Shown here piece after piece: positions 1 through 64,000 of a stretch of 64,000 bases of DNA. The translations under genes and the position numbers were made by a program. The stretch comes from a virus. The notes under the pieces are model-generated. The model saw only the letters and a program-made list of their open reading frames with translations. It ran no database searches and was not told the DNA's origin. The stretch lies in IMG/VR virus record IMGVR_UViG_3300036818_000105, positions 1 through 64,000 of that record. One strand, written 5' to 3'. Within the stretch, counting starts at the first letter, position 1; each line of letters opens with the position of its first letter.

Positions 1-394
1 GGCTCATCGATGACTGAGGGACCCCGGCCCTCGCGGCGGCCGTTGTCAGCGGCAGGCCCGCGCCCTCCCGGAGCCTCCTGGCGTTCCGCGCGACGTTCCG
101 GGTCTGCTCCCATGACAGCAGCGCCCCGCCGCCCTCCCCGCCGCCCTCCCTTAGGCACCACAGGCGCGCCCTGCCCCGTCCCGGGAGCGTCCCGGCCGGG
201 AAGACCGGGGGAACATGCTCCCGGGCCGACAGCCGCGCCAGGAGGCTAGCCACGTAAACCGGGCTGAGGAACGTACCGTAAGCCTCTAGCTGCACCCGGA
301 CCGCGGCCGCGGTCGCCTCGCCGCCGAGGTCAGCGAGGGCCTTCAGGCACAGGTCGGCTGCCTGCTCACTAGTGAGGCCGCTCCTGGCGCTCAT
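1..394 (-). CDS. Partial HTH protein running off the left edge
   Basis: The frame opens with ATG at 394, overlapping the stop of the methyltransferase fragment (ATGA), and reads leftward without a stop to base 1; 131 residues are visible. The last visible part (from about residue 103, [20 protein letters not shown] and onward) has the spacing of an XRE-type helix-turn-helix: a helix, then [13 protein letters not shown] as the turn and recognition helix. The first half is alpha-helical with no motif I recognise. Its place as the most distal visible gene of the early operon fits a phage regulator or replication accessory protein. The C-terminus is not in the window. Confidence 0.7.
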
Positions 395-684
395 GAGGCG
401 TTCCCGAAGAGAGTCGCCTGGGACAGGCGGCGGGCGGCAGTCTCCGCATACCGCTCGTCGACTTCCACGCCGATCGCACGGCGGCCAAGGTTGCGCGCCG
501 CGACCAGCGTGGAGCCCGAGCCGGCGAACGGGTCGGGAGGGCAGGCGCCGATCAAGGTCTCCATCACGTCGACCGGCTTGGCGTGCGGGTGTCCGTAGCG
601 GGCGGCGAGGCCGTGGTCGCTGCCCTGAATGCGGCTTGCGGTCGCGATGACGCTGGACCGGCCGCCGATCCCTGACGGCCCCAC
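391..684 (-). pseudogene. DNA methyltransferase, C-terminal fragment
   Basis: The 97 residues match the C-terminal half of beta-class N6-adenine/N4-cytosine methyltransferases: [10 protein letters not shown], then the SAM-binding motif [14 protein letters not shown], then [20 protein letters not shown]. In these enzymes the catalytic DPPY motif lies N-terminal, and here it is absent: the frame begins at GTG 684 and is preceded two codons upstream by TAA. The upstream open frame (564-1154) is in another phase and contains a DPPY string, but nothing else around it looks like a methyltransferase. Most likely a 5-prime-truncated or frameshifted remnant; a functional 97-residue enzyme is unlikely. 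Confidence 0.7.
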
Positions 685-1154
685 GCCTTACGGGCCTCAG
701 CCCCGGAACTGGGTACAGCGGAGGGCGCAACGGGACGCGCGCCCCCCGCTGGCTCTCGGGCAGGCGGGGACCCGGTGCCGGGGGTCAGGCAGCCGGGTCC
801 CTCCTCCCGCTCCCCGCCGGCGCCCCCGTCCGGGGCCTGCGGGGAAGCTGGGGCCGGACCGGGGCTGGGGCGCCCCGGCCCGGCGTTGCGGGCGGGAGCA
901 TGGGGCTGCCCCTCGCGCCCGCTCTCCGCATTCCAGGCGTACGGGGGATCGCCTGCTGCGGAGTCTGGCACGGACGGGGCGGAGGGGTGGTCCGCCCCGT
1001 CCGTGGTCTGGGTACCCCGGGCACTGCCGTACCGGGTGGGAGTCTCGGCAGTGCCCGGGGCTGCGGCGAGGAGCCGGGCGGTTGGCTCGCTCGCCGCGCC
1101 CCGGCCGGCGGGGGCGTGGGTGCCGGCCGGGGTGATCTTGGGGTTGGGGGTCAT
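564..1154 (-). CDS. Proline/alanine-rich open frame, uncertain
   Basis: ATG at 1154 overlaps the stop of the previous gene (ATGA), the junction style used throughout this operon, which supports a real start. The 196-residue product is rich in P, A, G and S and looks disordered. Its last 120 bases overlap the methyltransferase fragment in another frame, so the true gene may be shorter, or a frameshift may once have joined the two. No domain recognised. The alternative is that the whole stretch is a decayed methyltransferase N-terminal region. Confidence 0.35.
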
Positions 1155-1294
1155 GAGGCACCGCCGGCGGTGACGCGGGCCAGCGGCAGCGGGCAGTCGT
1201 GCGGCTTGTCCTCAAGCTCAAGGCAGGCACGGCACCCGCCGCCGCGGGGAATGGCCGGGGTCGTTTCCGCCGGGCGCTCGCTGTCGGGGGTCAT
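1151..1294 (-). CDS. Small Cys-containing protein, 47 aa
   Basis: I place the start at ATG 1294, which overlaps the upstream stop (ATGA), rather than at 1357, which would intrude 63 bases into the neighbour. The product carries a C-x2-C pair and a further Cys (GGGCRACLELEDKPHDCPLP), a spacing like a small zinc knuckle. Function unknown; part of the leftward early operon. Confidence 0.55.
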   Translation of the reverse strand: MTPDSERPAETTPAIPRGGGCRACLELEDKPHDCPLPLARVTAGGAS

Positions 1295-1734
1295 GCCCGT
1301 CCCACCTCCCCGGGGACCTGCCACAGGTGAAAGCACGTGTCCATCACGCTGACCCACTCCTCGGCGGGCGGAAGCATCTGCGCGACGTAGATGTCACCGG
1401 GCATGAACCTGTACCGGGCGTCCTTGATCTCGTCCCAGGTCGGGTAGCGTCCCGGCTTAGGCGGGTGCTCGTTCGTCCGGTGGGAGATCGACAGGTGCCA
1501 GCGGGGCGCGGGCAGCCCGGCGGTCTCCGCGCCGACCTGCACCGTGAGGTGCCCGTCGGGAACGTTCCGCTGGTACATGCGCAGTCCCGGTGCGCCCGAC
1601 ACCTCGGCCATGAAGTCGCCGAACTCGCCGCGCGGGACGCGCGCCCAGCCGCCCAGGTCCGGCTCCGCGGGAGATGCCTTCTCCAGGTGCGCCCTTGCGT
1701 CCTCCCCCGGCGATGACGTCAGGTCCCCGCTCAA
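1291..1734 (-). CDS. Phage-type hypothetical protein, 147 aa
   Basis: The C-terminal half (RYPTWDEIKDARYRFMPGD, then MLPPAEEWV and CFHLWQVP) has the look of a conserved actinophage family in which a helix-start motif PTWxExKxxR is followed by MLPPxxEWVN and a CxHL/WQ end; this is my recollection of the family, not a search result. The N-terminal 50 residues are variable. No catalytic residues are evident. It is flanked by ATGA overlaps on both sides. Confidence 0.75.
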   Translation of the reverse strand: MSGDLTSSPGEDARAHLEKASPAEPDLGGWARVPRGEFGDFMAEVSGAPGLRMYQRNVPDGHLTVQVGAETAGLPAPRWHLSISHRTNEHPPKPGRYPTWDEIKDARYRFMPGDIYVAQMLPPAEEWVSVMDTCFHLWQVPGEVGRA

Positions 1735-2027
1735 CGCCCCGCCCCTTCCGCGTACGGGGACCGCAGGTACATGCCGGTCCCCTCGCCGTCGACCGCCGCG
1801 AGGACTACCGCCCGGACCGAGTCGTGGAGGTTCCCGCCCTCGTCGGCCAGGCTGAGATCCCGCAGGACCGTTCCCGCCCCGCCGGCCAGCCGGTGCGACG
1901 GGTCACGGGCAAGCTCGGCGAGCTCGAACAGGGCGACCGGGTTCTTGGTCATCAGCCGCTTGAGCGACAGCAGGACTGCCCGGGTTATGCCGTCGGGGAC
2001 CTCCGCCCCGGTGCGCAGGACTGTCAT
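1731..2027 (-). CDS. Hypothetical protein, 98 aa
   Basis: The start ATG at 2027 overlaps the stop of the 52-aa gene upstream, and its own stop overlaps the next ATG. The protein is mainly helical (ITRAVLLSLKRLMTKNPVAL) with no membrane segment or metal site. Unknown function. Confidence 0.7.
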   Translation of the reverse strand: MTVLRTGAEVPDGITRAVLLSLKRLMTKNPVALFELAELARDPSHRLAGGAGTVLRDLSLADEGGNLHDSVRAVVLAAVDGEGTGMYLRSPYAEGAGR

Positions 2028-2182
2028 GGCGTCGTCCCCCGTTCCCTCGCCCGCGCCAGCGCTGTCTTGCGCGCCGTCCCGTTAGCCGGGTCCGGGGCAA
2101 GCCAGCGAAGAACGGCGCCCCATGCCCCGGCAGTCGCCCGGCCGTCGAAGATGACGACTTTGCCGGCGTCCACGGCGGTCAT
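2024..2182 (-). CDS. Hypothetical protein, 52 aa
   Basis: A short frame from ATG 2182 to TGA 2024-2026 fills the gap between two operon genes, with a 4-base overlap at each end, which is strong positional support. The product begins MTAVDAGKVVIFDGRATAGA, then helical and ending with a basic stretch RKTALARARERG. No family recognised. Confidence 0.65.
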   Translation of the reverse strand: MTAVDAGKVVIFDGRATAGAWGAVLRWLAPDPANGTARKTALARARERGTTP

Positions 2183-2442
2183 CGGCGCTCACCTCCGCAC
2201 GCGTGCGCAGCCTGCGCCTCCCGGGCGTACTGCACGAGAACCTCGGCGAGGATCAGGGCCGTTGTCTCCCGGCAGGCGGTGCCGCTCATGACGACGCGCC
2301 CCGACTTCTCCAGGACGATCAGGACGTGCCGGTCGATCTCGGATGGGGCGACGCCGGCCAGGGAGCCGACGGCGACCTCAGCCTCGGCGACGTCCCGTAC
2401 CGGCGTCGCCGGCGGCCGCGGGGGGCGGCGGAAGGGGTTCAC
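2179..2442 (-). CDS. Hypothetical protein, 87 aa
   Basis: Has a proline/arginine-rich N-terminus followed by an alpha/beta-looking core (DRHVLIVLEKSGRVVMSG, then a helix TTALILAEVLVQYAREAQ). Overlaps both neighbours by 4 bases. Unknown function. Confidence 0.7.
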   Translation of the reverse strand: MNPFRRPPRPPATPVRDVAEAEVAVGSLAGVAPSEIDRHVLIVLEKSGRVVMSGTACRETTALILAEVLVQYAREAQAAHACGGERR

Positions 2443-2624
2443 GCGTCCTCCTCCTCTTCCCGCCGCTGCCGCCGGGCGTCCCTCGCGTCCAGGGCGTCAA
2501 GTACCTTCTTCGCCGCGATCCCGGCAGCGGCCATGGCCGCCTCGAGCACCCGCATCGCGCCCTTGGCCGCCGTGTCGGCAACCCGCTCCGCCGCGCTTCT
2601 CTTCTCGCTACCGTGGTCAGCCAC
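2439..2624 (-). CDS. Small helical protein with acidic tail, 61 aa
   Basis: I start it at GTG 2624, eight bases inside the upstream gene; an ATG at 2732 would overlap that gene by over 100 bases. The product is one amphipathic helix rich in Ala and Lys, ending RRQRREEEEDA. No family recognised. Confidence 0.6.
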   Translation of the reverse strand: MADHGSEKRSAAERVADTAAKGAMRVLEAAMAAAGIAAKKVLDALDARDARRQRREEEEDA

Positions 2625-2817
2625 GCTTGCGCCCCTTAACCGTGATGACGTGCGTTCCGTTGGCGTACGCCTGAATGTGGTCGACGTAGCAGGACCCGGC
2701 AACGGTGAGGATGTAGTCGTCAGCGATCGCATGCTCCTCGCTGTCGCCCGAGTCGAGGTCGGTGACGGTCACCTTGATGCGGGCCGGGCCGGCCGAGAGG
2801 GACTCGGGGGCGGTCAT
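2617..2817 (-). CDS. Hypothetical protein, 66 aa
   Basis: Starts at ATG 2817 overlapping the stop of the Gp37/Gp68 gene. The sequence looks all-beta (IKVTVTDLDSGD, DDYILTVAGSCYVDHIQAY, THVITVKGRKRG). Unknown function. Confidence 0.7.
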   Translation of the reverse strand: MTAPESLSAGPARIKVTVTDLDSGDSEEHAIADDYILTVAGSCYVDHIQAYANGTHVITVKGRKRG

Positions 2818-3743
2818 GACGCGTGCTCCATCTCAGCCGCGCCGGGAAATTCCCGGACCTTCAGGTCTTCGGGCCAGCGATCTATGTCGCCGCCCTTGGA
2901 TCCAGCGCCAAGCTCGCGGCCGAGCACGGACCCGAGCTGCTTGCAGAAGAACGGAACCCCGGCCGCCGCGCACCCGTTGCGGAGAGACTGCAGCCAGTCG
3001 AGTTCGCACCGCCGCGCGCCGGGCCCCGACTCCCCTCCGCCGATCACCCAGTCAAGCCCGGAGTGCCCTAGCAGCCAGTCCGGGGCGAGCCGGACGTGCC
3101 CGAGCAGCGGTTCCGCGCTGATGAACCGGACGGCGGCCGGGGAGCCCAGCAGGGCGGGAATCCTGATGTCCGCCCAGTGCTGATCCTCGGCACTGACGCC
3201 CAGCCAGACGTTAGGCAGCGGCCACGGGCGGCAGTGGTAGACGTCGTGGCCGACGACTCCCGGCACGTACGTGGGGCTGTGCGTCGTCCCGGCCCAGTCC
3301 ATCGCCGAGCGGAGGTGGATGCCGGGCACGTGCCCCTTGCCGCACCGGCACTCGTCCCGCAGGAAAGAGCGCATCCGCGCGTGCCGCTTCGTCAGGATCA
3401 GGAACGTGTGCTGACTGGCCATCGCCATTACGGCGAAGACCCGGGCGATGTACTCGTCGGGCACGTCCTTGTGGAACAGGTCGCTCATCGAGTTGACGAA
3501 GATCCGGCGCGGGCGCTTCCACCGAAGCGGCTGCTCTAGCCTCTCCGGGCGGAGCATTACGTCGAACCCGTTCTCGAAGTGGTGCCCCGGAGTGCCCCGC
3601 CACCGCTCGGCGAACGTGCGCGCATAACAGTGCAGGCAGCCGTCGGAAACGTCATCGCACCCGGTCACGGGGTTCCAGGTAGCTCCCGGAGTCCCGTCAT
3701 CGGACTGCGTCCACTCAATGCCCGTCTTGTCGCTCACTGCCAC
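2814..3743 (-). CDS. Phage Gp37/Gp68 family (DUF5131) protein
   Basis: 309 residues, close to full length for this family. The N-terminus has the family hallmark TGIEWTQSDDGTPGATWNPV followed by a cysteine cluster (C29, C37, C40 within VTGCDDVSDGCLHCYA), then FVNSMSDLFHKDVPD, LTKRHARMRSFL, and WLGVSAEDQ and ISAEPLLG further on, ending with WVIGGGESGPGARRC and PFFCKQLG. The family is widespread in phages and mobile elements; its cysteine arrangement and TIM-barrel-like layout have led to suggestions of a radical-SAM relation, but the biochemical role is not established. It sits in the early operon with recombination genes. Start ATG 3743 overlaps the upstream gene by ten bases. Confidence 0.93.
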   Translation of the reverse strand: MAVSDKTGIEWTQSDDGTPGATWNPVTGCDDVSDGCLHCYARTFAERWRGTPGHHFENGFDVMLRPERLEQPLRWKRPRRIFVNSMSDLFHKDVPDEYIARVFAVMAMASQHTFLILTKRHARMRSFLRDECRCGKGHVPGIHLRSAMDWAGTTHSPTYVPGVVGHDVYHCRPWPLPNVWLGVSAEDQHWADIRIPALLGSPAAVRFISAEPLLGHVRLAPDWLLGHSGLDWVIGGGESGPGARRCELDWLQSLRNGCAAAGVPFFCKQLGSVLGRELGAGSKGGDIDRWPEDLKVREFPGAAEMEHAS

Positions 3744-3946
3744 TCGCCCCCGTCCTTAGCCGCCGCGAACCTCTCCGCCGCCTCCTCGTCCACGGCCACC
3801 CGCCTTGTGCCGTCCTCGTCAATCAATGCGAACCGGGCCCGCTCAAGCTCGTAAACCTCCGCGTCTGTCAGTGGCCGCCCGTCGCAGGGGACCGGCTGGT
3901 GCCGCAGCCGCCGTCTCCGCCACGCGAGGCCGGGGGAAAGCCACAT
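3734..3946 (-). CDS. Hypothetical protein, 70 aa
   Basis: Small protein with an Arg-rich start (AWRRRRLRHQP) and an acidic helical second half (TDAEVYELERARFALIDEDG). Start ATG 3946 shares one base with the upstream TGA. No family recognised. Confidence 0.7.
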   Translation of the reverse strand: MWLSPGLAWRRRRLRHQPVPCDGRPLTDAEVYELERARFALIDEDGTRRVAVDEEAAERFAAAKDGGEWQ

Positions 3947-4239
3947 CAGGTGTCCCTCCGCTCGTCCGGGGCGAACACGCGGATCGGGCCGGGCTCGCTC
4001 TTCCCGCCGGCGATCTCCGCTAGCTCACGCTCAAGCTCCCGCCGTTCCCGTCGCCACCGCCGTGCCCGGCCGGCTGCGCTCGCCGCCTCGGCCGCGACCG
4101 CCCCGAGCCCGGCCGTCACCAGGGCCGACGCCGTTACCAGGGCCAGGGGGGGCGTGAACCTGATCAGGCTCACCACTTCGTCAATCACTTCGTAATGCAT
4201 GCCGTTTGCCTTAACTCGCTTGCCAGTGACCTCGTTCAT
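3946..4239 (-). CDS. Small membrane-associated protein, 97 aa
   Basis: One hydrophobic segment at about residues 26-52 (FTPPLALVTASALVTAGLGA) is followed by a strongly charged helix (ARRWRRERRELERELAEIAG) that may form a coiled coil in the cytoplasm. Function unknown. Overlaps both neighbours. Confidence 0.7.
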   Translation of the reverse strand: MNEVTGKRVKANGMHYEVIDEVVSLIRFTPPLALVTASALVTAGLGAVAAEAASAAGRARRWRRERRELERELAEIAGGKSEPGPIRVFAPDERRDT

Positions 4240-4727
4240 GCCGCCGCGCTTTCCGGCGCTTCATCCGCATAGCCGCCAGCCGCCGTCAGCCACTGCGGCA
4301 CCCGCGTCCCGTCCTCCCGCGTGGTGATCACCGGCATGAGGGCCGGGTCATCACCTGAGGGGACCAGCCACCCGGACGCGTACGACTCAGCCGGGCGCGC
4401 ATGGGTGCGCAAGTGGCAAGGCGCGCAAAGGTGCAGGAGGTTGAACAGGGCGTGGATCCAGCGCCGCCTCGTTCCGCCAGCCTGCTTCGGCTGGCGGTGG
4501 TGGACGTGCACCGCGCGGGCCTTGCGGCACCGCTCGCACAGGCCGCCGGACCTCTCCGCTACCGCCAGGCGGGCCCGGCGCGGCGGGTCGGTGTTGCGGG
4601 CTCGCAGGGGTCGCACGGGGGCGTCCGGGGACAGTACGGGACGCGACCGGAGCGGGGCGGAGCGCTTCAGCTCCGCACTCCTCGTCCAAGGCTTGTCTCC
4701 CCTCGCCAGGGGCTTGCCGCGGTTCAC
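4236..4727 (-). CDS. HNH endonuclease
   Basis: 163 residues with a classic HNH core: C-x2-C (GGLCERCRKA), then HVHHRQPKQ carrying the first histidines, then FNLLHLCAPCHLRTHA with the Asn and the second Cys pair followed by H. This ββα-metal fold cuts DNA; free-standing HNH enzymes are common in phage early regions and near terminases, where they can assist packaging or act as homing or restriction-like nucleases. Here the gene lies in the early recombination operon, not beside terL. The N-terminal 60 residues are basic and probably disordered. Confidence 0.88.
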   Translation of the reverse strand: MNRGKPLARGDKPWTRSAELKRSAPLRSRPVLSPDAPVRPLRARNTDPPRRARLAVAERSGGLCERCRKARAVHVHHRQPKQAGGTRRRWIHALFNLLHLCAPCHLRTHARPAESYASGWLVPSGDDPALMPVITTREDGTRVPQWLTAAGGYADEAPESAAA

Positions 4728-4999
4728 CGGGCACCGTCCTTGAGTGCGAGGTCACGGGGATCGGAAGATCCGTCCTCGTTGAGGTTGATCACGCGGACCG
4801 GCGTGGTCTCCGGGTTGAGGCCGCCCCTGGCGAGCGAGCACCCGAAGCAGACGCCGGACGTGGCGCTCTCCGGCAGGCCGCCCCCCGGAGGACCGTAGTA
4901 ATCGTCTTCGGGGGTGCAGGTGTACGTGCGCTGGCACGTGCGGCAGGTGACCTCCTGCCAGGCGGCGCTGAACGGCTGCTCACTCTCCACCGGGGGCAC
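4724..4999 (-). CDS. Zinc-finger-like hypothetical protein, 91 aa
   Basis: Carries two Cys pairs, TCRTCQRTYTC near residue 19 and VCFGC near residue 50, a spacing suited to a zinc ribbon. The rest is polar. Overlaps the RDF gene by 20 bases and the HNH gene by 4. Function unknown; a DNA-binding accessory protein is possible. Confidence 0.7.
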   Translation of the reverse strand: MPPVESEQPFSAAWQEVTCRTCQRTYTCTPEDDYYGPPGGGLPESATSGVCFGCSLARGGLNPETTPVRVINLNEDGSSDPRDLALKDGAR

Positions 5000-6068
5000 C
5001 TCCCGCCACTGCCGGAGACAGGGCGCGCCACTTGCGCTCCAGGTAGGCGCGCAACTGCTCTTGCGCCCCGTCGTCGTCGACCCGGACCATGCGCAGGCTG
5101 AGCCCGGCCCCCTTGGCGTCGGCGGCGATCGCCTCGACGTCGGCCCGGTCCTGCGCCATGGGCACGAGGTCGGCGTAGTACTGGGCGCTCAGGCCGAGGC
5201 CGGGCTCCTCGTCGACGATCTCCGCGTCGACAACCTCGCCGGGGACGACATCTCCGACCGCGGGAGCCCCGGACGGCGCCTGAGGTGCCGCGCCCCCGCT
5301 GGTGATCGCCTTCAGTGCCTCGCCGGGAGCGGGCGGGAGCTGCGCCCGTATCCCCCCGGCCGCCAGCGCGCCGCTCACGATGTCGCGGACGGTGTCGAGG
5401 ATCTCCAGCACCGGCACCGGGTAGGGCGTGCGGTCACTGCCGCGCTGGCGCCACTCGATCCGCAGCATCGCCTTCAGGAAGATGCCGCGCTTGCGGGCCT
5501 CCTCCAGCATCTCCGCCTTGCCGATGACCTCGGTGGCCGCGTTGTAGCTGCCGGTGTCGAGCATGAACACGCCGACGCCGGGCAGGTCCGGGATCTGCAC
5601 GTTGATCCGCAGGTGCCGGGCGCACGCCTTTCCCTCCTTGGCGAGCCGGTCACGCAGGATCGCCTTGTCCCGCACCTCGTCGGGATCGGCCGGGTTCTCG
5701 GCGTGCGGGCAGAGGCACGGGCCGCCGCTGACCTGCTCGCGCCGCGAGTCGCACCGCCTCTGAATGCCAGAGGCCGCCCACTTCTCGTACCAGCCGCTCA
5801 CGACCTCGTCGGCCGGGGGGATGTTCACCCAGATCTCCGACTTGCCGGTGATGACCTCCCACTGGCCGCGCTGCCCCTCCCACGGGCGCGCCTCCCCGCC
5901 GTACAGGGCGGCGACCGCCTCGGCCGTGACCTGGCTGCCGGTCGTGAAGCGGAACGTGGTCAGCGTGGCCGGCCGCATCCCGCCGCTGGAGGCCGGGACC
6001 TGCTGGCCGATCCGGACGCGCCCGATCCGCTGGGCGCGGCGCTGCATGTCGAGGAATGAAACGGGCAT
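4980..6068 (-). CDS. Recombination directionality factor, phiC31 gp3-like
   Basis: 362 residues. The N-terminal 260 residues match the gp3-like family: the start VSFLDMQRRAQRIGRVRIGQ, a QWEVITGKSEIWVNIPP strand region, a cysteine-bearing loop (QRRCDSRREQ and GGPCLCPH), and KACARHLRINVQIPDLPGVG followed by FMLDTGSYNAATEVIG and LRIEWRQR. In phiC31, gp3 binds the large serine integrase and turns attP x attB integration into attL x attR excision. About 100 extra residues follow, acidic and then helical. No serine integrase is visible in this window, so its partner must lie outside. The position among early genes, under the leftward promoter, fits expression on induction. Confidence 0.88.
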   Translation of the reverse strand: MPVSFLDMQRRAQRIGRVRIGQQVPASSGGMRPATLTTFRFTTGSQVTAEAVAALYGGEARPWEGQRGQWEVITGKSEIWVNIPPADEVVSGWYEKWAASGIQRRCDSRREQVSGGPCLCPHAENPADPDEVRDKAILRDRLAKEGKACARHLRINVQIPDLPGVGVFMLDTGSYNAATEVIGKAEMLEEARKRGIFLKAMLRIEWRQRGSDRTPYPVPVLEILDTVRDIVSGALAAGGIRAQLPPAPGEALKAITSGGAAPQAPSGAPAVGDVVPGEVVDAEIVDEEPGLGLSAQYYADLVPMAQDRADVEAIAADAKGAGLSLRMVRVDDDGAQEQLRAYLERKWRALSPAVAGGAPGGE

Positions 6069-6070
6069 CG

Positions 6071-7231
6071 CTACGCCACCTCCGCCAGTGCCGGGGTCTC
6101 GCCCGCGAGGTGCAGGCCGTGGTCGGCGAGCATCGCGCGGATGCCGTCGACGGTCTTCCCGCCGACGCCCTTAGTCGCGAGGAGCTGCCCGGCGGTCACC
6201 GCCGCGACCTGCTCGAGGTCCCGGTAGCCGGCCTTCGCCAGCGGGGACAGCACGCGTCCGTAGCCCTCGCCGTCAAGGTCGGCGAGGAACGGGGCGGGGA
6301 CAGTCCCGTCGGGCCGCGGGGGCCAGCAGACCTTGCCGGGCTTCGCGGCCTCCAGCTTCCGCCCGGCGATCAGGCCGGCGGACTTGCGGAAGTTCTCCCA
6401 CCCGAGCGCGTCCTCCTCGGGGCTGACCGGGATGAACCGGTAGCCGCGCCGGTGCTCGGGCCGCAGGTGCAGGACCGCGCCGAAGTCCGTCGGCGGCATC
6501 GGCTTCAGGCCGTCCATGAGGCCGGGGCGGCACTCGGGGCACCGCCGGTACGGGCCGACCTGCTCGGCCACCGGGCCCGGGTCCCGGCCGCTCTTGCCGT
6601 CGATGCAGCCCGTCAGCCCCGGACCGGAGCGGAACCGCCCGCCGGGCGCGAAGCCGATGCCCGGCAGGAACGCGATGATGTCGCACGTCCCGGCGTAGCC
6701 GAGCGGCTGGTTGTAGACCGGCATCTCGGCGGCGATGAACTGCGGGCTCCAGTCGGCGACCCAGTTAAGGAACCCGTCCACCATCCACTCGGCGACGTCC
6801 TCAACCGGCAGGTCGTCGTACATCCGGCCCTCAAGGTGCTCCGGCAGCAGCGGCAGGGAGAGGTCCGTGCCGCGCCCCTCCGGGGACGCCTGCCACAGGA
6901 TCAGGGTCTCCATCACGTCGTGGACGTAGCCGCCGACGTCCCTCTTGAGGCCCCGCTCCCGCTTGCCCTCGCCCTTCAGCCAGGAAACCGCGGCATCGCG
7001 GCCGTCATCGGCCAGCATCCTGGCGACAAGGCCGAGGTTGTCCACGGCGGCCTCGGCGGTGAGCCCGGCCGCCCACCCGGGCAGCCACGGCTTGGCGATC
7101 GTCGAGTCCCGCAGCGTCGTGACCGACTTGAGCATCTCGCCGGTCGGCGGGTAGGGGTAGTCTCGGGAGCCGTCGGAGTGGGTGACGGAGGTCTCCGTGA
7201 TGACGTCGGCCCCGGTGATCGTGGCGGTCAT
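6071..7231 (-). CDS. Cas4/RecB-type PD-(D/E)XK exonuclease with HhH tail
   Basis: 386 residues. The centre shows the nuclease layout: AAEMPVYNQPLGYAGTCDII (conserved E, then GTxD) and GCIDGKSGRD as the D-x-K motif (xGKSG), with a four-residue cysteine pair RRCPECRPG nearby. The last 60 residues (LEQVAAVTAGQLLATKGVGG) form a helix-hairpin-helix, a non-specific DNA-binding element. In phages such proteins resect double-strand ends and work with an annealase; none is recognisable here. Directly upstream of the RDF gene (2-base gap). Confidence 0.8.
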   Translation of the reverse strand: MTATITGADVITETSVTHSDGSRDYPYPPTGEMLKSVTTLRDSTIAKPWLPGWAAGLTAEAAVDNLGLVARMLADDGRDAAVSWLKGEGKRERGLKRDVGGYVHDVMETLILWQASPEGRGTDLSLPLLPEHLEGRMYDDLPVEDVAEWMVDGFLNWVADWSPQFIAAEMPVYNQPLGYAGTCDIIAFLPGIGFAPGGRFRSGPGLTGCIDGKSGRDPGPVAEQVGPYRRCPECRPGLMDGLKPMPPTDFGAVLHLRPEHRRGYRFIPVSPEEDALGWENFRKSAGLIAGRKLEAAKPGKVCWPPRPDGTVPAPFLADLDGEGYGRVLSPLAKAGYRDLEQVAAVTAGQLLATKGVGGKTVDGIRAMLADHGLHLAGETPALAEVA

Positions 7232-7548
7232 CGCACGACCTCCCCGCAGTGCTCGGCCACGGCCTGAATCAGGTCCCCGGCAGCGGCCTCAACTTCCTCC
7301 GCCGCCTTCCGGAGCGCCTCGCCGTCCGGGTCCGCCTCGTCGCCGAGGTGCGGGTAGACGGCCTCCCAGTGCAGGGCGCCGGAGTCCAGTTCCTCGCAGG
7401 CCTCAAGGGCGTCTCCGAGGGCGACGAAGGCGGTGACGACCGCCTTGAGCGCCGCCCGCTCGCGCGGCCACGTCGCGGTCATCGCCGCGTGCAGGGCCGC
7501 GTGGGCTTCCCGGGCCGTCCCGGCCGGGGACAGTACCGCGGCGTTCAC
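7228..7548 (-). CDS. Helical hypothetical protein, 106 aa
   Basis: The longer open frame from 7803 runs inside the upstream gene; GTG at 7548 overlaps that gene's stop (GTGA) and is the better start. The product is helical and acidic (KAVVTAFVALGDALEACEEL; EEVEAAAGDLIQAVAEHCGE). Unknown function; overlaps the exonuclease start. Confidence 0.65.
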   Translation of the reverse strand: MNAAVLSPAGTAREAHAALHAAMTATWPRERAALKAVVTAFVALGDALEACEELDSGALHWEAVYPHLGDEADPDGEALRKAAEEVEAAAGDLIQAVAEHCGEVVR

Positions 7549-8213
7549 AGGGCGCCGGCTTCCGCGAGGGCCGCGCGGGCGGCCACGGTGATCTCGTGCG
7601 TGCGGTTCAGCAGCGGGCCGGCCAGGTCGGGCCTCCCGATCGCGGCGCAGCGCTTCCGCACCCCGTCGGCGATCGAGGCGCGGTTGCGCCGGATCCCGGA
7701 GACCTCGGCGGCGGCGTTGCGCCCCAGCCCCTGCTCCGCGATCAGCTGGACGTCGTCCCACTCGCCGCCGGAGATCCTCAGGTACATCAGGTTGGCGGCC
7801 CATCCCTGGCCCGTGTAGAAGACGGGGCTGGTGCCCGGCCCGTCCGGTACCGGGGCCCCGGCCTCCTTGGCGGGCGCCGGCGAGGAGGCGGCCATGGTGT
7901 CGCCGATGACGGGGCGCGACCCCGGCCAGACGGCCGTCCCGCGGTCAAGGGGGCTGCCCTGGACGTACGGGCGGGTGCGGGCGGGGATCCGCAGCGGCGC
8001 CGTCTCGGCGGCCGGCCGGGGGCGGCGCGGCTGGAACGAGGGCAGCGGGTGCTCCTGTGCCGCGGGCGCCGTCAGCAGGGGCGAGCCCTGCCGGTGGGCG
8101 GGCCGGAAGTCGCGCCCGGGAACGTCCGCGATCATGTCGGCGGCCGACGGCTCGTCCCCGGCGGCGTGACGGGCGCGGAGGCGGGCGGAGATGAGCCCTG
8201 CAGGGTTCCTCAT
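7545..8213 (-). CDS. Hypothetical protein, 222 aa
   Basis: The first 130 residues are proline-rich and low in complexity; the last 90 (GQGWAANLMYLRISGGEWDD onward) look folded and helical, with RNRASIADGVRKRC resembling a DNA-binding helix. No family recognised. Lies between two operon genes with 4-base overlaps. Confidence 0.65.
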   Translation of the reverse strand: MRNPAGLISARLRARHAAGDEPSAADMIADVPGRDFRPAHRQGSPLLTAPAAQEHPLPSFQPRRPRPAAETAPLRIPARTRPYVQGSPLDRGTAVWPGSRPVIGDTMAASSPAPAKEAGAPVPDGPGTSPVFYTGQGWAANLMYLRISGGEWDDVQLIAEQGLGRNAAAEVSGIRRNRASIADGVRKRCAAIGRPDLAGPLLNRTHEITVAARAALAEAGAL

Positions 8214-8545
8214 GCCGTCGCCCCGGTCCCGGCCGGCCGGGCGTGGCGGCTCGGGGCGCGCAGGGCCAGGTGCGCCTCGACGACGACCGGGCCGAACCGC
8301 CTCTCGGCGACCAGCATCCCGTCCCGCTCGGCCACGTCGACCCCGAGGTGCCCGGCGATCTCGTCGAGGGCGGCCAGGCGGGCGCCCGGCGCGCCGGGGG
8401 GAACGGGGACGTTCAGGTGCGGGACCGGCAGCGAGGCGCCGGTGTGGACCGCGTACCAGGTGGCCACGTCGATCAGGCCGGTAACGAGGTCCGCTCCGGG
8501 GGAGCCGTCCTCAGCCAGTACCGGGGATGTAGCGGAGATGGTCAT
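8210..8545 (-). CDS. Hypothetical protein, 111 aa
   Basis: I choose ATG 8545 over the upstream in-frame start at 8632 because a purine-rich site (CCGGAAAG) lies just before it and the 8632 start would run through the hairpin at 8603-8627. The product is an alpha/beta protein (LVTGLIDVATWYAVHTGASL; LDEIAGHLGVDVAERDGMLV). Unknown function. Confidence 0.65.
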   Translation of the reverse strand: MTISATSPVLAEDGSPGADLVTGLIDVATWYAVHTGASLPVPHLNVPVPPGAPGARLAALDEIAGHLGVDVAERDGMLVAERRFGPVVVEAHLALRAPSRHARPAGTGATA

Positions 8546-8602
8546 GCTTTCCGGTGTCCCTTCCTCGTATCCTTGCTGTGTCCGGTGTCCCGGACTCAGC
8601 GA

Positions 8603-8627
8603 CCCCCGGCGTGTACGGCGCCGGGGG
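8603..8627 (-). terminator. Hairpin in the early operon, terminator-like
   Basis: Nine-base arms CCCCCGGCG (8603-8611) and CGCCGGGGG (8619-8627) around a 7-base loop. It lies in the only sizeable gap (93 bases) of the leftward operon, just after the 8639-9136 gene. No U-run follows, so it may attenuate rather than stop transcription. Confidence 0.5.
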
Positions 8628-8638
8628 CGCACTGTCTT

Positions 8639-9136
8639 CTAGGCGGTTGCTTCCTCCGCCGCCAGTTCCGCGGCCTCGCGCTCCGTGGCGATCTCGGCGA
8701 GCGCGTCGGCGACGGTCTTGCCGTCAGTCAGGTGCGGCTTTACCTGCTTGTAGAAGGCGGTGAAGTCCTTCCGCGCCCGGTCGGCCGACTCGCGGGAGTT
8801 CCTGGTCCGGGCCAGTACGATCGCCCTCGCGTTTTCCAGGTCAGCGAGGGTCATGTCGGCGGTCCGCTTCGGCCGCCCGACGCTGACCTGCATGAAGACG
8901 GGAATGCGGGGGAACAGCTCCGACTGGAACAGGTCCCCGCTGGTGGCGTTGACCTTCACCCATGCGGCGACGTGCGCGGCCCCCTGAAGGGCGGCCTGCT
9001 CGGCGAGGTACCCGGCGTTGCCGAGGATTGCCGCGGTGACGGCGGCGTCGGCCTCCGCCCGGGTCTCGGCCCCGGCCAGGAACCTCGCGCCGTGCTCGGC
9101 GCGGGCCTGCTTGAGCCACTCGGGGGCGTTCTTCAC
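8639..9136 (-). CDS. Hypothetical helical protein, 165 aa
   Basis: GTG at 9136 overlaps the upstream stop (GTGA); a start at 9256 would overlap that gene by 120 bases. The product is largely helical, with the middle part PVFMQVSVGRPKRTADMTL and a Lys-rich helix ARKDFTAFYKQVKPHL. No family recognised. Early operon position suggests a phage DNA-metabolism or host-takeover role, but this is inference only. Confidence 0.65.
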   Translation of the reverse strand: MKNAPEWLKQARAEHGARFLAGAETRAEADAAVTAAILGNAGYLAEQAALQGAAHVAAWVKVNATSGDLFQSELFPRIPVFMQVSVGRPKRTADMTLADLENARAIVLARTRNSRESADRARKDFTAFYKQVKPHLTDGKTVADALAEIATEREAAELAAEEATA

Positions 9137-9354
9137 GCTGACCTCCGCAGGGGGATGACGTTCGGGGCACTCTCGCGGGGAAGGCGGCAGGTCCGGTTGC
9201 ACGCCCCGCACCGGGTGGTCTTCGACTCGGCGCGGGCCTCCTGCTCGTGCTGGCACCGGCCGCAGCGGACGGTCACCAGGACGTACTCCTCGTGGATGAC
9301 CACGGGGCGGGCGCTGCCGGGGACGATGACGTCACGGGCCGGGGGGCGGGTCAT
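9133..9354 (-). CDS. Zinc-ribbon protein, 73 aa
   Basis: A clear four-Cys ribbon: VRCGRCQHEQEA, then TRCGACNRTC. The rest is short and polar. It directly follows the small XRE regulator with a 4-base overlap, so it is the second gene of the leftward transcript. Likely binds zinc; nucleic-acid or protein partner unknown. Confidence 0.72.
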   Translation of the reverse strand: MTRPPARDVIVPGSARPVVIHEEYVLVTVRCGRCQHEQEARAESKTTRCGACNRTCRLPRESAPNVIPLRRSA

Positions 9355-9605
9355 GCGGCCGCTGCGCCTTTCGGCTCAGGTGCCTCGTCCTCGGCGCACG
9401 CCCCGGCCAGCAGGTCCCCGGCCTCGCACCCGAGCCCGTCCGCGATCCGGTAGATGACCTCGATGGAGACGCCGCCGGACTGCTGGTTGGACTCGATGTT
9501 GGCGAGGGTCTGGTACTTGACGTTGACGCGCCTGGCGAACTCGCCGAGCTTGACGCCGAGGCGCCTGCGCCTGTCGCGGATGATGCCGCCGTTGACTTGT
9601 GGCAT
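9351..9605 (-). CDS. Cro-like XRE-family regulator, 84 aa
   Basis: The single domain is an XRE helix-turn-helix: IIRDRRRRLGVKLGEFARRV, then VKYQTLANIESN as the recognition helix, and VIYRIADGLGCEAGDLL. It is the first gene of the leftward operon and faces the 9797 repressor across the switch. Its ATG sits only 7 bases after the -10 box of a consensus promoter, so the mRNA is probably leaderless. By position it is the Cro-type counterpart or an early activator. Confidence 0.85.
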   Translation of the reverse strand: MPQVNGGIIRDRRRRLGVKLGEFARRVNVKYQTLANIESNQQSGGVSIEVIYRIADGLGCEAGDLLAGACAEDEAPEPKGAAAA

Positions 9606-9612
9606 ACCGGAA

Positions 9613-9642
9613 AGATTAGGAAGGCGAAGGAAGGTATGTCAA
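9613..9642 (-). promoter_or_regulatory. Leftward early promoter of the switch
   Basis: Read on the minus strand: TTGACA (9642-9637), an 18-base spacer, and TAATCT (9618-9613). The -35 is a perfect consensus hexamer. The start codon at 9605 is about where transcription would begin. One 16-bp operator copy occupies most of the spacer. Confidence 0.72.
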
Positions 9643-9779
9643 GTCATTGACGGAAGCTGCCCAGTTGTGACTGAATCAGGGGCGAGGGGGCGGAAGGAAA
9701 CGGAACTAGCGGGAGCGGCCGGGGGGCAGTGCGGCCCCGGCCCGGTCGTGCGTGCTACTTTGTTTCCTACTTCTTCCTA
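9617..9779. promoter_or_regulatory. Divergent switch with inverted operator pair
   Basis: TAGGAAGGCGAAGGAA at 9617-9632 and its near-inverse TTCCTACTTCTTCCTA at 9764-9779 (13 of 16 identical after inversion). Each is made of two AGGAA half-sites in direct repeat. The first lies in the leftward promoter spacer, the second just before the 9797 gene at a mirror-image position. A further AGGAAACGGAA-like tract lies near 9695. Expected ligands are the two flanking XRE proteins. Confidence 0.6.
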
Positions 9780-9796
9780 GTGCATGGTTAGGACTC

Positions 9797-10219
9797 ATGA
9801 CGGACCCACGCGACGACTGGCCGCGCCTTGCCGTTTACGTAGCCTCAGCACGCCAGGACGCGGGCTTCAGCACAGTCAGGTCATTCGCCGACGCGCTCGG
9901 GATCACCGAGCGCACCCTGGGCAACCTGGAGCGCGGCAGGCGCGTCAGCCGCGAAACCCTGCTCACCGTCGCGAGGGCAGTCGGGTGGACGCCAGACTCG
10001 CCGCGGAAGATCCTCGCGGGAGGCGAGCCGGTCACGCTCGCCGGGGAGCCCGCCCCCGTTGCGCGGCGGGCAGCCCCGCCCGCGCCGGGGGAAGACGCCC
10101 TCCGCCAGATCATGGAGGACGAGCGCCTGCCGCTCGAGCTGCGCCGCGCCATGGTCGCCCTCGCCCGGCTGATGCGCCAGGCAACTGACGCGGGTAACGC
10201 CGACGCCGACAGCGCCTAG
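9797..10219 (+). CDS. XRE-family repressor of the switch (CI-like), 140 aa
   Basis: I start at ATG 9797 rather than at 9752, which would run through the operator. Residues 5-65 form an XRE domain: SARQDAGFSTVRSFADALGI, then TERTLGNLERGRRVS and TLLTVARAVGWTPDSPRKIL. A Pro/Ala linker and a helical C-terminus (EDALRQIMEDERLPLELRRA) may dimerise. There is no LexA-type S24 protease domain, so control by RecA cleavage is not expected. It ends in a CTAG shared as stop codon with the convergent gene. Role as lysogeny repressor is inferred from the divergent arrangement. Confidence 0.82.
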   Translation: MTDPRDDWPRLAVYVASARQDAGFSTVRSFADALGITERTLGNLERGRRVSRETLLTVARAVGWTPDSPRKILAGGEPVTLAGEPAPVARRAAPPAPGEDALRQIMEDERLPLELRRAMVALARLMRQATDAGNADADSA

Positions 10220-10569
10220 GGCTCCCCCGCTGGCGGCACCAGGTGAACCGGCCGGGAATCGGGGCGCAGGCTTACCTCGGCGTGCCGGAGCGCGGTCAGG
10301 AGCGTCTCGGAGAGCCCGCCGACCAGCGTCTCAAGCTCGCAGAGCCTGCGCTCAGCGTCCTGCTTCCGCGCCCGCCGCTCGCGCTTCTCCCCGGCCCACG
10401 CGACCCACTGCCGCGCCCTCAGCGCCACGGCGCACGCCGTGTCGGCCGCCGCGCCGAGCCCGGACAGGTAGACGCCCCAGCCGGGGTGCCACTCCGCCCG
10501 TGCCAGCGCCACCGCGAGCCACCCGACGGTGACCATGACCCAGAGAAACCACCTGACTGCCGCCCCCAC
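10216..10569 (-). CDS. Membrane protein with coiled-coil tail, 117 aa
   Basis: GTG start at 10569. A hydrophobic segment at about residues 5-24 (VRWFLWVMVTVGWLAVALAR) and a possible second one near 32-50 precede a charged helix (GEKRERRARKQDAERRLCEL) that should be cytoplasmic and coiled. The stop overlaps the convergent repressor's stop within one CTAG. Unknown function. Confidence 0.65.
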   Translation of the reverse strand: MGAAVRWFLWVMVTVGWLAVALARAEWHPGWGVYLSGLGAAADTACAVALRARQWVAWAGEKRERRARKQDAERRLCELETLVGGLSETLLTALRHAEVSLRPDSRPVHLVPPAGEP

Positions 10570-10939
10570 CGTTTCCGACCCCCTCCGGCCGCCACCCTTC
10601 TTACGGTAAGAGGGGGCGGCGTTGCCCAGCGCAGTGAAAGTACCCCCCGGCGGCCGGGGTCCTGGGCCTGTTGTGCCGGGAGATGGTCTGGCATGCGGGA
10701 AACCTTTACTCTTGTTGCAGGTTATTACCGGTTAGCTACTGTTCGGTCACGACCGTACAACGGTGACCGTGCCTTTCTTCACTTCCCCTTCACTTCTCCT
10801 TCACGTCCCCCGCCAGCCCCCCGGACATCCTCCGCCCCCGGGGCCCCGGCCGCGAGACCCCCGTTCAGGGGACATTCCCGTAACGGCCTGGCCGCCAGCG
10901 CCGGGACGGGGCCGGGGGTGACAGCCCCGTCCCGGCCGG
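10570..10939. promoter_or_regulatory. 370-base intergenic region with hairpin, inverted repeat and phased repeats
   Basis: No gene fits here. It holds a long imperfect hairpin at 10587-10620 (arms around CTTCTTA and TAAGAGG), a nested inverted repeat at 10744-10769 (CGGTCAC and GTGACCG outside ACCGT and ACGGT), and three direct copies of CTTCAC at 10777, 10788 and 10799, exactly 11 bases apart. It lies upstream of the minus-strand membrane gene and downstream of the 42-aa gene. Looks like a control region; protein unknown. Confidence 0.45.
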
Positions 10940-11068
10940 TCAGTGGAAGTCCCAGATGGTGACCTGCGACGCGCGCAGCTCACTGAACTGCCAGCCGCGA
11001 GCCCACGGCGGCAGCACGTTCCCGTTCGCGAAGCTGTTCCCTCTCGCGTGACTATTGCCCTTACCCAT
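10940..11068 (-). CDS. Small polar protein, 42 aa
   Basis: ATG at 11068 overlaps the end of the upstream gene by 8 bases and reads to TGA 10940-10942. The product starts MGKGNSHARGNSFANGN, then LPPWARGW and a C-terminal FSELRASQVTIWDFH. Its position at the end of a gene chain and its balanced codon use support expression. No family known. Confidence 0.5.
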   Translation of the reverse strand: MGKGNSHARGNSFANGNVLPPWARGWQFSELRASQVTIWDFH

Positions 11069-11468
11069 GCTCACTCACTTCCCGGTACCCGGCGAGCCGC
11101 GCCTTCAGCGCCGCCCTCGTGTCCGCGTCCACGGTCATCGGGACCCCGGCCGAGTCGTACTGCGCACCGGATCCGGTGCGGGTCGCCCACCAGCGGCGTG
11201 ACGGCGACCGCCACACCCGCCAGCCGGGGAACTCCGCCTCCACCTCGCCGATCGCGGCGTCCTCGGCGGCCCGCCGCCCCAGCGCCTCCGCCAGCATCTC
11301 CGGTGAGTTCTGCGCCACCTCGCGCCGCTCCCCGCGCAGGACCAGCGCCCCGCAGAACATCGGGCCCGCCCGGCCGGCCGGCAGCAGGCACCAGAGCTCA
11401 GTCCCCGGGTGGTCGCGCAGGATGCCCTCCAGGGTCGCCGGGGCGCGCGCGGCGCGCACGGCGGTCAC
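11061..11468 (-). CDS. Hypothetical protein, 135 aa
   Basis: GTG 11468 overlaps the upstream stop (GTGA), preferred over 11492. It resembles small actinomycete proteins with an N-terminal helix, a CLLPAGRAGPMFCGALVL strand pair and a C-terminal FPGWRVWRSPSRRWWATR stretch typical of proteins that end in an aromatic WR/WWA motif. Function unknown. Confidence 0.65.
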   Translation of the reverse strand: MTAVRAARAPATLEGILRDHPGTELWCLLPAGRAGPMFCGALVLRGERREVAQNSPEMLAEALGRRAAEDAAIGEVEAEFPGWRVWRSPSRRWWATRTGSGAQYDSAGVPMTVDADTRAALKARLAGYREVSEHG

Positions 11469-12052
11469 GTCGCCGCGCCCTGGCGTGCCCACCGGGTCCC
11501 GGCGACCGCCTTGTCGAGCTTGCGGCGCATCTCCGCCTCGTACGGGGCCTCGAAGTGCCCAGCGACCGCGCCCGGGGCGACCAGGCCCGGTGACCAGTAC
11601 GCCTGCAGGAACCCGAAGCGCGCGGTGACGGTGAACGCCCCGCGGTAGTCCCCCGCGATCTCACGGGCCGCCTTCCACAAGGGGGGCTCCCGGTCCACGG
11701 GCTCGGCGAGGTGCCCGTCAGGCCCGGTCACGTTCCCCGTCGCCGCGTGCACGGCCCTGCCGCTGCCGTCCTCCGCGGCCCGCTTGCCGCACGCCTCGCA
11801 CCACAGGTCCCCCGCCCTGGGCGGGCCGAAATCCTCCGCCATGGCCGCCCGCAGCTCGTCGGGGGTGCCCTCGGACAGGCAGCCGGGGCGGTCCTGGCGC
11901 CTGGCCCGCCAGCCGTGCTCCTCGTCGTAGCTGACCAGGTACGCGTCGCCCCAGTCGAGCCGGAGCGCCTCCAGTGCCTGTCTCTCGGCTGTGTCGTCTG
12001 CGGGGGCCGCGGGCACTGCCTCGCCCGCGGCCGGCTCCGTGTCCTGCGTCAT
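11465..12052 (-). CDS. Hypothetical protein, 195 aa
   Basis: Acidic N-terminus, then RLDWGDAYLVSYDEEHGWRA, a motif often seen in Streptomyces hypothetical proteins, and a Cys pair in LWCEACGKR. The end is basic (AEMRRKLDKAVAGTRWARQG). It heads a three-gene minus transcript downstream of the XRE regulator. No known activity. Confidence 0.65.
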   Translation of the reverse strand: MTQDTEPAAGEAVPAAPADDTAERQALEALRLDWGDAYLVSYDEEHGWRARRQDRPGCLSEGTPDELRAAMAEDFGPPRAGDLWCEACGKRAAEDGSGRAVHAATGNVTGPDGHLAEPVDREPPLWKAAREIAGDYRGAFTVTARFGFLQAYWSPGLVAPGAVAGHFEAPYEAEMRRKLDKAVAGTRWARQGAAT

Positions 12053-12116
12053 CTCTGCTGCTCCGCTTCCCGGTAGCTCGTCGTGCGGACGACGCTACGG
12101 CCCTGCGCGGCCTGTG

Positions 12117-12134
12117 GGTTTCCTGGCGGAAACC
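12117..12134 (-). terminator. Terminator-like hairpin after the XRE regulator
   Basis: Perfect 7-base arms GGTTTCC and GGAAACC with a 4-base loop, right behind the stop of the 12139-13335 gene and before the next minus-strand gene. A second imperfect hairpin (GTAGC...GCTAC) lies at about 12073-12098. Strong stem but no clear U-run. Confidence 0.5.
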
Positions 12135-12138
12135 TTCG

Positions 12139-13335
12139 TCAGATGACGCCCATGCGCCATGCCAGCCCCCGCAGGTCCCGGCCCCCCGCGTCGTCGAGCA
12201 TCTGCCGGACCAGGTCCCGGACCAGCGGCGAGTTGCGCACCTGCGCGGGTGACAGCCGCTCCGCCGCCCGCAGTTCCGTGACCGCCTCCCGCGTCTTGCC
12301 GCCGAGCATGACGTAGGCGCGGGCCTTCTCCATCCGCAGCGCGGCCCGCCGGTTGCCCGAGGCGAGCGCGCGCGGCTCGGCCGCCGACGCGTACTCCAGC
12401 GCCTTCTCCGCGTTGCCCGCCTCAACGGCCAGGGACGTGAGCCACACCGCCGTGTTGGAGGGCCCGAAAAGCTCCCACGCGTCCGGCCGGTCCTCCATCC
12501 AGCACGCGGCCTTCGCCGCCTCGGCGCCGTGCCCCGCGGCCCCGCCGTGGTCGCCGCTGACCGCGCAGGCCAGGGCGGCGGACAGGCGGAGCATCCCGTA
12601 GACCTCGCGGGCGAGCAGCGACTGCCCCGCGAGCGGCTCCATCGCGTCGGCCGCCGCGGGCATGGCCATCAGCGCCCGCGGCCGGTTCGCCGAGCTGCGC
12701 GCGTGCGCCGCCGCGAACGCCGCCGCGCCCCGCCACACCGGGTCGCCGAGCAGTGCCGCCGCCTCCCGGCCCCGCTCGGCAGCGACCCACGCGAGGTCGG
12801 GCTGCCCCGCGTACCGGAGGGTGATCACGGCCGACTCGGTTGCGGGGACCAGTAGCCGCAGCGCCTCCTCCCGCTCCGCGCCGCCCGCCGTGGCGGCCTG
12901 GACCTCGAGCTCGCCGATCAGCGAGGGGAGGTCGGCGATGAGGCGCGGGTAGTCCGACCAGCGGAGCGCCTTGTCGACCTGGTCGTTGAGCGCCGCCAGC
13001 CCCGCTACCGGGCGGGCCCGGATGTCGGGCGGGTCACCGGGGGAAGCGTCCAGCAGCACCTCTCGCAGCGGGGAGAGGTTCCAGGCGTGCCGTCCGGCCT
13101 GGATGCCGGGGGCGGGCTCGCCGAGCAGGGTGTCCGCGGAAACCTCCAGGGCGTCGGCGAGGTTGGCGACGTCGTACCTGTTGTCGAGCGCCGCGTGGCC
13201 GTTCTCGATCTTCGACAGCCAGCTTTTCGTGTGCCCCGCCAGCCCCGCCGCCTGCTCCAGGGAAAGCCCTTTCGCCCGGCGGGCGCGGCGAACCGTAAGC
13301 CCTATGCTGTCTCGTGCTCTGCTAGGATCGGTCAT
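12139..13335 (-). CDS. XRE regulator with helical-repeat sensor domain
   Basis: 398 residues. Residues 9-70 are an XRE helix-turn-helix (GLTVRRARRAKGLSLEQAAG, then TKSWLSKIENG and LADALEVSADTLL). Residues 90-398 are tandem helices (LAWVAAERGREAAALLGDPV; SLLAREVYGMLRLSAALACA; EAGNAEKALEYASAAEPRAL) like the TPR-type sensor regions of Streptomyces XRE regulators. Such proteins often pair with a DUF397 protein; none is adjacent. It has its own upstream region and terminator. It may be a host-type developmental regulator captured by the element or the controller of this accessory block. Confidence 0.85.
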   Translation of the reverse strand: MTDPSRARDSIGLTVRRARRAKGLSLEQAAGLAGHTKSWLSKIENGHAALDNRYDVANLADALEVSADTLLGEPAPGIQAGRHAWNLSPLREVLLDASPGDPPDIRARPVAGLAALNDQVDKALRWSDYPRLIADLPSLIGELEVQAATAGGAEREEALRLLVPATESAVITLRYAGQPDLAWVAAERGREAAALLGDPVWRGAAAFAAAHARSSANRPRALMAMPAAADAMEPLAGQSLLAREVYGMLRLSAALACAVSGDHGGAAGHGAEAAKAACWMEDRPDAWELFGPSNTAVWLTSLAVEAGNAEKALEYASAAEPRALASGNRRAALRMEKARAYVMLGGKTREAVTELRAAERLSPAQVRNSPLVRDLVRQMLDDAGGRDLRGLAWRMGVI

Positions 13336-13563
13336 GACTAAGGGACCTCGCTCGCTGAACTGTAGACCTTCGACAAGCCCACAGTAGCAAGCGAGGTCCA
13401 GCCATTCCCGGGGCTTGATTCGCCCGTGACGGCAGCAACGGCGGCGAGTGCGTCGGCTCGCGCAAATGCACGTGCGACTGCACGCTACGCGCCGCCGGGC
13501 CGGCGGCCCGATAACCTGTAACCGCGCAATCGCGCCACGCCCCCGCCCTCTCCGGAGTTCCCC
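13336..13563. promoter_or_regulatory. Divergent region between XRE gene and 13564 gene
   Basis: 228 bases without a gene. Minus-strand promoter-like hexamers TTGCTA and TCTACA with an 18-base spacer lie near 13390-13361. Long arms CCTCGCT and AGCGAGG flank it. On the right, GCACGTGC at 13468-13475 and GCACGC at 13480-13485 belong to a motif seen at three other places in the window. Confidence 0.4.
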
Positions 13564-13755
13564 TTGGACGCGCCCACGGCCGCAATCCTGCTGCCGTCGA
13601 TGACGCGGCTGGCGGTCGCGGTGGCGGGGATTACCGGGCCTGCGGACGTGCGGGAGAGGCTGTGGCTGGCTGAGGCGGGAGAACTGGGCGAGGCTGAGGC
13701 CCGGTGGCTCGGCTCGGAGATCGACGCACTCGCGGGACTGCTGACCCGGCGCTAG
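13564..13755 (+). CDS. Small hypothetical protein, 63 aa
   Basis: TTG start preceded by CGGAG at a usable distance. Two helices (MTRLAVAVAGITGPADVRER and GEAEARWLGSEIDALAGLLT). Its TAG stop and that of the convergent gene share one CTAG. Unknown function. Confidence 0.5.
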   Translation: MDAPTAAILLPSMTRLAVAVAGITGPADVRERLWLAEAGELGEAEARWLGSEIDALAGLLTRR

Positions 13756-13985
13756 CCCGTGAACCGCCGGACGACAATCTCGAAGTCCTCCACGCCGCGG
13801 CAGGCACCGAGTGCCATCGCGAGCGCCTGCGGCCCGTCATCCTCGGCCGCCACCACGTGCATCACGACCCGCCGTGAGTCCCCGTCCGGCACCGTGACCG
13901 CGACCTCAACCGGCCGGGCGCCGTTCGGGGGCAGCTCGGGCCACAGTGTCTCCATGCCCGCGTCCGGTGGCCGCATGAGGTCCAT
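13752..13985 (-). CDS. Hypothetical protein, 77 aa
   Basis: Alpha/beta-looking protein (ARPVEVAVTVPDGDSRRVVM; PQALAMALGACRGVEDFEIV). ATG start at 13985 with another in-frame ATG 9 bases further. No family recognised. Confidence 0.55.
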   Translation of the reverse strand: MDLMRPPDAGMETLWPELPPNGARPVEVAVTVPDGDSRRVVMHVVAAEDDGPQALAMALGACRGVEDFEIVVRRFTG

Positions 13986-14089
13986 GCGGTCACGGTAACC
14001 GCGGGGGGCGACATTCCGGGGAGCTGCCGGCCGCGTAACGTCCCGGCAACAGCGTGCACCGGACGAGGCAGCCCGGCGTCTAATGGGAC

Positions 14090-14842
14090 ATGACCAACCG
14101 AGCGCTACCCCTCACCGCCGCCGCCCTTGCCCTCGCAGGCCTCGCCGCGTGCGGCCCCTCGTCCTCGTCCACCGCGAGTGCCCCCGCGACCTCATCGAAA
14201 ACCGGTGCCGCGGCGAAGGCCCCGGCCGCAACGGGCACGGTGTCCGCCAAGGCGGCCTGCCAGGCCCTGGCCAACTGGGAGAACGGCTCCTCCAGTCAGT
14301 CCGTGGCCGACAATGCCAGCCTGCGGAAGACGTTCGCGGACACGACCCCGGCCCTGTCGAAGGCGTTCGCCACATGGACCTCCGGCATCAAGTCCGGCTC
14401 CGCGGCGACCGACTCCGATGCTGACTTCGTGTCACTTGAGTGCACGGTCAGCGGCGTCACGGTGTTCCCGTCGGATTCGGCATCGGCGGCGGCCCCGGCG
14501 GCGGGCGCGGCATCTAGCGCCCCCGCCGGGACGGCCTCGCAGGTGCAGGCCCTGGCGGCGGCCGAGGGCTACCTCGGCGACGGGCAGGGCTTCTCGCGGC
14601 TGGGCCTGATCGGCCAGCTTGACTCGTCATACGGCAACAGCTTCTCGGCGGCGGACGCGACCTGGGCCGTTGATCACTCGGACGCCAACTGGGACGCTCA
14701 GGCAGTCGACTGCGCCAAGGGGTACGTAAGCGACGGGCAGGGCTTCTCCCGCGAGGGGCTCATCCAGCAGATGACGTCCGCCTACGGCAGCAAGTTCACC
14801 GAGGCGCAGGCGGAATACGCCGCGACCGCGGTTGGCCTTTAG
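14090..14842 (+). CDS. Ltp-family lipoprotein, possible superinfection exclusion
   Basis: 250 residues. A signal peptide ends in the lipobox LAGLAAC with Cys21 as the lipidation site, so the mature protein is anchored outside the membrane. A Ser/Ala/Thr linker leads to a middle domain (about 50-125) and two C-terminal repeats (about 150-198 and 205-250), each with YLGDGQGFSRLGLIGQL- or YVSDGQGFSREGLIQQM-type sequence and a following YGxxFxxAxAxxA helix; this is the host cell surface-exposed lipoprotein (Ltp) repeat. In Streptococcus phage TP-J34, Ltp blocks DNA injection by related phages. A -10 like TCTAAT ends 5 bases before the ATG, so the gene is probably transcribed leaderless as a lysogenic cargo gene. 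Confidence 0.85.
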   Translation: MTNRALPLTAAALALAGLAACGPSSSSTASAPATSSKTGAAAKAPAATGTVSAKAACQALANWENGSSSQSVADNASLRKTFADTTPALSKAFATWTSGIKSGSAATDSDADFVSLECTVSGVTVFPSDSASAAAPAAGAASSAPAGTASQVQALAAAEGYLGDGQGFSRLGLIGQLDSSYGNSFSAADATWAVDHSDANWDAQAVDCAKGYVSDGQGFSREGLIQQMTSAYGSKFTEAQAEYAATAVGL

Positions 14843-14860
14843 CCGCGCGGGCTTCCGGGG

Positions 14861-15208
14861 TCACGCCGGCACCTCGATCCCCTGTGCCGCCGCGCACGGC
14901 GCGCACAGGGGGACGTCGACCGGGCCGAGCGCCGGCGAGTCGTAACGCCTGGAGGTCACCGCGTCCATGGTGCAGATGCCCTTAGCCTCCGGGTGGGCGT
15001 GGCCGCAGAGGCAGTGGCACGGCCGGTACTCGCGCAGCGCCTTGCCGAACTCCCGCGCCGCGACCGCCGCGCGCACCTGAGGGTCGTCGGCCAGTTCCGC
15101 GGCGGAGCGGACGATCGGGCCGAGGCGGCCGAGGTAGGCCGCCACGGCGTTGCCCCAGGCGTCGACCAGGCGGATCGCGAACTCCTCCGGGTCGTCAGGC
15201 TCGCTCAC
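14861..15208 (-). CDS. Hypothetical Cys-rich protein, 115 aa
   Basis: GTG 15208 overlaps the upstream stop; the start at 15298 would overlap by 90 bases. It contains YRPCHCLCGHAHPEAKGIC and PLCAPCAAA, likely a zinc-binding pair set. Two-gene unit with the Clp-N protein. Confidence 0.65.
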   Translation of the reverse strand: MSEPDDPEEFAIRLVDAWGNAVAAYLGRLGPIVRSAAELADDPQVRAAVAAREFGKALREYRPCHCLCGHAHPEAKGICTMDAVTSRRYDSPALGPVDVPLCAPCAAAQGIEVPA

Positions 15209-15873
15209 CGTGCCTTCGCCTCGGGGACGGCCTGCCCGCACGCGTGGCACCTGCCCGACCTGCGGTCGATCTCCCGCTCGACCTCGCGCCTGATCCACGA
15301 GCTGACTTCCATGCCCTCGGCGGCCGCGACCTGCTTTGCCGCGGCGGCGAGGGCGACCGGGAACCTGACCGACACGTGCTCGCTCAGCGGCCCGGGTGCC
15401 CGCGTCTCCGTCTCCGCGTGGCCGCGCAGCAGTTCCAGTACCTTCGCCCGGACGTCGTCGAGGGTGAACTCCTCCTCGGCCGCCATGCCGATGTCGGCCA
15501 GCGCCTGCGCGCCCTCGGAGTTGTCGGCGTCGCGGATCAGGGCGAGGAGCAGGTGCTCCGTCGCCACGTAGTTGCAGCCGAGCTGCAGGGACTCGCGGAG
15601 GGCAAGCTCAGCGACCTTCCTGAAGCGCGCGGTCCACGGGAGCCACCCCGCGGACGGCCTGCTGCCCGGACGGTGGCACCGCCAGACGGCCTCACCCGCC
15701 GCCTTGTCCGTGACCCCGAGCGCGCCCAGCGCCTGGAAGGCCACCCCGCCGCCCTCGCCGATCAGGCCGAGCAAGAGGTGATCAGTCCCAACGGCATCGT
15801 GGCCCAGGCCGGCCGCCTCCCCCTGGGCTAGCTCGACGGCGCGCTTGGCGCGGTCGGTGTATCGCTCGAACAT
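15205..15873 (-). CDS. Clp N-domain protein fused to an RHH-like segment
   Basis: 222 residues. Residues 1-145 are a double Clp_N repeat: MFERYTDRAKRAVELAQGEA and DHLLLGLIGEGGGVA, then RFRKVAELALRESLQLGCNY and TEHLLLALIRDADNSEGAQA. This is the substrate/adaptor domain of ClpC/ClpA but without any AAA+ module. Residues 165-205 (SEHVSVRFPVALAAAAKQVA then SSWIRREVEREIDR) read as a ribbon-helix-helix, and a C-x2-C end (CHACGQ) follows. Known stand-alone Clp-N proteins (ClpS-like or regulators) exist in actinomycetes. A role in redirecting the host Clp protease or as a DNA-binding regulator turned over by Clp are both possible. Confidence 0.72.
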   Translation of the reverse strand: MFERYTDRAKRAVELAQGEAAGLGHDAVGTDHLLLGLIGEGGGVAFQALGALGVTDKAAGEAVWRCHRPGSRPSAGWLPWTARFRKVAELALRESLQLGCNYVATEHLLLALIRDADNSEGAQALADIGMAAEEEFTLDDVRAKVLELLRGHAETETRAPGPLSEHVSVRFPVALAAAAKQVAAAEGMEVSSWIRREVEREIDRRSGRCHACGQAVPEAKAR

Positions 15874-15920
15874 GCTGTGATCCTCTCATCGGGTAATGCG
15901 TTACGGCAGGGCCGGGCGGG

Positions 15921-16532
15921 TCATCCGCGAGACACGGACGGCGCCAGCAGATCAAAGCGCCCGTGTTCGATCAGGTACTCCACGAGCCGGGCCTTGGCCT
16001 CGGGCGTCCGGTTATGAACGTCGTTGAACAGCGGCTGCTCGGCCTTGATGGCCGCCTTCTCGGCGGCGAGCGCGGCGGCGCGGCTCGGGTGCCGCTCCAC
16101 GGTCGACCTGATCGCGAAGTCCATCCATGACGACCCGTTGGCGTGCCCGTTCGTGCGGCTGCCCAGGTTGACGGCAATGCCGATGTACAGAAGCAGGTCC
16201 GCGGCGTCGTACCAGCGGTAGAGGGCGGTCTCGCGGCCTTCCGCGGGGACTTCCGCTTCTGCGGGCTCCCGCAAGGCCGGTTCCTGGGCCAGCATCCACT
16301 CGTGGGCGTCACTGTGCGGGGCGGACAACGGGACGTCCAGCCCGGCTTTACGCAAGGCGCAGCGCAGCTCGGGGAGGATGAGAAAGAGCATTGCTTCTGC
16401 GTACCAGGAGGCTTCGTGGTACGCGTCCGCATGTTTGGCGATCCGGCGTGCGGTCTGCTCGGTGAGGTCAAGCAGTGCGGCGGGGGTAAACGAACTTGCC
16501 TCGCCGCCCGCGGATTCTTCCACCGTGGTCAC
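15921..16532 (-). CDS. GIY-YIG nuclease-like protein
   Basis: 203 residues. The N-terminal half is helical (LTEQTARRIAKHADAYHEAS). Residues 105-180 carry the GIY-YIG layout used by actinomycete proteins: ALYRWYDAADLLLYIGIAVN, then R-x5-H (GSRTNGHANGSSW), then a helix and AALAAEKAAIKAEQPLFND with the conserved Glu and terminal N. The fold cuts DNA with one metal ion. It overlaps the initiator gene by 4 bases, so the two are likely co-transcribed, which suggests a role around replication or transfer. Confidence 0.7.
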   Translation of the reverse strand: MTTVEESAGGEASSFTPAALLDLTEQTARRIAKHADAYHEASWYAEAMLFLILPELRCALRKAGLDVPLSAPHSDAHEWMLAQEPALREPAEAEVPAEGRETALYRWYDAADLLLYIGIAVNLGSRTNGHANGSSWMDFAIRSTVERHPSRAAALAAEKAAIKAEQPLFNDVHNRTPEAKARLVEYLIEHGRFDLLAPSVSRG

Positions 16533-17341
16533 GATGCCTCCAAATGCTCGCGCGCGTAGCTACCTGTAGTGGTGCTCTCTGCGTCACCGGTTCGGAAGTG
16601 TTGAGCATCATCAGCCACCGGTTCGTTAAATCGTGAACTCGTGGTTTTCGAGTTTGCGATTTGCGGCAAGCGGAGCGCGCCAGGCTTTTGATCTTGGGGA
16701 CCGGTTTTGACGTTGGGGGACGCTGAGGGGACGGGGTCGCCAGATTCGGCGACCTTTGATACCAAAAGTGGCGACCTTTGAGGCTCAGTGCTCGCCACTT
16801 CCGGCAAGCTATACGGATCTCCGTCCGTCTCTGTCGTGACGTGATAGCTCGCCACTTCCGGCGACCTTTCCTCGTCCTCGTAGTCCCCGGCCAGATCGTC
16901 AAAGGTAGCCACTTCCGGCGACCTTTGAGGCTTGGGGCGCGGCGGCAGGTGCGGGACCGTGAACCGCAGGGCGTGCCCCTTGGCGGCGTACACCAGGCGG
17001 CCGCGCTTGTCCCTGACCGGATACCCGTCCCGGCCGGTGATCGGCAACCGCATGTCGTAGCCCTCTTCGGCGAGGTCGGCCAGCGTCCGGGAGATCGCGC
17101 GGGCGCTCATGTTGCACCGCTCGACCAGGCCGTCCGTCCAGTCGCCGCGCCGGAACTCGCCTTCGATCGGCAGCGCCGCCCACGGGCTCGGCTTCGGCCA
17201 GTCCTCGGCTGGTGGAAGGGGGTCCTTCTCACGCCCGGGATCGCGGGCCTCGTCGGCGATCTCTTCCGCGACAAAGCGCATTAGCGGGGACCACTCGGAG
17301 GGCGCGCCGTCGCGGATCATGCGCCGCAGCTTGTAACCCAC
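16529..17341 (-). CDS. Replication-initiator-like winged-helix protein
   Basis: 270 residues, GTG start. Residues 10-125 look like a winged-helix domain of the phage replisome-organiser/helix-turn-helix type: FVAEEIADEARDPGREKD, then GEFRRGDWTDGLVERCNMSA and RAISRTLADLAEEGYDMRLP and a wing with GHALRFTVPHLPP. The C-terminal half is low in complexity with repeats RSPEVA at 19-residue steps, which come from DNA repeats in the gene. This is the plan of lambda O, where the origin iterons lie inside the initiator gene. No primase or helicase motif is present. Identification as Rep is inference from layout. Confidence 0.55.
   Translation of the reverse strand: MGYKLRRMIRDGAPSEWSPLMRFVAEEIADEARDPGREKDPLPPAEDWPKPSPWAALPIEGEFRRGDWTDGLVERCNMSARAISRTLADLAEEGYDMRLPITGRDGYPVRDKRGRLVYAAKGHALRFTVPHLPPRPKPQRSPEVATFDDLAGDYEDEERSPEVASYHVTTETDGDPYSLPEVASTEPQRSPLLVSKVAESGDPVPSASPNVKTGPQDQKPGALRLPQIANSKTTSSRFNEPVADDAQHFRTGDAESTTTGSYAREHLEAS
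16739..16929. repeat. Iteron-like repeats inside the initiator gene (candidate origin)
   Basis: GCCACTTCCGG occurs at 16794, 16851 and 16908, spaced by exactly 57 bases. GGCGACCTTTGA occurs at 16749, 16770 and 16918 with one variant at 16859. A degenerate copy (GCCAGATTCGG) lies at 16739 and an inverted one (ACCAAAAGTGGC) at 16761. Together they form a repeat block of about 190 bases in coding sequence. The regular 57-base step keeps frame, so selection on protein cannot be excluded. Confidence 0.6.
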
Positions 17342-17416
17342 GGGCGCTCTCGGAGGGGATTAGCGGGCAGGGGGACACTGTCGATCTCCTGAAAGGACTC
17401 GGATCGGCAAGGCCCC

Positions 17417-17442
17417 CCGGAGCGCCCGCTATTGCGCTCCGG
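17417..17442. other. Hairpin in the 178-base gap between initiator and Nudix genes
   Basis: CCGGAGCGC (17417-17425) and GCGCTCCGG (17434-17442) with an 8-base loop. It lies between the stop of the Nudix gene and the start of the initiator gene on the minus strand, so it can end the Nudix/GntR-side transcript. The rest of 17342-17519 shows no gene. Confidence 0.5.
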
Positions 17443-17519
17443 AGGTTCTCTCATGCAACTATCGCGGGGAGTCTACCCCTGTTTCGCCAGTTCGTCCCCG
17501 GCTCGCCCGGTGCGCGCGC

Positions 17520-17930
17520 TCAGCGTGCGGCGAGTGCGGCGTTCAGATGCTCTTGCACCGGCTCGAAGAAACCGAACGGCACGTACTCGCCGAGCTCGCC
17601 GATCGGCACCCACTCCACCGCGTCGTGCTCCTCGGGGTCCCCGATGCGCGCAGTCCCGGCGATCACGTCGCACGCCACGTAGGCCATGTGCCGTTTCGTG
17701 GCCGGGTGCACACGCTCGCCGAGAAACCGGCGCGCTTCCACGGTCAGCCCGGTCTCCTCCAGCGCTTCCCTCACTGCGGCCTGCTCGGCGCTCTCGCCCG
17801 CCTCGACGGCGCCGCCAGGCAGCGCCCACAGGACGGTCCCTTCCTGCTCGCGCCGCCGGGCCAGCAGCAGCCGCCCGTCCTGCACGATGACCGCCGACGC
17901 GACGGGGGGCTTGCCGTTGCCGTCAGACAT
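17520..17930 (-). CDS. Nudix hydrolase, 136 aa
   Basis: Complete Nudix box at about residues 38-61: GGAVEAGESAEQAAVREALE then ETGL, matching G-x5-E-x7-REUxEExGU. The fold hydrolyses nucleoside-diphosphate-linked substrates using Mg2+; the real substrate is unknown. It follows a second Nudix protein with an 8-base overlap. In the Streptomyces element pSAM2, the entry-exclusion protein Pif carries a Nudix motif, and pif lies among the transfer genes, as here next to a GntR gene and traB. Confidence 0.88.
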   Translation of the reverse strand: MSDGNGKPPVASAVIVQDGRLLLARRREQEGTVLWALPGGAVEAGESAEQAAVREALEETGLTVEARRFLGERVHPATKRHMAYVACDVIAGTARIGDPEEHDAVEWVPIGELGEYVPFGFFEPVQEHLNAALAAR

Positions 17931-18594
17931 GCTGTTCCTCCAGTGCTTCCAGGACCGGCGGGAAAACTGATCCCCGCGGTATCCAGCCGGTTATCTCCGC
18001 CGCGGGCACCCACAGGACACCCTCGTTCTCCGCCTCGTCGCGGTTGACCGCCTCGCCTGCCTCGTAGGCGCAGGCGAAGTAGTGGCAGTGCACTCCCGTC
18101 ACGGGATGTACCCGGCTTCCGAGGTGCCGCGTCACTGCGCAGGCAACGCCGGTCTCGTTCAGGGTCTCCCGCACGGCGGTCGCCGCGGCGTCGTCGCCGG
18201 GCTTCACGGTCCCGGCGGGGAAGCCGGTCCTGATGCCGGACCCGTCATCGCGCCTGCGCACCAGGAGCACGTCCGGCCCGCGCGTCACGACGGCCATGGC
18301 GACGCGGAAGAACTGCGGCGCGGTCGGCCCCTCGGGACTGGCCAGCTCGGCGAACCGGGCGCGCTCATGGGATGCGGCCGCGGCGTAGGCGTCGTCGAGC
18401 TTCCGCTGGACCGCGGCGCGCGGCACAGTGCCGGGCTTCTCCGCCCAGCCTGCCACGGTCCTGACGGAGACCGCCAGCTTCACGGCGAACGCCTCCGTTG
18501 TCAGGCGCAGGGCAGTGCGCAGCGCGGTGGCGTCCCGTCCGGTCCACGCGCGCCCCGCCACCGTTAACCGCCCCAAATTGCATCGGAACCGCAT
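17923..18594 (-). CDS. HTH-Nudix fusion protein (Pif-type candidate)
   Basis: 223 residues. Residues 15-80 are an HTH-like region (WTGRDATALRTALRLTTEAF, then AVSVRTVAGWAEKPG), the arrangement found in many Streptomyces HTH-Nudix proteins. Residues 95-215 are a Nudix domain: GFPAGTVKPGDDAAATAVRE then TLNETGV. The box has N where the canonical first catalytic Glu of REUxEE stands (RETLNETG), so activity may be altered. The start at 18594 could be later, at the GTG before AGRAWTG. Together with 17520 it makes a tandem Nudix pair beside a KorSA-like GntR gene. Confidence 0.8.
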   Translation of the reverse strand: MRFRCNLGRLTVAGRAWTGRDATALRTALRLTTEAFAVKLAVSVRTVAGWAEKPGTVPRAAVQRKLDDAYAAAASHERARFAELASPEGPTAPQFFRVAMAVVTRGPDVLLVRRRDDGSGIRTGFPAGTVKPGDDAAATAVRETLNETGVACAVTRHLGSRVHPVTGVHCHYFACAYEAGEAVNRDEAENEGVLWVPAAEITGWIPRGSVFPPVLEALEEQHV

Positions 18595-18629
18595 GGCGCC
18601 CGCCCGGCTCCGGAGGTTGACTGGACGCC

Positions 18630-18797
18630 GTGAGCCCTCAGGAGATGCAGCGGATCAGTGAGGCACTCGCGGGTGCACTCAGGCGCCTGGACGAACTGGA
18701 GCGCCATCTCGGCGTCAGCCACTCTCCCGCTCCTTCCCGAACGCATGCCGCTCCAGAGCGCCCAGCCGGTCGAGCACCTCTGCTAGCTGCTCGGTAA
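18630..18797 (+). CDS. Possible 55-aa protein opposite the GntR tail
   Basis: GTG at 18630 follows CGGAGG by 13 bases. The N-terminal half is a clean amphipathic helix (QEMQRISEALAGALRRLDEL); the rest overlaps the GntR gene in antisense by 83 bases. Could be real or only a shadow of the GntR tail; low support. Confidence 0.3.
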   Translation: MSPQEMQRISEALAGALRRLDELERHLGVSHSPAPSRTHAAPERPAGRAPLLAAR

Positions 18798-19068
18798 GCC
18801 TCTGGTACTCGGGTGTCGCGTCAGCGTCTCCTGGCATCTTCAGCACGAACGTTCCCCTCGTGCTGCCCCTGCTGACCACGCCCTCGTCGGCGAGTATGTC
18901 CAGCGCGTCCCGCAGTGTCCCGACCGCGACCCCGTACTGCTCGGCGAGCTCACGCTGTGACGGCAGCCGGGTCCCGACCTTGATCCGGCCGTCTTTCACC
19001 TGCCTACGCAGGTCTTCGGCTATCTGCTCGTAGGCGGCGCGGGGGTCGTTCACGTCGGGAACCGGCAC
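18715..19068 (-). CDS. GntR-family regulator, KorSA-like
   Basis: 117 residues. The winged helix fills residues 8-77: DPRAAYEQIAEDLRRQVKDG, RIKVGTRLPSQRELAEQYGV, GTLRDALDILADEGVVSRGS and RGTFVL. The C-terminus is a short coiled coil (TEQLAEVLDRLGALERHAFG), with no ligand domain. In pSAM2, the GntR protein KorSA represses transfer and replication activation through pra. Here it diverges from the transfer operon across a 133-base region, the expected place for such a kor gene. Confidence 0.82.
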   Translation of the reverse strand: MPVPDVNDPRAAYEQIAEDLRRQVKDGRIKVGTRLPSQRELAEQYGVAVGTLRDALDILADEGVVSRGSTRGTFVLKMPGDADATPEYQRLTEQLAEVLDRLGALERHAFGKERESG

Positions 19069-19201
19069 GTGTACAGGGTAGGTGCACGGCCTGGTCTAGG
19101 CCAGCCTGCCTCACCTGCATTTTCCGGATGAGCTTGACTGATTCAGATGTGTCAGTTTAAGCTAGATCAAGGTAGACATCACTAGACTAGGGAGAGCGCC
19201 G
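19069..19201. promoter_or_regulatory. Divergent control region, GntR and transfer operon
   Basis: Contains TTGACT at 19134-19139 and TTAAGC 17 bases further as a possible plus-strand promoter. ACTGA (19137) and TCAGT (19152) form an inverted repeat in its spacer, and GGCCT...AGGCC lies near 19088-19102. These are candidates for the GntR operator. Confidence 0.45.
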
Positions 19202-19483
19202 TTGAGCGACAAGACCACTGCGGAAGCGCCGGGCCGGCAGGCCGGGCTCTCTGTCGCGGAGGCCGCGGCCGCGATCGGGCTGTCCAAGATCACCGTGCTC
19301 CGCCGCATGCGGAGCGGCGCGTGGCCGGGCGGCAGGTGCGGTGCGAAATGGCTCGTATCCCAGCCGTTCGTTGACGCGCTCGTCATCGCGCTGACCACCA
19401 GCGCGCAGGTAAACGTCGAGGTCTTCGCCGCCGAGTGGATGACACGCAGCGAAAGCGGCGCGCCAGCCGGGGCGGTGGCCTAG
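19202..19483 (+). CDS. HTH protein, excisionase/MerR-like fold, 93 aa
   Basis: TTG start with GGGAGAG upstream. SVAEAAAAIGLSKITVLRRM then RSGAWPGGRCGAKWLVSQPF is a MerR/excisionase-type helix-turn-helix plus wing that reads a protein-DNA recognition loop. First gene of the transfer operon after the GntR regulator. It might be an activator or an Xis-like factor; the RDF at 4980 argues against a need for Xis for a serine integrase. Confidence 0.75.
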   Translation: MSDKTTAEAPGRQAGLSVAEAAAAIGLSKITVLRRMRSGAWPGGRCGAKWLVSQPFVDALVIALTTSAQVNVEVFAAEWMTRSESGAPAGAVA

Positions 19484-19502
19484 GTGAAAGTTCCCCGGTC
19501 GC

Positions 19503-19694
19503 GTGCGACACCCCCGGCCCCGCTATGCCGAGGGCGTCCGCAACGCAACTCTTCCCGAGTGGCTGAGCGACGAGATCACCCGCCGTGCCGAGGCTGACGC
19601 GGCCGAGACCGACCGGCTAGCCCGCAGGGCCGCTTACGACAAGTGGGCCAAGGACTACGCCGCCTACATGATCGAGGGCCGGCCCGATGCGTGA
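19503..19694 (+). CDS. Small hypothetical protein, 63 aa
   Basis: GTG start. Helical and charged (SDEITRRAEADAAETDRLAR, then YDKWAKDYAAYMIEGRP). No family recognised; second gene of the transfer operon. Confidence 0.55.
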   Translation: MRHPRPRYAEGVRNATLPEWLSDEITRRAEADAAETDRLARRAAYDKWAKDYAAYMIEGRPDA

Positions 19695-19782
19695 GCAGGC
19701 TCTTGAGCAGACCGAGGTGTGCCAGGACTGCGGGAGGCCCTACCTGGTCGCCAGCGGTCATACCTGCCGTCCCCGGACCTGA
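19687..19782 (+). CDS. Mini zinc-knuckle protein, 31 aa
   Basis: ATG 19687 overlaps the previous stop by 8 bases. The product has C-x2-C and a CH-type end: EVCQDCGRPYLVASGHTCRP, a compact metal site. Too short for most gene finders but well placed. Confidence 0.5.
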   Translation: MREQALEQTEVCQDCGRPYLVASGHTCRPRT

Positions 19783-19796
19783 CCCCGAAACGAAAC

Positions 19797-19830
19797 GGGC
19801 CGCCACCGGTATCTGACACCGGAGCGGCCC
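19797..19830 (+). terminator. Hairpin, attenuator or terminator
   Basis: GGGCCGC (19797-19803) pairs with GCGGCCC (19824-19830), with an inner CCGGT/ACCGG pairing. It sits in the 87-base gap between the 31-aa gene and the next operon gene, so it can separate the regulator pair from the long transfer operon. Confidence 0.5.
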
Positions 19831-19869
19831 TCGCACCCCAGCCGACTCAACCGGAACAGGAGCGCTTGA

Positions 19870-20211
19870 GTGAGCACTCTAACCCACCGCCCTCCCCAGG
19901 GCACCCGGCCCGCTAGCGACAGGGAGGCGGAAGCCATGGCGTTCGCCTCCGCCGGCAACACCCCGGAGAGCCTCCGCGCCCACGCCGGCGACTCCCTGGT
20001 GACCGGGGCCCTCGCTGAGCACTGCCAGCTGACGCCGGACCAGGCGCGCGGCTGGCTGCTCGGCATCGCGGAGGCTGTCGAGTCCCTGCCCGCCGCCTGG
20101 GTGACCCCGGGCTACTGCCAGGGCTGCCACCAGAACCACCCCGGCCCGTGCGGCTGCTGGTGCCACCAGCCCGCCGCAGCGGTGCCCGTGCAGGAGGCGC
20201 GCCATGGCTGA
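19870..20211 (+). CDS. Hypothetical protein with Cys-rich tail, 113 aa
   Basis: GTG start lying within CTTGAGTGAGCACTC, similar to the palindromes behind traB. The C-terminus GYCQGCHQNHPGPCGCWCHQ is a dense Cys/His cluster likely to bind zinc. The centre is helical (DSLVTGALAEHCQLTPDQAR). Unknown function. Confidence 0.65.
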   Translation: MSTLTHRPPQGTRPASDREAEAMAFASAGNTPESLRAHAGDSLVTGALAEHCQLTPDQARGWLLGIAEAVESLPAAWVTPGYCQGCHQNHPGPCGCWCHQPAAAVPVQEARHG

Positions 20212-20305
20212 CGCCCCCCGCTCCGTGATCGAGCTTGACACCCGGTTCCCCACTCTCGTGCTCCCCGACGAGCCCGAGGCGGATGAAGACGGGGAGGCGG
20301 CGTGA
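20204..20305 (+). CDS. Small acidic protein, 33 aa
   Basis: ATG 20204 to TGA 20303-20305, overlapping both neighbours by 8 and 4 bases. Begins MADAPRSVIELDTRFPTLVL and ends in an acidic stretch. Placement supports it; function unknown. Confidence 0.5.
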   Translation: MADAPRSVIELDTRFPTLVLPDEPEADEDGEAA

Positions 20306-20643
20306 ACTCCGCAGCAACCCTCAGCGACGCGCCCGGTACCACGGCGCCCGTCATCCGCGACGTCTGGCTGGCCGCCCTGAAGCTCTACGGCACCGGCCGC
20401 ACCGCCGAAGCCCAGCGTGACATGGCCGATGACCCGGCATGGGTGGCGGGCCTCGCCTACATCGACGGCGTCCCCCCGGACGAGGAGCGGGCGCAGGACC
20501 TCGCGGTCGCGGGCGCCATCGGCCAGCTTGAGGCCGCCGGCCTCACCCCCGAGCAGGCGTACTTCCTCGCCAGCCTGGACAGGGACCTCGGCCCGTACGA
20601 GGACAACGCCGATTTCTCCCGCGTGCCCGAGGTGACCTCGTGA
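20302..20643 (+). CDS. Helical hypothetical protein, 113 aa
   Basis: GTG start in a GTGA overlap. Two helical blocks (AALKLYGTGRTAEAQRDMAD and AGAIGQLEAAGLTPEQAYFL). Unknown. Confidence 0.65.
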   Translation: MNSAATLSDAPGTTAPVIRDVWLAALKLYGTGRTAEAQRDMADDPAWVAGLAYIDGVPPDEERAQDLAVAGAIGQLEAAGLTPEQAYFLASLDRDLGPYEDNADFSRVPEVTS

Positions 20644-20849
20644 GCGCCCGCCAGAGGATCCAGGTACCGCCCGAGAACGGTCCCTTCGCCTCCCTCGGCG
20701 CCGAGCTGGGCATGCTCGACGCCTGCCTTGACAGCGTCGACGCCCTGGCCGAGGCCGACACCGGACCGAAGCACGCCCGTAAGGACGTCCTCGCAGCCGG
20801 GCAGGCCGCCGTCAACGTCGTCAACGGCCGCAGGGGGCGGACCTCGTGA
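20640..20849 (+). CDS. Helical hypothetical protein, 69 aa
   Basis: GTG start, GTGA overlap on both sides. Helices SLGAELGMLDACLDSVDALA and ARKDVLAAGQAAVNVVNGRR. Unknown; part of the transfer operon. Confidence 0.6.
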   Translation: MSARQRIQVPPENGPFASLGAELGMLDACLDSVDALAEADTGPKHARKDVLAAGQAAVNVVNGRRGRTS

Positions 20850-21058
20850 AGTACTTCACCGGGCTGCTCGCCGCCTGCGCTGGCACCTCCGCCGTCATCG
20901 TCGGCCTCGCCGTCGGGACCCCCTCGAACGTGCCCGCGGCCCCTGTCCCGTCCGTCTTCTGCCCGGCAGGCCAGCACGTGACCGGTATCGCCGCCGGGTC
21001 CCCGGAGTGCGCGGGCCCGGCGCGGGTGCCGCAGGTCGCAAAGGGGATGCTGCCGTGA
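20846..21058 (+). CDS. Small secreted or membrane-anchored protein, 70 aa
   Basis: An N-terminal hydrophobic segment (YFTGLLAACAGTSAVIVGLA) is followed by a short extracytoplasmic tail with two Cys (VFCPAGQHVTG and SPECAGP) that could form a disulfide. Likely a small envelope protein of the transfer module. Confidence 0.6.
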   Translation: MKYFTGLLAACAGTSAVIVGLAVGTPSNVPAAPVPSVFCPAGQHVTGIAAGSPECAGPARVPQVAKGMLP

Positions 21059-21324
21059 TCCCCGTGAAGATCCCCGAGATCCCGCTCCCCGAGCCCGCGT
21101 TCATGATCACGGTCAAGCGCGGGAGCGACAGGAACCGCCGGGCAGCGGTGAGCGCCCTCCGGTTCCTGCTGTGGGTGGTCCCGTCCGGTGCCGTCGACTA
21201 CGTCCTGGCGACCGCGGACGGGGGCCGTCACTCGCCCTGGCTGACCCTGGCCGCCACCTTCGCCCTCCTCGTGACCGCCGTGCTCGTCGTGAACGTGCGC
21301 GACGGCGGGAAGGACAAGTCATGA
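21055..21324 (+). CDS. Small two-helix membrane protein, 89 aa
   Basis: GTG 21055 overlaps the previous stop. Hydrophobic segments at about residues 36-52 (ALRFLLWVVPSGAVDYVLAT region) and 62-82 (LTLAATFALLVTAVLVVNV). Small membrane proteins of this type (Spd) aid plasmid spreading in Streptomyces; homology not shown. Confidence 0.6.
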   Translation: MIPVKIPEIPLPEPAFMITVKRGSDRNRRAAVSALRFLLWVVPSGAVDYVLATADGGRHSPWLTLAATFALLVTAVLVVNVRDGGKDKS

Positions 21325-21578
21325 CCGCCGCCCTCGCCGCCCGCGGCTGGCGCGCCCAGGCGGCCTGCCAGGGCGCCGACCCTGACCTGTTCTTCCCCGT
21401 CGCCCCGCCGAACACCGGTGCCGGGCAGCGGCAGGTAGCGCAGGCGCGCGAGGTGTGCCGGTCCTGCGCGGTCACCGCCGACTGCCTCCGCTTCGCCCTG
21501 GCCACCCGCCAGGCGCACGGCGTCTGGGCGGGGACGACCGAAGGGCAGCGGGCCGCGGCGCGAAGGACCCTGTCATGA
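21321..21578 (+). CDS. WhiB-family protein 1, 85 aa
   Basis: The four iron-sulfur Cys are present: Cys in QAACQGADPDLFF, then AREVCRSCAVTADCLRFAL with C-x2-C-x5-C, followed by HGVWAGTTEGQR, the G[VI]WGG-type turn. WhiB proteins bind a 4Fe-4S cluster and act with the housekeeping sigma factor to control transcription. Phage and plasmid WhiB proteins such as TM4 WhiB can block host septation and superinfection. The basic C-terminus is short. Confidence 0.88.
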   Translation: MTAALAARGWRAQAACQGADPDLFFPVAPPNTGAGQRQVAQAREVCRSCAVTADCLRFALATRQAHGVWAGTTEGQRAAARRTLS

Positions 21579-22003
21579 CCGTCCGCGCCGCCGAGGTCCT
21601 GGCCTGGCACCCGGAGATCCCCGGATGGGACCTGGGTGCCCCGCCGTCCTGGCAGGACGCCGCCCTCTGCGCGCAGACAGACCCAGAGGCCTTCTTCCCG
21701 GAGAAGGGCGGCTCGGTCCGGTCGCCAAAGAGGGTCTGCGCGTCCTGCCCGGTCACGGCCGAGTGCCTTGAGTTCGCGCTTGAGAACCGCATGCCGTTCG
21801 GTATCTGGGGCGGCACGACCGAGCGGCAGCGCCGCGTGATCCTCGCCGCTCGCGAGCGCGAGGCCGGCGCCGTCCGCTGCGATTCGCGCCGGCATGTCCT
21901 CGCCGGGGGCAACGTGCTCCCGGACGGGAAGTGCGCGGCCTGCAGTGCCGCGGCCGCCAGGAGCGCCGAGGGGCGCCGCATTGCGAAGGGGCTGGCGGCG
22001 TAA
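21575..22003 (+). CDS. WhiB-family protein 2, 142 aa
   Basis: Second WhiB in tandem, overlapping the first by 4 bases. Cys ligands in AALCAQTDPEAFFPEKGG and PKRVCASCPVTAECLEFALE, then FGIWGGTTERQRR. It has an extra C-terminal 55 residues with KCAACSAA, a further Cys set not usual for the family. Two WhiB proteins from one operon suggest partner exchange or successive roles. Confidence 0.88.
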   Translation: MTVRAAEVLAWHPEIPGWDLGAPPSWQDAALCAQTDPEAFFPEKGGSVRSPKRVCASCPVTAECLEFALENRMPFGIWGGTTERQRRVILAAREREAGAVRCDSRRHVLAGGNVLPDGKCAACSAAAARSAEGRRIAKGLAA

Positions 22004-22398
22004 TGGCAGACGAGCACGAGCTGGCGATCCTGGCGCAGCGCGGGGAACTCATCCGGGAGGCGCTCAGCAGGCCCCCGGGCCCGGTGCGCCCTGAGCCCGG
22101 CTACTACGTGTCGTACTTCTCGCGGGCCGAGGCCCTTGAGGAGCTACGCGAGATCGAGGACGAGGCCGCGCAGATCCGCCGGCGGCAGCGCCGCCGGGCA
22201 CCCGCGGCCCCCGGGCGCCGCAGCACCGGGGCGAGGCAGGCTGCCGCGCCCGTCCAGAACCGGAGGAATCCCTTGCAGTTCATCAGGCACGTCTTCGGCG
22301 CGGCGGTCATCGTCTCGGTAGTCCGGGGCGTATCGAAAAGCGACAAGAAGCCCGAGCCGCAGCCTGTCCCCTTCCGGCAGTACGGGGGGCGGCGGTGA
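22003..22398 (+). CDS. Membrane-anchored hypothetical protein, 131 aa (paralog A)
   Basis: Start ATG shares one base with the previous TAA. An N-terminal helical region (AILAQRGELIREALSRPPGP; AEALEELREIEDEAAQIRRR), a basic linker ending PVQNRRNPLQF, and a hydrophobic stretch (FIRHVFGAAVIVSVVRGV). The same plan and the PVxNRRxxL signature recur in 22846-23385, so the two are old paralogs. Confidence 0.65.
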   Translation: MADEHELAILAQRGELIREALSRPPGPVRPEPGYYVSYFSRAEALEELREIEDEAAQIRRRQRRRAPAAPGRRSTGARQAAAPVQNRRNPLQFIRHVFGAAVIVSVVRGVSKSDKKPEPQPVPFRQYGGRR

Positions 22399-22679
22399 TC
22401 ACCCTCGGCGGGAAGTACCGGCGGCTCGACAAGCTGACCCGGATGATGACCAGGGCGAACGACACCTACCGCGCCGCCGACCCGAAGGACCGCGCCAAGC
22501 GGGCCCGGATCGGCCGCATGCAGCAGAAGCTCAGGGCTGCCCGCGCGGCGGAGGTCAGTCGGCTGCACGGCACCGGGACCCCGCTCGAGGTCGTCGGCGC
22601 GCACCTGGACGCCACCGACCCCTACCGCCGCGGCGTCCCCGGTAACCGCCCCGTCCGGCAGGGACGGGGGTCCCGGTGA
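22395..22679 (+). CDS. Basic hypothetical protein, 94 aa
   Basis: GTG start. Strongly basic helix (RRLDKLTRMMTRANDTYRAA, KDRAKRARIGRMQQKLRAAR). May bind nucleic acid or coat a partner; unknown family. Confidence 0.6.
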   Translation: MITLGGKYRRLDKLTRMMTRANDTYRAADPKDRAKRARIGRMQQKLRAARAAEVSRLHGTGTPLEVVGAHLDATDPYRRGVPGNRPVRQGRGSR

Positions 22680-22849
22680 GCCGCCCCCGGTACCGGGGGC
22701 GGCTCGTGGCGTGGCGCAAGCGCAACCCGCCCACCGGGCGAGGCAGGGGAAACTCGGCCGTCCCGCGCGGGCGCGACGGCCGCGGCCGGTTCGCCAGCAT
22801 GCCGGGTGCCCGCCGCCCGTTCCGTCCCGTCAGGGAGCTGCCCGCATGA
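22676..22849 (+). CDS. Very basic small protein, 57 aa
   Basis: GTG 22676 to TGA 22847-22849 with 4-base overlaps on both sides. Arg/Gly-rich (RPRYRGRLVAWRKRNPP; RGRDGRGRFASMPGARRPFR). Its gene starts in a palindrome-like CCCCCGGTACCGGGGGCGG tract. Likely nucleic-acid binding; unknown. Confidence 0.5.
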   Translation: MSRPRYRGRLVAWRKRNPPTGRGRGNSAVPRGRDGRGRFASMPGARRPFRPVRELPA

Positions 22850-23385
22850 GCCGCGAGCGCTGGCTGGCGGCCCTGGCGAAGCGCGAGGAAGGGCTCCGGC
22901 TGGCCCTTGAGTACCCCAGCGGCGTGATGCGCCCCGGCGGGTACGCCGCGCACTACAACCGCGACGGGTGCCTGAGGGAGCTAGGCGAGATCGCCCGCGA
23001 GCGCGCGAGGCTGCAGGCGCCTCGCCAGGTGCCCGCAACGGCCCCCGCGCGCCGAATCGGCAGGCCCGGCCGCCCGGCCGCGCCCGTTCACAACCGGAGG
23101 AAAACCTTGAAGCTCAGCGCAATCATCGTGGTCGCCGACATGGCGGTCGTCACCTATGTCGAGAAGGGCATGACCGCGGGGCACCCGGCCAGCGCCGGCC
23201 ATCACGCCGTGCCGCCCGCGACCCTCACCGAGCACATCGTCGCCGGCCTGGTATTCGGCTCGCCGATCCTCCTGGTCCTCCTCGTGGCGTGGCTGCTCGC
23301 GGCCCGCGAGGCGAAGGCGAGGGCCGCAGCCTCCGCCCCGCGTTCCGGCTACCGCCTCGGCCAGCAGTCCGGGGGCCGGCTGTGA
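22846..23385 (+). CDS. Membrane-anchored hypothetical protein, 179 aa (paralog B)
   Basis: Starts at ATG 22846 (ATGA overlap). Same plan as 22003: helical start (LAALAKREEGLRLALEYPSG; LRELGEIARERARLQAPRQ), linker ending PVHNRRKTLKL, a first hydrophobic stretch (SAIIVVADMAVVTYV) and a second one (IVAGLVFGSPILLVLLVAWL). Probably a two-pass membrane protein of the transfer complex. Confidence 0.65.
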   Translation: MSRERWLAALAKREEGLRLALEYPSGVMRPGGYAAHYNRDGCLRELGEIARERARLQAPRQVPATAPARRIGRPGRPAAPVHNRRKTLKLSAIIVVADMAVVTYVEKGMTAGHPASAGHHAVPPATLTEHIVAGLVFGSPILLVLLVAWLLAAREAKARAAASAPRSGYRLGQQSGGRL

Positions 23386-23597
23386 ACACGCTGGCACGCT
23401 GGCGCTTCAACGCGACGCTCCGCCGCCTCGGCCACTCGCCGCGGTGGGTCACCGCCCGCGGGTCCTGGTCGGCCGGGTGCCGCAACTGCTCGTGGTCCTG
23501 GTCCGGGCGCGGCACCCGCCCCGTGAACCTCGCCGCGGCAGTCCGGGCAACGGACACGTGCCAGCGCGGCCGTCGTCGCAGCGGACGGGGGCGCTGA
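23382..23597 (+). CDS. Basic Trp/Cys protein, 71 aa
   Basis: GTG start with GTGA overlap. RWRFNATLRRLGHSPRWVTA then CRNCSWSWSGRGTRP gives one Cys pair and a further Cys. Resembles small zinc-ribbon proteins; function unknown. Confidence 0.55.
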   Translation: MNTLARWRFNATLRRLGHSPRWVTARGSWSAGCRNCSWSWSGRGTRPVNLAAAVRATDTCQRGRRRSGRGR

Positions 23598-23602
23598 CCC
23601 CG

Positions 23603-23926
23603 ATGACCACCCGGGCCGCCCTTGCCGCCGGCACTGCCGTGTCGCTTGCCGTTACCGCCGTGTGGTCGTGGACGGCCACGCTGTCGATCGGCGCGCCCGC
23701 GGCCCCGCGCCTGACCCGGAACCTGCCGGGCGACTACGCGCAGCTCGCCGCGGCGGCCACCGGGAGCAGCCCGTGGGCGCTGTTCGCCGTCGTGGCCGCG
23801 ATCTACGTCCTGTGCTTCCTCGCCTCCGGGCTGCTCGCCCGGCGGAGGGCACTGCGGGAAGCGGCCGGTGACCTTGACCCGGATCAAGACACTAGGCCCG
23901 CAACGGCCTACGGGAAGGCGGCATGA
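23603..23926 (+). CDS. Two-pass membrane protein, 107 aa
   Basis: ATG 23603, five bases after the previous stop. Hydrophobic segments at about residues 5-30 (LAAGTAVSLAVTAVWSWTAT) and 58-78 (WALFAVVAAIYVLCFLASGL), then a charged end. Upstream ORF extension to 23444 is out of place. Spd-like size. Confidence 0.65.
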   Translation: MTTRAALAAGTAVSLAVTAVWSWTATLSIGAPAAPRLTRNLPGDYAQLAAAATGSSPWALFAVVAAIYVLCFLASGLLARRRALREAAGDLDPDQDTRPATAYGKAA

Positions 23927-24240
23927 TGGCCGGCCGGTTCACGGTGCGCAGCCAGTCAGGGATCTCGGTCTACTCGCGCACGTACAAGGACACCCCCGCG
24001 GGCCGCCTAGAAGCCGCCCGGGACAAGGCTGCCGACAGTCTCCGCACCGCCGGGCACGACATGATGCACTGGCGGAAGGAAGCGCGGACTACGCCGCCTT
24101 ACTTCAGCGCGCACTGCGGGGCTTGCGGCGCCGGGGTGAAGGTCGTTGCCGGCCGGGCTCCCGCGAACCTGCCCGGCTACCCGAGCCTTCTCCGGCTCCG
24201 CAAGGTCCAGTGGTGCCCGGGCAAGGTGCGCCGCCGATGA
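23923..24240 (+). CDS. Hypothetical zinc-ribbon protein, 105 aa
   Basis: The N-terminal part reads as a beta-hairpin (GRFTVRSQSGISVYSRTY) followed by a helix, then HCGACGAGVKVV and a late C in VQWCPGK, a likely ribbon. ATGA overlap with the previous gene and with the NlpC/P60 gene. Confidence 0.62.
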   Translation: MMAGRFTVRSQSGISVYSRTYKDTPAGRLEAARDKAADSLRTAGHDMMHWRKEARTTPPYFSAHCGACGAGVKVVAGRAPANLPGYPSLLRLRKVQWCPGKVRRR

Positions 24241-25250
24241 CCGCCTACCGGTACAGCCGTTACCGGGCCCCGCGCCGCTACCGCCGGGTCCGTTACCCGT
24301 ACCGCTTCCGGTCCCGCAAGCAGCAGAACGCCGGGGCCTTCCCCGTCGTTGCGATCGTCGGCGCGGTCCTGCTTGCCGGGGCGGGGGCGGGGGCGAAGGC
24401 GGTCGTCCACCACGCGCCGAAGCCCGCGGCGAAGGCACCCGCCGTCACTGACCCCGCGGCGGCAGGCGTGATCGCCTTCGCCCGCTCCAAGGTCGGCAAG
24501 GTCCCCTACGCGTGGGGCGGGACGACGGACGCGGGCATGGACTGCTCGGGCCTGGCGCAGTCCGCCTACGCCGCGGCAGGGGTCCCGGTCGAGCGGACCT
24601 CGCAGGAGCAGTGGGCGTCCGAGCGGCGCGTGCCCGGCTCCGAGGTGACCGCCGGGGACCTGGTGTTCTTCGCCGGGTCGGACGGCACCGCCACCGCGCC
24701 GGGGCACGTCGGGATCGTCGTCAACCCGGCCGCCCACACCATGATCGACGCGTACGAGACGGGGACGTACGTCCGCTACGACACCTACGGGCTTGCCTCG
24801 TCAGCGCCGGGCCTGGGCACTGTCGTCGGCTTCACCGACCCCGACCCCAAAGCCCCCGCCTCCCCGGTTACGGCAGCGGCACCCGGCCCCGGGGAGACGG
24901 GTTACGTTTCCGCGCTCCTGGCCGCCGTCGGCGCGCCGGACGACAGCGCGAACGAGGACTCGGTGGCGGACTGGGCGCGCCTTGAGGGCCCCTGGGGGAC
25001 GGTCGGGCGCTGGAATCCCCTGAGCACCACCCTCGCCGAGCCGGGGTCGTGGAACTTCAACACCTTCGACGGGGACCTGCACGTGCAGTCGTACCCGACT
25101 GAGGCCGAGGGAGTGCGGGCGACCGCCGCGACGCTCCTGTCCGGCTACCCGCAGATCGTGTCCGCGCTCCGCTCCGGCGCGGGCGTGTGCGGGACGTCCC
25201 TCGCGGGCGAGTTCGGCGAGTGGAGCGGTAACTACGAGGAGGTCTGCTAG
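24237..25250 (+). CDS. NlpC/P60 cell-wall hydrolase of the transfer module
   Basis: 337 residues, ATG 24237. A basic cytoplasmic start (RYRAPRRYRRVRYPYRFRSR), one membrane segment (FPVVAIVGAVLLAGAGAGA) and an outside part. Residues 75-195 are NlpC/P60: ARSKVGKVPYAWGG, the nucleophile in MDCSGLAQSAYAAAG, GDLVFFAG and the His in GHVGIVV. The last 110 residues (ADWARLEGPWGTVGRWNPLS, then SWNFNTFDGDLHVQSYPTEA) form a second domain often found beside lytic enzymes in actinobacterial elements. It should open peptidoglycan between mating hyphae for DNA transfer. Confidence 0.86.
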   Translation: MTAYRYSRYRAPRRYRRVRYPYRFRSRKQQNAGAFPVVAIVGAVLLAGAGAGAKAVVHHAPKPAAKAPAVTDPAAAGVIAFARSKVGKVPYAWGGTTDAGMDCSGLAQSAYAAAGVPVERTSQEQWASERRVPGSEVTAGDLVFFAGSDGTATAPGHVGIVVNPAAHTMIDAYETGTYVRYDTYGLASSAPGLGTVVGFTDPDPKAPASPVTAAAPGPGETGYVSALLAAVGAPDDSANEDSVADWARLEGPWGTVGRWNPLSTTLAEPGSWNFNTFDGDLHVQSYPTEAEGVRATAATLLSGYPQIVSALRSGAGVCGTSLAGEFGEWSGNYEEVC

Positions 25251-26189
25251 ATGGGCACCGGGACGATCATCGACATTGCCCTGTACGCGGGGTGCGGCGC
25301 CTGCGCCCTTGAGGCCGTGGCCGCTTACGCGCGCCTGGCACGGGCGAGAGACGGGCACAAGGACGCCGGCAGCTGGCACGCCCCGCTGATCTTCACCTCC
25401 GCCGCCTTCGCCCTGCTCGGCATCCTCGGCGTCCTGTCCCCGGCGTCCGCCGCGGTCCTCGCGGCCCTGCCGCTGGCCGCGGTCGCCGCGATCGTCTGGC
25501 GCGCCTGGCGGGCGGCGGCAAGGGCGCTGGGGTGGGCGAAGGCGACGGCCATCGTCCTGGGCGGCCTTGCCGGCCGCGTGCGCGAGGCCCTGGGGCACAC
25601 CCGCGAGGACCTTCGCGACCTCCGCGGCAAGCTGAGCCGGGAGGGCGCCCCCGCTGATCCCGCAGCCCCCGGGGACGGCGGCCGCCGTTCAGCCGGCGGG
25701 GCGCCGAGGCTGGGGGCCGTCACCCGCGCCCGGCACGTCCCCCCGCTGATGGATGACCCGTACCTCGGCGCGCACCCCTACCCCGCCGACGTCGCCGCCA
25801 GCCTTGAGCTGGACCGGGTTCCCGTGCCCCCGCACTGGGACCGGACCGCGCAGGTCATCAGCGACTTCGATCCCGAAGACGACGACGACACGCAAGGGCA
25901 CGTCGCCGGGGAAGCCGCCGGGGTCCTCACCGTCGCCGCGGCGGTCGAGAACCGGGCAGAGCACCTCGCGCTCGCGGTCGGCCTGGACCCGGCGATCATC
26001 GAGGCCCACTATGACATCGCGGAGGGGTTCGCCGAGCTGGCCACCCGCTACGCGCTCCTCGTCCGCCGCGACCACCTCGTCATGGGGGACCTGCGCGAGT
26101 ACCGCGACCAGGGCGGGGTCATCCCGCACGACGGCCGCCGGTACATGGACGCCGGCGACCCCCGCCCCGACGGGGGCCAGGCGGCATGA
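25251..26189 (+). CDS. Membrane protein preceding TraB, 312 aa
   Basis: Directly adjoins the hydrolase stop. Three hydrophobic segments in residues 5-90 (IIDIALYAGCGACALEAVAA; APLIFTSAAFALLGILGVLS; AAVLAALPLAAVAAIVWRAW) and a long soluble C-terminus with an acidic patch (ISDFDPEDDDDTQGHVAGE) and helical end (IIEAHYDIAEGFAELATRYA). Overlaps traB by 4 bases, so it likely works with the translocase. Family not recognised. Confidence 0.65.
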   Translation: MGTGTIIDIALYAGCGACALEAVAAYARLARARDGHKDAGSWHAPLIFTSAAFALLGILGVLSPASAAVLAALPLAAVAAIVWRAWRAAARALGWAKATAIVLGGLAGRVREALGHTREDLRDLRGKLSREGAPADPAAPGDGGRRSAGGAPRLGAVTRARHVPPLMDDPYLGAHPYPADVAASLELDRVPVPPHWDRTAQVISDFDPEDDDDTQGHVAGEAAGVLTVAAAVENRAEHLALAVGLDPAIIEAHYDIAEGFAELATRYALLVRRDHLVMGDLREYRDQGGVIPHDGRRYMDAGDPRPDGGQAA

Positions 26190-28258
26190 TCCCCGGCAGC
26201 GAGGAGGACGCCGGCTTCGCGCGGCTGGCCCGCACCCCCGCGGAGACGGCCGCCGCGGCGGTACGGCCGGCCTGCTCCCTGGTGTGGACGGCGGCGGAAG
26301 TCATGCACTGGGCCGGCGTACAGGGCTCCGCCGACCTGGGGATCGCAACCGTCGTCGCGTCCTCGCTCGCCTGGGGGGCCGCGTCCCGCGGGTGGGTCCC
26401 GCCCGCGCTGCCCGCCTGGGTGGCGCTGGCCGGCGGGTGGACCGCCGCCGCCTGGTACCTCGGCCCCCTCGCCTGGCTGCCCGCCCCCATGCTGACCGCG
26501 GCGTGGATCGTCATCACCTGGGCCGCGCACCGGGCCGCGCGCCGTCACCCGGCCGTTGCCGGCGCCCGTCAGTGGCGGGAGGCGCGCGGCCGCTGGCTCG
26601 CCGTCCGCGGCAACTGGGGCCTGGGCGGCAGCCACCTGCTCGATTACCAGGAAACCCGCGTCGGCGAGCTGTACACCGTGTCGGCGCGGAAAGCGTCCCG
26701 CTACATTGGCAACCGCTCGGCCGAGGAGGACATCGCCGAGGCGGAGAACCTGCCGCTCGGCCGCGTCCAGATCCTGCCGCACGAGCTCGCCGGCCGGATC
26801 ATCATCTCGATCCGGCGCAAGGACCCGTGGGCGGAGCCGATCCTGCACCCGCTGACCGGCGAGAACCCGGATGCGGAACTGGCCGAGCGGCGCAGCATTA
26901 CCGACCTGGTGCCAGTCGGCCAGCACCCGGAAGCCGGCGGCCTGCTCACCATCCAGCTGTACGACGCCGAGGCCGGCGGGAAGAACATCGACATCACCGG
27001 CATCAAGGGCGCGGGGAAAGACGTGCTACTCGCCAGTGTCGCCGAGCACGTGACCGCGTGCGACGACGCGGTCATGGTGTGGATCGACGTCTCCATCAAG
27101 GGGACTGCCCAGCTGGGCGCCTGGGGCCCGGCGTGCCACCTGACCGCGCTCGGGGCGGACGCGAAGGCCCGCGCCGTCGCCGTCGTGGGGGTCCTCAACA
27201 AGGTCATCGAGTGGCGGGCCCGCACCTACAAGCCGGGCACCTACGCGCCGTCGGCGGATGACCCCGCAATCGTCCTGGTCGTCAACGAGTCGGACGCGGC
27301 CGCCGCGGTCCCCGGCCTCAAGCGGGAACTGGACGACTTCGCGACCAAGGCGCGCGAGTTCGGCGGTGTCTACATCCACGCGGGGCAGCGGAACACCAAC
27401 GACTACCACAGCGCGAAGCAGCGGTCCCAGGACGACGTGCACTGCACCGGGATGCTGGCCAACGCTAACGAGGCCCGGCACGCCGGCGGCTTCCCCCCGG
27501 CGCTGCGGGTCGGCGTGTGGTCAATCAGCATGCTCGGCGGCAGCACGGCCACCGGCCGCACGTGGGTGTTCGCCGCGACTAAGGCCGCCCACGGCGCGGC
27601 GGTCGAGCGGGTCGCCGCGGAGCGCGCGTTCAGTCAGCCGGGACTCCCCGCCGAGTGCCGGGAGTACCTCGGCGAGAGGTACGCGGCGCTGCTGGCGTCG
27701 GAGGTGTTCCCCCGGTGGGCGCAGGGACGCGACCCCGGCGGCTACGCGCCCGGCGGAGACGACGCGCAGGACGGCCCGCCCGCGGCACGGCCCGACGACG
27801 CGGCCGCGGCCCTCCCGGCCGTAACCGCGGCCACGGTAACCGCGGTCGCCGATCATGACCTCGAGGAGATGTGGAAGGCCCCCATGGACGAGAGCACCGC
27901 GGCGCGGAACGCGGCGATCCACCGGAAGCTCACGGACGCCAGCCGGAGCCTGGCCGTAGCCGCGGCGATTCCCCGGCCTGAGCCGGTCGCCCCGGAAACG
28001 CGGGCCGCGTTCACTGCGGAGCGGTGGCGGCAGGTTGCCGACGAGCCTCCCCGCCAGGTGCTCGGCCCGCTGCTGGGGATGCTCGAGGAGGGCACGACGA
28101 TCAGCGCGGTCGCCGGCCAGTTCACGGGCGGCAAGAAGTGGCAGGCCCGCAAGTGGCTGGAGTACCTCCGGCTCGCGGGCGCGGCCTACGTCGACGGCGA
28201 GCGGTCGGCGGCCCGCTGGCGGCTGGCCCCTCCCCTGGGCGAAGGTGACGCGCAGTGA
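26186..28258 (+). CDS. traB: TraB-type FtsK/SpoIIIE DNA translocase
   Basis: 690 residues. Two or three N-terminal membrane segments (about 55-130), then the motor: Walker A GIKGAGKDVLLAS at about 272-284 and Walker B AIVLVVNESDAA at about 362-373, followed by DDFATKAREFGGVYIHAGQR. The C-terminal 60 residues (VLGPLLGMLEEGTTISAVAG, then KWQARKWLEYLRLAGAAYVD) form a winged helix like the gamma domain that reads clt repeats. In Streptomyces elements a single TraB hexamer moves double-stranded DNA to the recipient without a relaxase, and none is seen here. The Walker A has A-G-K-D instead of the usual GK[ST], which is unusual and worth checking. Confidence 0.88.
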   Translation: MIPGSEEDAGFARLARTPAETAAAAVRPACSLVWTAAEVMHWAGVQGSADLGIATVVASSLAWGAASRGWVPPALPAWVALAGGWTAAAWYLGPLAWLPAPMLTAAWIVITWAAHRAARRHPAVAGARQWREARGRWLAVRGNWGLGGSHLLDYQETRVGELYTVSARKASRYIGNRSAEEDIAEAENLPLGRVQILPHELAGRIIISIRRKDPWAEPILHPLTGENPDAELAERRSITDLVPVGQHPEAGGLLTIQLYDAEAGGKNIDITGIKGAGKDVLLASVAEHVTACDDAVMVWIDVSIKGTAQLGAWGPACHLTALGADAKARAVAVVGVLNKVIEWRARTYKPGTYAPSADDPAIVLVVNESDAAAAVPGLKRELDDFATKAREFGGVYIHAGQRNTNDYHSAKQRSQDDVHCTGMLANANEARHAGGFPPALRVGVWSISMLGGSTATGRTWVFAATKAAHGAAVERVAAERAFSQPGLPAECREYLGERYAALLASEVFPRWAQGRDPGGYAPGGDDAQDGPPAARPDDAAAALPAVTAATVTAVADHDLEEMWKAPMDESTAARNAAIHRKLTDASRSLAVAAAIPRPEPVAPETRAAFTAERWRQVADEPPRQVLGPLLGMLEEGTTISAVAGQFTGGKKWQARKWLEYLRLAGAAYVDGERSAARWRLAPPLGEGDAQ

Positions 28259-28326
28259 GCGGCCTTGAGCCTCAGTGCCCGCCTCGCGCGTGCCCGCGCG
28301 CCCGCTCGCGGATGCGGGCGACGAAA

Positions 28327-28390
28327 CTTGAGCGCACTCAAGCCTGAACCCTTGAGTGCGCTCAAGTTCCGGCCCTTGAGTGCACTCAAG
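28327..28390. repeat. Three phased 16-bp palindromes downstream of traB
   Basis: CTTGAGCGCACTCAAG (28327), CTTGAGTGCGCTCAAG (28351) and CTTGAGTGCACTCAAG (28375); the third is perfect and the first two are inverses of each other. The step is exactly 24 bases with 8-base spacers. In noncoding DNA 70 bases after traB and about 240 before the DUF2637 gene. Candidate clt site for TraB or operator of a kor-type regulator. Confidence 0.75.
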
Positions 28391-28467
28391 GAACAGTTAC
28401 TCACAGTGACGGACAGGCGTGCCAGAAAAGGGCCCGCCTGCGAAAACACCGGAAGGAATCACCGCCG

Positions 28468-28602
28468 ATGCGCTGGAACGGAAACGGGCCCCGGCCAGCG
28501 CGACGCGCTCGAGCGCGAGTTCGCCGGCGCCTAGTCCCCCTTGGACGCGGGTACCCGGTGTATTCCGACCCCCGGCGCCGGGTACCCGCCCCAATCCCCT
28601 GA
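28468..28602 (+). CDS. Possible Arg-rich leader protein, 44 aa
   Basis: ATG 28468 lies 10 bases after GGAAGGA, a good ribosome site. The product is Arg/Pro-rich (RPARRARARVRRRLVPLGRG) and ends in TGA 24 bases before the DUF2637 gene. It spans the inverted repeat at 28547-28589. Might be a leader peptide; could also be chance. Confidence 0.35.
   Translation: MRWNGNGPRPARRARARVRRRLVPLGRGYPVYSDPRRRVPAPIP
28547..28589. other. Long inverted repeat before the DUF2637 gene
   Basis: GCGGGTACCCGG (28547-28558) and CCGGGTACCCGC (28578-28589), 12-base arms and a 19-base loop. Each arm itself contains the palindrome GGGTACCC, so it can be a double operator as well as a hairpin. Confidence 0.55.
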
Positions 28603-28625
28603 AAAGATCTTCAAGGACGGTAACG

Positions 28626-29642
28626 ATGGACGACGTGCCCAAGCATGACATCCACGAGGCGGCAGGCCGCCCGCTGCGCCGCGCCCGCTTCGCCGCATGG
28701 GCGGTGTTCCTGGGCATGGCCGGGACCACGATGGCGTTCCAGACTTACCACTCGCTGCACTACGGGCAGATGCCGTGGCCGCTCGCCTACCTGTACGGGA
28801 TCGTCCCGCTCGGCATCTCGATCGGCGTGCTCATGTTCGCCGCCGTCTGGCCGTCGCGGTGGGCTCAGGGCGGCGCTTACGCGATCACGGCCGGGGCGAT
28901 GTACATGTCCGCGTCGGCAACCGGCGCCGTCACGCTGCACGCCGCCGCGCCGCACGCCGAGCTGCTGTTCGGCTTCCTCCTCGACGGCGCCGCGCTCCTC
29001 GCCGTCCGCTTCATCTTCGACGGCCCGACAGCCGGCCAGGCGGTAGCGGAAGTCGCCCGGCGCGAGGCGGAACTTACGGGTGCCGCTACCGCCGCGCGGG
29101 AAGACCTCGGCCGGGCGGTAACGGAGCACCGGAAGGCCGCCGCCGAGACGGAAGCCGGGCACGCGGCCGAGAAGGAACGACTCGAGCGGAAGCTGGCCGC
29201 CGCAGGGGAAGCGACGGAAACGTGGCAGGCAGAGGCTGCGAGGGTCCACCAGATGACCGTGAGCGTCCTGGAGGAGCGGGAGCGCGTCGCCCTCGCCGAG
29301 GCGGAAGCGGCGAGCGCAAGGGCGGAACGACTCGAGCGGAAGCTGGCCGCCGCTACCGGGTCCGGCAAGGGCGGTAGCGGAACCCGGAAGCCCGCCGCCG
29401 CTACCGCCCCGGAGCGCCCGGAAGCGACGGCCGTAAACCCGGATGACCTTCCGGGCGACTGGGGCGACTGGGACACTGAGGCGCGGGTCCTGTTCCTCGT
29501 GAACGAGAAGGGGTTCTCGGCGTCCAAGGCCGGCGTCGAGGCCGGCGTGACCGATGCCCGCGGGCGGCAGATCGCCCGGATGGCGAAGGACCTCGGTGCG
29601 ACCGCCCCGCAGGACGTTGTCGGCGAGGTGCCGGAATCCTGA
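28626..29642 (+). CDS. DUF2637 membrane protein with coiled coil and HTH tail (Spd-like)
   Basis: 338 residues, ATG 28626 after AAGGACGG. Residues 18-140 are four membrane segments of the DUF2637 type (FAAWAVFLGMAGTTMAFQTY; LAYLYGIVPLGISIGVLMFA; AITAGAMYMSASATGAVTLH; LLFGFLLDGAALLAVRFIF). Residues 145-260 are a coiled coil containing two near-identical repeats (ERLERKLAAA). The end (ARVLFLVNEKGFSASKAGVE) is helix-turn-helix-like. DUF2637 proteins are common in Streptomyces plasmids and AICEs and are linked with Spd spreading functions. Ends the plus-strand transfer block before a strong terminator. Confidence 0.85.
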   Translation: MDDVPKHDIHEAAGRPLRRARFAAWAVFLGMAGTTMAFQTYHSLHYGQMPWPLAYLYGIVPLGISIGVLMFAAVWPSRWAQGGAYAITAGAMYMSASATGAVTLHAAAPHAELLFGFLLDGAALLAVRFIFDGPTAGQAVAEVARREAELTGAATAAREDLGRAVTEHRKAAAETEAGHAAEKERLERKLAAAGEATETWQAEAARVHQMTVSVLEERERVALAEAEAASARAERLERKLAAATGSGKGGSGTRKPAAATAPERPEATAVNPDDLPGDWGDWDTEARVLFLVNEKGFSASKAGVEAGVTDARGRQIARMAKDLGATAPQDVVGEVPES

Positions 29643-29733
29643 CGGCCCCGCATCAAGATCATTTAGAGCCCCATTCGCGGACATGTATTCCGGGGTAGTC
29701 GACCGTGCACGACTGAAGCGATGCCAAAAGAGC

Positions 29734-29765
29734 GGCCCGGCCCCTGAATCCTCAGGGACCGGGCC
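29734..29765. terminator. Bidirectional terminator-like hairpin
   Basis: GGCCCGG (29734-29740) with CCGGGCC (29759-29765) and inner CCCTGA/TCAGGG pairing around a 4-base loop. It lies between the convergent DUF2637 gene and the 40-aa minus gene. The 90 bases before it show no gene. Confidence 0.65.
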
Positions 29766-29774
29766 TTCCGCCTG

Positions 29775-29897
29775 TCAGGCCCGGTCCTGCGCCTGCGCGT
29801 CGTTGCAGCCGTCCGGGCACGGGCCGCCGTGCCCTTCGCGGCGGTCGTCACCGTGGAGCGAGTCGGGCTCATCGCAGTGCTTGCAGCAGCTGAACAT
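29775..29897 (-). CDS. Small Cys-rich protein, 40 aa
   Basis: ATG 29897 preceded by AAAGGA. CCKHCDEPDSLHGDD then GPCPDGCND gives five Cys and several His, a compact zinc protein. Downstream of the SWIM gene on the same strand. Confidence 0.55.
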   Translation of the reverse strand: MFSCCKHCDEPDSLHGDDRREGHGGPCPDGCNDAQAQDRA

Positions 29898-29930
29898 CTT
29901 CGGGGGTCCTTTCGGATCGGGATTCGGAGG

Positions 29931-30326
29931 TCAGGCGGCTTTGGCGAGCGACCGCCGGGACGTGAGCAGGATGTCGGCCGTGGTCGCCGCGAGCAGGTGC
30001 CAGCACTGCCGGTCGTGCGCCCCGGCGGGGCAGCAGCAGGAGATGCCGTCGGAGGCGTACCGGCTGCCGTCGCGCTTGCTTGACGGGACGCTGTAGAACC
30101 CGTGGTCCTCGGCCTTGACCTCGCCGGCGCGGATCGCGGCATCAGCCTGGGCGCGCTGCTTGTCGTTGAAGGTGCCGCGCTCAGCCGCCTTGGCCTGGGC
30201 CTGGCGGACCTTGCGGTCGCACAGCAGGCTCATGCCGCGGGCAACCGATGCCGGGGCCCGGAGGGTGCCTTTGCAGCCGGGCCGCTTGCACTCGATTCGC
30301 TCGGCGTTCTCGGTGCCCGTCATCAT
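29931..30326 (-). CDS. SWIM-type zinc-finger protein, 131 aa
   Basis: The C-terminal half has the SWIM signature C-x-C-x(n)-C-x-H: ISCCCPAGAHDRQCWHLLAA. The N-terminal part has another Cys set (IECKRPGCKGTLRAP and LLCDRKV). SWIM fingers bind DNA or protein. Its promoter region is shared with the antitoxin gene and holds an 18-bp palindrome. Confidence 0.72.
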   Translation of the reverse strand: MMTGTENAERIECKRPGCKGTLRAPASVARGMSLLCDRKVRQAQAKAAERGTFNDKQRAQADAAIRAGEVKAEDHGFYSVPSSKRDGSRYASDGISCCCPAGAHDRQCWHLLAATTADILLTSRRSLAKAA

Positions 30327-30346
30327 GTCCCCCTAGTCGCTTCCTT

Positions 30347-30364
30347 GTGTCCACTAGTGTACAC
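30347..30364. promoter_or_regulatory. 18-bp palindromic operator
   Basis: GTGTCCAC TA GTGTACAC, one mismatch in the arms, overlapping the expected -35 of the antitoxin gene (-10 TAGCAT at 30379-30384). A site of this kind suits autoregulation by a Phd-type antitoxin. Confidence 0.6.
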
Positions 30365-30391
30365 GAGAGACCATGGGTTAGCATAGGTGTC

Positions 30392-30568
30392 ATGACAGAA
30401 AACCTGGAACCCGAGTACAGCGTTCGCGATCTCAGGGGCAAGCTGGCCGACATCCTTAACGCCGCCGCCGCGCACGGGACGATCACCTACGTGACCAGCA
30501 GGGGCCGGCGCATTGCCGCGGTAGTGCCGCTATCGGTCGCCGAGGCCGCCACGTCCAGGGGCGAGTGA
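30392..30568 (+). CDS. Orphan Phd/YefM-type antitoxin, 58 aa
   Basis: EYSVRDLRGKLADILNAAAA then HGTITYVTSRGRRIAAVVPL is the N-terminal DNA-binding fold of Phd/YefM antitoxins. The C-terminal toxin-binding tail is very short (SVAEAATSRGE). The next gene is not a Doc, RelE or PIN toxin, so it is an orphan. Likely a regulator or antitoxin against a toxin elsewhere. ATG lies 7 bases after the -10, so the mRNA is probably leaderless. Confidence 0.82.
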   Translation: MTENLEPEYSVRDLRGKLADILNAAAAHGTITYVTSRGRRIAAVVPLSVAEAATSRGE

Positions 30569-30580
30569 GAAGATGCGGGG

Positions 30581-30919
30581 ATGCTCGTTAACCTCACGCC
30601 CCACCCAGTCGCGATCTACCGCGACAAGTCAGTCGAGGACGGCCCGGACGAGGTGATCCCGCCATCGGGAACGGTGGCGCGCATCGCCACGATCGAGCTC
30701 GGCACGGGCCTGTCCGCGCACAGCGGGCGCAGCTACGAGCTCGTCGAGTACGGGCACGCCCACGACCTGCCGCAGCCGGTGGCCGGCACCGGCTACGTCG
30801 TCTCCCTCGTCGTCGCCCTGGCCGTCCGCGGCCGCGACGACCTCCTCGCCCCCTACCTCGAGGTGCGCAATGAGGCGGGGACGATGATCGGGTGCCGTTA
30901 CCTGCAGAGGGCGTGCTGA
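30581..30919 (+). CDS. Conserved phage/plasmid hypothetical protein, 112 aa
   Basis: MLVNLTPHPVAIYRDKS, then VIPPSGTVARIATIEL and a central PVAGTGYVVSLVVALAVRGR. The NLTPHxV start and PxSGTVAR motif mark a widespread family in phages and plasmids of unknown function. Follows the antitoxin by 12 bases. It does not resemble a known toxin, though pairing cannot be excluded. Confidence 0.75.
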   Translation: MLVNLTPHPVAIYRDKSVEDGPDEVIPPSGTVARIATIELGTGLSAHSGRSYELVEYGHAHDLPQPVAGTGYVVSLVVALAVRGRDDLLAPYLEVRNEAGTMIGCRYLQRAC

Positions 30920-30926
30920 CCCGCCG

Positions 30927-31817
30927 TCAGGAGAACACCCGGACGTACTGGACCTCGATGCTCGCGGCCCGGTCGAACGGAGTCTGGGCCGAGCCGAGGA
31001 CGGGGCCGCCGTACGAGGTCCCGGCCGTGATCCACATCGGGGCGCCGGTCACGTAGGAGCCCGAGATGGTGCAGTACAGCACGCCGTCGTAGTAGACCTC
31101 GCAGTAGTTGCCGCTGGCGCCGTGGCCGAAGGCGAGGGTCACGTAGGTCCAGGCGTCGGGCAGGATGTTCGGCGCCACCGGGACGGCCGCGGTGTTCTCG
31201 GGCGACAGCTGAACGGTCTTGCCGTCATAGGTCCACGGGTCGGTCGTTGCCTCAGAGCCGGAGCCGGTCCCGTAGTGGTAGCTGACGTAAGAGCCGCCGT
31301 ACTGCGTCTCGACGGCGTCGATCTCCCCGCCCGCCGGCCAGCCGCTGCCGTAGCACCAGAGTGAGGACCAGCAGGCGAACACGTGGCCGCTGCCGCTGGT
31401 GAACCCCGAGAACTTGACCAGCGCCTCGATCACGCCGGCTGAGGTCGGGTACTGCCCCGGCGACTGGATGATCCCGCAGTCGGCCGTGCTCGTCGTAGCC
31501 AGCCTGAGGACGCTGAGGCCCCCGTCGGTCGTCACCTCGACGTTACGGGGGCTGGCCGGGTTCTCGCCGACTCCCGACCCGTTGGTTACCGGCGTGGTGG
31601 TCCCGGGCATGTAGCGCCAGGCGTACAGGTCAGACGGCAAGTACTGCTCGAGCAGCGCGTGACCCGCTGCCAGGGCGGACGGGTACGGCACCGTCCCGGA
31701 CGGCGGGGGCACCGTGACGGGCGGCGGGGTGGCAGCCGCGGGCAGGGTGACGCTGGCACTGACGGGAAAGGCGACGCCGCCGACAGTGGCCGATCCCGAG
31801 ACGGTGACTGCGGTCAC
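30927..31817 (-). CDS. GH16-type concanavalin-fold protein, tail or surface
   Basis: 296 residues; GTG 31817 overlaps the upstream stop (GTGA). After an Ig-like start (VTVSGSATVGGVAFPVSAS) and a Pro linker comes a GH16-like domain: SALAAGHALLEQYLPSDLY region, then GIIQSPGQYPTSAGVIEALV, the active-site motif GGEIDAVETQ (E-x-D-x-x-E) and DAWTYVTLAFGHGASGNYC. GH16 enzymes cut beta-glucans and galactans; phage forms act as depolymerases or carbohydrate binders. Four Cys may form disulfides. Last gene of the lysis/tail cassette. Confidence 0.75.
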   Translation of the reverse strand: MTAVTVSGSATVGGVAFPVSASVTLPAAATPPPVTVPPPSGTVPYPSALAAGHALLEQYLPSDLYAWRYMPGTTTPVTNGSGVGENPASPRNVEVTTDGGLSVLRLATTSTADCGIIQSPGQYPTSAGVIEALVKFSGFTSGSGHVFACWSSLWCYGSGWPAGGEIDAVETQYGGSYVSYHYGTGSGSEATTDPWTYDGKTVQLSPENTAAVPVAPNILPDAWTYVTLAFGHGASGNYCEVYYDGVLYCTISGSYVTGAPMWITAGTSYGGPVLGSAQTPFDRAASIEVQYVRVFS

Positions 31818-32095
31818 GGCGTGACCGCCGTGAAGACGTTCGGGCTGGCCGGCGACACCTTGAACGTCAGCCCCGGGCACGTCGGGACGGCGAACGCCTC
31901 AGCCGCGGCCGGGGCGCCCGCGAGCGTGAGCGTCCCGGAAACCGGGTACGTCGCGGAGCCGACCTTCGCTGACCCGGTGACGGTAACGGTCCCGGCCGGC
32001 GTGCCGGCATTGCCGCTGACGACGTACGTCAGCGTGATCGTCTGACCCGAGGCGGGCGCGCTCGGGCTGACGGTGAGGGCGACGGTTACCGCCAT
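31814..32095 (-). CDS. Ig-like beta protein, 93 aa
   Basis: Starts at ATG 32095. All-beta: VTVALTVSPSAPASGQTITL, then VSGNAGTPAGTVTVTGSA. Its end resembles the start of the GH16 protein, suggesting a duplicated module. Likely a virion surface or decoration protein. Confidence 0.65.
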   Translation of the reverse strand: MAVTVALTVSPSAPASGQTITLTYVVSGNAGTPAGTVTVTGSAKVGSATYPVSGTLTLAGAPAAAEAFAVPTCPGLTFKVSPASPNVFTAVTP

Positions 32096-32123
32096 CTGAT
32101 TCTCCCTGGTCCTGGTCTTCTGC

Positions 32124-32873
32124 CTAGACGCCGAGCAGCGCGGGCCATGTCTGGGGCCCGACGGTGCCGTCGACGGTGATCTTCGCCGCCGCCTGCACGG
32201 CCTTGACCGCGGCGAGGGTCGCGGGCCCGAACGACCCGTCGACCGTGACCGCGTGCCCCCGCTGGCCGCACTGGAACTGAGCGGTCCGGACGAAGGTCCC
32301 GGTCGCTCCCTGCCTGAGCTCGGGAAGCTGCTGCATGAGGGTCTCCGTCCAGGCTGGCGTGGGCGGTGCCGCCGGGGCGCCGAAGAAGTTGCCAAGCAAG
32401 AGCGACTGGTCGAGGACCCGCCCCATGGCGCTTGACGTCCACTGGGTTCCGTCCATGGCGACCGGCGTCATGCGGCACGACGACGGGCCGCAGACGTGCT
32501 CGCCGGCCCCGTAGTGCGCCGACCAGAGGCGCACCGAGGGCCGCTCGATCCCGGAGCGGTCGAGGACGGGCAGTACCTGCGCCTCCATCGTGTACGCGCT
32601 GGCGTAGACGACCGGCCTGGCAATGCCCCGTGCCACCTGCCGGGCGTGCCAGCCGGGGACGTCGGACGCGCTCGCCGCGCCGCTCTCGACGTCGAGGGCG
32701 TCCGCGTTGCTGCCGGCGAGCAGGGCGATCGACAGGTGCTCCGCCTTCGGGAACGCCGCGACGACCCAGTCGTAGTTCGGCTGGTTGCCGACCGACCCGT
32801 CGACGTAGGCGGCGTAGGCGGCGGCCCCGGCCGGGAACTGGCCGTTCAGCGCCGTGTCGTACATGGTGATCAC
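32124..32873 (-). CDS. Endolysin-like protein with peptidoglycan-binding domain
   Basis: 249 residues, GTG 32873 in a GTGA overlap. Residues 1-160 look like the TIM-barrel-type domain used by actinophage lysins (YAAYVDGSVGNQPNYDWVVA, DALDVESGAASASDVPGWHA, YASAYTMEAQVLPVLD, VRLWSAHYGAG and MDGTQW), similar to DUF1906/GH25-like folds. Residues 180-249 are a PG_binding_1 domain: FQCGQRGHAVTVDGSFGPAT and ITVDGTVGPQTWPALLG. It lies next to a holin-like gene, so it is the likely lysis enzyme. Confidence 0.8.
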   Translation of the reverse strand: MITMYDTALNGQFPAGAAAYAAYVDGSVGNQPNYDWVVAAFPKAEHLSIALLAGSNADALDVESGAASASDVPGWHARQVARGIARPVVYASAYTMEAQVLPVLDRSGIERPSVRLWSAHYGAGEHVCGPSSCRMTPVAMDGTQWTSSAMGRVLDQSLLLGNFFGAPAAPPTPAWTETLMQQLPELRQGATGTFVRTAQFQCGQRGHAVTVDGSFGPATLAAVKAVQAAAKITVDGTVGPQTWPALLGV

Positions 32874-33190
32874 GGCGCGTCCCCGCATCCCAGGTCCTGG
32901 CGAAGCTGGTGGATCTCGGCGACGAGCGCGGCCGTGAACGTCCCCGAGGCGGGCTTCTTCGGCGCGGCGGCGTCCGCCCGGTCGAGGGTGACGACCAGGC
33001 CGCACCACTTGCCCTGCTCGGAGTTCACCTCGTGGGAGGTCCAGAGCAGGTTCCCGACCCCGGCGAGGGCGGCGATGAGGAACAGGACGACGACCGCCCG
33101 GCCCTGCAGCCGCGACAGCCCCCGTTCCCCGCGCTCTCCCTGCACGCCCCGGGGGCCGACGGGGAACCTCTCGCCAGCCTCGTTACTCAT
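32870..33190 (-). CDS. Single-pass membrane protein, 106 aa
   Basis: ATG 33190. A collagen-like start (GPRGVQGERGERG), one membrane segment (AVVVLFLIAALAGVGNLLWT) and an outer helical part. Size and position between lysin and holin suit a second holin or spanin-like protein; not proven. Confidence 0.7.
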   Translation of the reverse strand: MSNEAGERFPVGPRGVQGERGERGLSRLQGRAVVVLFLIAALAGVGNLLWTSHEVNSEQGKWCGLVVTLDRADAAAPKKPASGTFTAALVAEIHQLRQDLGCGDAP

Positions 33191-33452
33191 GAGCGCCACC
33201 CTCCGAAGGCAAGGGCGGCGAGGACGGTGAGGGCGGCTCCTCCTGCGGGCGCGGTGAGTCCGACAATGACCCAGGCCCGGACAAGATGGTGGCGACGGCG
33301 GAGCGCGCGGCAGGTGCGATGCACCCAAGCGCGACGACGAGCAGGGCCGCGTTGGGGGACAAGGACTCCACTTGCTTCCAGATCACCCAGATACCGAACC
33401 CGGTGAGCCCCACGTCCCGTAGCAGCGGCCATGCTTTCTGGAGCCACCCCAC
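33183..33452 (-). CDS. Holin-like membrane protein, 89 aa
   Basis: Two hydrophobic stretches (LRDVGLTGFGIWVIWKQVES and NAALLVVALGCIAPAARSAV) with a proline/acidic C-terminus, a typical small actinophage holin plan. Overlaps the 33190 start by 8 bases. Confidence 0.7.
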   Translation of the reverse strand: MGWLQKAWPLLRDVGLTGFGIWVIWKQVESLSPNAALLVVALGCIAPAARSAVATILSGPGSLSDSPRPQEEPPSPSSPPLPSEGGAHE

Positions 33453-33473
33453 GTCGCCTCGCTTCCCCGCTGA

Positions 33474-33725
33474 TCACGAACTTCCCGGAGGGGAACTCCC
33501 CGGCGGGCCGGCCCACTTCGCGCCTGTCATCGGGTCAGCGTGCGGGTCGAGGGTCTTCTCCGGCCGCGGGACGGTGCCCGGCCCGGCGCCGAGCAGTTCC
33601 AGCACGTCCGCGACTGGCACCTCGGCAGCGTCGGCCCGCTGGTAGCTCCGCATGATCGCGACGGCCCGGTCGAGCGCCTGCCGTGCCTCGTCGTCCTGCG
33701 CGGGCCGCTTCCGGCCCCGGATCAC
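33474..33725 (-). CDS. Hypothetical protein, 83 aa
   Basis: GTG 33725 overlaps the upstream stop. A basic start, helix ARQALDRAVAIMRSYQRADA and a Pro/Gly tail. No family recognised. Confidence 0.6.
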   Translation of the reverse strand: MIRGRKRPAQDDEARQALDRAVAIMRSYQRADAAEVPVADVLELLGAGPGTVPRPEKTLDPHADPMTGAKWAGPPGSSPPGSS

Positions 33726-34066
33726 AGAAGGGCCTTCGCGAAGCTCAGCATCGACCTGACGGCGGGGCTTTCCACGACAGCGAGGACCGCGTTGAAGTCG
33801 GGGACGTGCGCGGTGAGCATTCCCCGCAGGGTCTCCGCCTGGGGGGCGGTGACGGTGAGCGTGGAGCCCTCCGGCGGGTTGGAGGCGAGGGACTTGAGGA
33901 AGTCGGCTGCCTCGCTGATCTCGGGGGCCACGTCCTTCGAGAACCACGACTCCGCCCGGGTGAGGGCCGGAATGTGGGCTGCGGCGAGCGCCTTGAGTCC
34001 TGCCGTCTCCGCCTGGCTGATCGTGATGCTCGCGCCGCCGTCGGGGGTCGCGGTGATGTCGGCCAT
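33722..34066 (-). CDS. Hypothetical protein, 114 aa
   Basis: Beta start (DITATPDGGASITISQAETA) and helical rest (EISEAADFLKSLASNPPEGS; FNAVLAVVESPAVRSMLSFA). First gene of the lysis cassette, close to the end of the phage tail region in related layouts; role unknown. Confidence 0.65.
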   Translation of the reverse strand: MADITATPDGGASITISQAETAGLKALAAAHIPALTRAESWFSKDVAPEISEAADFLKSLASNPPEGSTLTVTAPQAETLRGMLTAHVPDFNAVLAVVESPAVRSMLSFAKALL

Positions 34067-34129
34067 GGGCAGGCTCCTTGTGGGGCGCGCGGGGAAGGCG
34101 GGTTGTCTTGGGCATCAGCCTAATCCCGT

Positions 34130-34162
34130 GCACGTGCTAATGCACGCGACGTCTGCACGTGC
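34130..34162. repeat. GCACGTGC motif pair, 25-bp step
   Basis: GCACGTGC at 34130 and 34155, with GCACGC at 34142 between. In the 137-base region between the lysis cassette and the 34204 gene. Same arrangement at 46197, 53814 and partly at 13468. Confidence 0.65.
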
Positions 34163-34203
34163 GTTATGCCTGCCAGCCCTCGGCCGGCCTAGGATCGGGG
34201 AGC

Positions 34204-34428
34204 ATGGACACGGGCAAGCTGACGTGGGGACCCGGCTGGCTTGCCACCGTCCCGCAGGAGACGTGGACGCTCACGGGAACTTACGGGCCAGGGGCCGCAC
34301 CGCACTGCCGGGTCTTCTGGGGCTCCCACGGCTGCCAGCACCCGCGCGGCCACCCTCCGGAGGACCCGCACTCGTGCGACTGCTGCGAGTGCCCCGATGA
34401 GGCGTGCAAGCCCGTCCTGCGTGGCTAA
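34204..34428 (+). CDS. Cys/His-rich small protein, 74 aa
   Basis: ATG 34204 behind GGGGAG. VFWGSHGCQHPRGHPPEDPH then SCDCCECPDEACKP is a dense metal-binding cluster. Unknown; likely lysogeny- or early-expressed small protein. Confidence 0.6.
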   Translation: MDTGKLTWGPGWLATVPQETWTLTGTYGPGAAPHCRVFWGSHGCQHPRGHPPEDPHSCDCCECPDEACKPVLRG

Positions 34429-34504
34429 GCCCCCGTACTACGGGCCGACGACGCACTTCTACGGCGAGGACGCGGAGGCGCTCGGCCTGCCGATGGTCAG
34501 CTAG
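34421..34504 (+). CDS. Mini protein, 27 aa
   Basis: GTG 34421 overlaps the previous stop by 8 bases (an in-frame ATG at 34397 would give 35 residues). VAKPPYYGPTTHFYGEDAEA. Weak evidence beyond the junction. Confidence 0.35.
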   Translation: MAKPPYYGPTTHFYGEDAEALGLPMVS

Positions 34505-34507
34505 CCG

Positions 34508-34768
34508 CTAGTGCGAGCAGTTCGACGTGCCCGCACCGAAGCCGGGGATGCCGTGCGCCGTCCACGCCGGCTCAGCCGGCGGTGCCACTGTCCCCTCCGG
34601 CGCGTACTCAGCCTGCCCGCCGGCGACTAGGCCGGGGGCCTCGCGGGAACTGGCCCAGAACGCCTCGCCGACGGACACGTTCGCTAGCCTCCCGGACCAA
34701 GCGCTCTGGACCATCGGCTGGAGGGCCAGCAAAAGGATCGGCTGGTTTGGCGGAAGCGGAAACCCCAC
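34508..34768 (-). CDS. Hypothetical protein, 86 aa
   Basis: GTG 34768, four bases after the upstream stop. GFPLPPNQPILLLALQPMVQ and ANVSVGEAFWASSREAPGLV. Unknown. Confidence 0.5.
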   Translation of the reverse strand: MGFPLPPNQPILLLALQPMVQSAWSGRLANVSVGEAFWASSREAPGLVAGGQAEYAPEGTVAPPAEPAWTAHGIPGFGAGTSNCSH

Positions 34769-34772
34769 CTGA

Positions 34773-35090
34773 TCAGGCTACTTCCCCGGGCGCACCGAGG
34801 ACGGTAACGAAGCCGCCCCCCGCGTCCGCGACGACCTGCCAGCCCGCGTCCCGCAGGACGCCCGTATAGCGCTCCAGCGCGGCGTCCGTCGTCGACTGAA
34901 GGGTCTCGCCAGGCCCCGTGGACATGTTCACGCGGGTGACACGGACCTCTCCCGATTCCTGCCACGCGCGCCAGCCGGAGGCGATGACCTCGCCGCCCAC
35001 CGTGACCGCCTCCAGGTACCGCGCCTTTTGCATGGCACCCGACACGGCCTCAACGGTCGGAGGGTTCGTGTCGGTCAGTGGAAATCCCAT
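34773..35090 (-). CDS. Hypothetical protein, 105 aa
   Basis: An alpha/beta protein (AVTVGGEVIASGWRAWQESG; ALERYTGVLRDAGWQVVADA). The C-terminal helix-strand YTGVLRDAGWQVVxD is common in small actinophage proteins of unknown role. Confidence 0.65.
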   Translation of the reverse strand: MGFPLTDTNPPTVEAVSGAMQKARYLEAVTVGGEVIASGWRAWQESGEVRVTRVNMSTGPGETLQSTTDAALERYTGVLRDAGWQVVADAGGGFVTVLGAPGEVA

Positions 35091-35106
35091 GATCCAACGC
35101 TAACCC

Positions 35107-35394
35107 TCAGATCAGGCGACCGCACCTCGTGCAGAATGAGCCGGGCGGGATGCGGTGCTCGCACGGGGCCTCGCTGGCGGGCTCGGCCGCGCCCGTGCCG
35201 ACGTCCGTGTGCGCCGTGCTGGCCACGGGCTGGCCATCCCGGTCAAAGCGGCTGAGTTCAGCATCAATGGCGCCCTCGACCCAGACTGACCGGGGCGTCT
35301 CGCCGCGCGCCTTGTCGATCGCTTCCGCCTTCGGCTCGCTTACGCGGACCGGGATGACAACTCGCTTGCCCTCAGGGGTCCGTTCTCTCGCCAT
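35107..35394 (-). CDS. Ribbon-helix-helix regulator with zinc-ribbon end, 95 aa
   Basis: RVVIPVRVSEPKAEAIDKAR then GETPRSVWVEGAIDAELSRF is an RHH fold; CEHRIPPGSFCTRCGRLI at the end is a C/H-type metal site. ATG lies 6 bases from the -10 TATACT on the minus strand, which is half of the palindrome at 35401. The same palindrome serves tnpB on the other side, so this protein probably regulates both. Confidence 0.72.
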   Translation of the reverse strand: MARERTPEGKRVVIPVRVSEPKAEAIDKARGETPRSVWVEGAIDAELSRFDRDGQPVASTAHTDVGTGAAEPASEAPCEHRIPPGSFCTRCGRLI

Positions 35395-35400
35395 GGAAGG

Positions 35401-35416
35401 AGTATACGCGTATACT
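35401..35416. promoter_or_regulatory. Perfect 16-bp palindrome between RHH and tnpB genes
   Basis: AGTATACGCGTATACT. Each half contains TATACT, a good -10 box: one 6 bases before the tnpB GTG, the other 6 bases before the RHH ATG. Two divergent leaderless promoters thus share one operator. Confidence 0.7.
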
Positions 35417-35422
35417 GATTGA

Positions 35423-36685
35423 GTGACTATACGGAACCGGCTATACCCCGACGCACGGGCGGAAGCGATCATGCGCGACCTGCACTGTGCGCAAGCCCGG
35501 TACGTGTGGAACCTCTGCGTCGAGCAGGAATCCTGGTGGCGGCGGGACCGCGGGAAGATGCCAACCTGGGTAGAGCGATGCCGCCAGTTGGCTGAGGCGC
35601 GGACTGAGTTTGAGTGGCTTCGCGCGGGCAGTAATGCAGTCCAGCAGCAGGCCATCAGGGACTTCGGACGGGCGATGACCGCCTTCCTTGATCCGAAGAA
35701 CCCGGCTAGAGAGCCAACGTTCCGGAAGGCGGTCCGCGATGAAGGATTTCGCATCGTCGGGGAGCGATCGGGACCGCACGTTTCCTGGGGCCTTCGGCGC
35801 CTGAACCGCAATTGGGGCGAGGTCCGCATCCCGAAGGTCGGCTGGGTCCGCTTCCGCTGGTCTAGGCCAGTTCCGGGAGATGTGAAGTCCTTCCGGGTCA
35901 CCCTTGACCGCGCAGGCCGATGGCACGTCTCGTTTCCGTCTCCGCAGGGCGCCGTCGGCCGTCGGCCGACCGGGGCGGCCGTCGGCATTGACCGGGGCGT
36001 CCGAACTGCCCTGGTCACCTCAGAAGGCCAGCATTTCCGAGTGCCCAGAATTGGCGACCGTGCTGCAGGGCGGTACGTCGCCCTGCAGCGGCGCATGTCC
36101 CGCCAGCAGAAGGGCTCGCGCAAGAGGGAGAAAACCCGGCTGGCAATGGCCCGGATCGCGGTAAGGGTTGCCGACCGGCGCAAGGACTGGGCAGAGAAGG
36201 TCTCCACGCGACTTGTTAGCGACTACGACCTGATCGTGTTCGAAAAGCTGAACGTGGTCCGCATGACTCGCAAGTCTGCACCCAAGTCCGATCCTGATCA
36301 GGTCGGTGCATTCCTTCCCAACAAGGCCCGCGCGAAGGCTGGGCTGAACCGAGGCATCCTCGCGGCATGCTGGGGCATTCTGGCCGCCCGTGCCGAGGAG
36401 AAGGCTGTCGCATCAGGCGTGAGTGTCATCTACGTCAACCCGAGATTCACCTCGCAGCAGTGCCATGCGTGCGGCCACGTGAGCCGGAAGAACCGCGAGA
36501 GCCAAGCGGTATTCCGGTGTGAGTCCTGTGGCCACCATGATCATGCTGACGCGAACGCTGCGAAGAACGTACTTGCCCGGGGGCTAGGCACAATGGCGGT
36601 CCCTGCGCACGCCCCGGGTCACGGGGTGCAACGCCCGCATAAGTCCGCGAGAGCGGCGGCGGGAACCACCCGGAGTGCGACATAA
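35423..36685 (+). CDS. tnpB: IS605-family TnpB RNA-guided nuclease
   Basis: 420 residues. RuvC catalytic residues are present: D190 (AAVGIDRG), E274 (LIVFEKLNVV) and D376 (HADANAAKN). The four-Cys zinc finger is CHACGHVSRK and FRCESCGHH. Length is normal for TnpB. No TnpA (Y1 or serine recombinase) is nearby, so the element cannot move by itself. The right end with its hairpins follows at 36671-36729. TnpB proteins cut DNA at the element's donor site guided by an omega RNA made from this 3-prime region. GTG start chosen because it is the first start after the -10. Confidence 0.9.
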   Translation: MTIRNRLYPDARAEAIMRDLHCAQARYVWNLCVEQESWWRRDRGKMPTWVERCRQLAEARTEFEWLRAGSNAVQQQAIRDFGRAMTAFLDPKNPAREPTFRKAVRDEGFRIVGERSGPHVSWGLRRLNRNWGEVRIPKVGWVRFRWSRPVPGDVKSFRVTLDRAGRWHVSFPSPQGAVGRRPTGAAVGIDRGVRTALVTSEGQHFRVPRIGDRAAGRYVALQRRMSRQQKGSRKREKTRLAMARIAVRVADRRKDWAEKVSTRLVSDYDLIVFEKLNVVRMTRKSAPKSDPDQVGAFLPNKARAKAGLNRGILAACWGILAARAEEKAVASGVSVIYVNPRFTSQQCHACGHVSRKNRESQAVFRCESCGHHDHADANAAKNVLARGLGTMAVPAHAPGHGVQRPHKSARAAAGTTRSAT

Positions 36686-36729
36686 GCACTCCGGGAAATC
36701 CCCGTCCATCAAGTCGGGGAGGATGTCAA
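36671..36729 (+). ncRNA. TnpB right end, 3-prime part of the omega RNA scaffold
   Basis: A hairpin over the tnpB stop (CGGAGTGC, loop gacataa, GCACTCCG) is followed by CCCCG...CGGGG and ends GGAGGATGTCAA, the typical right-end sequence of IS605/IS1341 elements. The omega RNA scaffold would start inside tnpB, and the guide would be the bases from about 36730 on. The exact 5-prime end cannot be seen. Confidence 0.6.
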
Positions 36730-36775
36730 ATCCAGTACTTCGCGTGGCAGTGCCCGAGGTGACAGGAGGATCGCC

Positions 36776-37360
36776 ATGAGCAACCCAGACATTCAGTATT
36801 TCGGCAGTTCCGGCACGTGGGTAAAGCCCCCGAACGCCGTCCGCGTTGACGTGGTGCTCAAGGGCGGCGACGGCGCCGCCCCCGGCACCGTGCCGGGCGG
36901 AGGCGGCGACCCGCTCTCGGGCCCTGCGTTTACAGGCACCGGAACCCTTAACGGCAGCACGGGCGGTGGGGGCGGCGGCGGTACGGCCGTGTATCCCGCT
37001 GCCCGGGGAGGCTCCGGGCCGCGCGTCAGCGTGGTCTGCAGCCCGAGCCCGGCCGCGTCTCCCGTAGGAATCCTAGGCTCGCTGAGCGTGGATTCTTACG
37101 ACGCCGATGACTTTCCCGCCGAGCTTCACGTCGAGGTCGGCAAGGGCGGCAGGCCCGGAGGCCGGGACGGGTACGCGCTGATCGTCACTCACCTGGCCTC
37201 GCCTAGCCTGCCGTCAGTTCCGCCGCATGACCTGATGCTTCACGCCCACTCCCGCGACCACCCGGACGACGGGGAGCCGCACGAGCACCTTCACGCCGGG
37301 CCCGGTCACATGGGACTTGAGCACGTCCACCCGCACCGGCATGCCTCGGGAGAGCAGTGA
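36776..37360 (+). CDS. Glycine-rich tail-fibre-like protein, 194 aa
   Basis: IQYFGSSGTWVKPPNAVRVD matches the conserved start of glycine-rich phage tail tip or fibre domains, followed by Gly tracts (about 35-85). The C-terminus is His/Asp-rich (HSRDHPDDGEPHEHLHAGPG), a possible metal-binding tip. The TnpB element lies just upstream. Good ribosome site (GGAGGATCGCC). Confidence 0.72.
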   Translation: MSNPDIQYFGSSGTWVKPPNAVRVDVVLKGGDGAAPGTVPGGGGDPLSGPAFTGTGTLNGSTGGGGGGGTAVYPAARGGSGPRVSVVCSPSPAASPVGILGSLSVDSYDADDFPAELHVEVGKGGRPGGRDGYALIVTHLASPSLPSVPPHDLMLHAHSRDHPDDGEPHEHLHAGPGHMGLEHVHPHRHASGEQ

Positions 37361-37551
37361 TGAATGACGTCACTAACCAGATCACGGCTCACCTGATGGA
37401 CGCCGCCAAGCTGGCGATCGAGGCAGGCGGCAACTACACCGGGAAGTACGCGATCATCGCCCAGGCGACGGTTGACTCTGACGGGTCGATCATTCTCACC
37501 TGGGAGCGGTACGGCCCGAACGGGATGGACAGCGGAGGCGGCCAGGGATGA
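37357..37551 (+). CDS. Hypothetical protein, 64 aa
   Basis: Helix then beta (ITAHLMDAAKLAIEAGGNYT; AQATVDSDGSIILTWERYG). ATGA overlap on both sides. Unknown. Confidence 0.6.
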   Translation: MMNDVTNQITAHLMDAAKLAIEAGGNYTGKYAIIAQATVDSDGSIILTWERYGPNGMDSGGGQG

Positions 37552-37778
37552 GCACGGAGCACCAGATCACCAAGCGCGCCGCTGACGGCACCCTGACCAT
37601 CGCCGAGCTGCGGGAGTTCATTGACGAGTTCGAGAAGGCCGCCGACGCGGCGTTCGCGTCACCAGCCGACGGGACGGCAGCGATCCCAGACTGGTGGGGG
37701 CTCAAGCCGAAGGCCCGGATAGCGTTCGGCGGCGGGATCAAGTCGATAAGCGTCACCATCCCCGGAGAGGCGGAGTAG
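37548..37778 (+). CDS. Hypothetical protein, 76 aa
   Basis: Helical (TLTIAELREFIDEFEKAADA) with a beta end FGGGIKSISVTIPGEAE. Its 3-prime end (GTCACCATCCCCGGAG) is repeated 233 bases later before the 38013 gene, a trace of local duplication. Confidence 0.6.
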   Translation: MSTEHQITKRAADGTLTIAELREFIDEFEKAADAAFASPADGTAAIPDWWGLKPKARIAFGGGIKSISVTIPGEAE

Positions 37779-37780
37779 CG

Positions 37781-37981
37781 GTGAGCGCAGGCCTTTACCT
37801 TGGATTGGTCGGCATGGTCATCTGCGCTGTCGCGGCGGCCGGAAGCGCATGGGGGGCGGTACGGGAGATCCGGGGTTGCCCGGGCGGGGCGGCGCTGATT
37901 GCCGCCTGCCTGGCGCTTGCAGTAGTCGGGGTCGCAGCCGTGGTCTCGGGCATGCTCGTGGCGATGGGAGAGGTGCGATGA
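37781..37981 (+). CDS. Two-pass membrane protein, 66 aa
   Basis: GTG start. LYLGLVGMVICAVAAAGSAW and ALIAACLALAVVGVAAVVSG are membrane segments joined by a short basic loop. Unknown. Confidence 0.6.
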   Translation: MSAGLYLGLVGMVICAVAAAGSAWGAVREIRGCPGGAALIAACLALAVVGVAAVVSGMLVAMGEVR

Positions 37982-38012
37982 GTGTCACCATCCCCGGAGG
38001 GGGCGATAAGCA

Positions 38013-38666
38013 GTGAGCGACGTTCAGGACCGCATCGAGCGGACGCGCGCCGTCCGCCGCACCACTGTTCTCGTTGTCGCCCTGAGTGCCGTTGCCCTCG
38101 TCGTGAACCTCACGGAGGGATCGGCCGGGGTAGCGGCGGTGGCGGCGGTTGCGATCACCTTCCTCCTGGTGCTGATGGCCATCCAGACGCGCCAGATCGG
38201 GGCCTTGCGGCGGCGGGAGCGGGAGCTTAACCGCCCGCGCATGACCCCCGGGGACTACCGGCGGCTACGGGAGATGGAGACCGAGCTCGGCTGGGAGCCG
38301 AGCGAGCCGCCCCCCGGGGCTGAACTTCCGCCGGCGGCCGTCCCGGGGCGGATAACCGCCGTGGCGGGGCCGCTGCCGGGGGTGGCTGCCCTGTGCGGCT
38401 CCGGCAGCCTGTCCGCCCCGATGACGGGACCGGGCGGTCGCTGGCGCCCGCTCAGTGAACTGCCCAAGGCCAAGGCGGCCGAGCACTTCGCGCAACTGGC
38501 CAGGGTAGGCCGGGAGTCCTGCATCTCGTACTGTCCGGTCTGCGAGCGGCGAGGCCGGGACCAGGCAACGGCCGAGGGCATCCCGGCCGCGCCGCCGGTC
38601 GAGAAGATGTGCCGGGAGCTTGAGGACCAGCGGCGGCTTGAGGAAGATCGGTGGGAGCAGCAATGA
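38013..38666 (+). CDS. Membrane protein with Cys pair, 217 aa
   Basis: Two N-terminal membrane segments (TTVLVVALSAVALVVNLTEG; VAAVAAVAITFLLVLMAIQT), a basic helix, then a soluble part with SYCPVCERRG near residue 176. GTG start. Unknown. Confidence 0.65.
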   Translation: MSDVQDRIERTRAVRRTTVLVVALSAVALVVNLTEGSAGVAAVAAVAITFLLVLMAIQTRQIGALRRRERELNRPRMTPGDYRRLREMETELGWEPSEPPPGAELPPAAVPGRITAVAGPLPGVAALCGSGSLSAPMTGPGGRWRPLSELPKAKAAEHFAQLARVGRESCISYCPVCERRGRDQATAEGIPAAPPVEKMCRELEDQRRLEEDRWEQQ

Positions 38667-38857
38667 GGATCGGCTGGCATGTTCACCTGCTCGGCCCCCT
38701 CGACCTGGGCGGCACCGTGTGGCGGTCGAAGCCGCGCCGTAAGCGGCGGCAGGTGTACCACGGGACACTGACAGGCTGGCGTTGCCAGCACAACCACAGC
38801 CGGATGGACCTCGCGGTTGAGTGCGCCCGGCGCGAGGCACGGAGGAGGGCGCGGTGA
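38663..38857 (+). CDS. Small HNH-like or zinc protein, 64 aa
   Basis: ATG 38663 with ATGA overlap. GWHVHLLGPLDLGG then basic RSKPRRKRRQVYHGTLTGWR and CQHNHSRMDLAVECARREA. The CxHxH spacing recalls a metal site found in small phage proteins; no nuclease motif. Confidence 0.6.
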   Translation: MRIGWHVHLLGPLDLGGTVWRSKPRRKRRQVYHGTLTGWRCQHNHSRMDLAVECARREARRRAR

Positions 38858-39369
38858 GCGAGTGGTGGTACCCGACCAGGGACCTGCACGCTCTGCTGCG
38901 GGACGCACCCGACGATGCCCTGGTCGCCGGCTGGGACAAGGATTTTACCGACAGCGAGCACATGGCCTACGCGCCGGACCTTGACGGCCTGCGGAAGCTC
39001 GCGGCGGAACTCAACATCTCCTGCCAGGGTGACATCAACCCGGATTACCTGGAAAGCCAGGTGCTCCACGAGCACGAGCACGCCGAGGCGGCGCAGGCGG
39101 CCGGGTTCGCGAAGGTCCGCTACGGGCTGTATGCCCGGCGCGAGCGGGAAGGTTTGCCCGGCGGCGGTTACAGCGTCACAACGCACTGGCAGACGAGGAT
39201 CGAGCACGCTGCCCCGTCGGGGCCGGTGACGAAACTGGCTTACGCGGGGATCCTGATCGCTCCCTGCCGCCTGTCGCCGAGTGACGAGAAGGGGCTGCGG
39301 GTGATGGGCTACCGGGACGCGGAAGACGTACGAGAGCGCCTGAGCAGACTCAAGGGAGCACGGCGATGA
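38854..39369 (+). CDS. Hypothetical protein, 171 aa
   Basis: GTG start. WWYPTRDLHALLRDAPDDAL, a His/Glu helix VLHEHEHAEAAQAAGFAKVR and a folded C-terminus (LAYAGILIAPCRLSPSDEKG). The HEHEHA motif recalls metalloprotease-like helices but no full HExxH site with a third ligand is seen. Unknown. Confidence 0.65.
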   Translation: MSEWWYPTRDLHALLRDAPDDALVAGWDKDFTDSEHMAYAPDLDGLRKLAAELNISCQGDINPDYLESQVLHEHEHAEAAQAAGFAKVRYGLYARREREGLPGGGYSVTTHWQTRIEHAAPSGPVTKLAYAGILIAPCRLSPSDEKGLRVMGYRDAEDVRERLSRLKGARR

Positions 39370-39659
39370 GCGAGAGTAACTACGGGCAGGTCACTGGCCA
39401 TGCGGTGACCGGCGGCGTCACGATCGGTGAAGGCACCGAACTGGGCACGGCGTACCTCGGCGTACCCCCGCACGACATGATGAGCGAGGAAGACTGCCTC
39501 CGGTACGGCGGCCACTGCTTCGAGGGCACCGGCGAGGTGAAGGCATCGATCCCGCCGCAGTACGTGCAGAAGTGCAGGCACTGCGGCAAGGGGCGGGTGG
39601 CCGTACCGCGTGAGCCGTTCGAGTACCGGGACTGGCCGCTGAAGGGAGCGGGGCAGTGA
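39366..39659 (+). CDS. Hypothetical zinc-knuckle protein, 97 aa
   Basis: YVQKCRHCGKGRVAVPREPF near residue 65 plus EDCLRYGGHCFEGTG form a likely four-ligand metal site. Unknown role. Confidence 0.62.
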   Translation: MSESNYGQVTGHAVTGGVTIGEGTELGTAYLGVPPHDMMSEEDCLRYGGHCFEGTGEVKASIPPQYVQKCRHCGKGRVAVPREPFEYRDWPLKGAGQ

Positions 39660-39883
39660 GGGTCCTCATCGAGAAGGACGTCGAGCTGTACCCGGAGACG
39701 GTGCTGCTGTTCGGGGACAGTGAGATCGTGTTCCCGTCGGTGCCGAGGAACTGGGAGAAGAAAGCAGGCACCGAGGTGCCTGATGACGTGGCCGCACGGT
39801 GGAAGACTGCCCGTGACGCGTGGCGGCGCGCGCAGCAGGAGGCAGAGGCATGGCCCGCTCCCGTGAGCGAGGAGGCACCGTGA
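39656..39883 (+). CDS. Hypothetical protein, 75 aa
   Basis: GTG start. MRVLIEKDVELYPETVLLFG; WKTARDAWRRAQQEAEAWPA. Unknown; overlaps on both sides. Confidence 0.62.
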   Translation: MRVLIEKDVELYPETVLLFGDSEIVFPSVPRNWEKKAGTEVPDDVAARWKTARDAWRRAQQEAEAWPAPVSEEAP

Positions 39884-40242
39884 CCGTTCAGCGGTACCGG
39901 CGCAAGCCGGTGCAGGAAGACCGTGAGGACCAGTTCGCGGCCCGGTATGAACCGGGAAGGCCGCTCGACGACCTCGCCGAGGTCGCGCGCATGGCTGACG
40001 GCGACGCCGTGCTCACAGAAGTCAGCTACCGCAGCGGTCTCTTTCGTAACCTCGCGGGACCGTACCTGGTCGTGCTGTACTCGCGCGTTCCCGACGAGCA
40101 CGCGGCCGAGGTGACCGCTCAGCTGGTGAAGCCGGGCGATTACCTCGCCTACAGCTCCGGAAACGAGTTCCTGTACGAGTCAGACGAGGCCGGCTGGCGG
40201 CAGTTCTACGACCTGGTGACCGGAGAGGACGGCGGCCGGTGA
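39880..40242 (+). CDS. Hypothetical protein, 120 aa
   Basis: GTG 39880. The start YRRKPVQEDREDQFAARYEP is typical for small actinophage proteins that carry a GDxxxTEVxY and an aromatic C-terminus. Alpha/beta. Unknown. Confidence 0.65.
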   Translation: MTVQRYRRKPVQEDREDQFAARYEPGRPLDDLAEVARMADGDAVLTEVSYRSGLFRNLAGPYLVVLYSRVPDEHAAEVTAQLVKPGDYLAYSSGNEFLYESDEAGWRQFYDLVTGEDGGR

Positions 40243-40616
40243 AGCCGGTAATGATCCACGCGGACGGCACCGACTGCCTCCATGAGGGGACGGCGCAGGC
40301 GACGGTGGCCGACGAGGGCGGCCCGGTCTGCGCGGGCGGCCAGCCGGTCACCCGCGTCCGCTTCAACGGCCAGGTGCTCACCGTCGAGGAGGCATGCCAG
40401 GCCCTCAAGAACATCGCCGACGTCTTCGCCAAGCAGCTGACCCCGGCGATTACCTCTCTCGCCAGCCTGGCCAGCCAGATCGGCGCGGCCATGGAGCCGG
40501 CGATCCGCGCGCTCGCCGCCGCAGCGCAAGTAGTTGACGAGGAACGGCAGGCGGACGACGACGACGAGGAACCGTGGTCCACCCCGTTCACGATGACGTT
40601 CGGGGAGACGCCGTGA
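40239..40616 (+). CDS. Hypothetical protein, 125 aa
   Basis: GTG start. A short beta part, then helices (VEEACQALKNIADVFAKQLT; ITSLASLASQIGAAMEPAIR) and an acidic stretch EERQADDDDEEPWS. Unknown. Confidence 0.62.
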   Translation: MKPVMIHADGTDCLHEGTAQATVADEGGPVCAGGQPVTRVRFNGQVLTVEEACQALKNIADVFAKQLTPAITSLASLASQIGAAMEPAIRALAAAAQVVDEERQADDDDEEPWSTPFTMTFGETP

Positions 40617-41149
40617 GCGGGGACCTGACTGCCCGCGTAGCCGGGCTGGCCGCCGCGATTGAGGCCGGCCTTGCCGAGGACGAGGCCGCAGCGAAGGCGT
40701 GGGAGCGCGCACCGTGGCCTGAGCCCGGCGAGAGCGCGATGCACTGGCGCCCGGTCGGCAAGCGCTGCGTCCGCTACGACAACGGCCGGGACGAGCCCTT
40801 GCAGGCGATCGACGTGAGCGGCCGGGTGGCCCTGTACGCCGAGGCGATCTGGGTTAAGTGGGACGCCACGGGCGAACGGGCCGTCCACGTCGCCCGCAAC
40901 GACCCCGCTCGCGCTCTCCGGCACGTTAAGGCCACCCGTGACCTCGTTGCCGAGATCCTCGCTGAGCGGCACGACTACAACGTCGGGGACGAGTTCTACT
41001 CCTGCTCGCAGGCGGTTGAGTACGGTACGGACGGCGAGCCGGGATCGGGCTGCTCCGACCAGGAGCGGGCGGGCAAGCCCTGCGACTGCGGACGGGACGA
41101 GAGGGTAGCCCGGATGCTCGGCATCATCGCTACTGAATGGGGAGAGTGA
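40613..41149 (+). CDS. DUF6221-like protein, 178 aa
   Basis: GTG 40613. LAAAIEAGLAEDEAAAKAWE, HVARNDPARALRHVKATRDL and LVAEILAERHDYN, and a last CDCGRDERVARMLGIIATEW: the HIARxDPARxLRExxAxRxx core of DUF6221, a family of actinophage and actinomycete proteins of unknown function. Confidence 0.75.
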   Translation: MSGDLTARVAGLAAAIEAGLAEDEAAAKAWERAPWPEPGESAMHWRPVGKRCVRYDNGRDEPLQAIDVSGRVALYAEAIWVKWDATGERAVHVARNDPARALRHVKATRDLVAEILAERHDYNVGDEFYSCSQAVEYGTDGEPGSGCSDQERAGKPCDCGRDERVARMLGIIATEWGE

Positions 41150-41158
41150 AAGGCGACC

Positions 41159-41659
41159 GTGGACTTCAACGACGACAGCTTTACGAGGCTGGTCGGCGGG
41201 GCGGTAAAGCTCGCCTGCCCGTTCGCGGACGAGGTCACCACCTACTCCGGGACAGGCTTCGTCACCCTTGACAGCGGGCAGGTGTTCCGCTTCGAGGTCA
41301 GGGAGGTGACCCCGGAGGACGCGGCCGGCGAGTCCGCCGCGTGGCCCGAGGATTCCGAAGCGCCCCCGGGTAATTCCGGGCCGGCCTTGGACGACGACCT
41401 CAGGACGCCGTGGCAGGCTGACCGCGACAAGGCCGAGCGAGCCGGCAAGTGGCCGGAGTCGTGGGGGCCGTTCCACCGTCACTTCGCCAGTGACGCGGTC
41501 CACCGGGACGGGGGCCCCGAGTGCGACCAGCCGGGGACGCCGCGCCGGGTCTACCTGTTCGACCCCGATTACCTCCGCGAGCACGAGATAGCGGTTGCCC
41601 GGTACGCCATCGCCCACCCGGAGGAGTTCATGCCTGAAGGAGGCACCGATGCGACGTGA
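41159..41659 (+). CDS. Hypothetical protein, 166 aa (duplicated family)
   Basis: GTG start. Its second half (TPWQADRDKAERAGKWPESW, then FHRHFASDAVHRDGGPECDQ) is nearly identical to the 51260-51550 protein; 120 bp of DNA are the same. The N-terminal half (GGAVKLACPFADEVTTYSG) is not in that copy. Unknown. Confidence 0.65.
   Translation: MDFNDDSFTRLVGGAVKLACPFADEVTTYSGTGFVTLDSGQVFRFEVREVTPEDAAGESAAWPEDSEAPPGNSGPALDDDLRTPWQADRDKAERAGKWPESWGPFHRHFASDAVHRDGGPECDQPGTPRRVYLFDPDYLREHEIAVARYAIAHPEEFMPEGGTDAT
41435..41554 (+). repeat. 120-bp exact inverted duplication, copy 1
   Basis: Identical, base for base by my reading, to the reverse complement of 51362-51481. Flanking sequences are only similar. 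Both copies are coding in the same reading frame of paralogous genes. Confidence 0.8.
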
Positions 41660-41978
41660 TCCCTTCACCTGGCCCCGCGAGGAGTGCCCGGTAGAGTCCG
41701 CTTCCCTGGTGCTGCGCCTGAAGGACGGCCGCAGGGTCGAGTACGCGGTCAGCGAGCCCGACGCGGCCCGCCTGCTGTGCGACTACGCGCCCGGCCGCTA
41801 CCCGGGCGACGACGACATCCTGTACGGGAACCTTCCGATCGTGCCCGACCCGCGCGTTACCGAGCCCCGCCCGCCGCTCCAGTTCACGGTGACGTTCGGG
41901 TTCCGGCTCATGAGGCGGGATGAGTTCCTGCGGGTCGCGGAGACGCCAGCCGAGGAGGCGGCCCGTGATCAGGGTTGA
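41649..41978 (+). CDS. Hypothetical protein, 109 aa
   Basis: ATG 41649, overlapping the previous gene by 11 bases. Beta-rich (ASLVLRLKDGRRVEYAVSEP; PPLQFTVTFGFRLMRRDEFL). Unknown. Confidence 0.62.
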   Translation: MRRDPFTWPREECPVESASLVLRLKDGRRVEYAVSEPDAARLLCDYAPGRYPGDDDILYGNLPIVPDPRVTEPRPPLQFTVTFGFRLMRRDEFLRVAETPAEEAARDQG

Positions 41979-42309
41979 AGTCACGAACGAGCCCGACGTA
42001 ACCCGCATGGTGGCCGCGTTCACGACCCTGCCGGTACTGCTGGACTCCGACTACGAGGTGTTCCTTGCTGGCGGGTTCGGCCCCGGCGGGAATGCGGCGA
42101 TGCTCCGGGCGTGGCGCAGGGACGGCCAGCGAGGCGGCAGCGGCGGGAGCGCGGGCATCATCCACCACGGGCCGGGCGCGCTCGGGGGATTCGACGGCAT
42201 GGGCGGCGGGGGCGGAACTGGCGGCGGCGGCCGGGTAGAGATGCACAACCACGGACTCGCCGGACCCTGCCTGCCGGGATGCCCGAGCTATGCGGCAAGG
42301 GAGTCGTGA
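41965..42309 (+). CDS. Hypothetical Gly-rich protein, 114 aa
   Basis: GTG 41965. A folded start (VIRVEVTNEPDVTRMVAAFT) and a Gly-rich middle, then HNHGLAGPCLPGCPSYA with a Cys pair. Unknown. Confidence 0.58.
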   Translation: MIRVEVTNEPDVTRMVAAFTTLPVLLDSDYEVFLAGGFGPGGNAAMLRAWRRDGQRGGSGGSAGIIHHGPGALGGFDGMGGGGGTGGGGRVEMHNHGLAGPCLPGCPSYAARES

Positions 42310-42644
42310 TGGGCCACCAGGTCATTAAGCAGCCGGACGGCCTGTACGCGATCTTCTCCAGCTTCTCGGATACCTGGATCGTCTACGACGCCCCCCGGCA
42401 GGAAGTCATCGACTACTACGCCGAGAAGGCCGCGAGGGAGGCGCGAGAGAGTACCGCCCGGTTGCTGGACGACGTGGACGAGAACCCCCGCAAGGCGTAC
42501 TGCCAGTTCGCCATGACCTTCGCCGAGGCCAACGCCAAGAGCAAGGCGCACGGCGGCGAGGTACTTGACGGGCCGGTCGACGCGGAGCTGCTGGCCGAGA
42601 TGACGGCCGCGTGGGGCGACGCGGAGGACGATGGCGATGGCTGA
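42309..42644 (+). CDS. Hypothetical protein, 111 aa
   Basis: ATG shares one base with the previous TGA. VIKQPDGLYAIFSSFSDTWI then YYAEKAAREARESTARLLDD, a beta-hairpin plus a long helix. This beta start followed by WIVYD is common in short phage proteins. Unknown. Confidence 0.62.
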   Translation: MGHQVIKQPDGLYAIFSSFSDTWIVYDAPRQEVIDYYAEKAAREARESTARLLDDVDENPRKAYCQFAMTFAEANAKSKAHGGEVLDGPVDAELLAEMTAAWGDAEDDGDG

Positions 42645-42897
42645 GCCGTGGTACTGCGAGGCGTACGGCCCGCGCGCCCCGAAGGCGGAGACGCTCTGCT
42701 TCATCGCGCCCGGCCCGGTCCCCCGCGCCTGCGCCTCACCGGAGACGTGCCGCGAGACGATGGCCGCCGAGCGGCAGCGGGTATGGCGGCGGATCAACGA
42801 GATGGCGGCCAGCGGCGACCCGGACGGGGAGTTCCTCGCCGGAGAGTTCACTGACCCGGCGCAGATCCTGGGCGGCGGTGACGATGGACAGGCGTAA
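42631..42897 (+). CDS. Hypothetical protein, 88 aa
   Basis: ATG 42631 or 42637. Two Cys (RACASPETCRETMAAERQRV) inside a helix-turn region, as in small phage proteins starting WYCEAY. Unknown. Confidence 0.6.
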   Translation: MAMAEPWYCEAYGPRAPKAETLCFIAPGPVPRACASPETCRETMAAERQRVWRRINEMAASGDPDGEFLAGEFTDPAQILGGGDDGQA

Positions 42898-43306
42898 GCC
42901 TGGCTGCCAGGGCGCTAGCTACGGCACCGACTACTCGGCGGCACCGCACGGCGCGCACGAGTTCCTCGCGTCGCGGTACGCGGAGCCGGGCGAGTGCTAC
43001 GGCTGGACTCAGCAGGAAGGGGACGCCAGCACCCTCGCCGACCGGCTCGACCAGGTGGCCCGCGACAACGCACGGCCGCTGAAGATGCCGCCTGGTATCC
43101 GCCTGGAGTGCCACCCGCTGGTGGTTCACGTCCTGCAGCAGCTGTTCGTCCCGTCATACGGCGAGTTCACCGCTAGCCTGAGCACGGGCGAGGACATGAT
43201 GAAGCCGCAGATCCCGGTCGTGGTCACGGCGGGGATGGGGCGCGGGCAGTGGCGGATCACTGCCGATGACGGGCTCATCGCAGAGGGAGCGGTGCGCGAT
43301 GGCTGA
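42884..43306 (+). CDS. Hypothetical protein, 140 aa
   Basis: ATG 42884. CQGASYGTDYSAAPHGAHEF, LADRLDQVARDNARPLKMPP and VVVTAGMGRGQWRITADDGL. Unknown. Confidence 0.6.
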   Translation: MDRRKPGCQGASYGTDYSAAPHGAHEFLASRYAEPGECYGWTQQEGDASTLADRLDQVARDNARPLKMPPGIRLECHPLVVHVLQQLFVPSYGEFTASLSTGEDMMKPQIPVVVTAGMGRGQWRITADDGLIAEGAVRDG

Positions 43307-43535
43307 TTCCCTGGAAGAGACTAAGCGGTACATCGCCGAGTACGAGGCCCGCGAGCGCGCCCTCCGCGACTGGACGGCACGAAGCCAGGACACCCCGCTC
43401 GGCCGCGTCGCAGCCCTCATCCTCGCCGAGGACGACGAGGCCGCGAACCTGTCGGGCGGCCAGGGACCCGAGTACTACTCGGGACTGGCGTTCGCACTCG
43501 GCGCGATCACGGACGAGGTGCTAGGCGATGGCTGA
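43299..43535 (+). CDS. Hypothetical protein, 78 aa
   Basis: ATG 43299 overlaps the previous stop by 8 bases. LEETKRYIAEYEARERALRD, then a helix pair. Unknown. Confidence 0.6.
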   Translation: MADSLEETKRYIAEYEARERALRDWTARSQDTPLGRVAALILAEDDEAANLSGGQGPEYYSGLAFALGAITDEVLGDG

Positions 43536-43935
43536 CGAGGACGACCCGCTAGCGGGCTTCAACCCGGACGAGGCACTCGGCCAGATGCGGGAGCTGGCAG
43601 GCGGCGAGGACAACGCGAACGAGGTAGTCAGGCTGTTCACGCGGGTGAAGGTGCGGGCGAAGGCGGAAGAACTCTGGCAGCGCGCCGAGGCTGACCCGGA
43701 GTTCGCCGCCGAGCTAGGCGAGGAACTCGCGTCCCTCCGTGAGTCCGGGCCGTATATCACCTACCCCGGCGGCATGAGCAAGCCGGAGAAGTGCGAGGTG
43801 TGCGGCACCCTGGTTATCGTCGTTCCTGAGGTGCCCGCCAGCGCCCGCACCGAGCCGGAGCCTGCGCTGTGGGAGTCCGGGCAGTGGCGCAAGCACACCC
43901 CGCGCCGCTGCAAGGCGATGCGGAGGGAGACATGA
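43528..43935 (+). CDS. Hypothetical zinc-ribbon protein, 135 aa
   Basis: Acidic helices (LGQMRELAGGEDNANEVVRL; AEELWQRAEADPEFAAELGE) and EKCEVCGTLVIVVPEVPASA with a later C in RRCKAM. Unknown. Confidence 0.62.
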   Translation: MADEDDPLAGFNPDEALGQMRELAGGEDNANEVVRLFTRVKVRAKAEELWQRAEADPEFAAELGEELASLRESGPYITYPGGMSKPEKCEVCGTLVIVVPEVPASARTEPEPALWESGQWRKHTPRRCKAMRRET

Positions 43936-44369
43936 TGGCCGAGATGACACAGAAGTTCTACCTCCTGGTCTGCCGGGAGTGCGGCAACGGCGACCTCGTG
44001 ATGCCCTTCGGCAGCGCAGAAGAACGCGGCAAGTGGGCCGGGGGGCACACGAGAGGCACCGGGCATGACCGCTGGTTCGTCACCGAGTCGGACCACCGGC
44101 TGTCCGGCCAGGAGGTAGCCGGGATGCTGGCCCGCGCCGGCGAGGCGCTGCGGGAACTCGCCCTGCCGGAGGATCCCCGGCTCGCCGAACTCCGCCACCT
44201 CGCCGCCGACCTGGTTGAGCTGCACGCGGCGGGCGCGCTGGCGGGAGTCCGGGCGGTCGTCGCCGAGCGGCTGCGTCAGGTACGCGGAGAACCCGCTGAG
44301 GGCATCGACGGAAGGGCGTACCAGGCCGCCATGCTGGCCGGGGAGATCGACCGGGAAGGAACCACGTGA
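43932..44369 (+). CDS. Zinc-ribbon plus helical protein, 145 aa
   Basis: ATG 43932. KFYLLVCRECGNGDLVMPFG near the start, HTRGTGHDRWFVTES, then helices (VAGMLARAGEALRELALPED). The VCRECG...H...H spacing fits a zinc ribbon often found in actinophage small proteins. Unknown role. Confidence 0.65.
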   Translation: MMAEMTQKFYLLVCRECGNGDLVMPFGSAEERGKWAGGHTRGTGHDRWFVTESDHRLSGQEVAGMLARAGEALRELALPEDPRLAELRHLAADLVELHAAGALAGVRAVVAERLRQVRGEPAEGIDGRAYQAAMLAGEIDREGTT

Positions 44370-44914
44370 CCGCCTTCGCCCGGTGGAGCATCGCGGCCAC
44401 GCACCGCCTCCACGGCCTCACCGAGGGCCCGTGCACGCCGCACACGGCCCGCTACGACCTCGCCGGGGGCGGAACCGCGATCGTTACCCTGGAACTTCCC
44501 CTCGGCCCTCCTGCGTCGGCCGGGAGGACCGTGATGATGCTGCCCGCGCCTCCCGCCGGAAGCCTCGTCGAGCACGTGGCCCTGTTCGCCGAGGACGGGA
44601 CCGAGTTGATCGAGATCCGGTGCGACCCGCCGGAGGCCGCCGGTGACAGCGGGACGTGGCAGGTTGCCGTCGCGGCCCCGGACCTGGACGAAGGCGCGGT
44701 CGCCGAGGCCCCTGAGGATGTCCGGCTGGTCATCGGCGACCGGGAGTACCCGTGCGACGTGCTGCGCGACCCGGAACAGGACAGCGACGGCTGCGCGGCA
44801 TGGGTCGTGGTGCCCCGCGAGGCGCTCCCGCCTCTCGGAGACGGCGCGTGCGTGCGCGCCGCGGTGCTCCCGGCCAGAACACTGCTGGTCCTCGACCTTG
44901 GGCTGACGACGTGA
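44366..44914 (+). CDS. Hypothetical beta-rich protein, 182 aa
   Basis: GTG start. Repeated beta segments (TAIVTLELPLGPPASAGRTV; ELIEIRCDPPEAAGDSGTWQ; CVRAAVLPARTLLVLDLGLT). Unknown; largest of this small-gene block along with 38013. Confidence 0.62.
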   Translation: MTAFARWSIAATHRLHGLTEGPCTPHTARYDLAGGGTAIVTLELPLGPPASAGRTVMMLPAPPAGSLVEHVALFAEDGTELIEIRCDPPEAAGDSGTWQVAVAAPDLDEGAVAEAPEDVRLVIGDREYPCDVLRDPEQDSDGCAAWVVVPREALPPLGDGACVRAAVLPARTLLVLDLGLTT

Positions 44915-45102
44915 CCGCCTCTGAGCCCGAGTACGACTACCCGCGCACCGGCAGCGGCCCGCTCTGCGCCGCCGAGGAGAGCGGGTACCTGGACAGCACC
45001 GACGTGTTCTGCCCGTTCCTGCCGGGCCCGGACTACAGGTGCACATCGGGATGCCCGACGAACCGGGAACGGGTCTGCATCAACGGACTGGACGGTGAAT
45101 GA
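44911..45102 (+). CDS. Cys-rich small protein, 63 aa
   Basis: GTG 44911. Five Cys (SGPLCAAEESGYLDSTDVFC then YRCTSGCPTNRERVCINGL). Probably metal-bound. Unknown. Confidence 0.58.
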   Translation: MTASEPEYDYPRTGSGPLCAAEESGYLDSTDVFCPFLPGPDYRCTSGCPTNRERVCINGLDGE

Positions 45103-45379
45103 ACGCATGGCCCTTGCAGTGACATCCGACGGCCGCCGGTACGCCGCGCCCGGCTTCAACCATGAGGCGCACGACCGCTGGGTACTGGCGGGGAACTGCC
45201 CTGTCATCAGCGTGGCGAAGTCGTGGTGCGACAAGAAGGCCGGGCATGACGGCCGCCACGGGTCGCCTCTCGTGCTTCCGCCGGGACCTGGCGAGGTACC
45301 AGGGGGCGCGCTGCTGCCGGGCAAGCCTGAACCCGGCATGCGGCCGTCCCCCGTCCGCTACGTCGAATGGGACTGGTGA
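45095..45379 (+). CDS. Hypothetical protein, 94 aa
   Basis: GTG start. GNCPVISVAKSWCDKKAGHD with H-rich end (GRHGS), then a Pro/Gly tail and RYVEWDW. Unknown. Confidence 0.58.
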   Translation: MNERMALAVTSDGRRYAAPGFNHEAHDRWVLAGNCPVISVAKSWCDKKAGHDGRHGSPLVLPPGPGEVPGGALLPGKPEPGMRPSPVRYVEWDW

Positions 45380-45864
45380 TGGCGCACGAGATCGTGATCC
45401 GCCTTGGCCGCCCGTTCGGCGTGCAGACGGACCACGGCGCGTTCCTCGCTGGCGTCCGCGAGATAACGATCCCGTTCGCCGACCGGGAGTCCGCTGAGGC
45501 CGCCCAGCGCGAGGTCGGGGTGTTCGTCCGGGAGGTGCACGACGCTGGCGGGGAGGACTACCTGCCTGTAGTAGCGGGCGAGGTGGTGCCGGAAGATTTC
45601 GAGCGGGTGCTCAGGGAGCAGGCGGGGCAGATGCGCGCCTCGATCCTCGCACCCAAGCCCGACCTCGGCGACGTGCGCGGCGACCTGGCCCGCGACATGC
45701 GCGACCTGCGGGAGCTGGACGAGATCAACGCGATCATCCCGCTTCCCGCCCGCTGCCCCGCCTGCGGGATACGCGACGACGTGCCGATGGACAGTTCCCC
45801 GCTGCCGGAGACTGACGACGAGGCCCGCAGTTACTGCACTACCTGCGGAAGGCGGGTGGACTGA
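45379..45864 (+). CDS. Hypothetical zinc-ribbon protein, 161 aa
   Basis: ATG 45379 shares one base with the TGA before it. EIVIRLGRPFGVQTDHGAFL, helices, and RCPACGIRDDVPM with YCTTCGRRVD at the end, a four-Cys ribbon. Last gene of the plus-strand small-gene block. Unknown. Confidence 0.65.
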   Translation: MAHEIVIRLGRPFGVQTDHGAFLAGVREITIPFADRESAEAAQREVGVFVREVHDAGGEDYLPVVAGEVVPEDFERVLREQAGQMRASILAPKPDLGDVRGDLARDMRDLRELDEINAIIPLPARCPACGIRDDVPMDSSPLPETDDEARSYCTTCGRRVD

Positions 45865-45867
45865 CGG

Positions 45868-46182
45868 CTACGAGCCGCCCATCTTCGGTCCGCAGGCGAT
45901 GCCCGCATTGGCCCACATGACCGCGGCGCGGACGTGCCTGAGCGCCTCGTCCCGCTCTACGCCCTCGGGCACCTCGTCAACGATCAGCTCGGCTAGCTCC
46001 CGTCCGCCCTTGCGGATCTCCTGGTAGACCGCCACCTCGCCCGGCCCTGACGGCGGGTGGTGCGTGAACCAGTTCTCTAGCTGCTGGCCCTGCTCTGACA
46101 TCGCGCCTCGCCCTCCTGGCCTGATTACCCACTTGCGGTCAATTCTGAAGGCGGTGATCGGCCCGTACCGGACCTCAGCCAT
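45868..46182 (-). CDS. Acb2/Tad1-hairpin-like anti-CBASS protein
   Basis: 104 residues; ATG 46182 follows GAGGGAGGCGGG, so the GTG at 46200 is not needed. The C-terminal 77 residues match the Acb2/Tad1 hairpin domain: NWFTHHPPSGPGEVAVYQEI, RKGGRELAELIVDEVPEG, and DEALRHVRAAVMWANAGIAC, with the family marks HHPP, Y-x2-IR, and EAVMWANAAIA. Acb2 of phage PaMx33 binds cyclic di- and trinucleotides and so blocks CBASS signalling; Tad1 does this for Thoeris. An extra 27 residues lie in front (VRYGPITAFRIDRKWVIRPG). It is the only minus-strand gene between two plus blocks and next to the motif at 46197. Ligand specificity cannot be told. Confidence 0.8.
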   Translation of the reverse strand: MAEVRYGPITAFRIDRKWVIRPGGRGAMSEQGQQLENWFTHHPPSGPGEVAVYQEIRKGGRELAELIVDEVPEGVERDEALRHVRAAVMWANAGIACGPKMGGS

Positions 46183-46196
46183 CCCGCCTCCCTCGT

Positions 46197-46229
46197 GCAC
46201 GTGCAGGCATCTCGTGCATTGGCACGTGC
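46197..46229. repeat. GCACGTGC motif pair, 25-bp step
   Basis: GCACGTGC at 46197 and 46222 between the divergent Acb2-like gene and the 46249 gene. Best match to the 34130 site in spacing. Confidence 0.65.
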
Positions 46230-46248
46230 ATGCGGCATCATAGGGGAC

Positions 46249-46701
46249 ATGGCCACCTCCCGTCCCGGCACGCGCGCCGACCTTACCCGTGTCGCGATCT
46301 TCGGATCGGTAGACGGCCTCGGCCTGTACCTCGGCATCGTCGCCGGCCTGATCGTCGCCCGCCAGCAGCCGTCAGCCGTCTGGGTCGCCGCAGTGTCCGG
46401 CGGAACCGCCGAGCTCATCAGCATGGCCAACGCGCAGCGCCTCAGTGACCGCAAGTCAGGCGTCACGGCCGCCCTCGTCGTCGGGGCCGCGTCGTTCGCC
46501 GGGTGCGTCGCCCCTGCCGTCCCGTACGCGGCATGGCGGGGCGAGTGGGCGCTCGCGGCCTCCCTCGCCCTCGCCGCCGCCGTCGCGGGGGTCATCAGCT
46601 GGCTCCGGCCCGAGCGCGGGGTCCTGGCCGTCGCGGAAACCTATGCGCTGCTCACCGTGACCGCCGTCGCGTGCGGGCTGATCGGGCTGTGGCTGCGGTG
46701 A
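46249..46701 (+). CDS. Multi-pass membrane protein, 150 aa
   Basis: ATG 46249. Four or five segments (GSVDGLGLYLGIVAGLIVAR; VWVAAVSGGTAELISMANAQ; GVTAALVVGAASFAGCVAPA; WALAASLALAAAVAGVISWL; ETYALLTVTAVACGLIGLWL). The DGL...ISMA arrangement recalls VIT1/CCC1 transporters, but the metal-binding acidic residues are absent. In this place it may be a phage membrane protein; role unknown. Confidence 0.65.
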   Translation: MATSRPGTRADLTRVAIFGSVDGLGLYLGIVAGLIVARQQPSAVWVAAVSGGTAELISMANAQRLSDRKSGVTAALVVGAASFAGCVAPAVPYAAWRGEWALAASLALAAAVAGVISWLRPERGVLAVAETYALLTVTAVACGLIGLWLR

Positions 46702-46711
46702 GGCGGCGGCG

Positions 46712-47164
46712 ATGGTGAAGCACGGCGGCCACCTGTGGGCAAGGCACCCCGCGGTCCGCAGCGGCAGCGACCTCAGCACCGGGGAACGGGCGGCGGACGG
46801 CCTCAAGGCAATCTTCGGGACCTGGACCCTCCTGTTCGCCATCATCATCGGCATCATCTTGTGGATCACCCTGGTCACCGACCCCGGCGAGCTCCGCCTG
46901 AACCTCGGCCTGTCGTTCCTCGCCAGCGTCCAGGGGGTGATCCTCCAGATCGCCGCCAACCGCGGTGACCGGATCGCCGGGGAAGTCGCCCTGCACACCG
47001 CGGGCAACACGGACGCCCTGAAGCAGCAGAGCGGGGAGATCCTGACCCTGCAGAAGCAGCAGATGGACCTGCTGTCCGGCATCGAGCACGCCAACTCCGA
47101 GCTCGCCCTCATCCGCCAGGCCGTCGCCGCGCGCCCGCAGTCACCCGAAGGAGGCGGCACGTGA
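46712..47164 (+). CDS. DUF1003-like membrane protein, 150 aa
   Basis: GERAADGLKAIFGTWTLLFA, then IIGIILWITLVTDPGE and LNLGLSFLASVQGVILQIAANR match the DUF1003 plan: two membrane segments with a short loop and a charged end. A C-terminal coiled coil follows (LKQQSGEILTLQKQQMDLLS). ATG start, 10 bases after the previous stop. Confidence 0.7.
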   Translation: MVKHGGHLWARHPAVRSGSDLSTGERAADGLKAIFGTWTLLFAIIIGIILWITLVTDPGELRLNLGLSFLASVQGVILQIAANRGDRIAGEVALHTAGNTDALKQQSGEILTLQKQQMDLLSGIEHANSELALIRQAVAARPQSPEGGGT

Positions 47165-47439
47165 GCCGCACACGAGACCAGCTAACCCGCCTCGAGGCAT
47201 CCGTCGCCCGCCTCGAGGAGGCCCTCGCCGGACACGCCACCCACCTCCGCGAGCAGGCCGCCGCGACCCGCATCGAGGTCAAGAACGCCGGGGCATCCGC
47301 TGACGCCGCCCACGCCGGGGTCCAGGCCCTCGCAGACATGCTCCCCGTCCCCGTCCCGGTCGACCCGGTGACAGGCGGGCCGGCCGTGCAGCCGCCCGCT
47401 GCCCGGCGCGCGGTCAAGCCGCCGAAAGAGCAGGCGTAG
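47161..47439 (+). CDS. Coiled-coil protein, 92 aa
   Basis: GTG start. RDQLTRLEASVARLEEALAG and TRIEVKNAGASADAAHAGVQ. It likely pairs with the coiled end of the upstream DUF1003-like protein. Confidence 0.62.
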   Translation: MSRTRDQLTRLEASVARLEEALAGHATHLREQAAATRIEVKNAGASADAAHAGVQALADMLPVPVPVDPVTGGPAVQPPAARRAVKPPKEQA

Positions 47440-47484
47440 GTGCGCGGGCCCGGCGCCGAGATCACAACCTGACCAGGAAAACCC

Positions 47485-48078
47485 ATGACCACGCAAACAC
47501 CCCGCAGCCGCGGCGGCAACGGCAAGTTCACCCGCGCCGCCGAGAGCCGCAAGCGCGACTGCCGTGCCGCCGAGCTCCACGGGCAGGGCTGGTCCTACCA
47601 GCGGATCGCCGACGAGCTCGGGTTCGCGTCCAAGGGCCACGCGCACAACGGCGTGATGCGCGCCTACGCCGACATGTGCACCGAGGAGGCGGGGCAGGCC
47701 CGGCAGGCCGACCTTGACCGCATCGACCGGCTCATCGAGCAGGCGTGGCAGGTGATGCTGACCCCGCACCTGACCGTGAACAACGGCAAGGTCATCCGCC
47801 ACTTCGCGGGCTTCGAGCGCGACGAGGACGGCATCGAGCGCCTCGACATGGACGGCAAGCCGATCCCGGTCTTCGTGGACGTGCTCGACGACGGCCCGAG
47901 GCTCGCCGCGGTCGGCGTCATCAAGGGGCTGCTCGAGCGCCGGGCGAGGATCTTCGGCTACGACGCCCCCGCCAAGTCCCGCGTCGAGGTGATCACGGCC
48001 GACATGGTCGAGTCGCAGATCGCCGACCTCGAGTCCCAACTGGCCCGCAATGACCCCGCTGGTCCAGGCACCCCCTGA
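47485..48078 (+). CDS. Terminase small subunit
   Basis: 197 residues. A basic start, then a helix-turn-helix: AAELHGQGWSYQRIADELGF then ASKGHAHNGVMRAYADMCTE, as in phage small terminases that bind the packaging site. A helical middle (ADLDRIDRLIEQAWQVMLTP) serves oligomerisation. Overlaps terL by 29 bases. Placement before terL makes the call likely. Confidence 0.78.
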   Translation: MTTQTPRSRGGNGKFTRAAESRKRDCRAAELHGQGWSYQRIADELGFASKGHAHNGVMRAYADMCTEEAGQARQADLDRIDRLIEQAWQVMLTPHLTVNNGKVIRHFAGFERDEDGIERLDMDGKPIPVFVDVLDDGPRLAAVGVIKGLLERRARIFGYDAPAKSRVEVITADMVESQIADLESQLARNDPAGPGTP

Positions 48079-50818
48079 CCGCCTGCGGTACCTGCTGGAG
48101 CTCCAGCGCCGCGCCGCGAGGATCAAGCACGGGATCACCAGGTACTACGACGACCCGGTCGGCTTCGCGCGTGACTGCATCGACTGGGGCGACAGCGAGG
48201 GCCTGACCGAGTACCAGGAGGAGATCCTCGACGGGATTCCCCGCCGCAAGCGCGTCGCGGTACGAGGCCCCCACGGGCTCGGCAAGGCGCTAGAATTGAG
48301 TGTGCGCATACCCACCCCTTCCGGCTGGTCGACCATCGGCGGCCTGCGCGTCGGCGACGAGGTTTTCGACGAGCACGGCAAGCCCTGCCGGGTGACGGGC
48401 AAGTCGCCCGTATGGCACGGCGACACGTACGAAGTCGAGTTTGCGGACAAGACCGTCATCACCGCTCACGGCGAGCACGAGTGGAACGCAGTCGACGTCT
48501 ACCACCGCCCGAAGACACCGAAGCCAGACCGGCGGCCTGTGCCCGTTTCGGACTGGCGCGACCACTGGGTATCGACTAGGCGCGTCACTACCGCGTACAT
48601 GGCGGAGCACATGCTCTCGCCTGGCGGTCAGCTTCGGTGGCGCATCCCGGCAGCACGCCCGCTGGAGCTACGTGCCGCCGACCTGCCGGTTGACCCGTAC
48701 ATCCTTGGGTACTGGCTCGGTGACGGATCGTCGAGGGGCGCCCAGATAACGATCTGCGCCAGCGACTGGCCGAGCCTGCAAGAGCGCCTGAAGGATGCCG
48801 GGTATCACCATGGCGAGCCCCGGCCGCATAAGGCCAGCCCGTCAACCTTCTCAGTGGGCGTCTCCACGCAGCCGGTGCGCCGTGGCGGCGGCCAGCATGA
48901 CACGCTGGCGCTCAGGCTCCGCAATCTCGGCGTCCTCGGCAATAAGCACATCCCGGTGATCTACCAGCGGGCATCCGCGGCGCAGCGCATGGAGGTTGTG
49001 CGCGGACTGTGGGACTCGGACGGCTACCGGCAGGCTGGCGGCAGCGACGAGATCACGCTCACCTGCAAGCCGCTAGCGGATGACGTAGCTGAGCTGCTGC
49101 GGTCTCTCGGCCTGGTGGTCCGGGTAAGCGAAAGCGACTCCAAGATTGACGGGCGCGTGGTCGGCCGCAGGTGGCGCATCGCCGCCCGGTTCGACTTCAA
49201 CCCCTACCGTCTTGCGCGCTACGACTGGGAGCCCCGCGGCCGGCAGTCCTCTCGCCACACCCAGCGGACGATCACGGATATCCGCAGGGTGGCCGACAAG
49301 CCGACCCAGTGCATCGAGGTGGACTCGCCGTCGCACCTGTACCTCGCTGGCGACTCAATGATCCCGACGCACAACTCCGGGATAGCGGCCATCGCCGTCC
49401 ACTGGTTCGCCCTGACGCGGGACGCGGCCGGCGTCGACTGGAAGATCCCTGCGACCGCCGGGTCATGGCACCAGCTGACCCAGTACCTGTTCCCTGAGAT
49501 CCACAAGTGGGCCGGGCGCCTGCGATGGGACAAGGTGCGGGACGGCCGCCCGTTCTCCCGCGCGCACGAGCTCCAGAACCTGAACCTGCGCCTGGCGCAC
49601 GGCTCCGCCTTCGCGGGGGCATCGGCGAACGCGGCGCTGATCGAGGGCGCGCACGCCGACTCGCTGCTGTTCCTGTTCGACGAGGGAAAGGCCATCCCGG
49701 CCGCCACGTTCGACGCATGTGAGGGCGCCCTCGGCGGCACGGGCGAGGCCTTCGCCCTGATCCTGTCAACGCCGGGGGCACCGTCAGGGCGCTTCTACGA
49801 CATCTGCGCGCGCAAGCCCGGCTACGAGGACTGGCACCCTGTCCACGTCACCCTCGAGCGCGCGATCGCCGCCGGGCGCATCAGCGAGGAGTGGGCTGAG
49901 CAGCGCGCCCGTCAGTGGGGCACCGAGTCGGCGATCTACCAGAACCGCGTCCTGGGCGAGTTCTACGCCAGTGACGAGGACTCGGTTATCCCCCTCGCGT
50001 GGGCGGAGGCGGCGGTTGCCCGCTGGCACGCCTGGGACGAGGCCGGGCGTCCGGAACCGGGCAGGCCGCGCACGGTTGGCGTGGACGTGGCCCGCACCGG
50101 CCAGGACCGCACGGTCCTCGCCCTCCGCAACGGCCCGGTGATCACGGAGCTGCGCCGGTCGGTGAAGGAAGACACGATGCAGACCACCGGCCGCGTGAAG
50201 GGCATCCTTGACGCCGACGACTCGGTTACCGCCGTGGTCGACGTGATCGGCATCGGCGCAGGCGTCGTTGACCGCCTCCGCGAGCAGCACGCCCGGGTGC
50301 TGGCTTTCAACGCCTCCCGCGGGTCGAAGGCGAAGGACAGCACGAGGGAGTTCGGCTTCGCGAACCGCCGGAGTGAGGCGTGGTGGACGATGAGGCAGGC
50401 GCTGGACCCGTCGAGCGACCCGGATATCTGCTTCCCTGACGACGAGATGCTGCTCGGTGACCTCTCGGCACCGCAGTGGAAAGTCACGTCATCCGGAAGG
50501 ATCGCGGTGGAGACTAAAGAGGAGATCGCCAAGCGCCTAGGCCGGTCAACTGACGACGGTGACGCGGTAATTCAGGCTTTCGTCCCGCACCTCGGCGAGT
50601 CTTCGCCGGGCACCGTCCGCAAGTGGGCCGGGTCCGTCGAGCTCGACAGCATGGGCGTGAGCGAGGAAACGAAGGCTCACCGCCGCATGAGGGAGATCGC
50701 GGGCAAGGCGGCCGAGGGACTTGAGGACGCGCCGTGGGATCTCGACGGATTCTCGCCGCAGGACGGCGATGACAGACCGCAGGGCGGGCGACGGGGCAAC
50801 GTCCGGACGTGGCAGTAG
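48050..50818 (+). CDS. terL: Terminase large subunit interrupted by a class 3 intein
   Basis: 922 residues as translated; 559 after removal of the intein (residues 80-442). The intein lies in the Walker A: extein VRGPHGLGK then SGIAAIAVHWFALTRDAAGV. Walker B is LLFLFDEGKAIP at about 545-556, with the motif III region FALILSTPGAPSGRFYD. The nuclease domain follows (VGVDVARTGQDRTVLALRNG; VTAVVDVIGIGAGVVDRL; EIAKRLGRSTDDGDAVIQ). Splicing must work for DNA packaging. ATG 48050 overlaps terS. Distance to the portal gene is unusually long because of the 50833-53658 insertion. Confidence 0.9.
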   Translation: MTPLVQAPPDRLRYLLELQRRAARIKHGITRYYDDPVGFARDCIDWGDSEGLTEYQEEILDGIPRRKRVAVRGPHGLGKALELSVRIPTPSGWSTIGGLRVGDEVFDEHGKPCRVTGKSPVWHGDTYEVEFADKTVITAHGEHEWNAVDVYHRPKTPKPDRRPVPVSDWRDHWVSTRRVTTAYMAEHMLSPGGQLRWRIPAARPLELRAADLPVDPYILGYWLGDGSSRGAQITICASDWPSLQERLKDAGYHHGEPRPHKASPSTFSVGVSTQPVRRGGGQHDTLALRLRNLGVLGNKHIPVIYQRASAAQRMEVVRGLWDSDGYRQAGGSDEITLTCKPLADDVAELLRSLGLVVRVSESDSKIDGRVVGRRWRIAARFDFNPYRLARYDWEPRGRQSSRHTQRTITDIRRVADKPTQCIEVDSPSHLYLAGDSMIPTHNSGIAAIAVHWFALTRDAAGVDWKIPATAGSWHQLTQYLFPEIHKWAGRLRWDKVRDGRPFSRAHELQNLNLRLAHGSAFAGASANAALIEGAHADSLLFLFDEGKAIPAATFDACEGALGGTGEAFALILSTPGAPSGRFYDICARKPGYEDWHPVHVTLERAIAAGRISEEWAEQRARQWGTESAIYQNRVLGEFYASDEDSVIPLAWAEAAVARWHAWDEAGRPEPGRPRTVGVDVARTGQDRTVLALRNGPVITELRRSVKEDTMQTTGRVKGILDADDSVTAVVDVIGIGAGVVDRLREQHARVLAFNASRGSKAKDSTREFGFANRRSEAWWTMRQALDPSSDPDICFPDDEMLLGDLSAPQWKVTSSGRIAVETKEEIAKRLGRSTDDGDAVIQAFVPHLGESSPGTVRKWAGSVELDSMGVSEETKAHRRMREIAGKAAEGLEDAPWDLDGFSPQDGDDRPQGGRRGNVRTWQ
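48287..49375 (+). other. Class 3 intein with LAGLIDADG homing endonuclease
   Basis: 363 residues. Starts with Ala (GLGK then ALELSVRIPTPSG) and ends SMIPTHN followed by Ser. It has the WCT triplet of class 3 inteins: W145 in GEHEW (block B), C421 in TQCIEVD (block F) and T440 in IPTHN (block G). Such inteins start splicing from the block-F Cys, not from residue 1. The LAGLIDADG-type motif is YILGYWLGDGSSRGAQI, and LWDSDGYRQAGGSDEIT may be the second. Confidence 0.88.
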
Positions 50819-50832
50819 GCAGGCCGACCCGC

Positions 50833-51237
50833 CTACATGAACTCCACGTCCTCCCCGGCCGCCGCTGCCTTCCGTAGCCCGTCGATGAACCGCTCAGTGT
50901 TTTCCCGCGCGCGGTAGACCGCGCCGTCCAGCAGCGGCAGCAGCTGCTCTAGCCGGTCCGCGAGGTGAGCGCCGTGCTGCGGGTGAATGACCCCGTCGCA
51001 GTCCGAGTGAACGAGCAGGAACAGCAGCGGGTCGTCTCCGGGGATGGCGTCCCACTCGCCCAGGTAGTTCTTGTCCTCGAACATCTCCCACGGCAGTTCG
51101 TAGTACGCCTCGCCGCGCAGGACGTTAGGCGTTCTGTCGCTGACCTGGTACCCCGCCGCCCTGGCCACCTCGCGCCGCCACCGCTGGAACCCGCCGTACG
51201 GCCCGTGCCAGCACTCGTGACTGGTGTCTAGTCCCAC
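50833..51237 (-). CDS. Conserved hypothetical protein, 134 aa
   Basis: MGLDTSHECWHGPYGGFQRW, then VHSDCDGVIHPQHGAHLADR and LEQLLPLLD. The MGLDTSHxCWHG start and HSDCDG motif define a family found in phages and bacteria, with no known activity. Confidence 0.75.
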   Translation of the reverse strand: MGLDTSHECWHGPYGGFQRWRREVARAAGYQVSDRTPNVLRGEAYYELPWEMFEDKNYLGEWDAIPGDDPLLFLLVHSDCDGVIHPQHGAHLADRLEQLLPLLDGAVYRARENTERFIDGLRKAAAAGEDVEFM

Positions 51238-51259
51238 GCCCGGCAGCCTACATGCGCGC

Positions 51260-51550
51260 TCAGGCCGGGCCCTCCCCTTCCGCCGCGAACTGCTCCGGGT
51301 GGGCGATGGCGTACCGGGCCACTATCAGCTCGTGCTCGCTCAGGTATTCAGGGTCAAAGACGTAGACCCGGCGCGGCGTCCCCGGCTGGTCGCACTCGGG
51401 GCCCCCGTCCCGGTGGACCGCGTCACTGGCGAAGTGACGGTGGAACGGCCCCCACGACTCCGGCCACTTGCCGGCTCGCTCAGCCTTGTCGCGGTCGGCC
51501 TCCCACGGCGTGCGGGTGTCCTGGTCGTCCTCTGGGTCCGGGGTGCTCAT
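51260..51550 (-). CDS. Hypothetical protein, 96 aa (paralog of 41159)
   Basis: Nearly identical to the second half of the 41159-41659 product. Begins MSTPDPEDDQDTRTPW. ATG 51550 overlaps the upstream stop. Confidence 0.68.
   Translation of the reverse strand: MSTPDPEDDQDTRTPWEADRDKAERAGKWPESWGPFHRHFASDAVHRDGGPECDQPGTPRRVYVFDPEYLSEHELIVARYAIAHPEQFAAEGEGPA
51362..51481 (-). repeat. 120-bp exact inverted duplication, copy 2
   Basis: Reverse complement of 41435-41554 without a mismatch by my reading. Lies inside the paralog gene. Confidence 0.8.
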
Positions 51551-51801
51551 GACTTCCTCCGGTTGCTGGTCACCACGGGCTCGAACTCGGCCGTCCAGCC
51601 CTCAGTGCCACGGTAGACGGTAACCGGGGCGTTCTTCGGCGCGAACGCCGCGCCTTCCATGCGGACCACCCCGATGCCGGGCAGCGTGATGCCGTCTCCG
51701 GCTAGGGCGTACTCGCCCGGGAGGTAGCGCGTCCCGCACCGTTCGTGACCCGGCCCTTGGCAGCGTCCCGTCCCGGCGACACGGCAGCGCCACTCAGGCA
51801 T
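51547..51801 (-). CDS. Small Cys-rich protein, 84 aa
   Basis: ATG 51801, overlapping the upstream gene by 8 bases. EWRCRVAGTGRCQGPGHERC then TRYLPGEYALAGDGITL, three Cys and a His in the first 25 residues. The C-terminal part is beta. Unknown. Confidence 0.6.
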   Translation of the reverse strand: MPEWRCRVAGTGRCQGPGHERCGTRYLPGEYALAGDGITLPGIGVVRMEGAAFAPKNAPVTVYRGTEGWTAEFEPVVTSNRRKS

Positions 51802-52156
51802 TGCCGTCAGCCCCTTCCCCCGGCGCGAACTTAGCGGCCTCTCGCTCGATGTCCGGGTTGTCCTCAGCCGACTCCAGTACGAGCGATGCGCCGCGCTGGA
51901 GCCGGTTGGCGAGCACGAGCGCGTCTTCGGCCGTGAGCAGGACAGAGGAGACGCTCGGCGTGCCGTCCCCGTCCTCGCTGTTGATGACCAGTCCGACCAT
52001 GCCGGGGTCATGTGCCGCGTCCCCGCAGTGCTCGCAGGTAGACGCGCCCTCAGGCTCGTAGACGTGCTCGACGATGATCACGGTGTCTTCGTCAGGGTGG
52101 ACGCACCCGAGGATGCGTGAGCGGATTCTGATGCCGCCGGGCTCGTTGTCACTCAT
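51794..52156 (-). CDS. Hypothetical protein, 120 aa
   Basis: ATG 52156, eight bases from a -10-like TATACT on the minus strand. Beta start (IRIRSRILGCVHPDEDTVII), Cys pair STCEHCGDAAH, then SVLLTAEDALVLANRLQRGA. First gene of the minus cassette. Unknown. Confidence 0.6.
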   Translation of the reverse strand: MSDNEPGGIRIRSRILGCVHPDEDTVIIVEHVYEPEGASTCEHCGDAAHDPGMVGLVINSEDGDGTPSVSSVLLTAEDALVLANRLQRGASLVLESAEDNPDIEREAAKFAPGEGADGNA

Positions 52157-52213
52157 AAGCCAGAGTATACCCGGATATTGCCGCTTCACTGTGTAGTGCG
52201 CACGTTCATCATG

Positions 52214-52219
52214 TAGAAT
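52214..52219 (+). promoter_or_regulatory. -10 box of the XRE-tnpB operon
   Basis: TAGAAT (within TGTAGAAT) ends 6 bases before the ATG at 52226, so the XRE mRNA is likely leaderless. Just left lie ACTGTGTAGTGCGCACG and the divergent promoter of the minus cassette. Confidence 0.5.
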
Positions 52220-52225
52220 AAGGTC

Positions 52226-52471
52226 ATGACCGACGCTAGCCCGGTTGCCATCCAGCGAGCCATCGCGGCCAACATCCGAGCCGAACGCGCCCGCGCCCGG
52301 CTCTCTCAGCAGGCCGTGGCAGACGCCATGCAGAAGCGCGGGTTCGCCTACTGGCGCCAGCAGACAACCGGAGCGACCGAACGCGGCGAGCGCCGGATAA
52401 CCGCCGATGAACTGACCGCACTCGCCGCCGTATTCGGCACCGCGCCGGAGACGCTCTGGCGGATGCCGTGA
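52226..52471 (+). CDS. XRE-family regulator, 81 aa
   Basis: IAANIRAERARARLSQQAVA, then FAYWRQQTTGATERGERRIT and LTALAAVFGTAPETL: an XRE helix-turn-helix with the inserted-type third helix. It overlaps tnpB by 4 bases (GTGA), so the two are translated together. Confidence 0.8.
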   Translation: MTDASPVAIQRAIAANIRAERARARLSQQAVADAMQKRGFAYWRQQTTGATERGERRITADELTALAAVFGTAPETLWRMP

Positions 52472-53658
52472 GGCGGGCCTACAAGTTCCTCGCATACCCG
52501 ACGCGACCCCAGGAGGGCCGCTCGGGCGCGCTGCTGCGCGACCACTGCGACCTGTACGACGCCGCGCTCGAGGAACGCCGCGAGGCGTGGCGGATGCGGA
52601 AAGCTCCGGTGTCCTACGGCATGCAGTCTGCCCAGCTCAAGGAGATCCGAGCGGCCGACCCGGACGGGCAGGGGAGGCACTCGTTCACCGCCCAGCAGCA
52701 AACCCTGCGCAGGCTCAACGACGCGTTCGTTATGTTCTACAAGCGGTGCAAGATCCCGGGCAAGAAGCCGGGCTACCCGAGGTTCAAGCCGTACGCCCGG
52801 TTCGATCAGGTCCGGTTCGTCGCCGGAGACGGTGCGAAGTGGACCCCGGCGAACGGCATTGGCTGGGCACGCGCCTACTTCCAGGCGGTCGGCTCGGTCA
52901 AGGTGAAGCAGCACCGGCCGGTGACGGGCACCGTCAAGGCGCTCCAACTCAAGCGGGAGCACCGCCGCTGGTACGTCATCGTCATCACCGAAACTGAGCC
53001 GGTGCCGCTGCCCCCGGCGGGCCGTGAAGTCGGCGTAGACGTGGGGGTGGTGCGGTTCCTGACCACCTCGGACGGCGGGATCGTGGCCAATCCGCGTTTC
53101 TTCGCCGCGTCGGCCGGGGTGATCGCGGACTTGCAGCGCCGCATGAACCGCGCCAGGCCGGGTTCGGGGAACCGCAAGCGGATCAGGCGCGCCCTGGCCC
53201 GGGAGCACCGCAAGGTCAGGAACTCCCGCCGCGACTTCCACCACAAGACCGCGCGAATTCTCATTGACGAGTGTGACGTGATCGCCCTGGAAGACCTCAA
53301 CACGGAAGGGATGACCAGGCGTCCCAAACCGAAGCCCGACCCGGACAAGCCGGGCGAGCACCTCCCGAACGGGGCCGCCTCCAAGGCCGGCCTGAACAAG
53401 TCGATACGCGACGCGGGCTGGGCACAGTTCATGAGCATCATCGTCGGCAAGGCTGAGAGCGCCGGCCGGCGAGTGATCCTGGTGGACCCGCGGAACACGA
53501 GCATCGACTGTCACCAGTGCGGGCGAAGATGCGAGCGCCCGCAGCAGGACACGGTTATCTGCCCCGCGCACGGCGCGATGGACGCCGACGTGAACGGGGC
53601 CAGAAACATCGCCAGCAGGGCCGGGCTGGGCTCTGGTCAGGCCGCGCGAGCGGCCTGA
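52468..53658 (+). CDS. tnpB: Second TnpB, coupled to an XRE gene
   Basis: 396 residues. RuvC residues intact: D191 (EVGVDVGVV), E275 (VIALEDLN) and D374 (DADVNGARN). Zinc finger CHQCGRRCERP and VICPAHG (C348, C351, C365, H368). Not close to the 35423 TnpB in sequence. No tnpA nearby, and no GGATGTCAA-type right end; a GGCGG...CCGCC hairpin follows at about 53665-53680. Translation appears coupled to the XRE gene, so it could be a domesticated form or a TnpB with its own repressor. GTG start. Confidence 0.87.
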   Translation: MRRAYKFLAYPTRPQEGRSGALLRDHCDLYDAALEERREAWRMRKAPVSYGMQSAQLKEIRAADPDGQGRHSFTAQQQTLRRLNDAFVMFYKRCKIPGKKPGYPRFKPYARFDQVRFVAGDGAKWTPANGIGWARAYFQAVGSVKVKQHRPVTGTVKALQLKREHRRWYVIVITETEPVPLPPAGREVGVDVGVVRFLTTSDGGIVANPRFFAASAGVIADLQRRMNRARPGSGNRKRIRRALAREHRKVRNSRRDFHHKTARILIDECDVIALEDLNTEGMTRRPKPKPDPDKPGEHLPNGAASKAGLNKSIRDAGWAQFMSIIVGKAESAGRRVILVDPRNTSIDCHQCGRRCERPQQDTVICPAHGAMDADVNGARNIASRAGLGSGQAARAA

Positions 53659-53729
53659 GAAGGTGGCGGAGCGATCCGCCATAGCAGTCACCCAGTTTTC
53701 CAGATACGTCGACGACTTCTTTCTCTCCT

Positions 53730-53772
53730 CCCTGCTGCACGGCGGCGAAAGCCCCGCCGCCAGGCAGCAGGG
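53730..53772. terminator. Strong two-part hairpin after tnpB
   Basis: CCCTGCTGC (53730-53738) and GGCGGCG (53741-53747) pair with CGCCGCC (53755-53761) and GCAGCAGGG (53764-53772). It separates the XRE-tnpB unit from the portal transcript. The preceding 70 bases hold the GGCGG/CCGCC hairpin and no gene. Confidence 0.65.
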
Positions 53773-53813
53773 AGCGTGACCGGCACTGCCTCCGCACGCT
53801 AGCCTGTGAGCGT

Positions 53814-53846
53814 GCACGTGCATTCGTCGCGTGCAGATGCACACGC
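53814..53846. repeat. GCACGTGC motif with 25-bp partner
   Basis: GCACGTGC at 53814 and GCACACGC at 53839, exactly 25 bases on; 30 bases before the portal-region start with its GGAGAGGAGGTGATG ribosome site. Confidence 0.55.
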
Positions 53847-53875
53847 TAGCGGCGGAGAGGAGGTGATGCTTGGGT

Positions 53876-54022
53876 ATGGTCGACACTCGCTCCGCAAATG
53901 TCGTCGCCTTCCCCGACCTCGCGCCGAAGGGCTCTCGCGGCCCCAGCGGCAAGCGGGCCCTTTTGGGTCCAGAGGTAGGGACGTCGTTCGATTACGGACA
54001 GCGCTTGTTCGCCTACTATTAG
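53876..54022 (+). CDS. Short ORF, candidate N-terminus of the portal protein
   Basis: 48 residues from ATG 53876 (after GGAGAGGAGGTG) to TAG 54020: begins VDTRSANVVAFPDLAPKGSR and ends SFDYGQRLFAYY. It is in the same frame as the portal gene, with 21 codons between. Either a short separate protein or the portal N-terminus cut by a stop. Frame ATG 53864 in another phase runs through the same region and looks unlikely. Confidence 0.5.
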   Translation: MVDTRSANVVAFPDLAPKGSRGPSGKRALLGPEVGTSFDYGQRLFAYY

Positions 54023-54032
54023 TTAAGGCGAA
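54008..54032 (+). other. Hairpin around the TAG before the portal gene
   Basis: TTCGCCT (54008-54014) and AGGCGAA (54026-54032) frame an 11-base loop that contains TAG 54020-54022. TTCGATTACGG at 53987 is repeated as TTCGACTACGG at 54042, 55 bases on. Confidence 0.5.
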
Positions 54033-54085
54033 GGAGATGTGTTCGACTACGGCTTAGCGAATTTTCCGCTCGTGACTACAAAACG

Positions 54086-55492
54086 ATGTTGTCCCGTAAC
54101 GGAATGTGCGCGGCCATCGAGCAGGTACTCACTCTCCCGATCAGGGGCGCCCCGTACACCATCGAGCCCGCCAAGGGTGACCAGGGCGAGGCCGAGTTCG
54201 TGACCAGCGTTCTCATGACAGCCGACGAGGACGGCGGCATGAAAACACCTATCAGCACGCTGGTCGGCCAGATTACGAGCGCGCAGATTTTCCGTCGCGC
54301 CTTCTTCGAACGTACTTACAAGGTTCGCGAATCCGACGGCAAGATCATTTACGACAAGGTGGCCTTTCGCCCCCCCGCGACCTGTCAGGCCAGGTACAAC
54401 GACCGTACGGGCGAGCCGAACGGGTTCCGTCAGCAGGTCTGGTTGTTCGGCGGGAACTTGATGCTCAACCGCACTCAGAAGGTTCCCGGCTACGTCGACA
54501 TCCCGAAAATCAGGAGCTACATATACACCCACGGGAAACACAGGGAACCTCTCACTGGTGTCAGTGAGATGGAAACGGCCTACTGGTGCTACCAGACCCA
54601 GGCGAAGCTAGCCTACCTATGGCTCAGCTTTCTCGAGGGAATGGCGATGCAGCGCCTCGTCGTCTACGGCAACGACCAGCCGGAGGCATCCCAGCGAGCG
54701 GATGACATCTCCCAGCTGCGCGGTTCCGGCATTGTCGGCCTTATCCACCCGATCGACGGGCAGAAGTCGTTCGAGGCCCTCCCCACGGCCGCGGACGCGG
54801 GCGCCCAGTTCGCGGCGTGCATGACGTACCTGGAGAACTGGGCAGCCAGCAGCGTCCTCGCCGGCTTCCTGCAGCTTTCCGGCGCGGCGGCGAAGGGCAC
54901 CCGGGCGGGCGGCGGCGCCAGTGCCGGCTCCTACGGCATGAGCGAGGACCAGAGCTCGTACTACCTGGCCTCCCGTGAGGCGGCGGCAACGGAGATAGCG
55001 GACAGTATCTCCCATGACCTGATCCGCCCCCTGGTGACCCTGAACTTCGGCGCGGACGCGGCGTTCCCGAAGTGGAAGTTCGGCCCGTTGCAGGAGGCCA
55101 TGACGGCCGTACTTTTCACCATGTTCGGGCAGCTAGCCGCCGCCCCCAAATTGAACCTGCCCCTCGCGTTCGTGGACCTCCTCACCGAGCGGATGGCGGT
55201 GATCCTGAACCTGGACGCGGACCAGATTCACGAGTCGCTGGTGAATACCGCGTCGCAGCGGGCGGAGGCGCTGGCGGGCAATCCCCCGCCCGGCATACCC
55301 CCGGAGGCCGCGGCGGGACTGGGGCAGTTGCAGGGGCTGGCGCAGGCGGGGACGTCGATCGCGCAGCAGGCGATAGCGAGGAACGGCGGGCCGCCGACGC
55401 CGCCGAAGGTGACCATGCCGCCGGCCGGGCCGCCCGCGCCCCCGCCCAAGCCGCCGATGGCCGGGGGACTCGCGGGGGCGGCGGCGCAGTGA
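54086..55492 (+). CDS. Phage portal protein (N-terminus truncated or split)
   Basis: 468 residues as annotated. MCAAIEQVLTLPIRGAPYTI, then WLFGGNLMLNRTQ and YWCYQTQAKLAYLWLSFLEG follow the DUF935/Mu-gp29-like portal plan, with late SISHDLIRPLVTLNFGADAA (family motif) and a Pro-rich C-terminus. In portals, 60-100 residues usually precede this point (a DYKTMLSRNG-type segment is in frame upstream). The ATG at 54086 has no ribosome site, and the in-frame extension meets a TAG at 54020. See finding on the portal 5-prime end. Confidence 0.8.
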   Translation: MLSRNGMCAAIEQVLTLPIRGAPYTIEPAKGDQGEAEFVTSVLMTADEDGGMKTPISTLVGQITSAQIFRRAFFERTYKVRESDGKIIYDKVAFRPPATCQARYNDRTGEPNGFRQQVWLFGGNLMLNRTQKVPGYVDIPKIRSYIYTHGKHREPLTGVSEMETAYWCYQTQAKLAYLWLSFLEGMAMQRLVVYGNDQPEASQRADDISQLRGSGIVGLIHPIDGQKSFEALPTAADAGAQFAACMTYLENWAASSVLAGFLQLSGAAAKGTRAGGGASAGSYGMSEDQSSYYLASREAAATEIADSISHDLIRPLVTLNFGADAAFPKWKFGPLQEAMTAVLFTMFGQLAAAPKLNLPLAFVDLLTERMAVILNLDADQIHESLVNTASQRAEALAGNPPPGIPPEAAAGLGQLQGLAQAGTSIAQQAIARNGGPPTPPKVTMPPAGPPAPPPKPPMAGGLAGAAAQ

Positions 55493-55998
55493 CCGGGTGC
55501 GCGAGGTGCAACGGCGAGGGGTGGACGTGCGAGTCGCATCCCCGCCGCGCGTGGGGTGACATGTGCTGCGACGGGCCACGCCGGGCGGCGATCGTGCACC
55601 AGTTGCACCGCCTGCTGCCGTACGGCGGGCCATTCCGGCTGGCGTGGCGGATCCGCGTGCTGTGCGAGCACGGCGCGTGCCACTGCGGCGGCGCCGGCGA
55701 CCCGTGCCCGGACTGCAATTCCACGGCTGACGTCAACTGGGCCGACAATCATTGCGGAGGCGTCCTGATGACCCCGGAGGAGGCCGCGAACTTCTGCGAG
55801 GACGACGAGGACCCGCGCGAGGTCTTCGCCCGGTTCGACGCCGGGCCGCACGTCGTCACCGGCCAGGCGTGGTACGAGGCGGGCGGCACGCTGCCGCTTG
55901 CCCTTACCGCCGTGCGCAACGGCACGGGCACGGCCGAGCGGGTCCGGCGGGGACTGGACTACATCAAGGCGACATACGGGCCGGGGGCGAGCCAGTGA
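55489..55998 (+). CDS. Cys-rich hypothetical protein, 169 aa
   Basis: GTG 55489. Many Cys pairs (TGCARCNGEGWTCESHP; GDMCCDGPRR; ACHCGGAGDPCPDCNSTADV) give two ribbon-like sites in the first 90 residues, then a helical acidic part (TPEEAANFCEDDEDPREVFA). May be a fusion of two small phage proteins. Unknown. Confidence 0.65.
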   Translation: MTGCARCNGEGWTCESHPRRAWGDMCCDGPRRAAIVHQLHRLLPYGGPFRLAWRIRVLCEHGACHCGGAGDPCPDCNSTADVNWADNHCGGVLMTPEEAANFCEDDEDPREVFARFDAGPHVVTGQAWYEAGGTLPLALTAVRNGTGTAERVRRGLDYIKATYGPGASQ

Positions 55999-56171
55999 GC
56001 CTGACGATGCTGACGGAGATCGCAGACCACTGCACCGTGCGGACTCCCCTCGGCGAGACCGAGTTCGCCGACGTCACCGTGATGGTCGTCGAGAACGTAC
56101 TGACCGTGAACCGCGACGGCCGCACGCTGGCGTGGTTCGCGGCCGGGTCATGGCGGGTGAGCTTCCTGTGA
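55995..56171 (+). CDS. Hypothetical protein, 58 aa
   Basis: GTG start. Beta-rich (HCTVRTPLGETEFADVTVMV; NRDGRTLAWFAAGSWRVSFL). Unknown. Confidence 0.58.
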   Translation: MSLTMLTEIADHCTVRTPLGETEFADVTVMVVENVLTVNRDGRTLAWFAAGSWRVSFL

Positions 56172-56407
56172 GCGAGTGGCGGCGCGACCCGGTCAAGTAC
56201 TGGTGGGAACTCGGCTACTGGGACGAGCCCCGGCAGGAGTTCATCGGCGTGGCGTGGGTGACTGACGAGGTGATCGCCCGCGCCGACCCCAGGATGACCG
56301 CCGCGTACCTGTACCGCAAGCTCGGCACCGTGCCGCCGCCGCTGGCCGGGTATCCTCCGCCGCCACCCGTGCCGGTGACGGTCGTGTACGCGGAGGGATC
56401 GCGGTGA
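56168..56407 (+). CDS. Hypothetical protein, 79 aa
   Basis: GTG 56168. YWWELGYWDEPRQEFIGVAW, then a Pro-rich tail (PPPLAGYPPPPPVPVTVVYA). Unknown. Confidence 0.57.
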   Translation: MSEWRRDPVKYWWELGYWDEPRQEFIGVAWVTDEVIARADPRMTAAYLYRKLGTVPPPLAGYPPPPPVPVTVVYAEGSR

Positions 56408-56670
56408 GCGACTACAAGATCGCGAAGACGCTGCGGGTCGTCCGGGAGGGCGCCGGCGGTGCGTCTCGCCTCTACATCGACGGCGAGCCGTTCGACTACG
56501 CGACGGTCGACGGGTACACGGTCCACCCGAGGCGGGGCGAGATGCCGGGCGTTACCGTCACGATCGCCGCGTGGCGGGTCGAGCTCGTGGACGACACCGA
56601 CGCGAAAGCCGGGCGAGTTGTCGCCGGCCGCGCCAGGTTCCGAACCAGATCAGGAGAGTTAGCCCAGTGA
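56404..56670 (+). CDS. Hypothetical protein, 88 aa
   Basis: GTG start. Beta-rich (RLYIDGEPFDYATVDGYTVH; GVTVTIAAWRVELVDDTDAK). Such short beta proteins are frequent in actinophage head regions. Unknown. Confidence 0.6.
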   Translation: MSDYKIAKTLRVVREGAGGASRLYIDGEPFDYATVDGYTVHPRRGEMPGVTVTIAAWRVELVDDTDAKAGRVVAGRARFRTRSGELAQ

Positions 56671-56978
56671 CCGAGAGCAAGCCCGGTGCCGTTGCCGTCA
56701 TCGACCAAGCCGGCCGCCACCACCACTTCGACGCGGACGACTGGCTCGTAGACCTGAAGGGCTACCTGCACGTCACGAAGGACGGCAAGAACGACGATCC
56801 TGTCGCCTTCTTCACGCCGGGCTTCCTCGGCGTCTACAGGGTCAGCGCCCGCGCCGCCGCGCCGGTAACGGTCATCGGTTCACCCCGAACCGCTGCCGCA
56901 AGCGCCGCCATCGAGACCTTGCGGCGGGAAGTCGAGGCGGCGCCAAGCGGAGAAGGAAAGGCGGGTGATGCCCTGTGA
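56667..56978 (+). CDS. Hypothetical protein, 103 aa
   Basis: GTG 56667. AVIDQAGRHHHFDADDWLVD then YLHVTKDGKNDDPVAFFTPG, and a helical end. Unknown. Confidence 0.6.
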   Translation: MTESKPGAVAVIDQAGRHHHFDADDWLVDLKGYLHVTKDGKNDDPVAFFTPGFLGVYRVSARAAAPVTVIGSPRTAAASAAIETLRREVEAAPSGEGKAGDAL

Positions 56979-57040
56979 TCGACGATGACCCTCAAGACGG
57001 GCACCGTGGCAGGGCGGGCGGGACCGGGGGCGTGCCGTGA
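56975..57040 (+). CDS. Possible 21-aa micro-ORF
   Basis: GTG 56975 to TGA 57038-57040, with 4-base overlaps on both sides like real genes of this operon. Product IDDDPQDGHRGRAGGTGGVP. May serve translational coupling only. Confidence 0.35.
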   Translation: MIDDDPQDGHRGRAGGTGGVP

Positions 57041-57516
57041 GCGAGAAGAGGCGAACCGAGAACGTGCTGTCCGTCCGGCTTGACGACGAGACCTCGGCCG
57101 AGCTTAAGTGGGCGGCCGGCGAGTCCGGCGTCAGCGCGTCTGAGCTAGCCCGCCGCGGCCTTCGCCCGGTGCTGTCCTATATCCGCGCTGAGTGGTACGA
57201 GAAGCACGGCAGCGAGGACGACTGGGGTGAGGTGGTTGCCGCCGGGCCGGTGCAGCCGCGCAAGCTCGACGCCTCGTTCGGGGTGCGCCTCGCTTACGAG
57301 CAGGTGCTTGAGGTCGCGCAGGCCGCCGAGGCATGCGGCGTGACGATCTCCGCGTACCTGCGGGAAGCCGGGCTTGCCCTTGCCGCGGCCCAGCGGGCAG
57401 GCGGCACGGCCAGGTGCTCTCACCTGAGCATCGGCGGCGCGGTCAGCGCGGAGTGCGGCACTTGCGGCTCGCTGCCGGTTGCCCTCACGGTGCACGCCCC
57501 GGCGAGGCGACCGTGA
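57037..57516 (+). CDS. Tandem ribbon-helix-helix protein, 159 aa
   Basis: Two RHH-like units: ENVLSVRLDDETSAELKWAA then SASELARRGLRPVL (about 8-50), and DASFGVRLAYEQVLEVAQAA then TISAYLREAGLALA (about 80-120), followed by CSHLSIGGAVSAECGTC, a metal site. A single chain with two RHH halves can bind DNA as one dimer-like unit. It lies in the head-gene transcript, which is unusual. Confidence 0.72.
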   Translation: MSEKRRTENVLSVRLDDETSAELKWAAGESGVSASELARRGLRPVLSYIRAEWYEKHGSEDDWGEVVAAGPVQPRKLDASFGVRLAYEQVLEVAQAAEACGVTISAYLREAGLALAAAQRAGGTARCSHLSIGGAVSAECGTCGSLPVALTVHAPARRP

Positions 57517-58055
57517 CCGCCGACAACCGGGTTACCGCGCTCCGGTTCGCGATTGACGCGATGGCGGTCGACGGGAACCTGTCCGCCGCCCGCGCCGGGG
57601 ACGTCACGGCTACCGCCAGTGTCTTTTACCGCTGGCTGGAGGGCCCGGCCGTCATGGTCCTGGCCCTCGGCCCGTTCACCTACCAGCAGGCCGCCCCGGA
57701 AGGACCGGGGACGCCGACTCTTACGAAGGGAACCACAGTGCAGCTCACCGATACCCAGCAGGTCACCCTGTCCGTTGCCGAGCAGGACAGCAAGGGGCAG
57801 CCGGTCACGGGCGACGCCCTCGCCTGGTCGGTTGACAACCCGGCGGTGATCGCGGTCACCCCGTCGGCTGACTCCTACTCGTGCCTGTGCGTCGCGGGAA
57901 CGGACGGGACGGCGACGGTCACCGTGGCGGACAACAGCGTTAACCCGCCGCTGACCGCGACGGACGTGCTCACGGTCGTCTCGTCGGCCGCGACCGCCCT
58001 CGTGATCAGTGAGGGCACGGCAGAGGACCAGGCGCCGGCGGCCCCGGCGGCCTGA
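57513..58055 (+). CDS. Ig-like beta protein, 180 aa
   Basis: GTG 57513 overlaps the previous stop. A helical N-terminal part (VTALRFAIDAMAVDGNLSAA) and an Ig-like domain: VTLSVAEQDSKGQPVTGDAL then WSVDNPAVIAVTPSADSYSC, and DGTATVTVADNSVNPPLTAT. A second start, GTG near 57739 after AAGGGA, would make the beta domain a separate 105-residue protein. Likely a capsid decoration protein. Confidence 0.65.
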   Translation: MTADNRVTALRFAIDAMAVDGNLSAARAGDVTATASVFYRWLEGPAVMVLALGPFTYQQAAPEGPGTPTLTKGTTVQLTDTQQVTLSVAEQDSKGQPVTGDALAWSVDNPAVIAVTPSADSYSCLCVAGTDGTATVTVADNSVNPPLTATDVLTVVSSAATALVISEGTAEDQAPAAPAA

Positions 58056-58186
58056 GCCGGGCAGCCCGGGCGGCGGGGGGGAGCAGCGCAGTGCCGCCGC
58101 CCGGGCGCGCCTTGGCCCCGCTGGTCAGCCGTAATGCCACGATAGGCCTGATACGGGAGGATGCCCGGCAGGAGGCAGGTGAAGGC

Positions 58187-58348
58187 GTGATTACTGATAC
58201 GGCCGCGTTCGACGCGGTAACTGACCTGATGGACGAGGTCCAGCGGGGGAACCAGATGCTCGCGAGGCTCTGCGAGAAGGCGGGCATCGACGTGGCGGAG
58301 GCACGGAGGCTGCCGGGCGAGGTGCCGTCGCCGGCCAGGGCCGCGTGA
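58187..58348 (+). CDS. Small hypothetical protein, 53 aa
   Basis: GTG 58187 behind AGGAGG; an earlier GTG at 58091 gives 85 residues. Helical (FDAVTDLMDEVQRGNQMLAR). Unknown. Confidence 0.5.
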   Translation: MITDTAAFDAVTDLMDEVQRGNQMLARLCEKAGIDVAEARRLPGEVPSPARAA

Positions 58349-58494
58349 TGCGCCGCGTGCTGTCGCTGGCCGCGATCCTGGCTGCCGCCGTGGGCGGCCT
58401 GCTGCTGACTGGCGGCGGCGTGCACCAGGCGGTCACGTACGGCTTCGGCGCGCTATTCGGGCTCGGCGTCGGCATGGCGTGGCGGTCTCGGTGA
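58348..58494 (+). CDS. Small membrane protein, 48 aa
   Basis: ATG 58348 shares one base with the previous TGA. RVLSLAAILAAAVGGLLLTG then YGFGALFGLGVGMAWRS make two short hydrophobic helices. Holin-size, but away from the lysis cassette. Confidence 0.55.
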   Translation: MRRVLSLAAILAAAVGGLLLTGGGVHQAVTYGFGALFGLGVGMAWRSR

Positions 58495-58661
58495 AGGCGC
58501 GGATCTGGAAGGACCCGGAGACCGGCCGCTGGTGCTTTAACGTGCAAGGCCACGGCCTGCGCTCAACCGGCGACCGGGCAGTTTGGCGTAGCGCGGTCGA
58601 CGAGGCACTGGACGACATGCGGTGGATCGAGTCGCGCCGGCACGCGTGGAGGCGGACGTGA
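58491..58661 (+). CDS. Hypothetical protein, 56 aa (paralog 1)
   Basis: GTG 58491 (GTGA overlap). ARIWKDPETGRWCFNVQGHG, then LRSTGDRAVWRSAVDEALDD. Same start as the 60035 product (QRIWKDQETGMWHFDVQGHG), so a duplicated beta-helix small protein. Unknown. Confidence 0.62.
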   Translation: MKARIWKDPETGRWCFNVQGHGLRSTGDRAVWRSAVDEALDDMRWIESRRHAWRRT

Positions 58662-59380
58662 CCACCCCGCTTCCGCCCCGGCAGCCGTACCCGCCCGGCC
58701 AGCCGCCGCCTCCCCAGCAGCAGCAGCAGGACGACGCACTGGACGACGCCGCCCTTGCCGTGGCGGTCGCCGCCTTTCTCGCCGGCGCTACCGCCGCTGC
58801 CGCGGGCGGCGGGGTCGCCGTGATGCTCGCCGCGCTCAAGCTCCGGTTCGCCCTGACGTCCGCCGCGTGGTCGGCGCTCGGCGCGGTGCTGACCCTCGTC
58901 ACCGAGCACCCCCCGGCGGTTACCGGCATCATCGGGCCCGCGTCAGCGCAAACCTCGCGGATGAACACGGCACGGCGGGCCCAGTACGTGATCGCGGCGT
59001 CTAAGCGGGTACTCGGGGCGGCGCGGGGGGCGCGGTCGAAGGGCCTGCCGGTGATCGCGGCGGTACAAGCCCAGCTCGCTAAGGAGCGGCGGTTCTACTC
59101 CCAGCACATGGCGGCGATGTGGAACCGGGCGGCAGCGGCGGGGAAGACAGACATGGCGGCAGCGGAACACGGGGACCTGCTTGGTTGGCTGGCCATGAAA
59201 AGCGCCACTACGTCGCCCGAGTGCAAGGCGGCCTCGGGGTGGAACTACCACGCGTCAGCCATGCCGGACATAGGTTACCCAGGGTCAGTACATCCTCACT
59301 GTAAGTGCATACCTGTTGCTCCCTGGCCGGGCGGGAAGCTGCTGCCGAGCCGTGGTGCAAGGTTTGCGAGGGCGGCATGA
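58658..59380 (+). CDS. MuF-like minor head protein
   Basis: 240 residues, GTG 58658. A Pro/Gln-rich start, a hydrophobic/helical region, and the C-terminal pattern of SPP1 gp7/MuF-type proteins: ATTSPECKAASGWNYHASAM and YPGSVHPHCKCIPVAPWPGG (TSP.C...G....PxSVHPxCxC). Such proteins join the portal and capsid and enter the cell with the genome in some phages. The gene lies 3 kb after the portal with small genes between. Confidence 0.76.
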   Translation: MTTPLPPRQPYPPGQPPPPQQQQQDDALDDAALAVAVAAFLAGATAAAAGGGVAVMLAALKLRFALTSAAWSALGAVLTLVTEHPPAVTGIIGPASAQTSRMNTARRAQYVIAASKRVLGAARGARSKGLPVIAAVQAQLAKERRFYSQHMAAMWNRAAAAGKTDMAAAEHGDLLGWLAMKSATTSPECKAASGWNYHASAMPDIGYPGSVHPHCKCIPVAPWPGGKLLPSRGARFARAA

Positions 59381-59826
59381 CGACATCCGGCCGGATCGTG
59401 ATCTCTGTCGGTCCCGGCGATGACCTGGCCGACGTCGCGTGCGGGCTCGCAGCCGAAGCGGGACTGCCGCTCGGTGAGTGGATGAGGGACAAGGTAATCG
59501 AGCGGCGTTATCCCGGGCGGGGGCACCGGCAGGTACCCGTCGTGGACGCCGGTCACGGTTTCGAGGCCGAGGTAGACGAGGGCATCGCGTCGGACATCCT
59601 GCTGCTGTGGCGGAACGGCATCGAGACGGTGTTCTCCTGCCAGCACCTAGCCCGCGACGGCCGCCAGGTTGTAATCCGGCATGTCAGCGACCTGCGCCGT
59701 GCCGCAGCCCTGCTGCCGTGGGCGACATGCGGCACTTCCAACCTGCTTGAGTACGCCGCTCTGACCGAGCACTGCCAGGGGCAGTGGCTGGACTGGCCTC
59801 ACGTCTGGGAGAGGAGCGCGCCGTGA
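59377..59826 (+). CDS. Hypothetical protein, 149 aa
   Basis: ATG 59377 (ATGA overlap). GRIVISVGPGDDLADVACGL, then TVFSCQHLARDGRQVVIRHV and PWATCGTSNLLEYAALTEHC. Resembles the family of short phage proteins with a GIxTxxSCQ motif; unknown activity. Confidence 0.62.
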   Translation: MTTSGRIVISVGPGDDLADVACGLAAEAGLPLGEWMRDKVIERRYPGRGHRQVPVVDAGHGFEAEVDEGIASDILLLWRNGIETVFSCQHLARDGRQVVIRHVSDLRRAAALLPWATCGTSNLLEYAALTEHCQGQWLDWPHVWERSAP

Positions 59827-60038
59827 CCTGGCGTGACCTGAAGCCGCTTGACGGCTGGTACGAGCTGGAGCGCCCGGAGGTGTCGGAGGAAAACGGTTCC
59901 GCCCTCGCCGGGTTCCCGCATGGCGGGCACATCGCGCTGGACTTCAACGACCCCCAGTCCCGTGAGTGGTTCGCTGAGTGGCTGCGGTCTAAGCGGGGCT
60001 GGACGGCGTTCATGGCCTGGGTCGATGAGAAGCGGTGA
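59823..60038 (+). CDS. Hypothetical protein, 71 aa
   Basis: GTG start. YELERPEVSEENGSALAGFP and FNDPQSREWFAEWLRSKRGW. Unknown. Confidence 0.58.
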   Translation: MTWRDLKPLDGWYELERPEVSEENGSALAGFPHGGHIALDFNDPQSREWFAEWLRSKRGWTAFMAWVDEKR

Positions 60039-60265
60039 CGCACATGAGCCAGCGCATCTGGAAAGACCAGGAGACCGGCATGTGGCACTTCGACGTGCAA
60101 GGCCACGGCCTGCGAGCCGCCGGTGTCCGCAGTACCCGGCAGGCCGCACTCGCTGAGGCGCTCGACGGTTTCTGGAAATTCTGCGCCGGCATAGGAGAGC
60201 TTGCCGAGGCGGGCACGCTGCCGCTGGCCGTGAGACGCGAGTCTGTGACGGTGAGGTCCGCATGA
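60035..60265 (+). CDS. Hypothetical protein, 76 aa (paralog 2)
   Basis: GTG 60035 or ATG 60044. Paralog of the 58491 product over the first 30 residues; then a different helical end (LAEALDGFWKFCAGIGELAE). Confidence 0.62.
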   Translation: MTHMSQRIWKDQETGMWHFDVQGHGLRAAGVRSTRQAALAEALDGFWKFCAGIGELAEAGTLPLAVRRESVTVRSA

Positions 60266-60489
60266 GCGCTCAGGTCATCGCCGCGCTGCGCAGGCGCGCG
60301 GACACGCTGGAAGCGGACGCGAAGGTCTTCCGCGCTGACCGCGAGGTGGCCTTCAGGTACGCGCCCACCGTCGGGGATGCAGCGGCAGTGAATCCCGGCC
60401 TGCTGCGGTTCGTTGCTGCCGAGTTCCGCAAGCTGGCCGACGAGGCCGAGGGGTACGAGCTGCAGGCCGGAAGCGGGGGCGCAACGTGA
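60262..60489 (+). CDS. Helical hypothetical protein, 75 aa
   Basis: AALRRRADTLEADAKVFRAD and FVAAEFRKLADEAEGYELQA: coiled helices. Unknown. Confidence 0.58.
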   Translation: MSAQVIAALRRRADTLEADAKVFRADREVAFRYAPTVGDAAAVNPGLLRFVAAEFRKLADEAEGYELQAGSGGAT

Positions 60490-60698
60490 TCAAGGACCCT
60501 GAGGCCGGCGACTTCGTCACGCTGTCCGGCCGGATCGTCAGCGTCAACAGGGGCACGGCGCTGGTAGAGGTCTACCGCTCCGACCCGGTTGGCCTGCGCG
60601 TCCCGGTGCAGTGCGGGGCACTGGAGCACGTTGAGCCGGTTGCGGACGCTGACCGTCCCGCCGAGCGCGTGCCGCTAAGTTCCATGGACTGGGAGTAG
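60486..60698 (+). CDS. Hypothetical beta protein, 70 aa
   Basis: GTG start. DFVTLSGRIVSVNRGTALVE reads as a small barrel (OB- or SH3-like). Unknown. Confidence 0.58.
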   Translation: MIKDPEAGDFVTLSGRIVSVNRGTALVEVYRSDPVGLRVPVQCGALEHVEPVADADRPAERVPLSSMDWE

Positions 60699-60701
60699 CC
60701 G

Positions 60702-62696
60702 ATGACCGTCACTGCCCGGCCTAAGCCCGTGATTGCGGCCCCTGTCGCCCCGCCTCCGGCCCCGCCCCGCCGCCGCGGCATGACCCCGCTGACCCCGATG
60801 CGGGTGCAAACCGCGAAGTCGATGAGCAGGCTCGCCGACCACCTGCAGAAGGACAGCCCGGACCTGCCCGCGCACCAGCACCTGCGCGACGCGGCGAGGA
60901 CTCTCCGGGCCGGGAACGAGGAGGCGTCGCAGCGGCACCTGCGCGCGGCCATGTTCTCCCTCACCCCGCAGAGCTTGATGCGGAACGGCCAGCACACCGA
61001 CGACGCGCACCTCGCGGCACGGCAGGCCATGCACGGGCTTCACCGGCATCTCCTGCTGGTGAAGGACATCAGCGATGTCGCGGCGAGGAACCAGGCGGCT
61101 ATCCGGCGGGACTCCTACGACGACGACTCCTCCTCCCCGCCCCCCCTGACCTCCCCGGTGCGAGCCGGCCCGAACGCGGGGTACGGTCCCGGTGCGCTGG
61201 CGCAGAAGCCGGCCGTCCGGCAGCCACCGGGGAACCAGGCGCTGAACGCCCCGGCGAGGGCGGGAACAGGAAAGCCGGACCCCAACGTTGCCGACCCGGT
61301 CGGGCCGCAGCCGAGGGGATCGAAGCAGTTCGCGTACGGGTGGGATGACCTGTCGGCAGTTGTGGAGCTGGCGAGCCGCCCGAAAGTCACTGAGCTGAGC
61401 GCCGCTTCCCGTCTCAAGGCACATGACACCGCGTCGGCTACCGCGCACCGGACCGCGTCCGAGCACGCGAAGATGGACGAGGCGCGCAACGCGCACGGCG
61501 AGTTCGCCAAGGTCGGCGTAGCGGACCTCGTGCTGCACCATGACGGCACGGTGGGAAGCAAGAAGACCAAGGCCGCGATCGGCAGCCTGGCCCATGAGGA
61601 CGGTAAGTGGGCCGCGACCCACGCTGACGGGACCGTCACTAAGCACGCCACCAAGCAGGCCGCCCTCGCGGCGATAGTCACCCGCCACAACAAGGCCGGC
61701 AAGGCGGCGGCGATCGCGGCCCCGGGGAAGCCTGCAACGGCCGCCGTCCCTCCTGACTCGCACCCGGCCGGCGATCTCGCCGCGCCGGGCAAGCCAGCCG
61801 CGGCGAAGGCGGGGCCGGCACCGCAGGCACCCGCCCCGGCGGCCGCGAAGGTGCCCATCGTGCACGCGGCCGACCTCACTGTCCACAAGGACGGGTCGGT
61901 TACCAGCAAGAAAACCGGCGCCCAGGTCGGCGCGATCAGCAAGGCCGGGGCGGGTTACAGCGCCACGCACGCTGACGGCACGGTCACCCAGCACGCGACG
62001 AAGGTCGCTGCCGTCAAGGCCGTCGTGACCAGCCACAACAAGGCGGCCAAGGGCGCGGCAGCCGGGAATGCCGGCGCCTCCTCGCTAAAGCCGAAGCCGT
62101 CAGCCCCGGCAGCGGCGGCAAAGGCCGCCGCCGCGCAGCCGCCGCAGCCGAAGCTGTCCCAGGCGGAGAAGCGGCGGCTCACCGGTATCTGGTCCGTCTC
62201 GTACCGGTACTCAGGCAAGTCGGGCGGGGCAGGCAAGGAAGGCCAGGATTTCACTGACGAACTGCACCGGCTGCTGTCCACGAACAAGCCGCCGGACGTA
62301 TGCGGGAAGGGCTGCCAGGAAGCGCACAAGTTCCTGTCCATGGTCGACCAGGATGCCACCGTGCAGCACAAGGAACTGCGGCGCGGCATCACGCTGGACG
62401 CCGCGGACGCGAAGCGGATGTTCACCCCGGGCAAGACCATGGACATGCCAGCCGCGTCATGGACAACCAAGGCCTCTACCGCAGTGCAGTTCTCGAAAGG
62501 CGACGCGGGGCCGGGAAAAACGAAGGTCATCCTGCACACGGCGCCGCCGGCGAAAGGCCTGGACATAGCCGGCATGTCGAATTACCCGACGGAAGCCGAA
62601 GTGGTCACCGGCGGCCGGTACTCGGTGGACTCGGTGAAGACCGTGAAGGGAGTCATGCACGTGTACGTGACCCAGGGGGACTTCAGTGCTCACTAA
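60702..62696 (+). CDS. Large virion-linked protein with C-terminal ADP-ribosyltransferase
   Basis: 664 residues. Residues 1-25 are Pro-rich; 35-120 are helical (MRVQTAKSMSRLADHLQKDS; LRDAARTLRAGNEEASQRHL). FAYGWDDLSAVVELASRPKV at about 210-228 is a motif also found in the next protein. Two repeats of about 64 residues lie at 273-336 and 389-452 (each with HADGTVT-HAT). The C-terminal 170 residues are an R-S-E ADP-ribosyltransferase: R560/R561 in LRRGIT, ST at 592-593 in KASTAVQFSKGD, and E-x-E 631-633 in YPTEAEVVTGG. It is next to MuF and the capsid-assembly protein, as in injected phage or MuF toxins, for example T4 Alt. Target unknown. Confidence 0.83.
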   Translation: MTVTARPKPVIAAPVAPPPAPPRRRGMTPLTPMRVQTAKSMSRLADHLQKDSPDLPAHQHLRDAARTLRAGNEEASQRHLRAAMFSLTPQSLMRNGQHTDDAHLAARQAMHGLHRHLLLVKDISDVAARNQAAIRRDSYDDDSSSPPPLTSPVRAGPNAGYGPGALAQKPAVRQPPGNQALNAPARAGTGKPDPNVADPVGPQPRGSKQFAYGWDDLSAVVELASRPKVTELSAASRLKAHDTASATAHRTASEHAKMDEARNAHGEFAKVGVADLVLHHDGTVGSKKTKAAIGSLAHEDGKWAATHADGTVTKHATKQAALAAIVTRHNKAGKAAAIAAPGKPATAAVPPDSHPAGDLAAPGKPAAAKAGPAPQAPAPAAAKVPIVHAADLTVHKDGSVTSKKTGAQVGAISKAGAGYSATHADGTVTQHATKVAAVKAVVTSHNKAAKGAAAGNAGASSLKPKPSAPAAAAKAAAAQPPQPKLSQAEKRRLTGIWSVSYRYSGKSGGAGKEGQDFTDELHRLLSTNKPPDVCGKGCQEAHKFLSMVDQDATVQHKELRRGITLDAADAKRMFTPGKTMDMPAASWTTKASTAVQFSKGDAGPGKTKVILHTAPPAKGLDIAGMSNYPTEAEVVTGGRYSVDSVKTVKGVMHVYVTQGDFSAH

Positions 62697-64000
62697 ATCA
62701 GGACTGCCCGGCTGGTTCCCGGAGGACTTCAAGACCGACCCGGCACTGCTGGCGGCGTTCGAGGACGACGCAGAGTGGCACGCGACGGGCAGGAAGCAGG
62801 ACGGCCACGCGCATGCCCGCACCTGGGATGAGCTCGCCGCCGTCATCGAGCTGTCGGCCAGGACGGCCGCACTTGAGGTGACCCCGGCCCCGTACGGCAA
62901 GCCAGGCGGCAAGGGCCTGTATGACGTGAAGGGGCTCAGTCACACCCCTTACTTCGAGCAGGTCGTCAAGGCGCTGCGCGGGCGCGGCATGGACAAGGGC
63001 AAGGCCTCAGCGGTCGCGTACGGGGCGCTGCGGAAGTGGGCGGCGGGCGGCGGCAAGGTCCATCCCGAAGTCCGCGCTGCGGCCACCGCCGCACTGGCCG
63101 GGGAGAAGGCGATCGGCGCGTCCGCTAAGGCGGTCCACGGGCACGCCAACCGGCCGCGCCGTGTCATTGACCTCGACTGGGCGGCGTGGGACGCCGGCCA
63201 CGGCGAGGCGTCGGTTAAAGCCCACGACACGGCCAGCGCCACGGCGAGCAGGGACGCGAAGGCGAAGATGGCGGCGGACCACCTCCACGCGGCAGCGGAC
63301 CAGGCGGACCGGAAGTTCCCGTCCGCCAGCGCGGGCAGCGACATCCACGCGGCCGCCGACTCGTTCTCCGCCGGCGACGCGCAGGGGGCGCACCAGCACC
63401 TCGCCGACGCCCGCTCGAAGCTGAGGGGCGCGAGCGAGGCCAAGGGAAAGGTCCCCGGCCGCGATCCCGTCGCCAATGACTTCAGCGGCCTCGACAGCAC
63501 CCTGAAGCAGGGCCAGGGCCAGGCGCAGATGATGGCCCAGCAGCAGGATGACGACGCGAAGGCGGCAGCGAAGATGGCGAAGAAGGCGGCGAGGGCGCAG
63601 AACCACGCGGTGACGTGGGCTGACGTGGCGAGGGTGGTCGAGCTGGCCGCTAACCCGGCCCAGCCCAGGGTTGCCTCCGGGAGCACAGGGGCGGGGCAGT
63701 TCACGTCCGGGGCCAGCACCGCCCCGGCGGCCGCGCCGCCCCCGGCCGGCGGGAAGAGCGTCGCCAGCCAGACGGCCAGCGCCACCGCCAAGGCGACGAT
63801 CGCCAAGAAGGCGCAGCAGAAGGCGGCGCTGATGAAGACGGCGGCGCAGGCCCGTGCTAAGGCCGACGCCCTCGAAGCGCAGATGCACACGCTGAAGCAG
63901 GAACTGGCGAGCGCGTCCGGGGCGACGTCCAGCGGCCAGTCCGGCAGCACCACGTCCGCCGGCAGTTCCACGACCAGTTCCGGCGCCTCCACCACGGCGA
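62686..64000 (+). CDS. Capsid-assembly-associated protein, partial at right edge
   Basis: GTG 62686 overlaps the previous stop by 11 bases; the frame is open to base 64000 (438 codons). Residues 50-115 match an actinophage region: WDELAAVIELSARTAALEVT, then KPGGKGLYDVKGLSHTPYF and RKWAAGGGKVHPEVRAAATA, the known VKG...HTPYFxxVxxAL / GGGxVHPEV block of head or prohead-region proteins. Later parts are Ala/Lys helices and one more VTWADVARVVELAANPAQPR with VASGSTGAGQFTSG. The function may be prohead protease or scaffold related; the C-terminus is missing. Confidence 0.75.
   Translation, partial: MLTKSGLPGWFPEDFKTDPALLAAFEDDAEWHATGRKQDGHAHARTWDELAAVIELSARTAALEVTPAPYGKPGGKGLYDVKGLSHTPYFEQVVKALRGRGMDKGKASAVAYGALRKWAAGGGKVHPEVRAAATAALAGEKAIGASAKAVHGHANRPRRVIDLDWAAWDAGHGEASVKAHDTASATASRDAKAKMAADHLHAAADQADRKFPSASAGSDIHAAADSFSAGDAQGAHQHLADARSKLRGASEAKGKVPGRDPVANDFSGLDSTLKQGQGQAQMMAQQQDDDAKAAAKMAKKAARAQNHAVTWADVARVVELAANPAQPRVASGSTGAGQFTSGASTAPAAAPPPAGGKSVASQTASATAKATIAKKAQQKAALMKTAAQARAKADALEAQMHTLKQELASASGATSSGQSGSTTSAGSSTTSSGASTTA

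Follow-up and report, generated by a model that had tools for sequence, protein, structure and literature searches.

The window analyzed here, a stretch of 64,000 nucleotides, is part of a 124,491-bp IMG/VR virus record (GC 70.7%) that encodes a Mu-type portal, plus an integrase adjoining an HTH gene. Isolated matches of the portal were mostly portals of Streptomyces phages (35–37% identity). These features identify what a sequence-only reading had called an actinomycete element as an actinophage, plausibly a temperate one. A scan of genome collections returned only four distant relatives, and a literature search found no description of this phage group. On the minus strand, an open reading frame at 45868–46182 runs without an internal stop and translates into 104 residues carrying all the family marks previously noticed (HHPP, Y-x2-IR in the form YQEIR, and AAVMWANA). 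Gene calls confirmed that this acb2-like gene stands alone on the minus strand in its stretch of the window, between two plus-strand neighbors (Table 1).

Table 1. Features of the acb2-like locus, in window coordinates.
Feature	Position	Strand	Remarks
Convergent neighbor downstream of acb2	45367..45864	+	Syntenic in L001 and L091
acb2-like gene, likeliest extent	45868..46101	-	77 aa, ATG 46099-46101; PF24729, phrog_1454, gene call, L091 start, third-position bias
In-frame upstream stretch, 81 nt	46102..46182	-	Read as a 27-aa extension; probably a leader, possibly a second start
Shine-Dalgarno AGGAGG	46112..46117	-	10 nt ahead of the ATG at 46101; read from sequence
34-bp element TGCACGTGC-N16-TGCACGTGC	46197..46230	.	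Separates acb2 from the divergent gene (46249)
Divergent gene, 150 aa	46249..46701	+	Conserved in L091, L080 and L084

Profile searches placed the predicted protein in the Acb2/Tad1 hairpin family, as the sequence-only reading had proposed. The Pfam model of the hairpin domain (PF24729) matched residues 41–97 with 46.9 bits, above its gathering cut-off of 27 bits; T4 Vs.4/Acb2, which has this domain in common with the window protein, scored 71.4 bits with the identical model. A PHROG without an assigned function, phrog_1454, matched residues 28–98 (E 5.7e-17). A profile-based scan of IMG/VR returned 460 relatives, and the family is therefore common. Judged by its sequence, the gene is a real and ordinary member of the Acb2/Tad1 hairpin family, of which hundreds are known. 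Searches of the window protein against NCBIfam and PADLOC gave no match, and phmmer against the PDB gave none either, the solved Acb2 proteins included. Profile searches of the PDB yielded weak matches to Tad1 and to "Acb2 homolog 43" only, under the ordinary threshold.

The protein had been credited with 27 extra N-terminal residues, a claim that fares poorly against related contigs. The body of the gene shows a clear signature of purifying selection: compared with its counterpart in the IMG/VR contig L001 (92% identical to the window protein in the body), differences fall 3/2/17 by codon position, a third-position bias. The first 14 upstream codons differ by 4/2/2 (contrast with the body, Fisher p 0.03; with the remaining upstream tail added after realignment by hand, p 0.002; small numbers in both cases). 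L001 has a deletion of 21 nt in this stretch, a GTG at the aligned start position and a GAGAGGG site ahead of it. In L091, a 124,995-bp contig whose protein is 50% identical, acb2 begins at the equivalent ATG with AGGAG ahead and has no N-terminal extension; upstream of that ATG the frame just reads on through the operator. A self-written gene finder based on codon usage likewise chose the start at 46101. Because codon bias is missing upstream, L001 combines a gap with its own GTG and site, and L091 starts at the same point, the 27-residue extension is probably untranslated leader DNA, with translation from Met28, which has its own AGGAGG.

Since Met1 of the 104-aa form also has a fair ribosome site (GGGAGG), a second, longer isoform possibly starts there. 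This plausible site would also serve a Tad1-like form, in which the 27 residues make a small beta-sheet before the hairpin and gcADPR is sponged as well. Tad1 (PDB 7UAV, 8KBE) carries a four-stranded beta-sheet ahead of its hairpin (PMC12043709), which the 77-aa window protein lacks, and the pattern SRE-x-x-x-AL-x-x-x-EEA-x-MW-x-N in the second hairpin helix is common to both. In the 104-aa form AF2 draws three short strands within residues 3–22. However, pLDDT is 51–65 over most of this stretch, the 21 nt missing from L001 fall inside the modeled third strand, and the extension is absent from L091. The only strands predicted ahead of the hairpin are thus of low confidence and lie in a stretch without coding signature, and we consider a Tad1-like form very improbable.

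For the 77-aa form, AF2 (single chain, alignment of 97 family sequences) predicted helices at residues 3–11, 20–43 and 48–70, with pLDDT of 87–98 across the hairpin and 60–65 in the short N-terminal helix. The prediction is a helical hairpin, a fold on which the sequence-only reading had staked its assignment, and it fits the published layout of the Acb2 protomer, a short N-terminal helix followed by two long antiparallel helices (PMC10419184; PMC12043709), as found in T4 Acb2 (Vs.4; PDB 7UQ2) and in p26, a protein of a Pseudomonas phage (PDB 8H2J, 8IXZ). In a Foldseek search against viral models, the ten best matches all had a probability of 1.00 and 8/10 were named Acb2/Tad1 hairpin proteins, at E-values of just 0.006–0.09. 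The corresponding search of the PDB was uninformative, with many unrelated helical hairpins and T4 Vs.4 only at E 4.7. Compared with the T4 and p26 proteins, the window protein is very distant in sequence, shorter at 77 aa, and encoded by a gene that stands alone beside a divergent promoter region. Acb2 assembles into a homo-hexamer that offers three sites for dinucleotides and two for trinucleotides; the window protein was modeled as a single chain. The actinophage proteins ScoobyDoobyDoo gp210, Phabba, Malthus gp5 and Daredevil gp66 carry the domain or are aligned homologues with similarly conserved ends (about 30–41% identity to the window protein where aligned). They differ from it in genome neighborhood and in having Tyr or Phe where the window protein has His; the Phabba and ScoobyDoobyDoo proteins, unlike the window protein, have long C-terminal tails. 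Statler gp57 is a further actinophage Acb2/Tad1-hairpin protein (PMC13348362).

To map the ligand pocket, T4 Vs.4 was aligned by phmmer with the Pseudomonas phage protein of known structure and then related to the window protein through the Pfam coordinates that both share; conservation was counted over 99 distinct homologues (104-aa numbering, in which His41 and Arg57 are His14 and Arg30 of the 77-aa form). The basic residue of the Acb2 pocket, K26 in the Pseudomonas protein and equivalent to T4 K23, aligns with Arg57, a conservative change; this position is Arg in 99/99 homologues, and Ala91 and Asn92, like Arg57 at the hairpin ends, are kept just as strictly (99/99). The pocket tyrosine (Y8 in T4, Y11 in p26) aligns with His41, at a position that is Tyr in 93/99, His in 4/99 and Phe in 1/99 homologues; L091 has the Tyr. 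T4 T68 corresponds to Arg82 (Arg in 60/99, Thr in 29/99), a residue that is, by these counts, common in the subfamily of the window protein, and T4 F82 corresponds to Ala96, an Ala that the solved Pseudomonas protein likewise carries. In T4 Acb2, Y8A loses dinucleotide binding (PMC12657218; PMC12657230), T68 is reported as affinity-relevant through T68M (PMC12657230), and F82 stacks on the ligand, with F82C described (PMC12657218; PMC12657230). The conservation of pocket residues, named earlier as a test of the assignment, therefore holds for the basic residue and not for the critical tyrosine.

His41 is shared by the window protein, its L001 counterpart and three further contigs of differing sequence (L110, L115 and L154), so that the change from Tyr to His recurs. 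Such recurrence would suit an Acb2-fold protein specialized for cyclic trinucleotides or another signal, with a weakened dinucleotide pocket, as would the report that the two kinds of Acb2 pocket are independent and that affinity is higher for trinucleotides (PMC12043709). However, His too can stack on bases, and the basic residue tied to the dinucleotide site is retained. We regard this specialization, a variant of the sponge explanation that overlaps with it, as possible but not likely.

Gene order points to a dispensable gene. In the window, L001/L090 and L091, acb2 sits at one spot, alone and on the opposite strand to matching flanking genes. The relatives L080 and L084 cover the spot itself and lack acb2, although both the operator and the divergent gene are present there, for which reason the gene is, as far as these genome comparisons tell, accessory cargo at a fixed syntenic spot. 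In G003, a 131,159-bp relative, neither acb2 nor a 46249-type gene was matched; the records compared, L080 and L084 among them, may be fragments. Some family relatives do lie among structural genes (portal and head genes in Quhwah, tail genes in S-2L), as would be expected of a hairpin protein that has lost sponge activity and taken a structural or regulatory role. We find this improbable, since Arg57, Ala91 and Asn92 are invariant at the hairpin ends and the gene's presence in some related phages and absence from others is easier to reconcile with accessory counter-defence than with an essential part of the virion structure. The product of the divergent gene gave a weak VIT1-like match (PF01988, E 5.5e-6, 26.8 bits, below the cut-off of 28.1). 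Roughly 25 small genes that match no named family do precede acb2 in a row, but the suggestion that they include more anti-defence functions, and with it an anti-defence island, finds no support in the family searches: among the 32 surrounding small proteins, Pfam finds DUF6221 and VIT1 only, and the four PHROGs families matched include none named anti-defence.

Because the Pfam and PHROG matches, the AF2 fold, the Foldseek matches among viral models, the invariant Arg57, selection on the gene body and the syntenic presence and absence all point the same way, we assign a probability of roughly 75% to the reading that the 77-aa product is a nucleotide sponge of the Acb2 type. Against it stand the replacements at three aligned T4 positions (His41 for Tyr, Arg82 for T68, Ala96 for F82), the lack of a phmmer match to any solved Acb2 and the poor E-value of T4 Vs.4 in the PDB search with Foldseek. 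By analogy with the solved relatives, protomers of a short helix and a long hairpin would assemble into a homo-hexamer, whose pockets would hold cyclic di- and/or trinucleotides; with the signal sequestered, CBASS or a similar signaling defence could not turn on its effector during phage growth. A counter-defence family that is already characterized would thereby be extended to these large actinophages, and the natural variant at the key tyrosine makes ligand specificity directly testable.

The operator-like site reported beside acb2 is present as a GCACGTGC pair just upstream of the gene (46197–46204 and 46222–46229) and turned out to belong to a repeated sequence: GCACGTGC is one half of the 34-bp element, which has a GTGCA half-site at its center. 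The record holds four exact copies (34129–34162, 46197, 68094/68095 and 91851/91852), against ~5e-6 expected per strand from base composition, as well as two degenerate copies (53813–53847 and 13467); by our own gene calls, 6/6 copies are intergenic. Scanning IMG/VR for the element returned 31 stretches. Most of the GC-rich ones with N16 spacing come from relatives of the window phage (among L059–L089), in which the element precedes a syntenic gene for portal, head or tail, or one of the 46249 type; the other stretches, such as L062, L067, L070 and L075 with N15 or N17 spacing, look like chance or local repeats. A ParB/parS assignment, considered for CACGTG-cored sites, was rejected, the ParB_N domain being absent from the record. 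A scan for sigma-70-type promoters around acb2 gave nothing, and the literature search found no paper on TGCACGTGCA in phages.

From its recurrence and placement, the element is probably an operator, and we infer from position that it would control acb2 together with the head, portal and tail operons. Candidate regulators include two HTH proteins, one from the gene beside the integrase (97908–98561) and one from 12139–13335. The shared operator is a less expected part of the locus than acb2 itself, and acb2, as removable cargo beside a repeated phage element, offers a route to further cargo genes and to the regulator. A more speculative proposal, which we think rather unlikely to be right in full, joins two parts: acb2 would belong to a phage-wide regulon in which a regulator binds the three-part, 34-bp element (TGCACGTGCATYCGNNNCGTGCATCTGCACGTGCA) wherever it lies at a promoter for portal, head, tail or acb2 in a group of 124–131-kb actinophages, timing counter-defence with the structural genes, and the His/Arg pocket would mark a variant sponge whose preference among ligands has shifted.

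Several other genes deserve mention. A large terminase-like gene (48050–50818) contains an apparent intein, with a LAGLIDADG domain in the window copy; the terminase-like copy in L001 (1246–3435) has a seemingly shorter insertion at a similar place. PADLOC matches of Cas12 type in the window belong to two TnpB/Cas12f-like genes (52468–53658 and 35423–36685), the former directly after a small HTH gene (52226–52471). A phage gene with a Clp N-terminal domain lies at 15205–15873. Two small genes on opposite strands (41159–41659 and 51260–51550) share a near-identical stretch (TPWEADRDKAERAGKWPESWGPFHRHFASDAVHRDGGPECDQPGTPRRVY...), which suggests a duplication. Outside this phage group, contig L050 (cyanophage S-2L, MW334946) contains an Acb2-like open reading frame at about 2528–2743 (near 35199–35402 of MW334946); it is 49% identical to the window protein, has no annotation of its own and lies amid tail genes.
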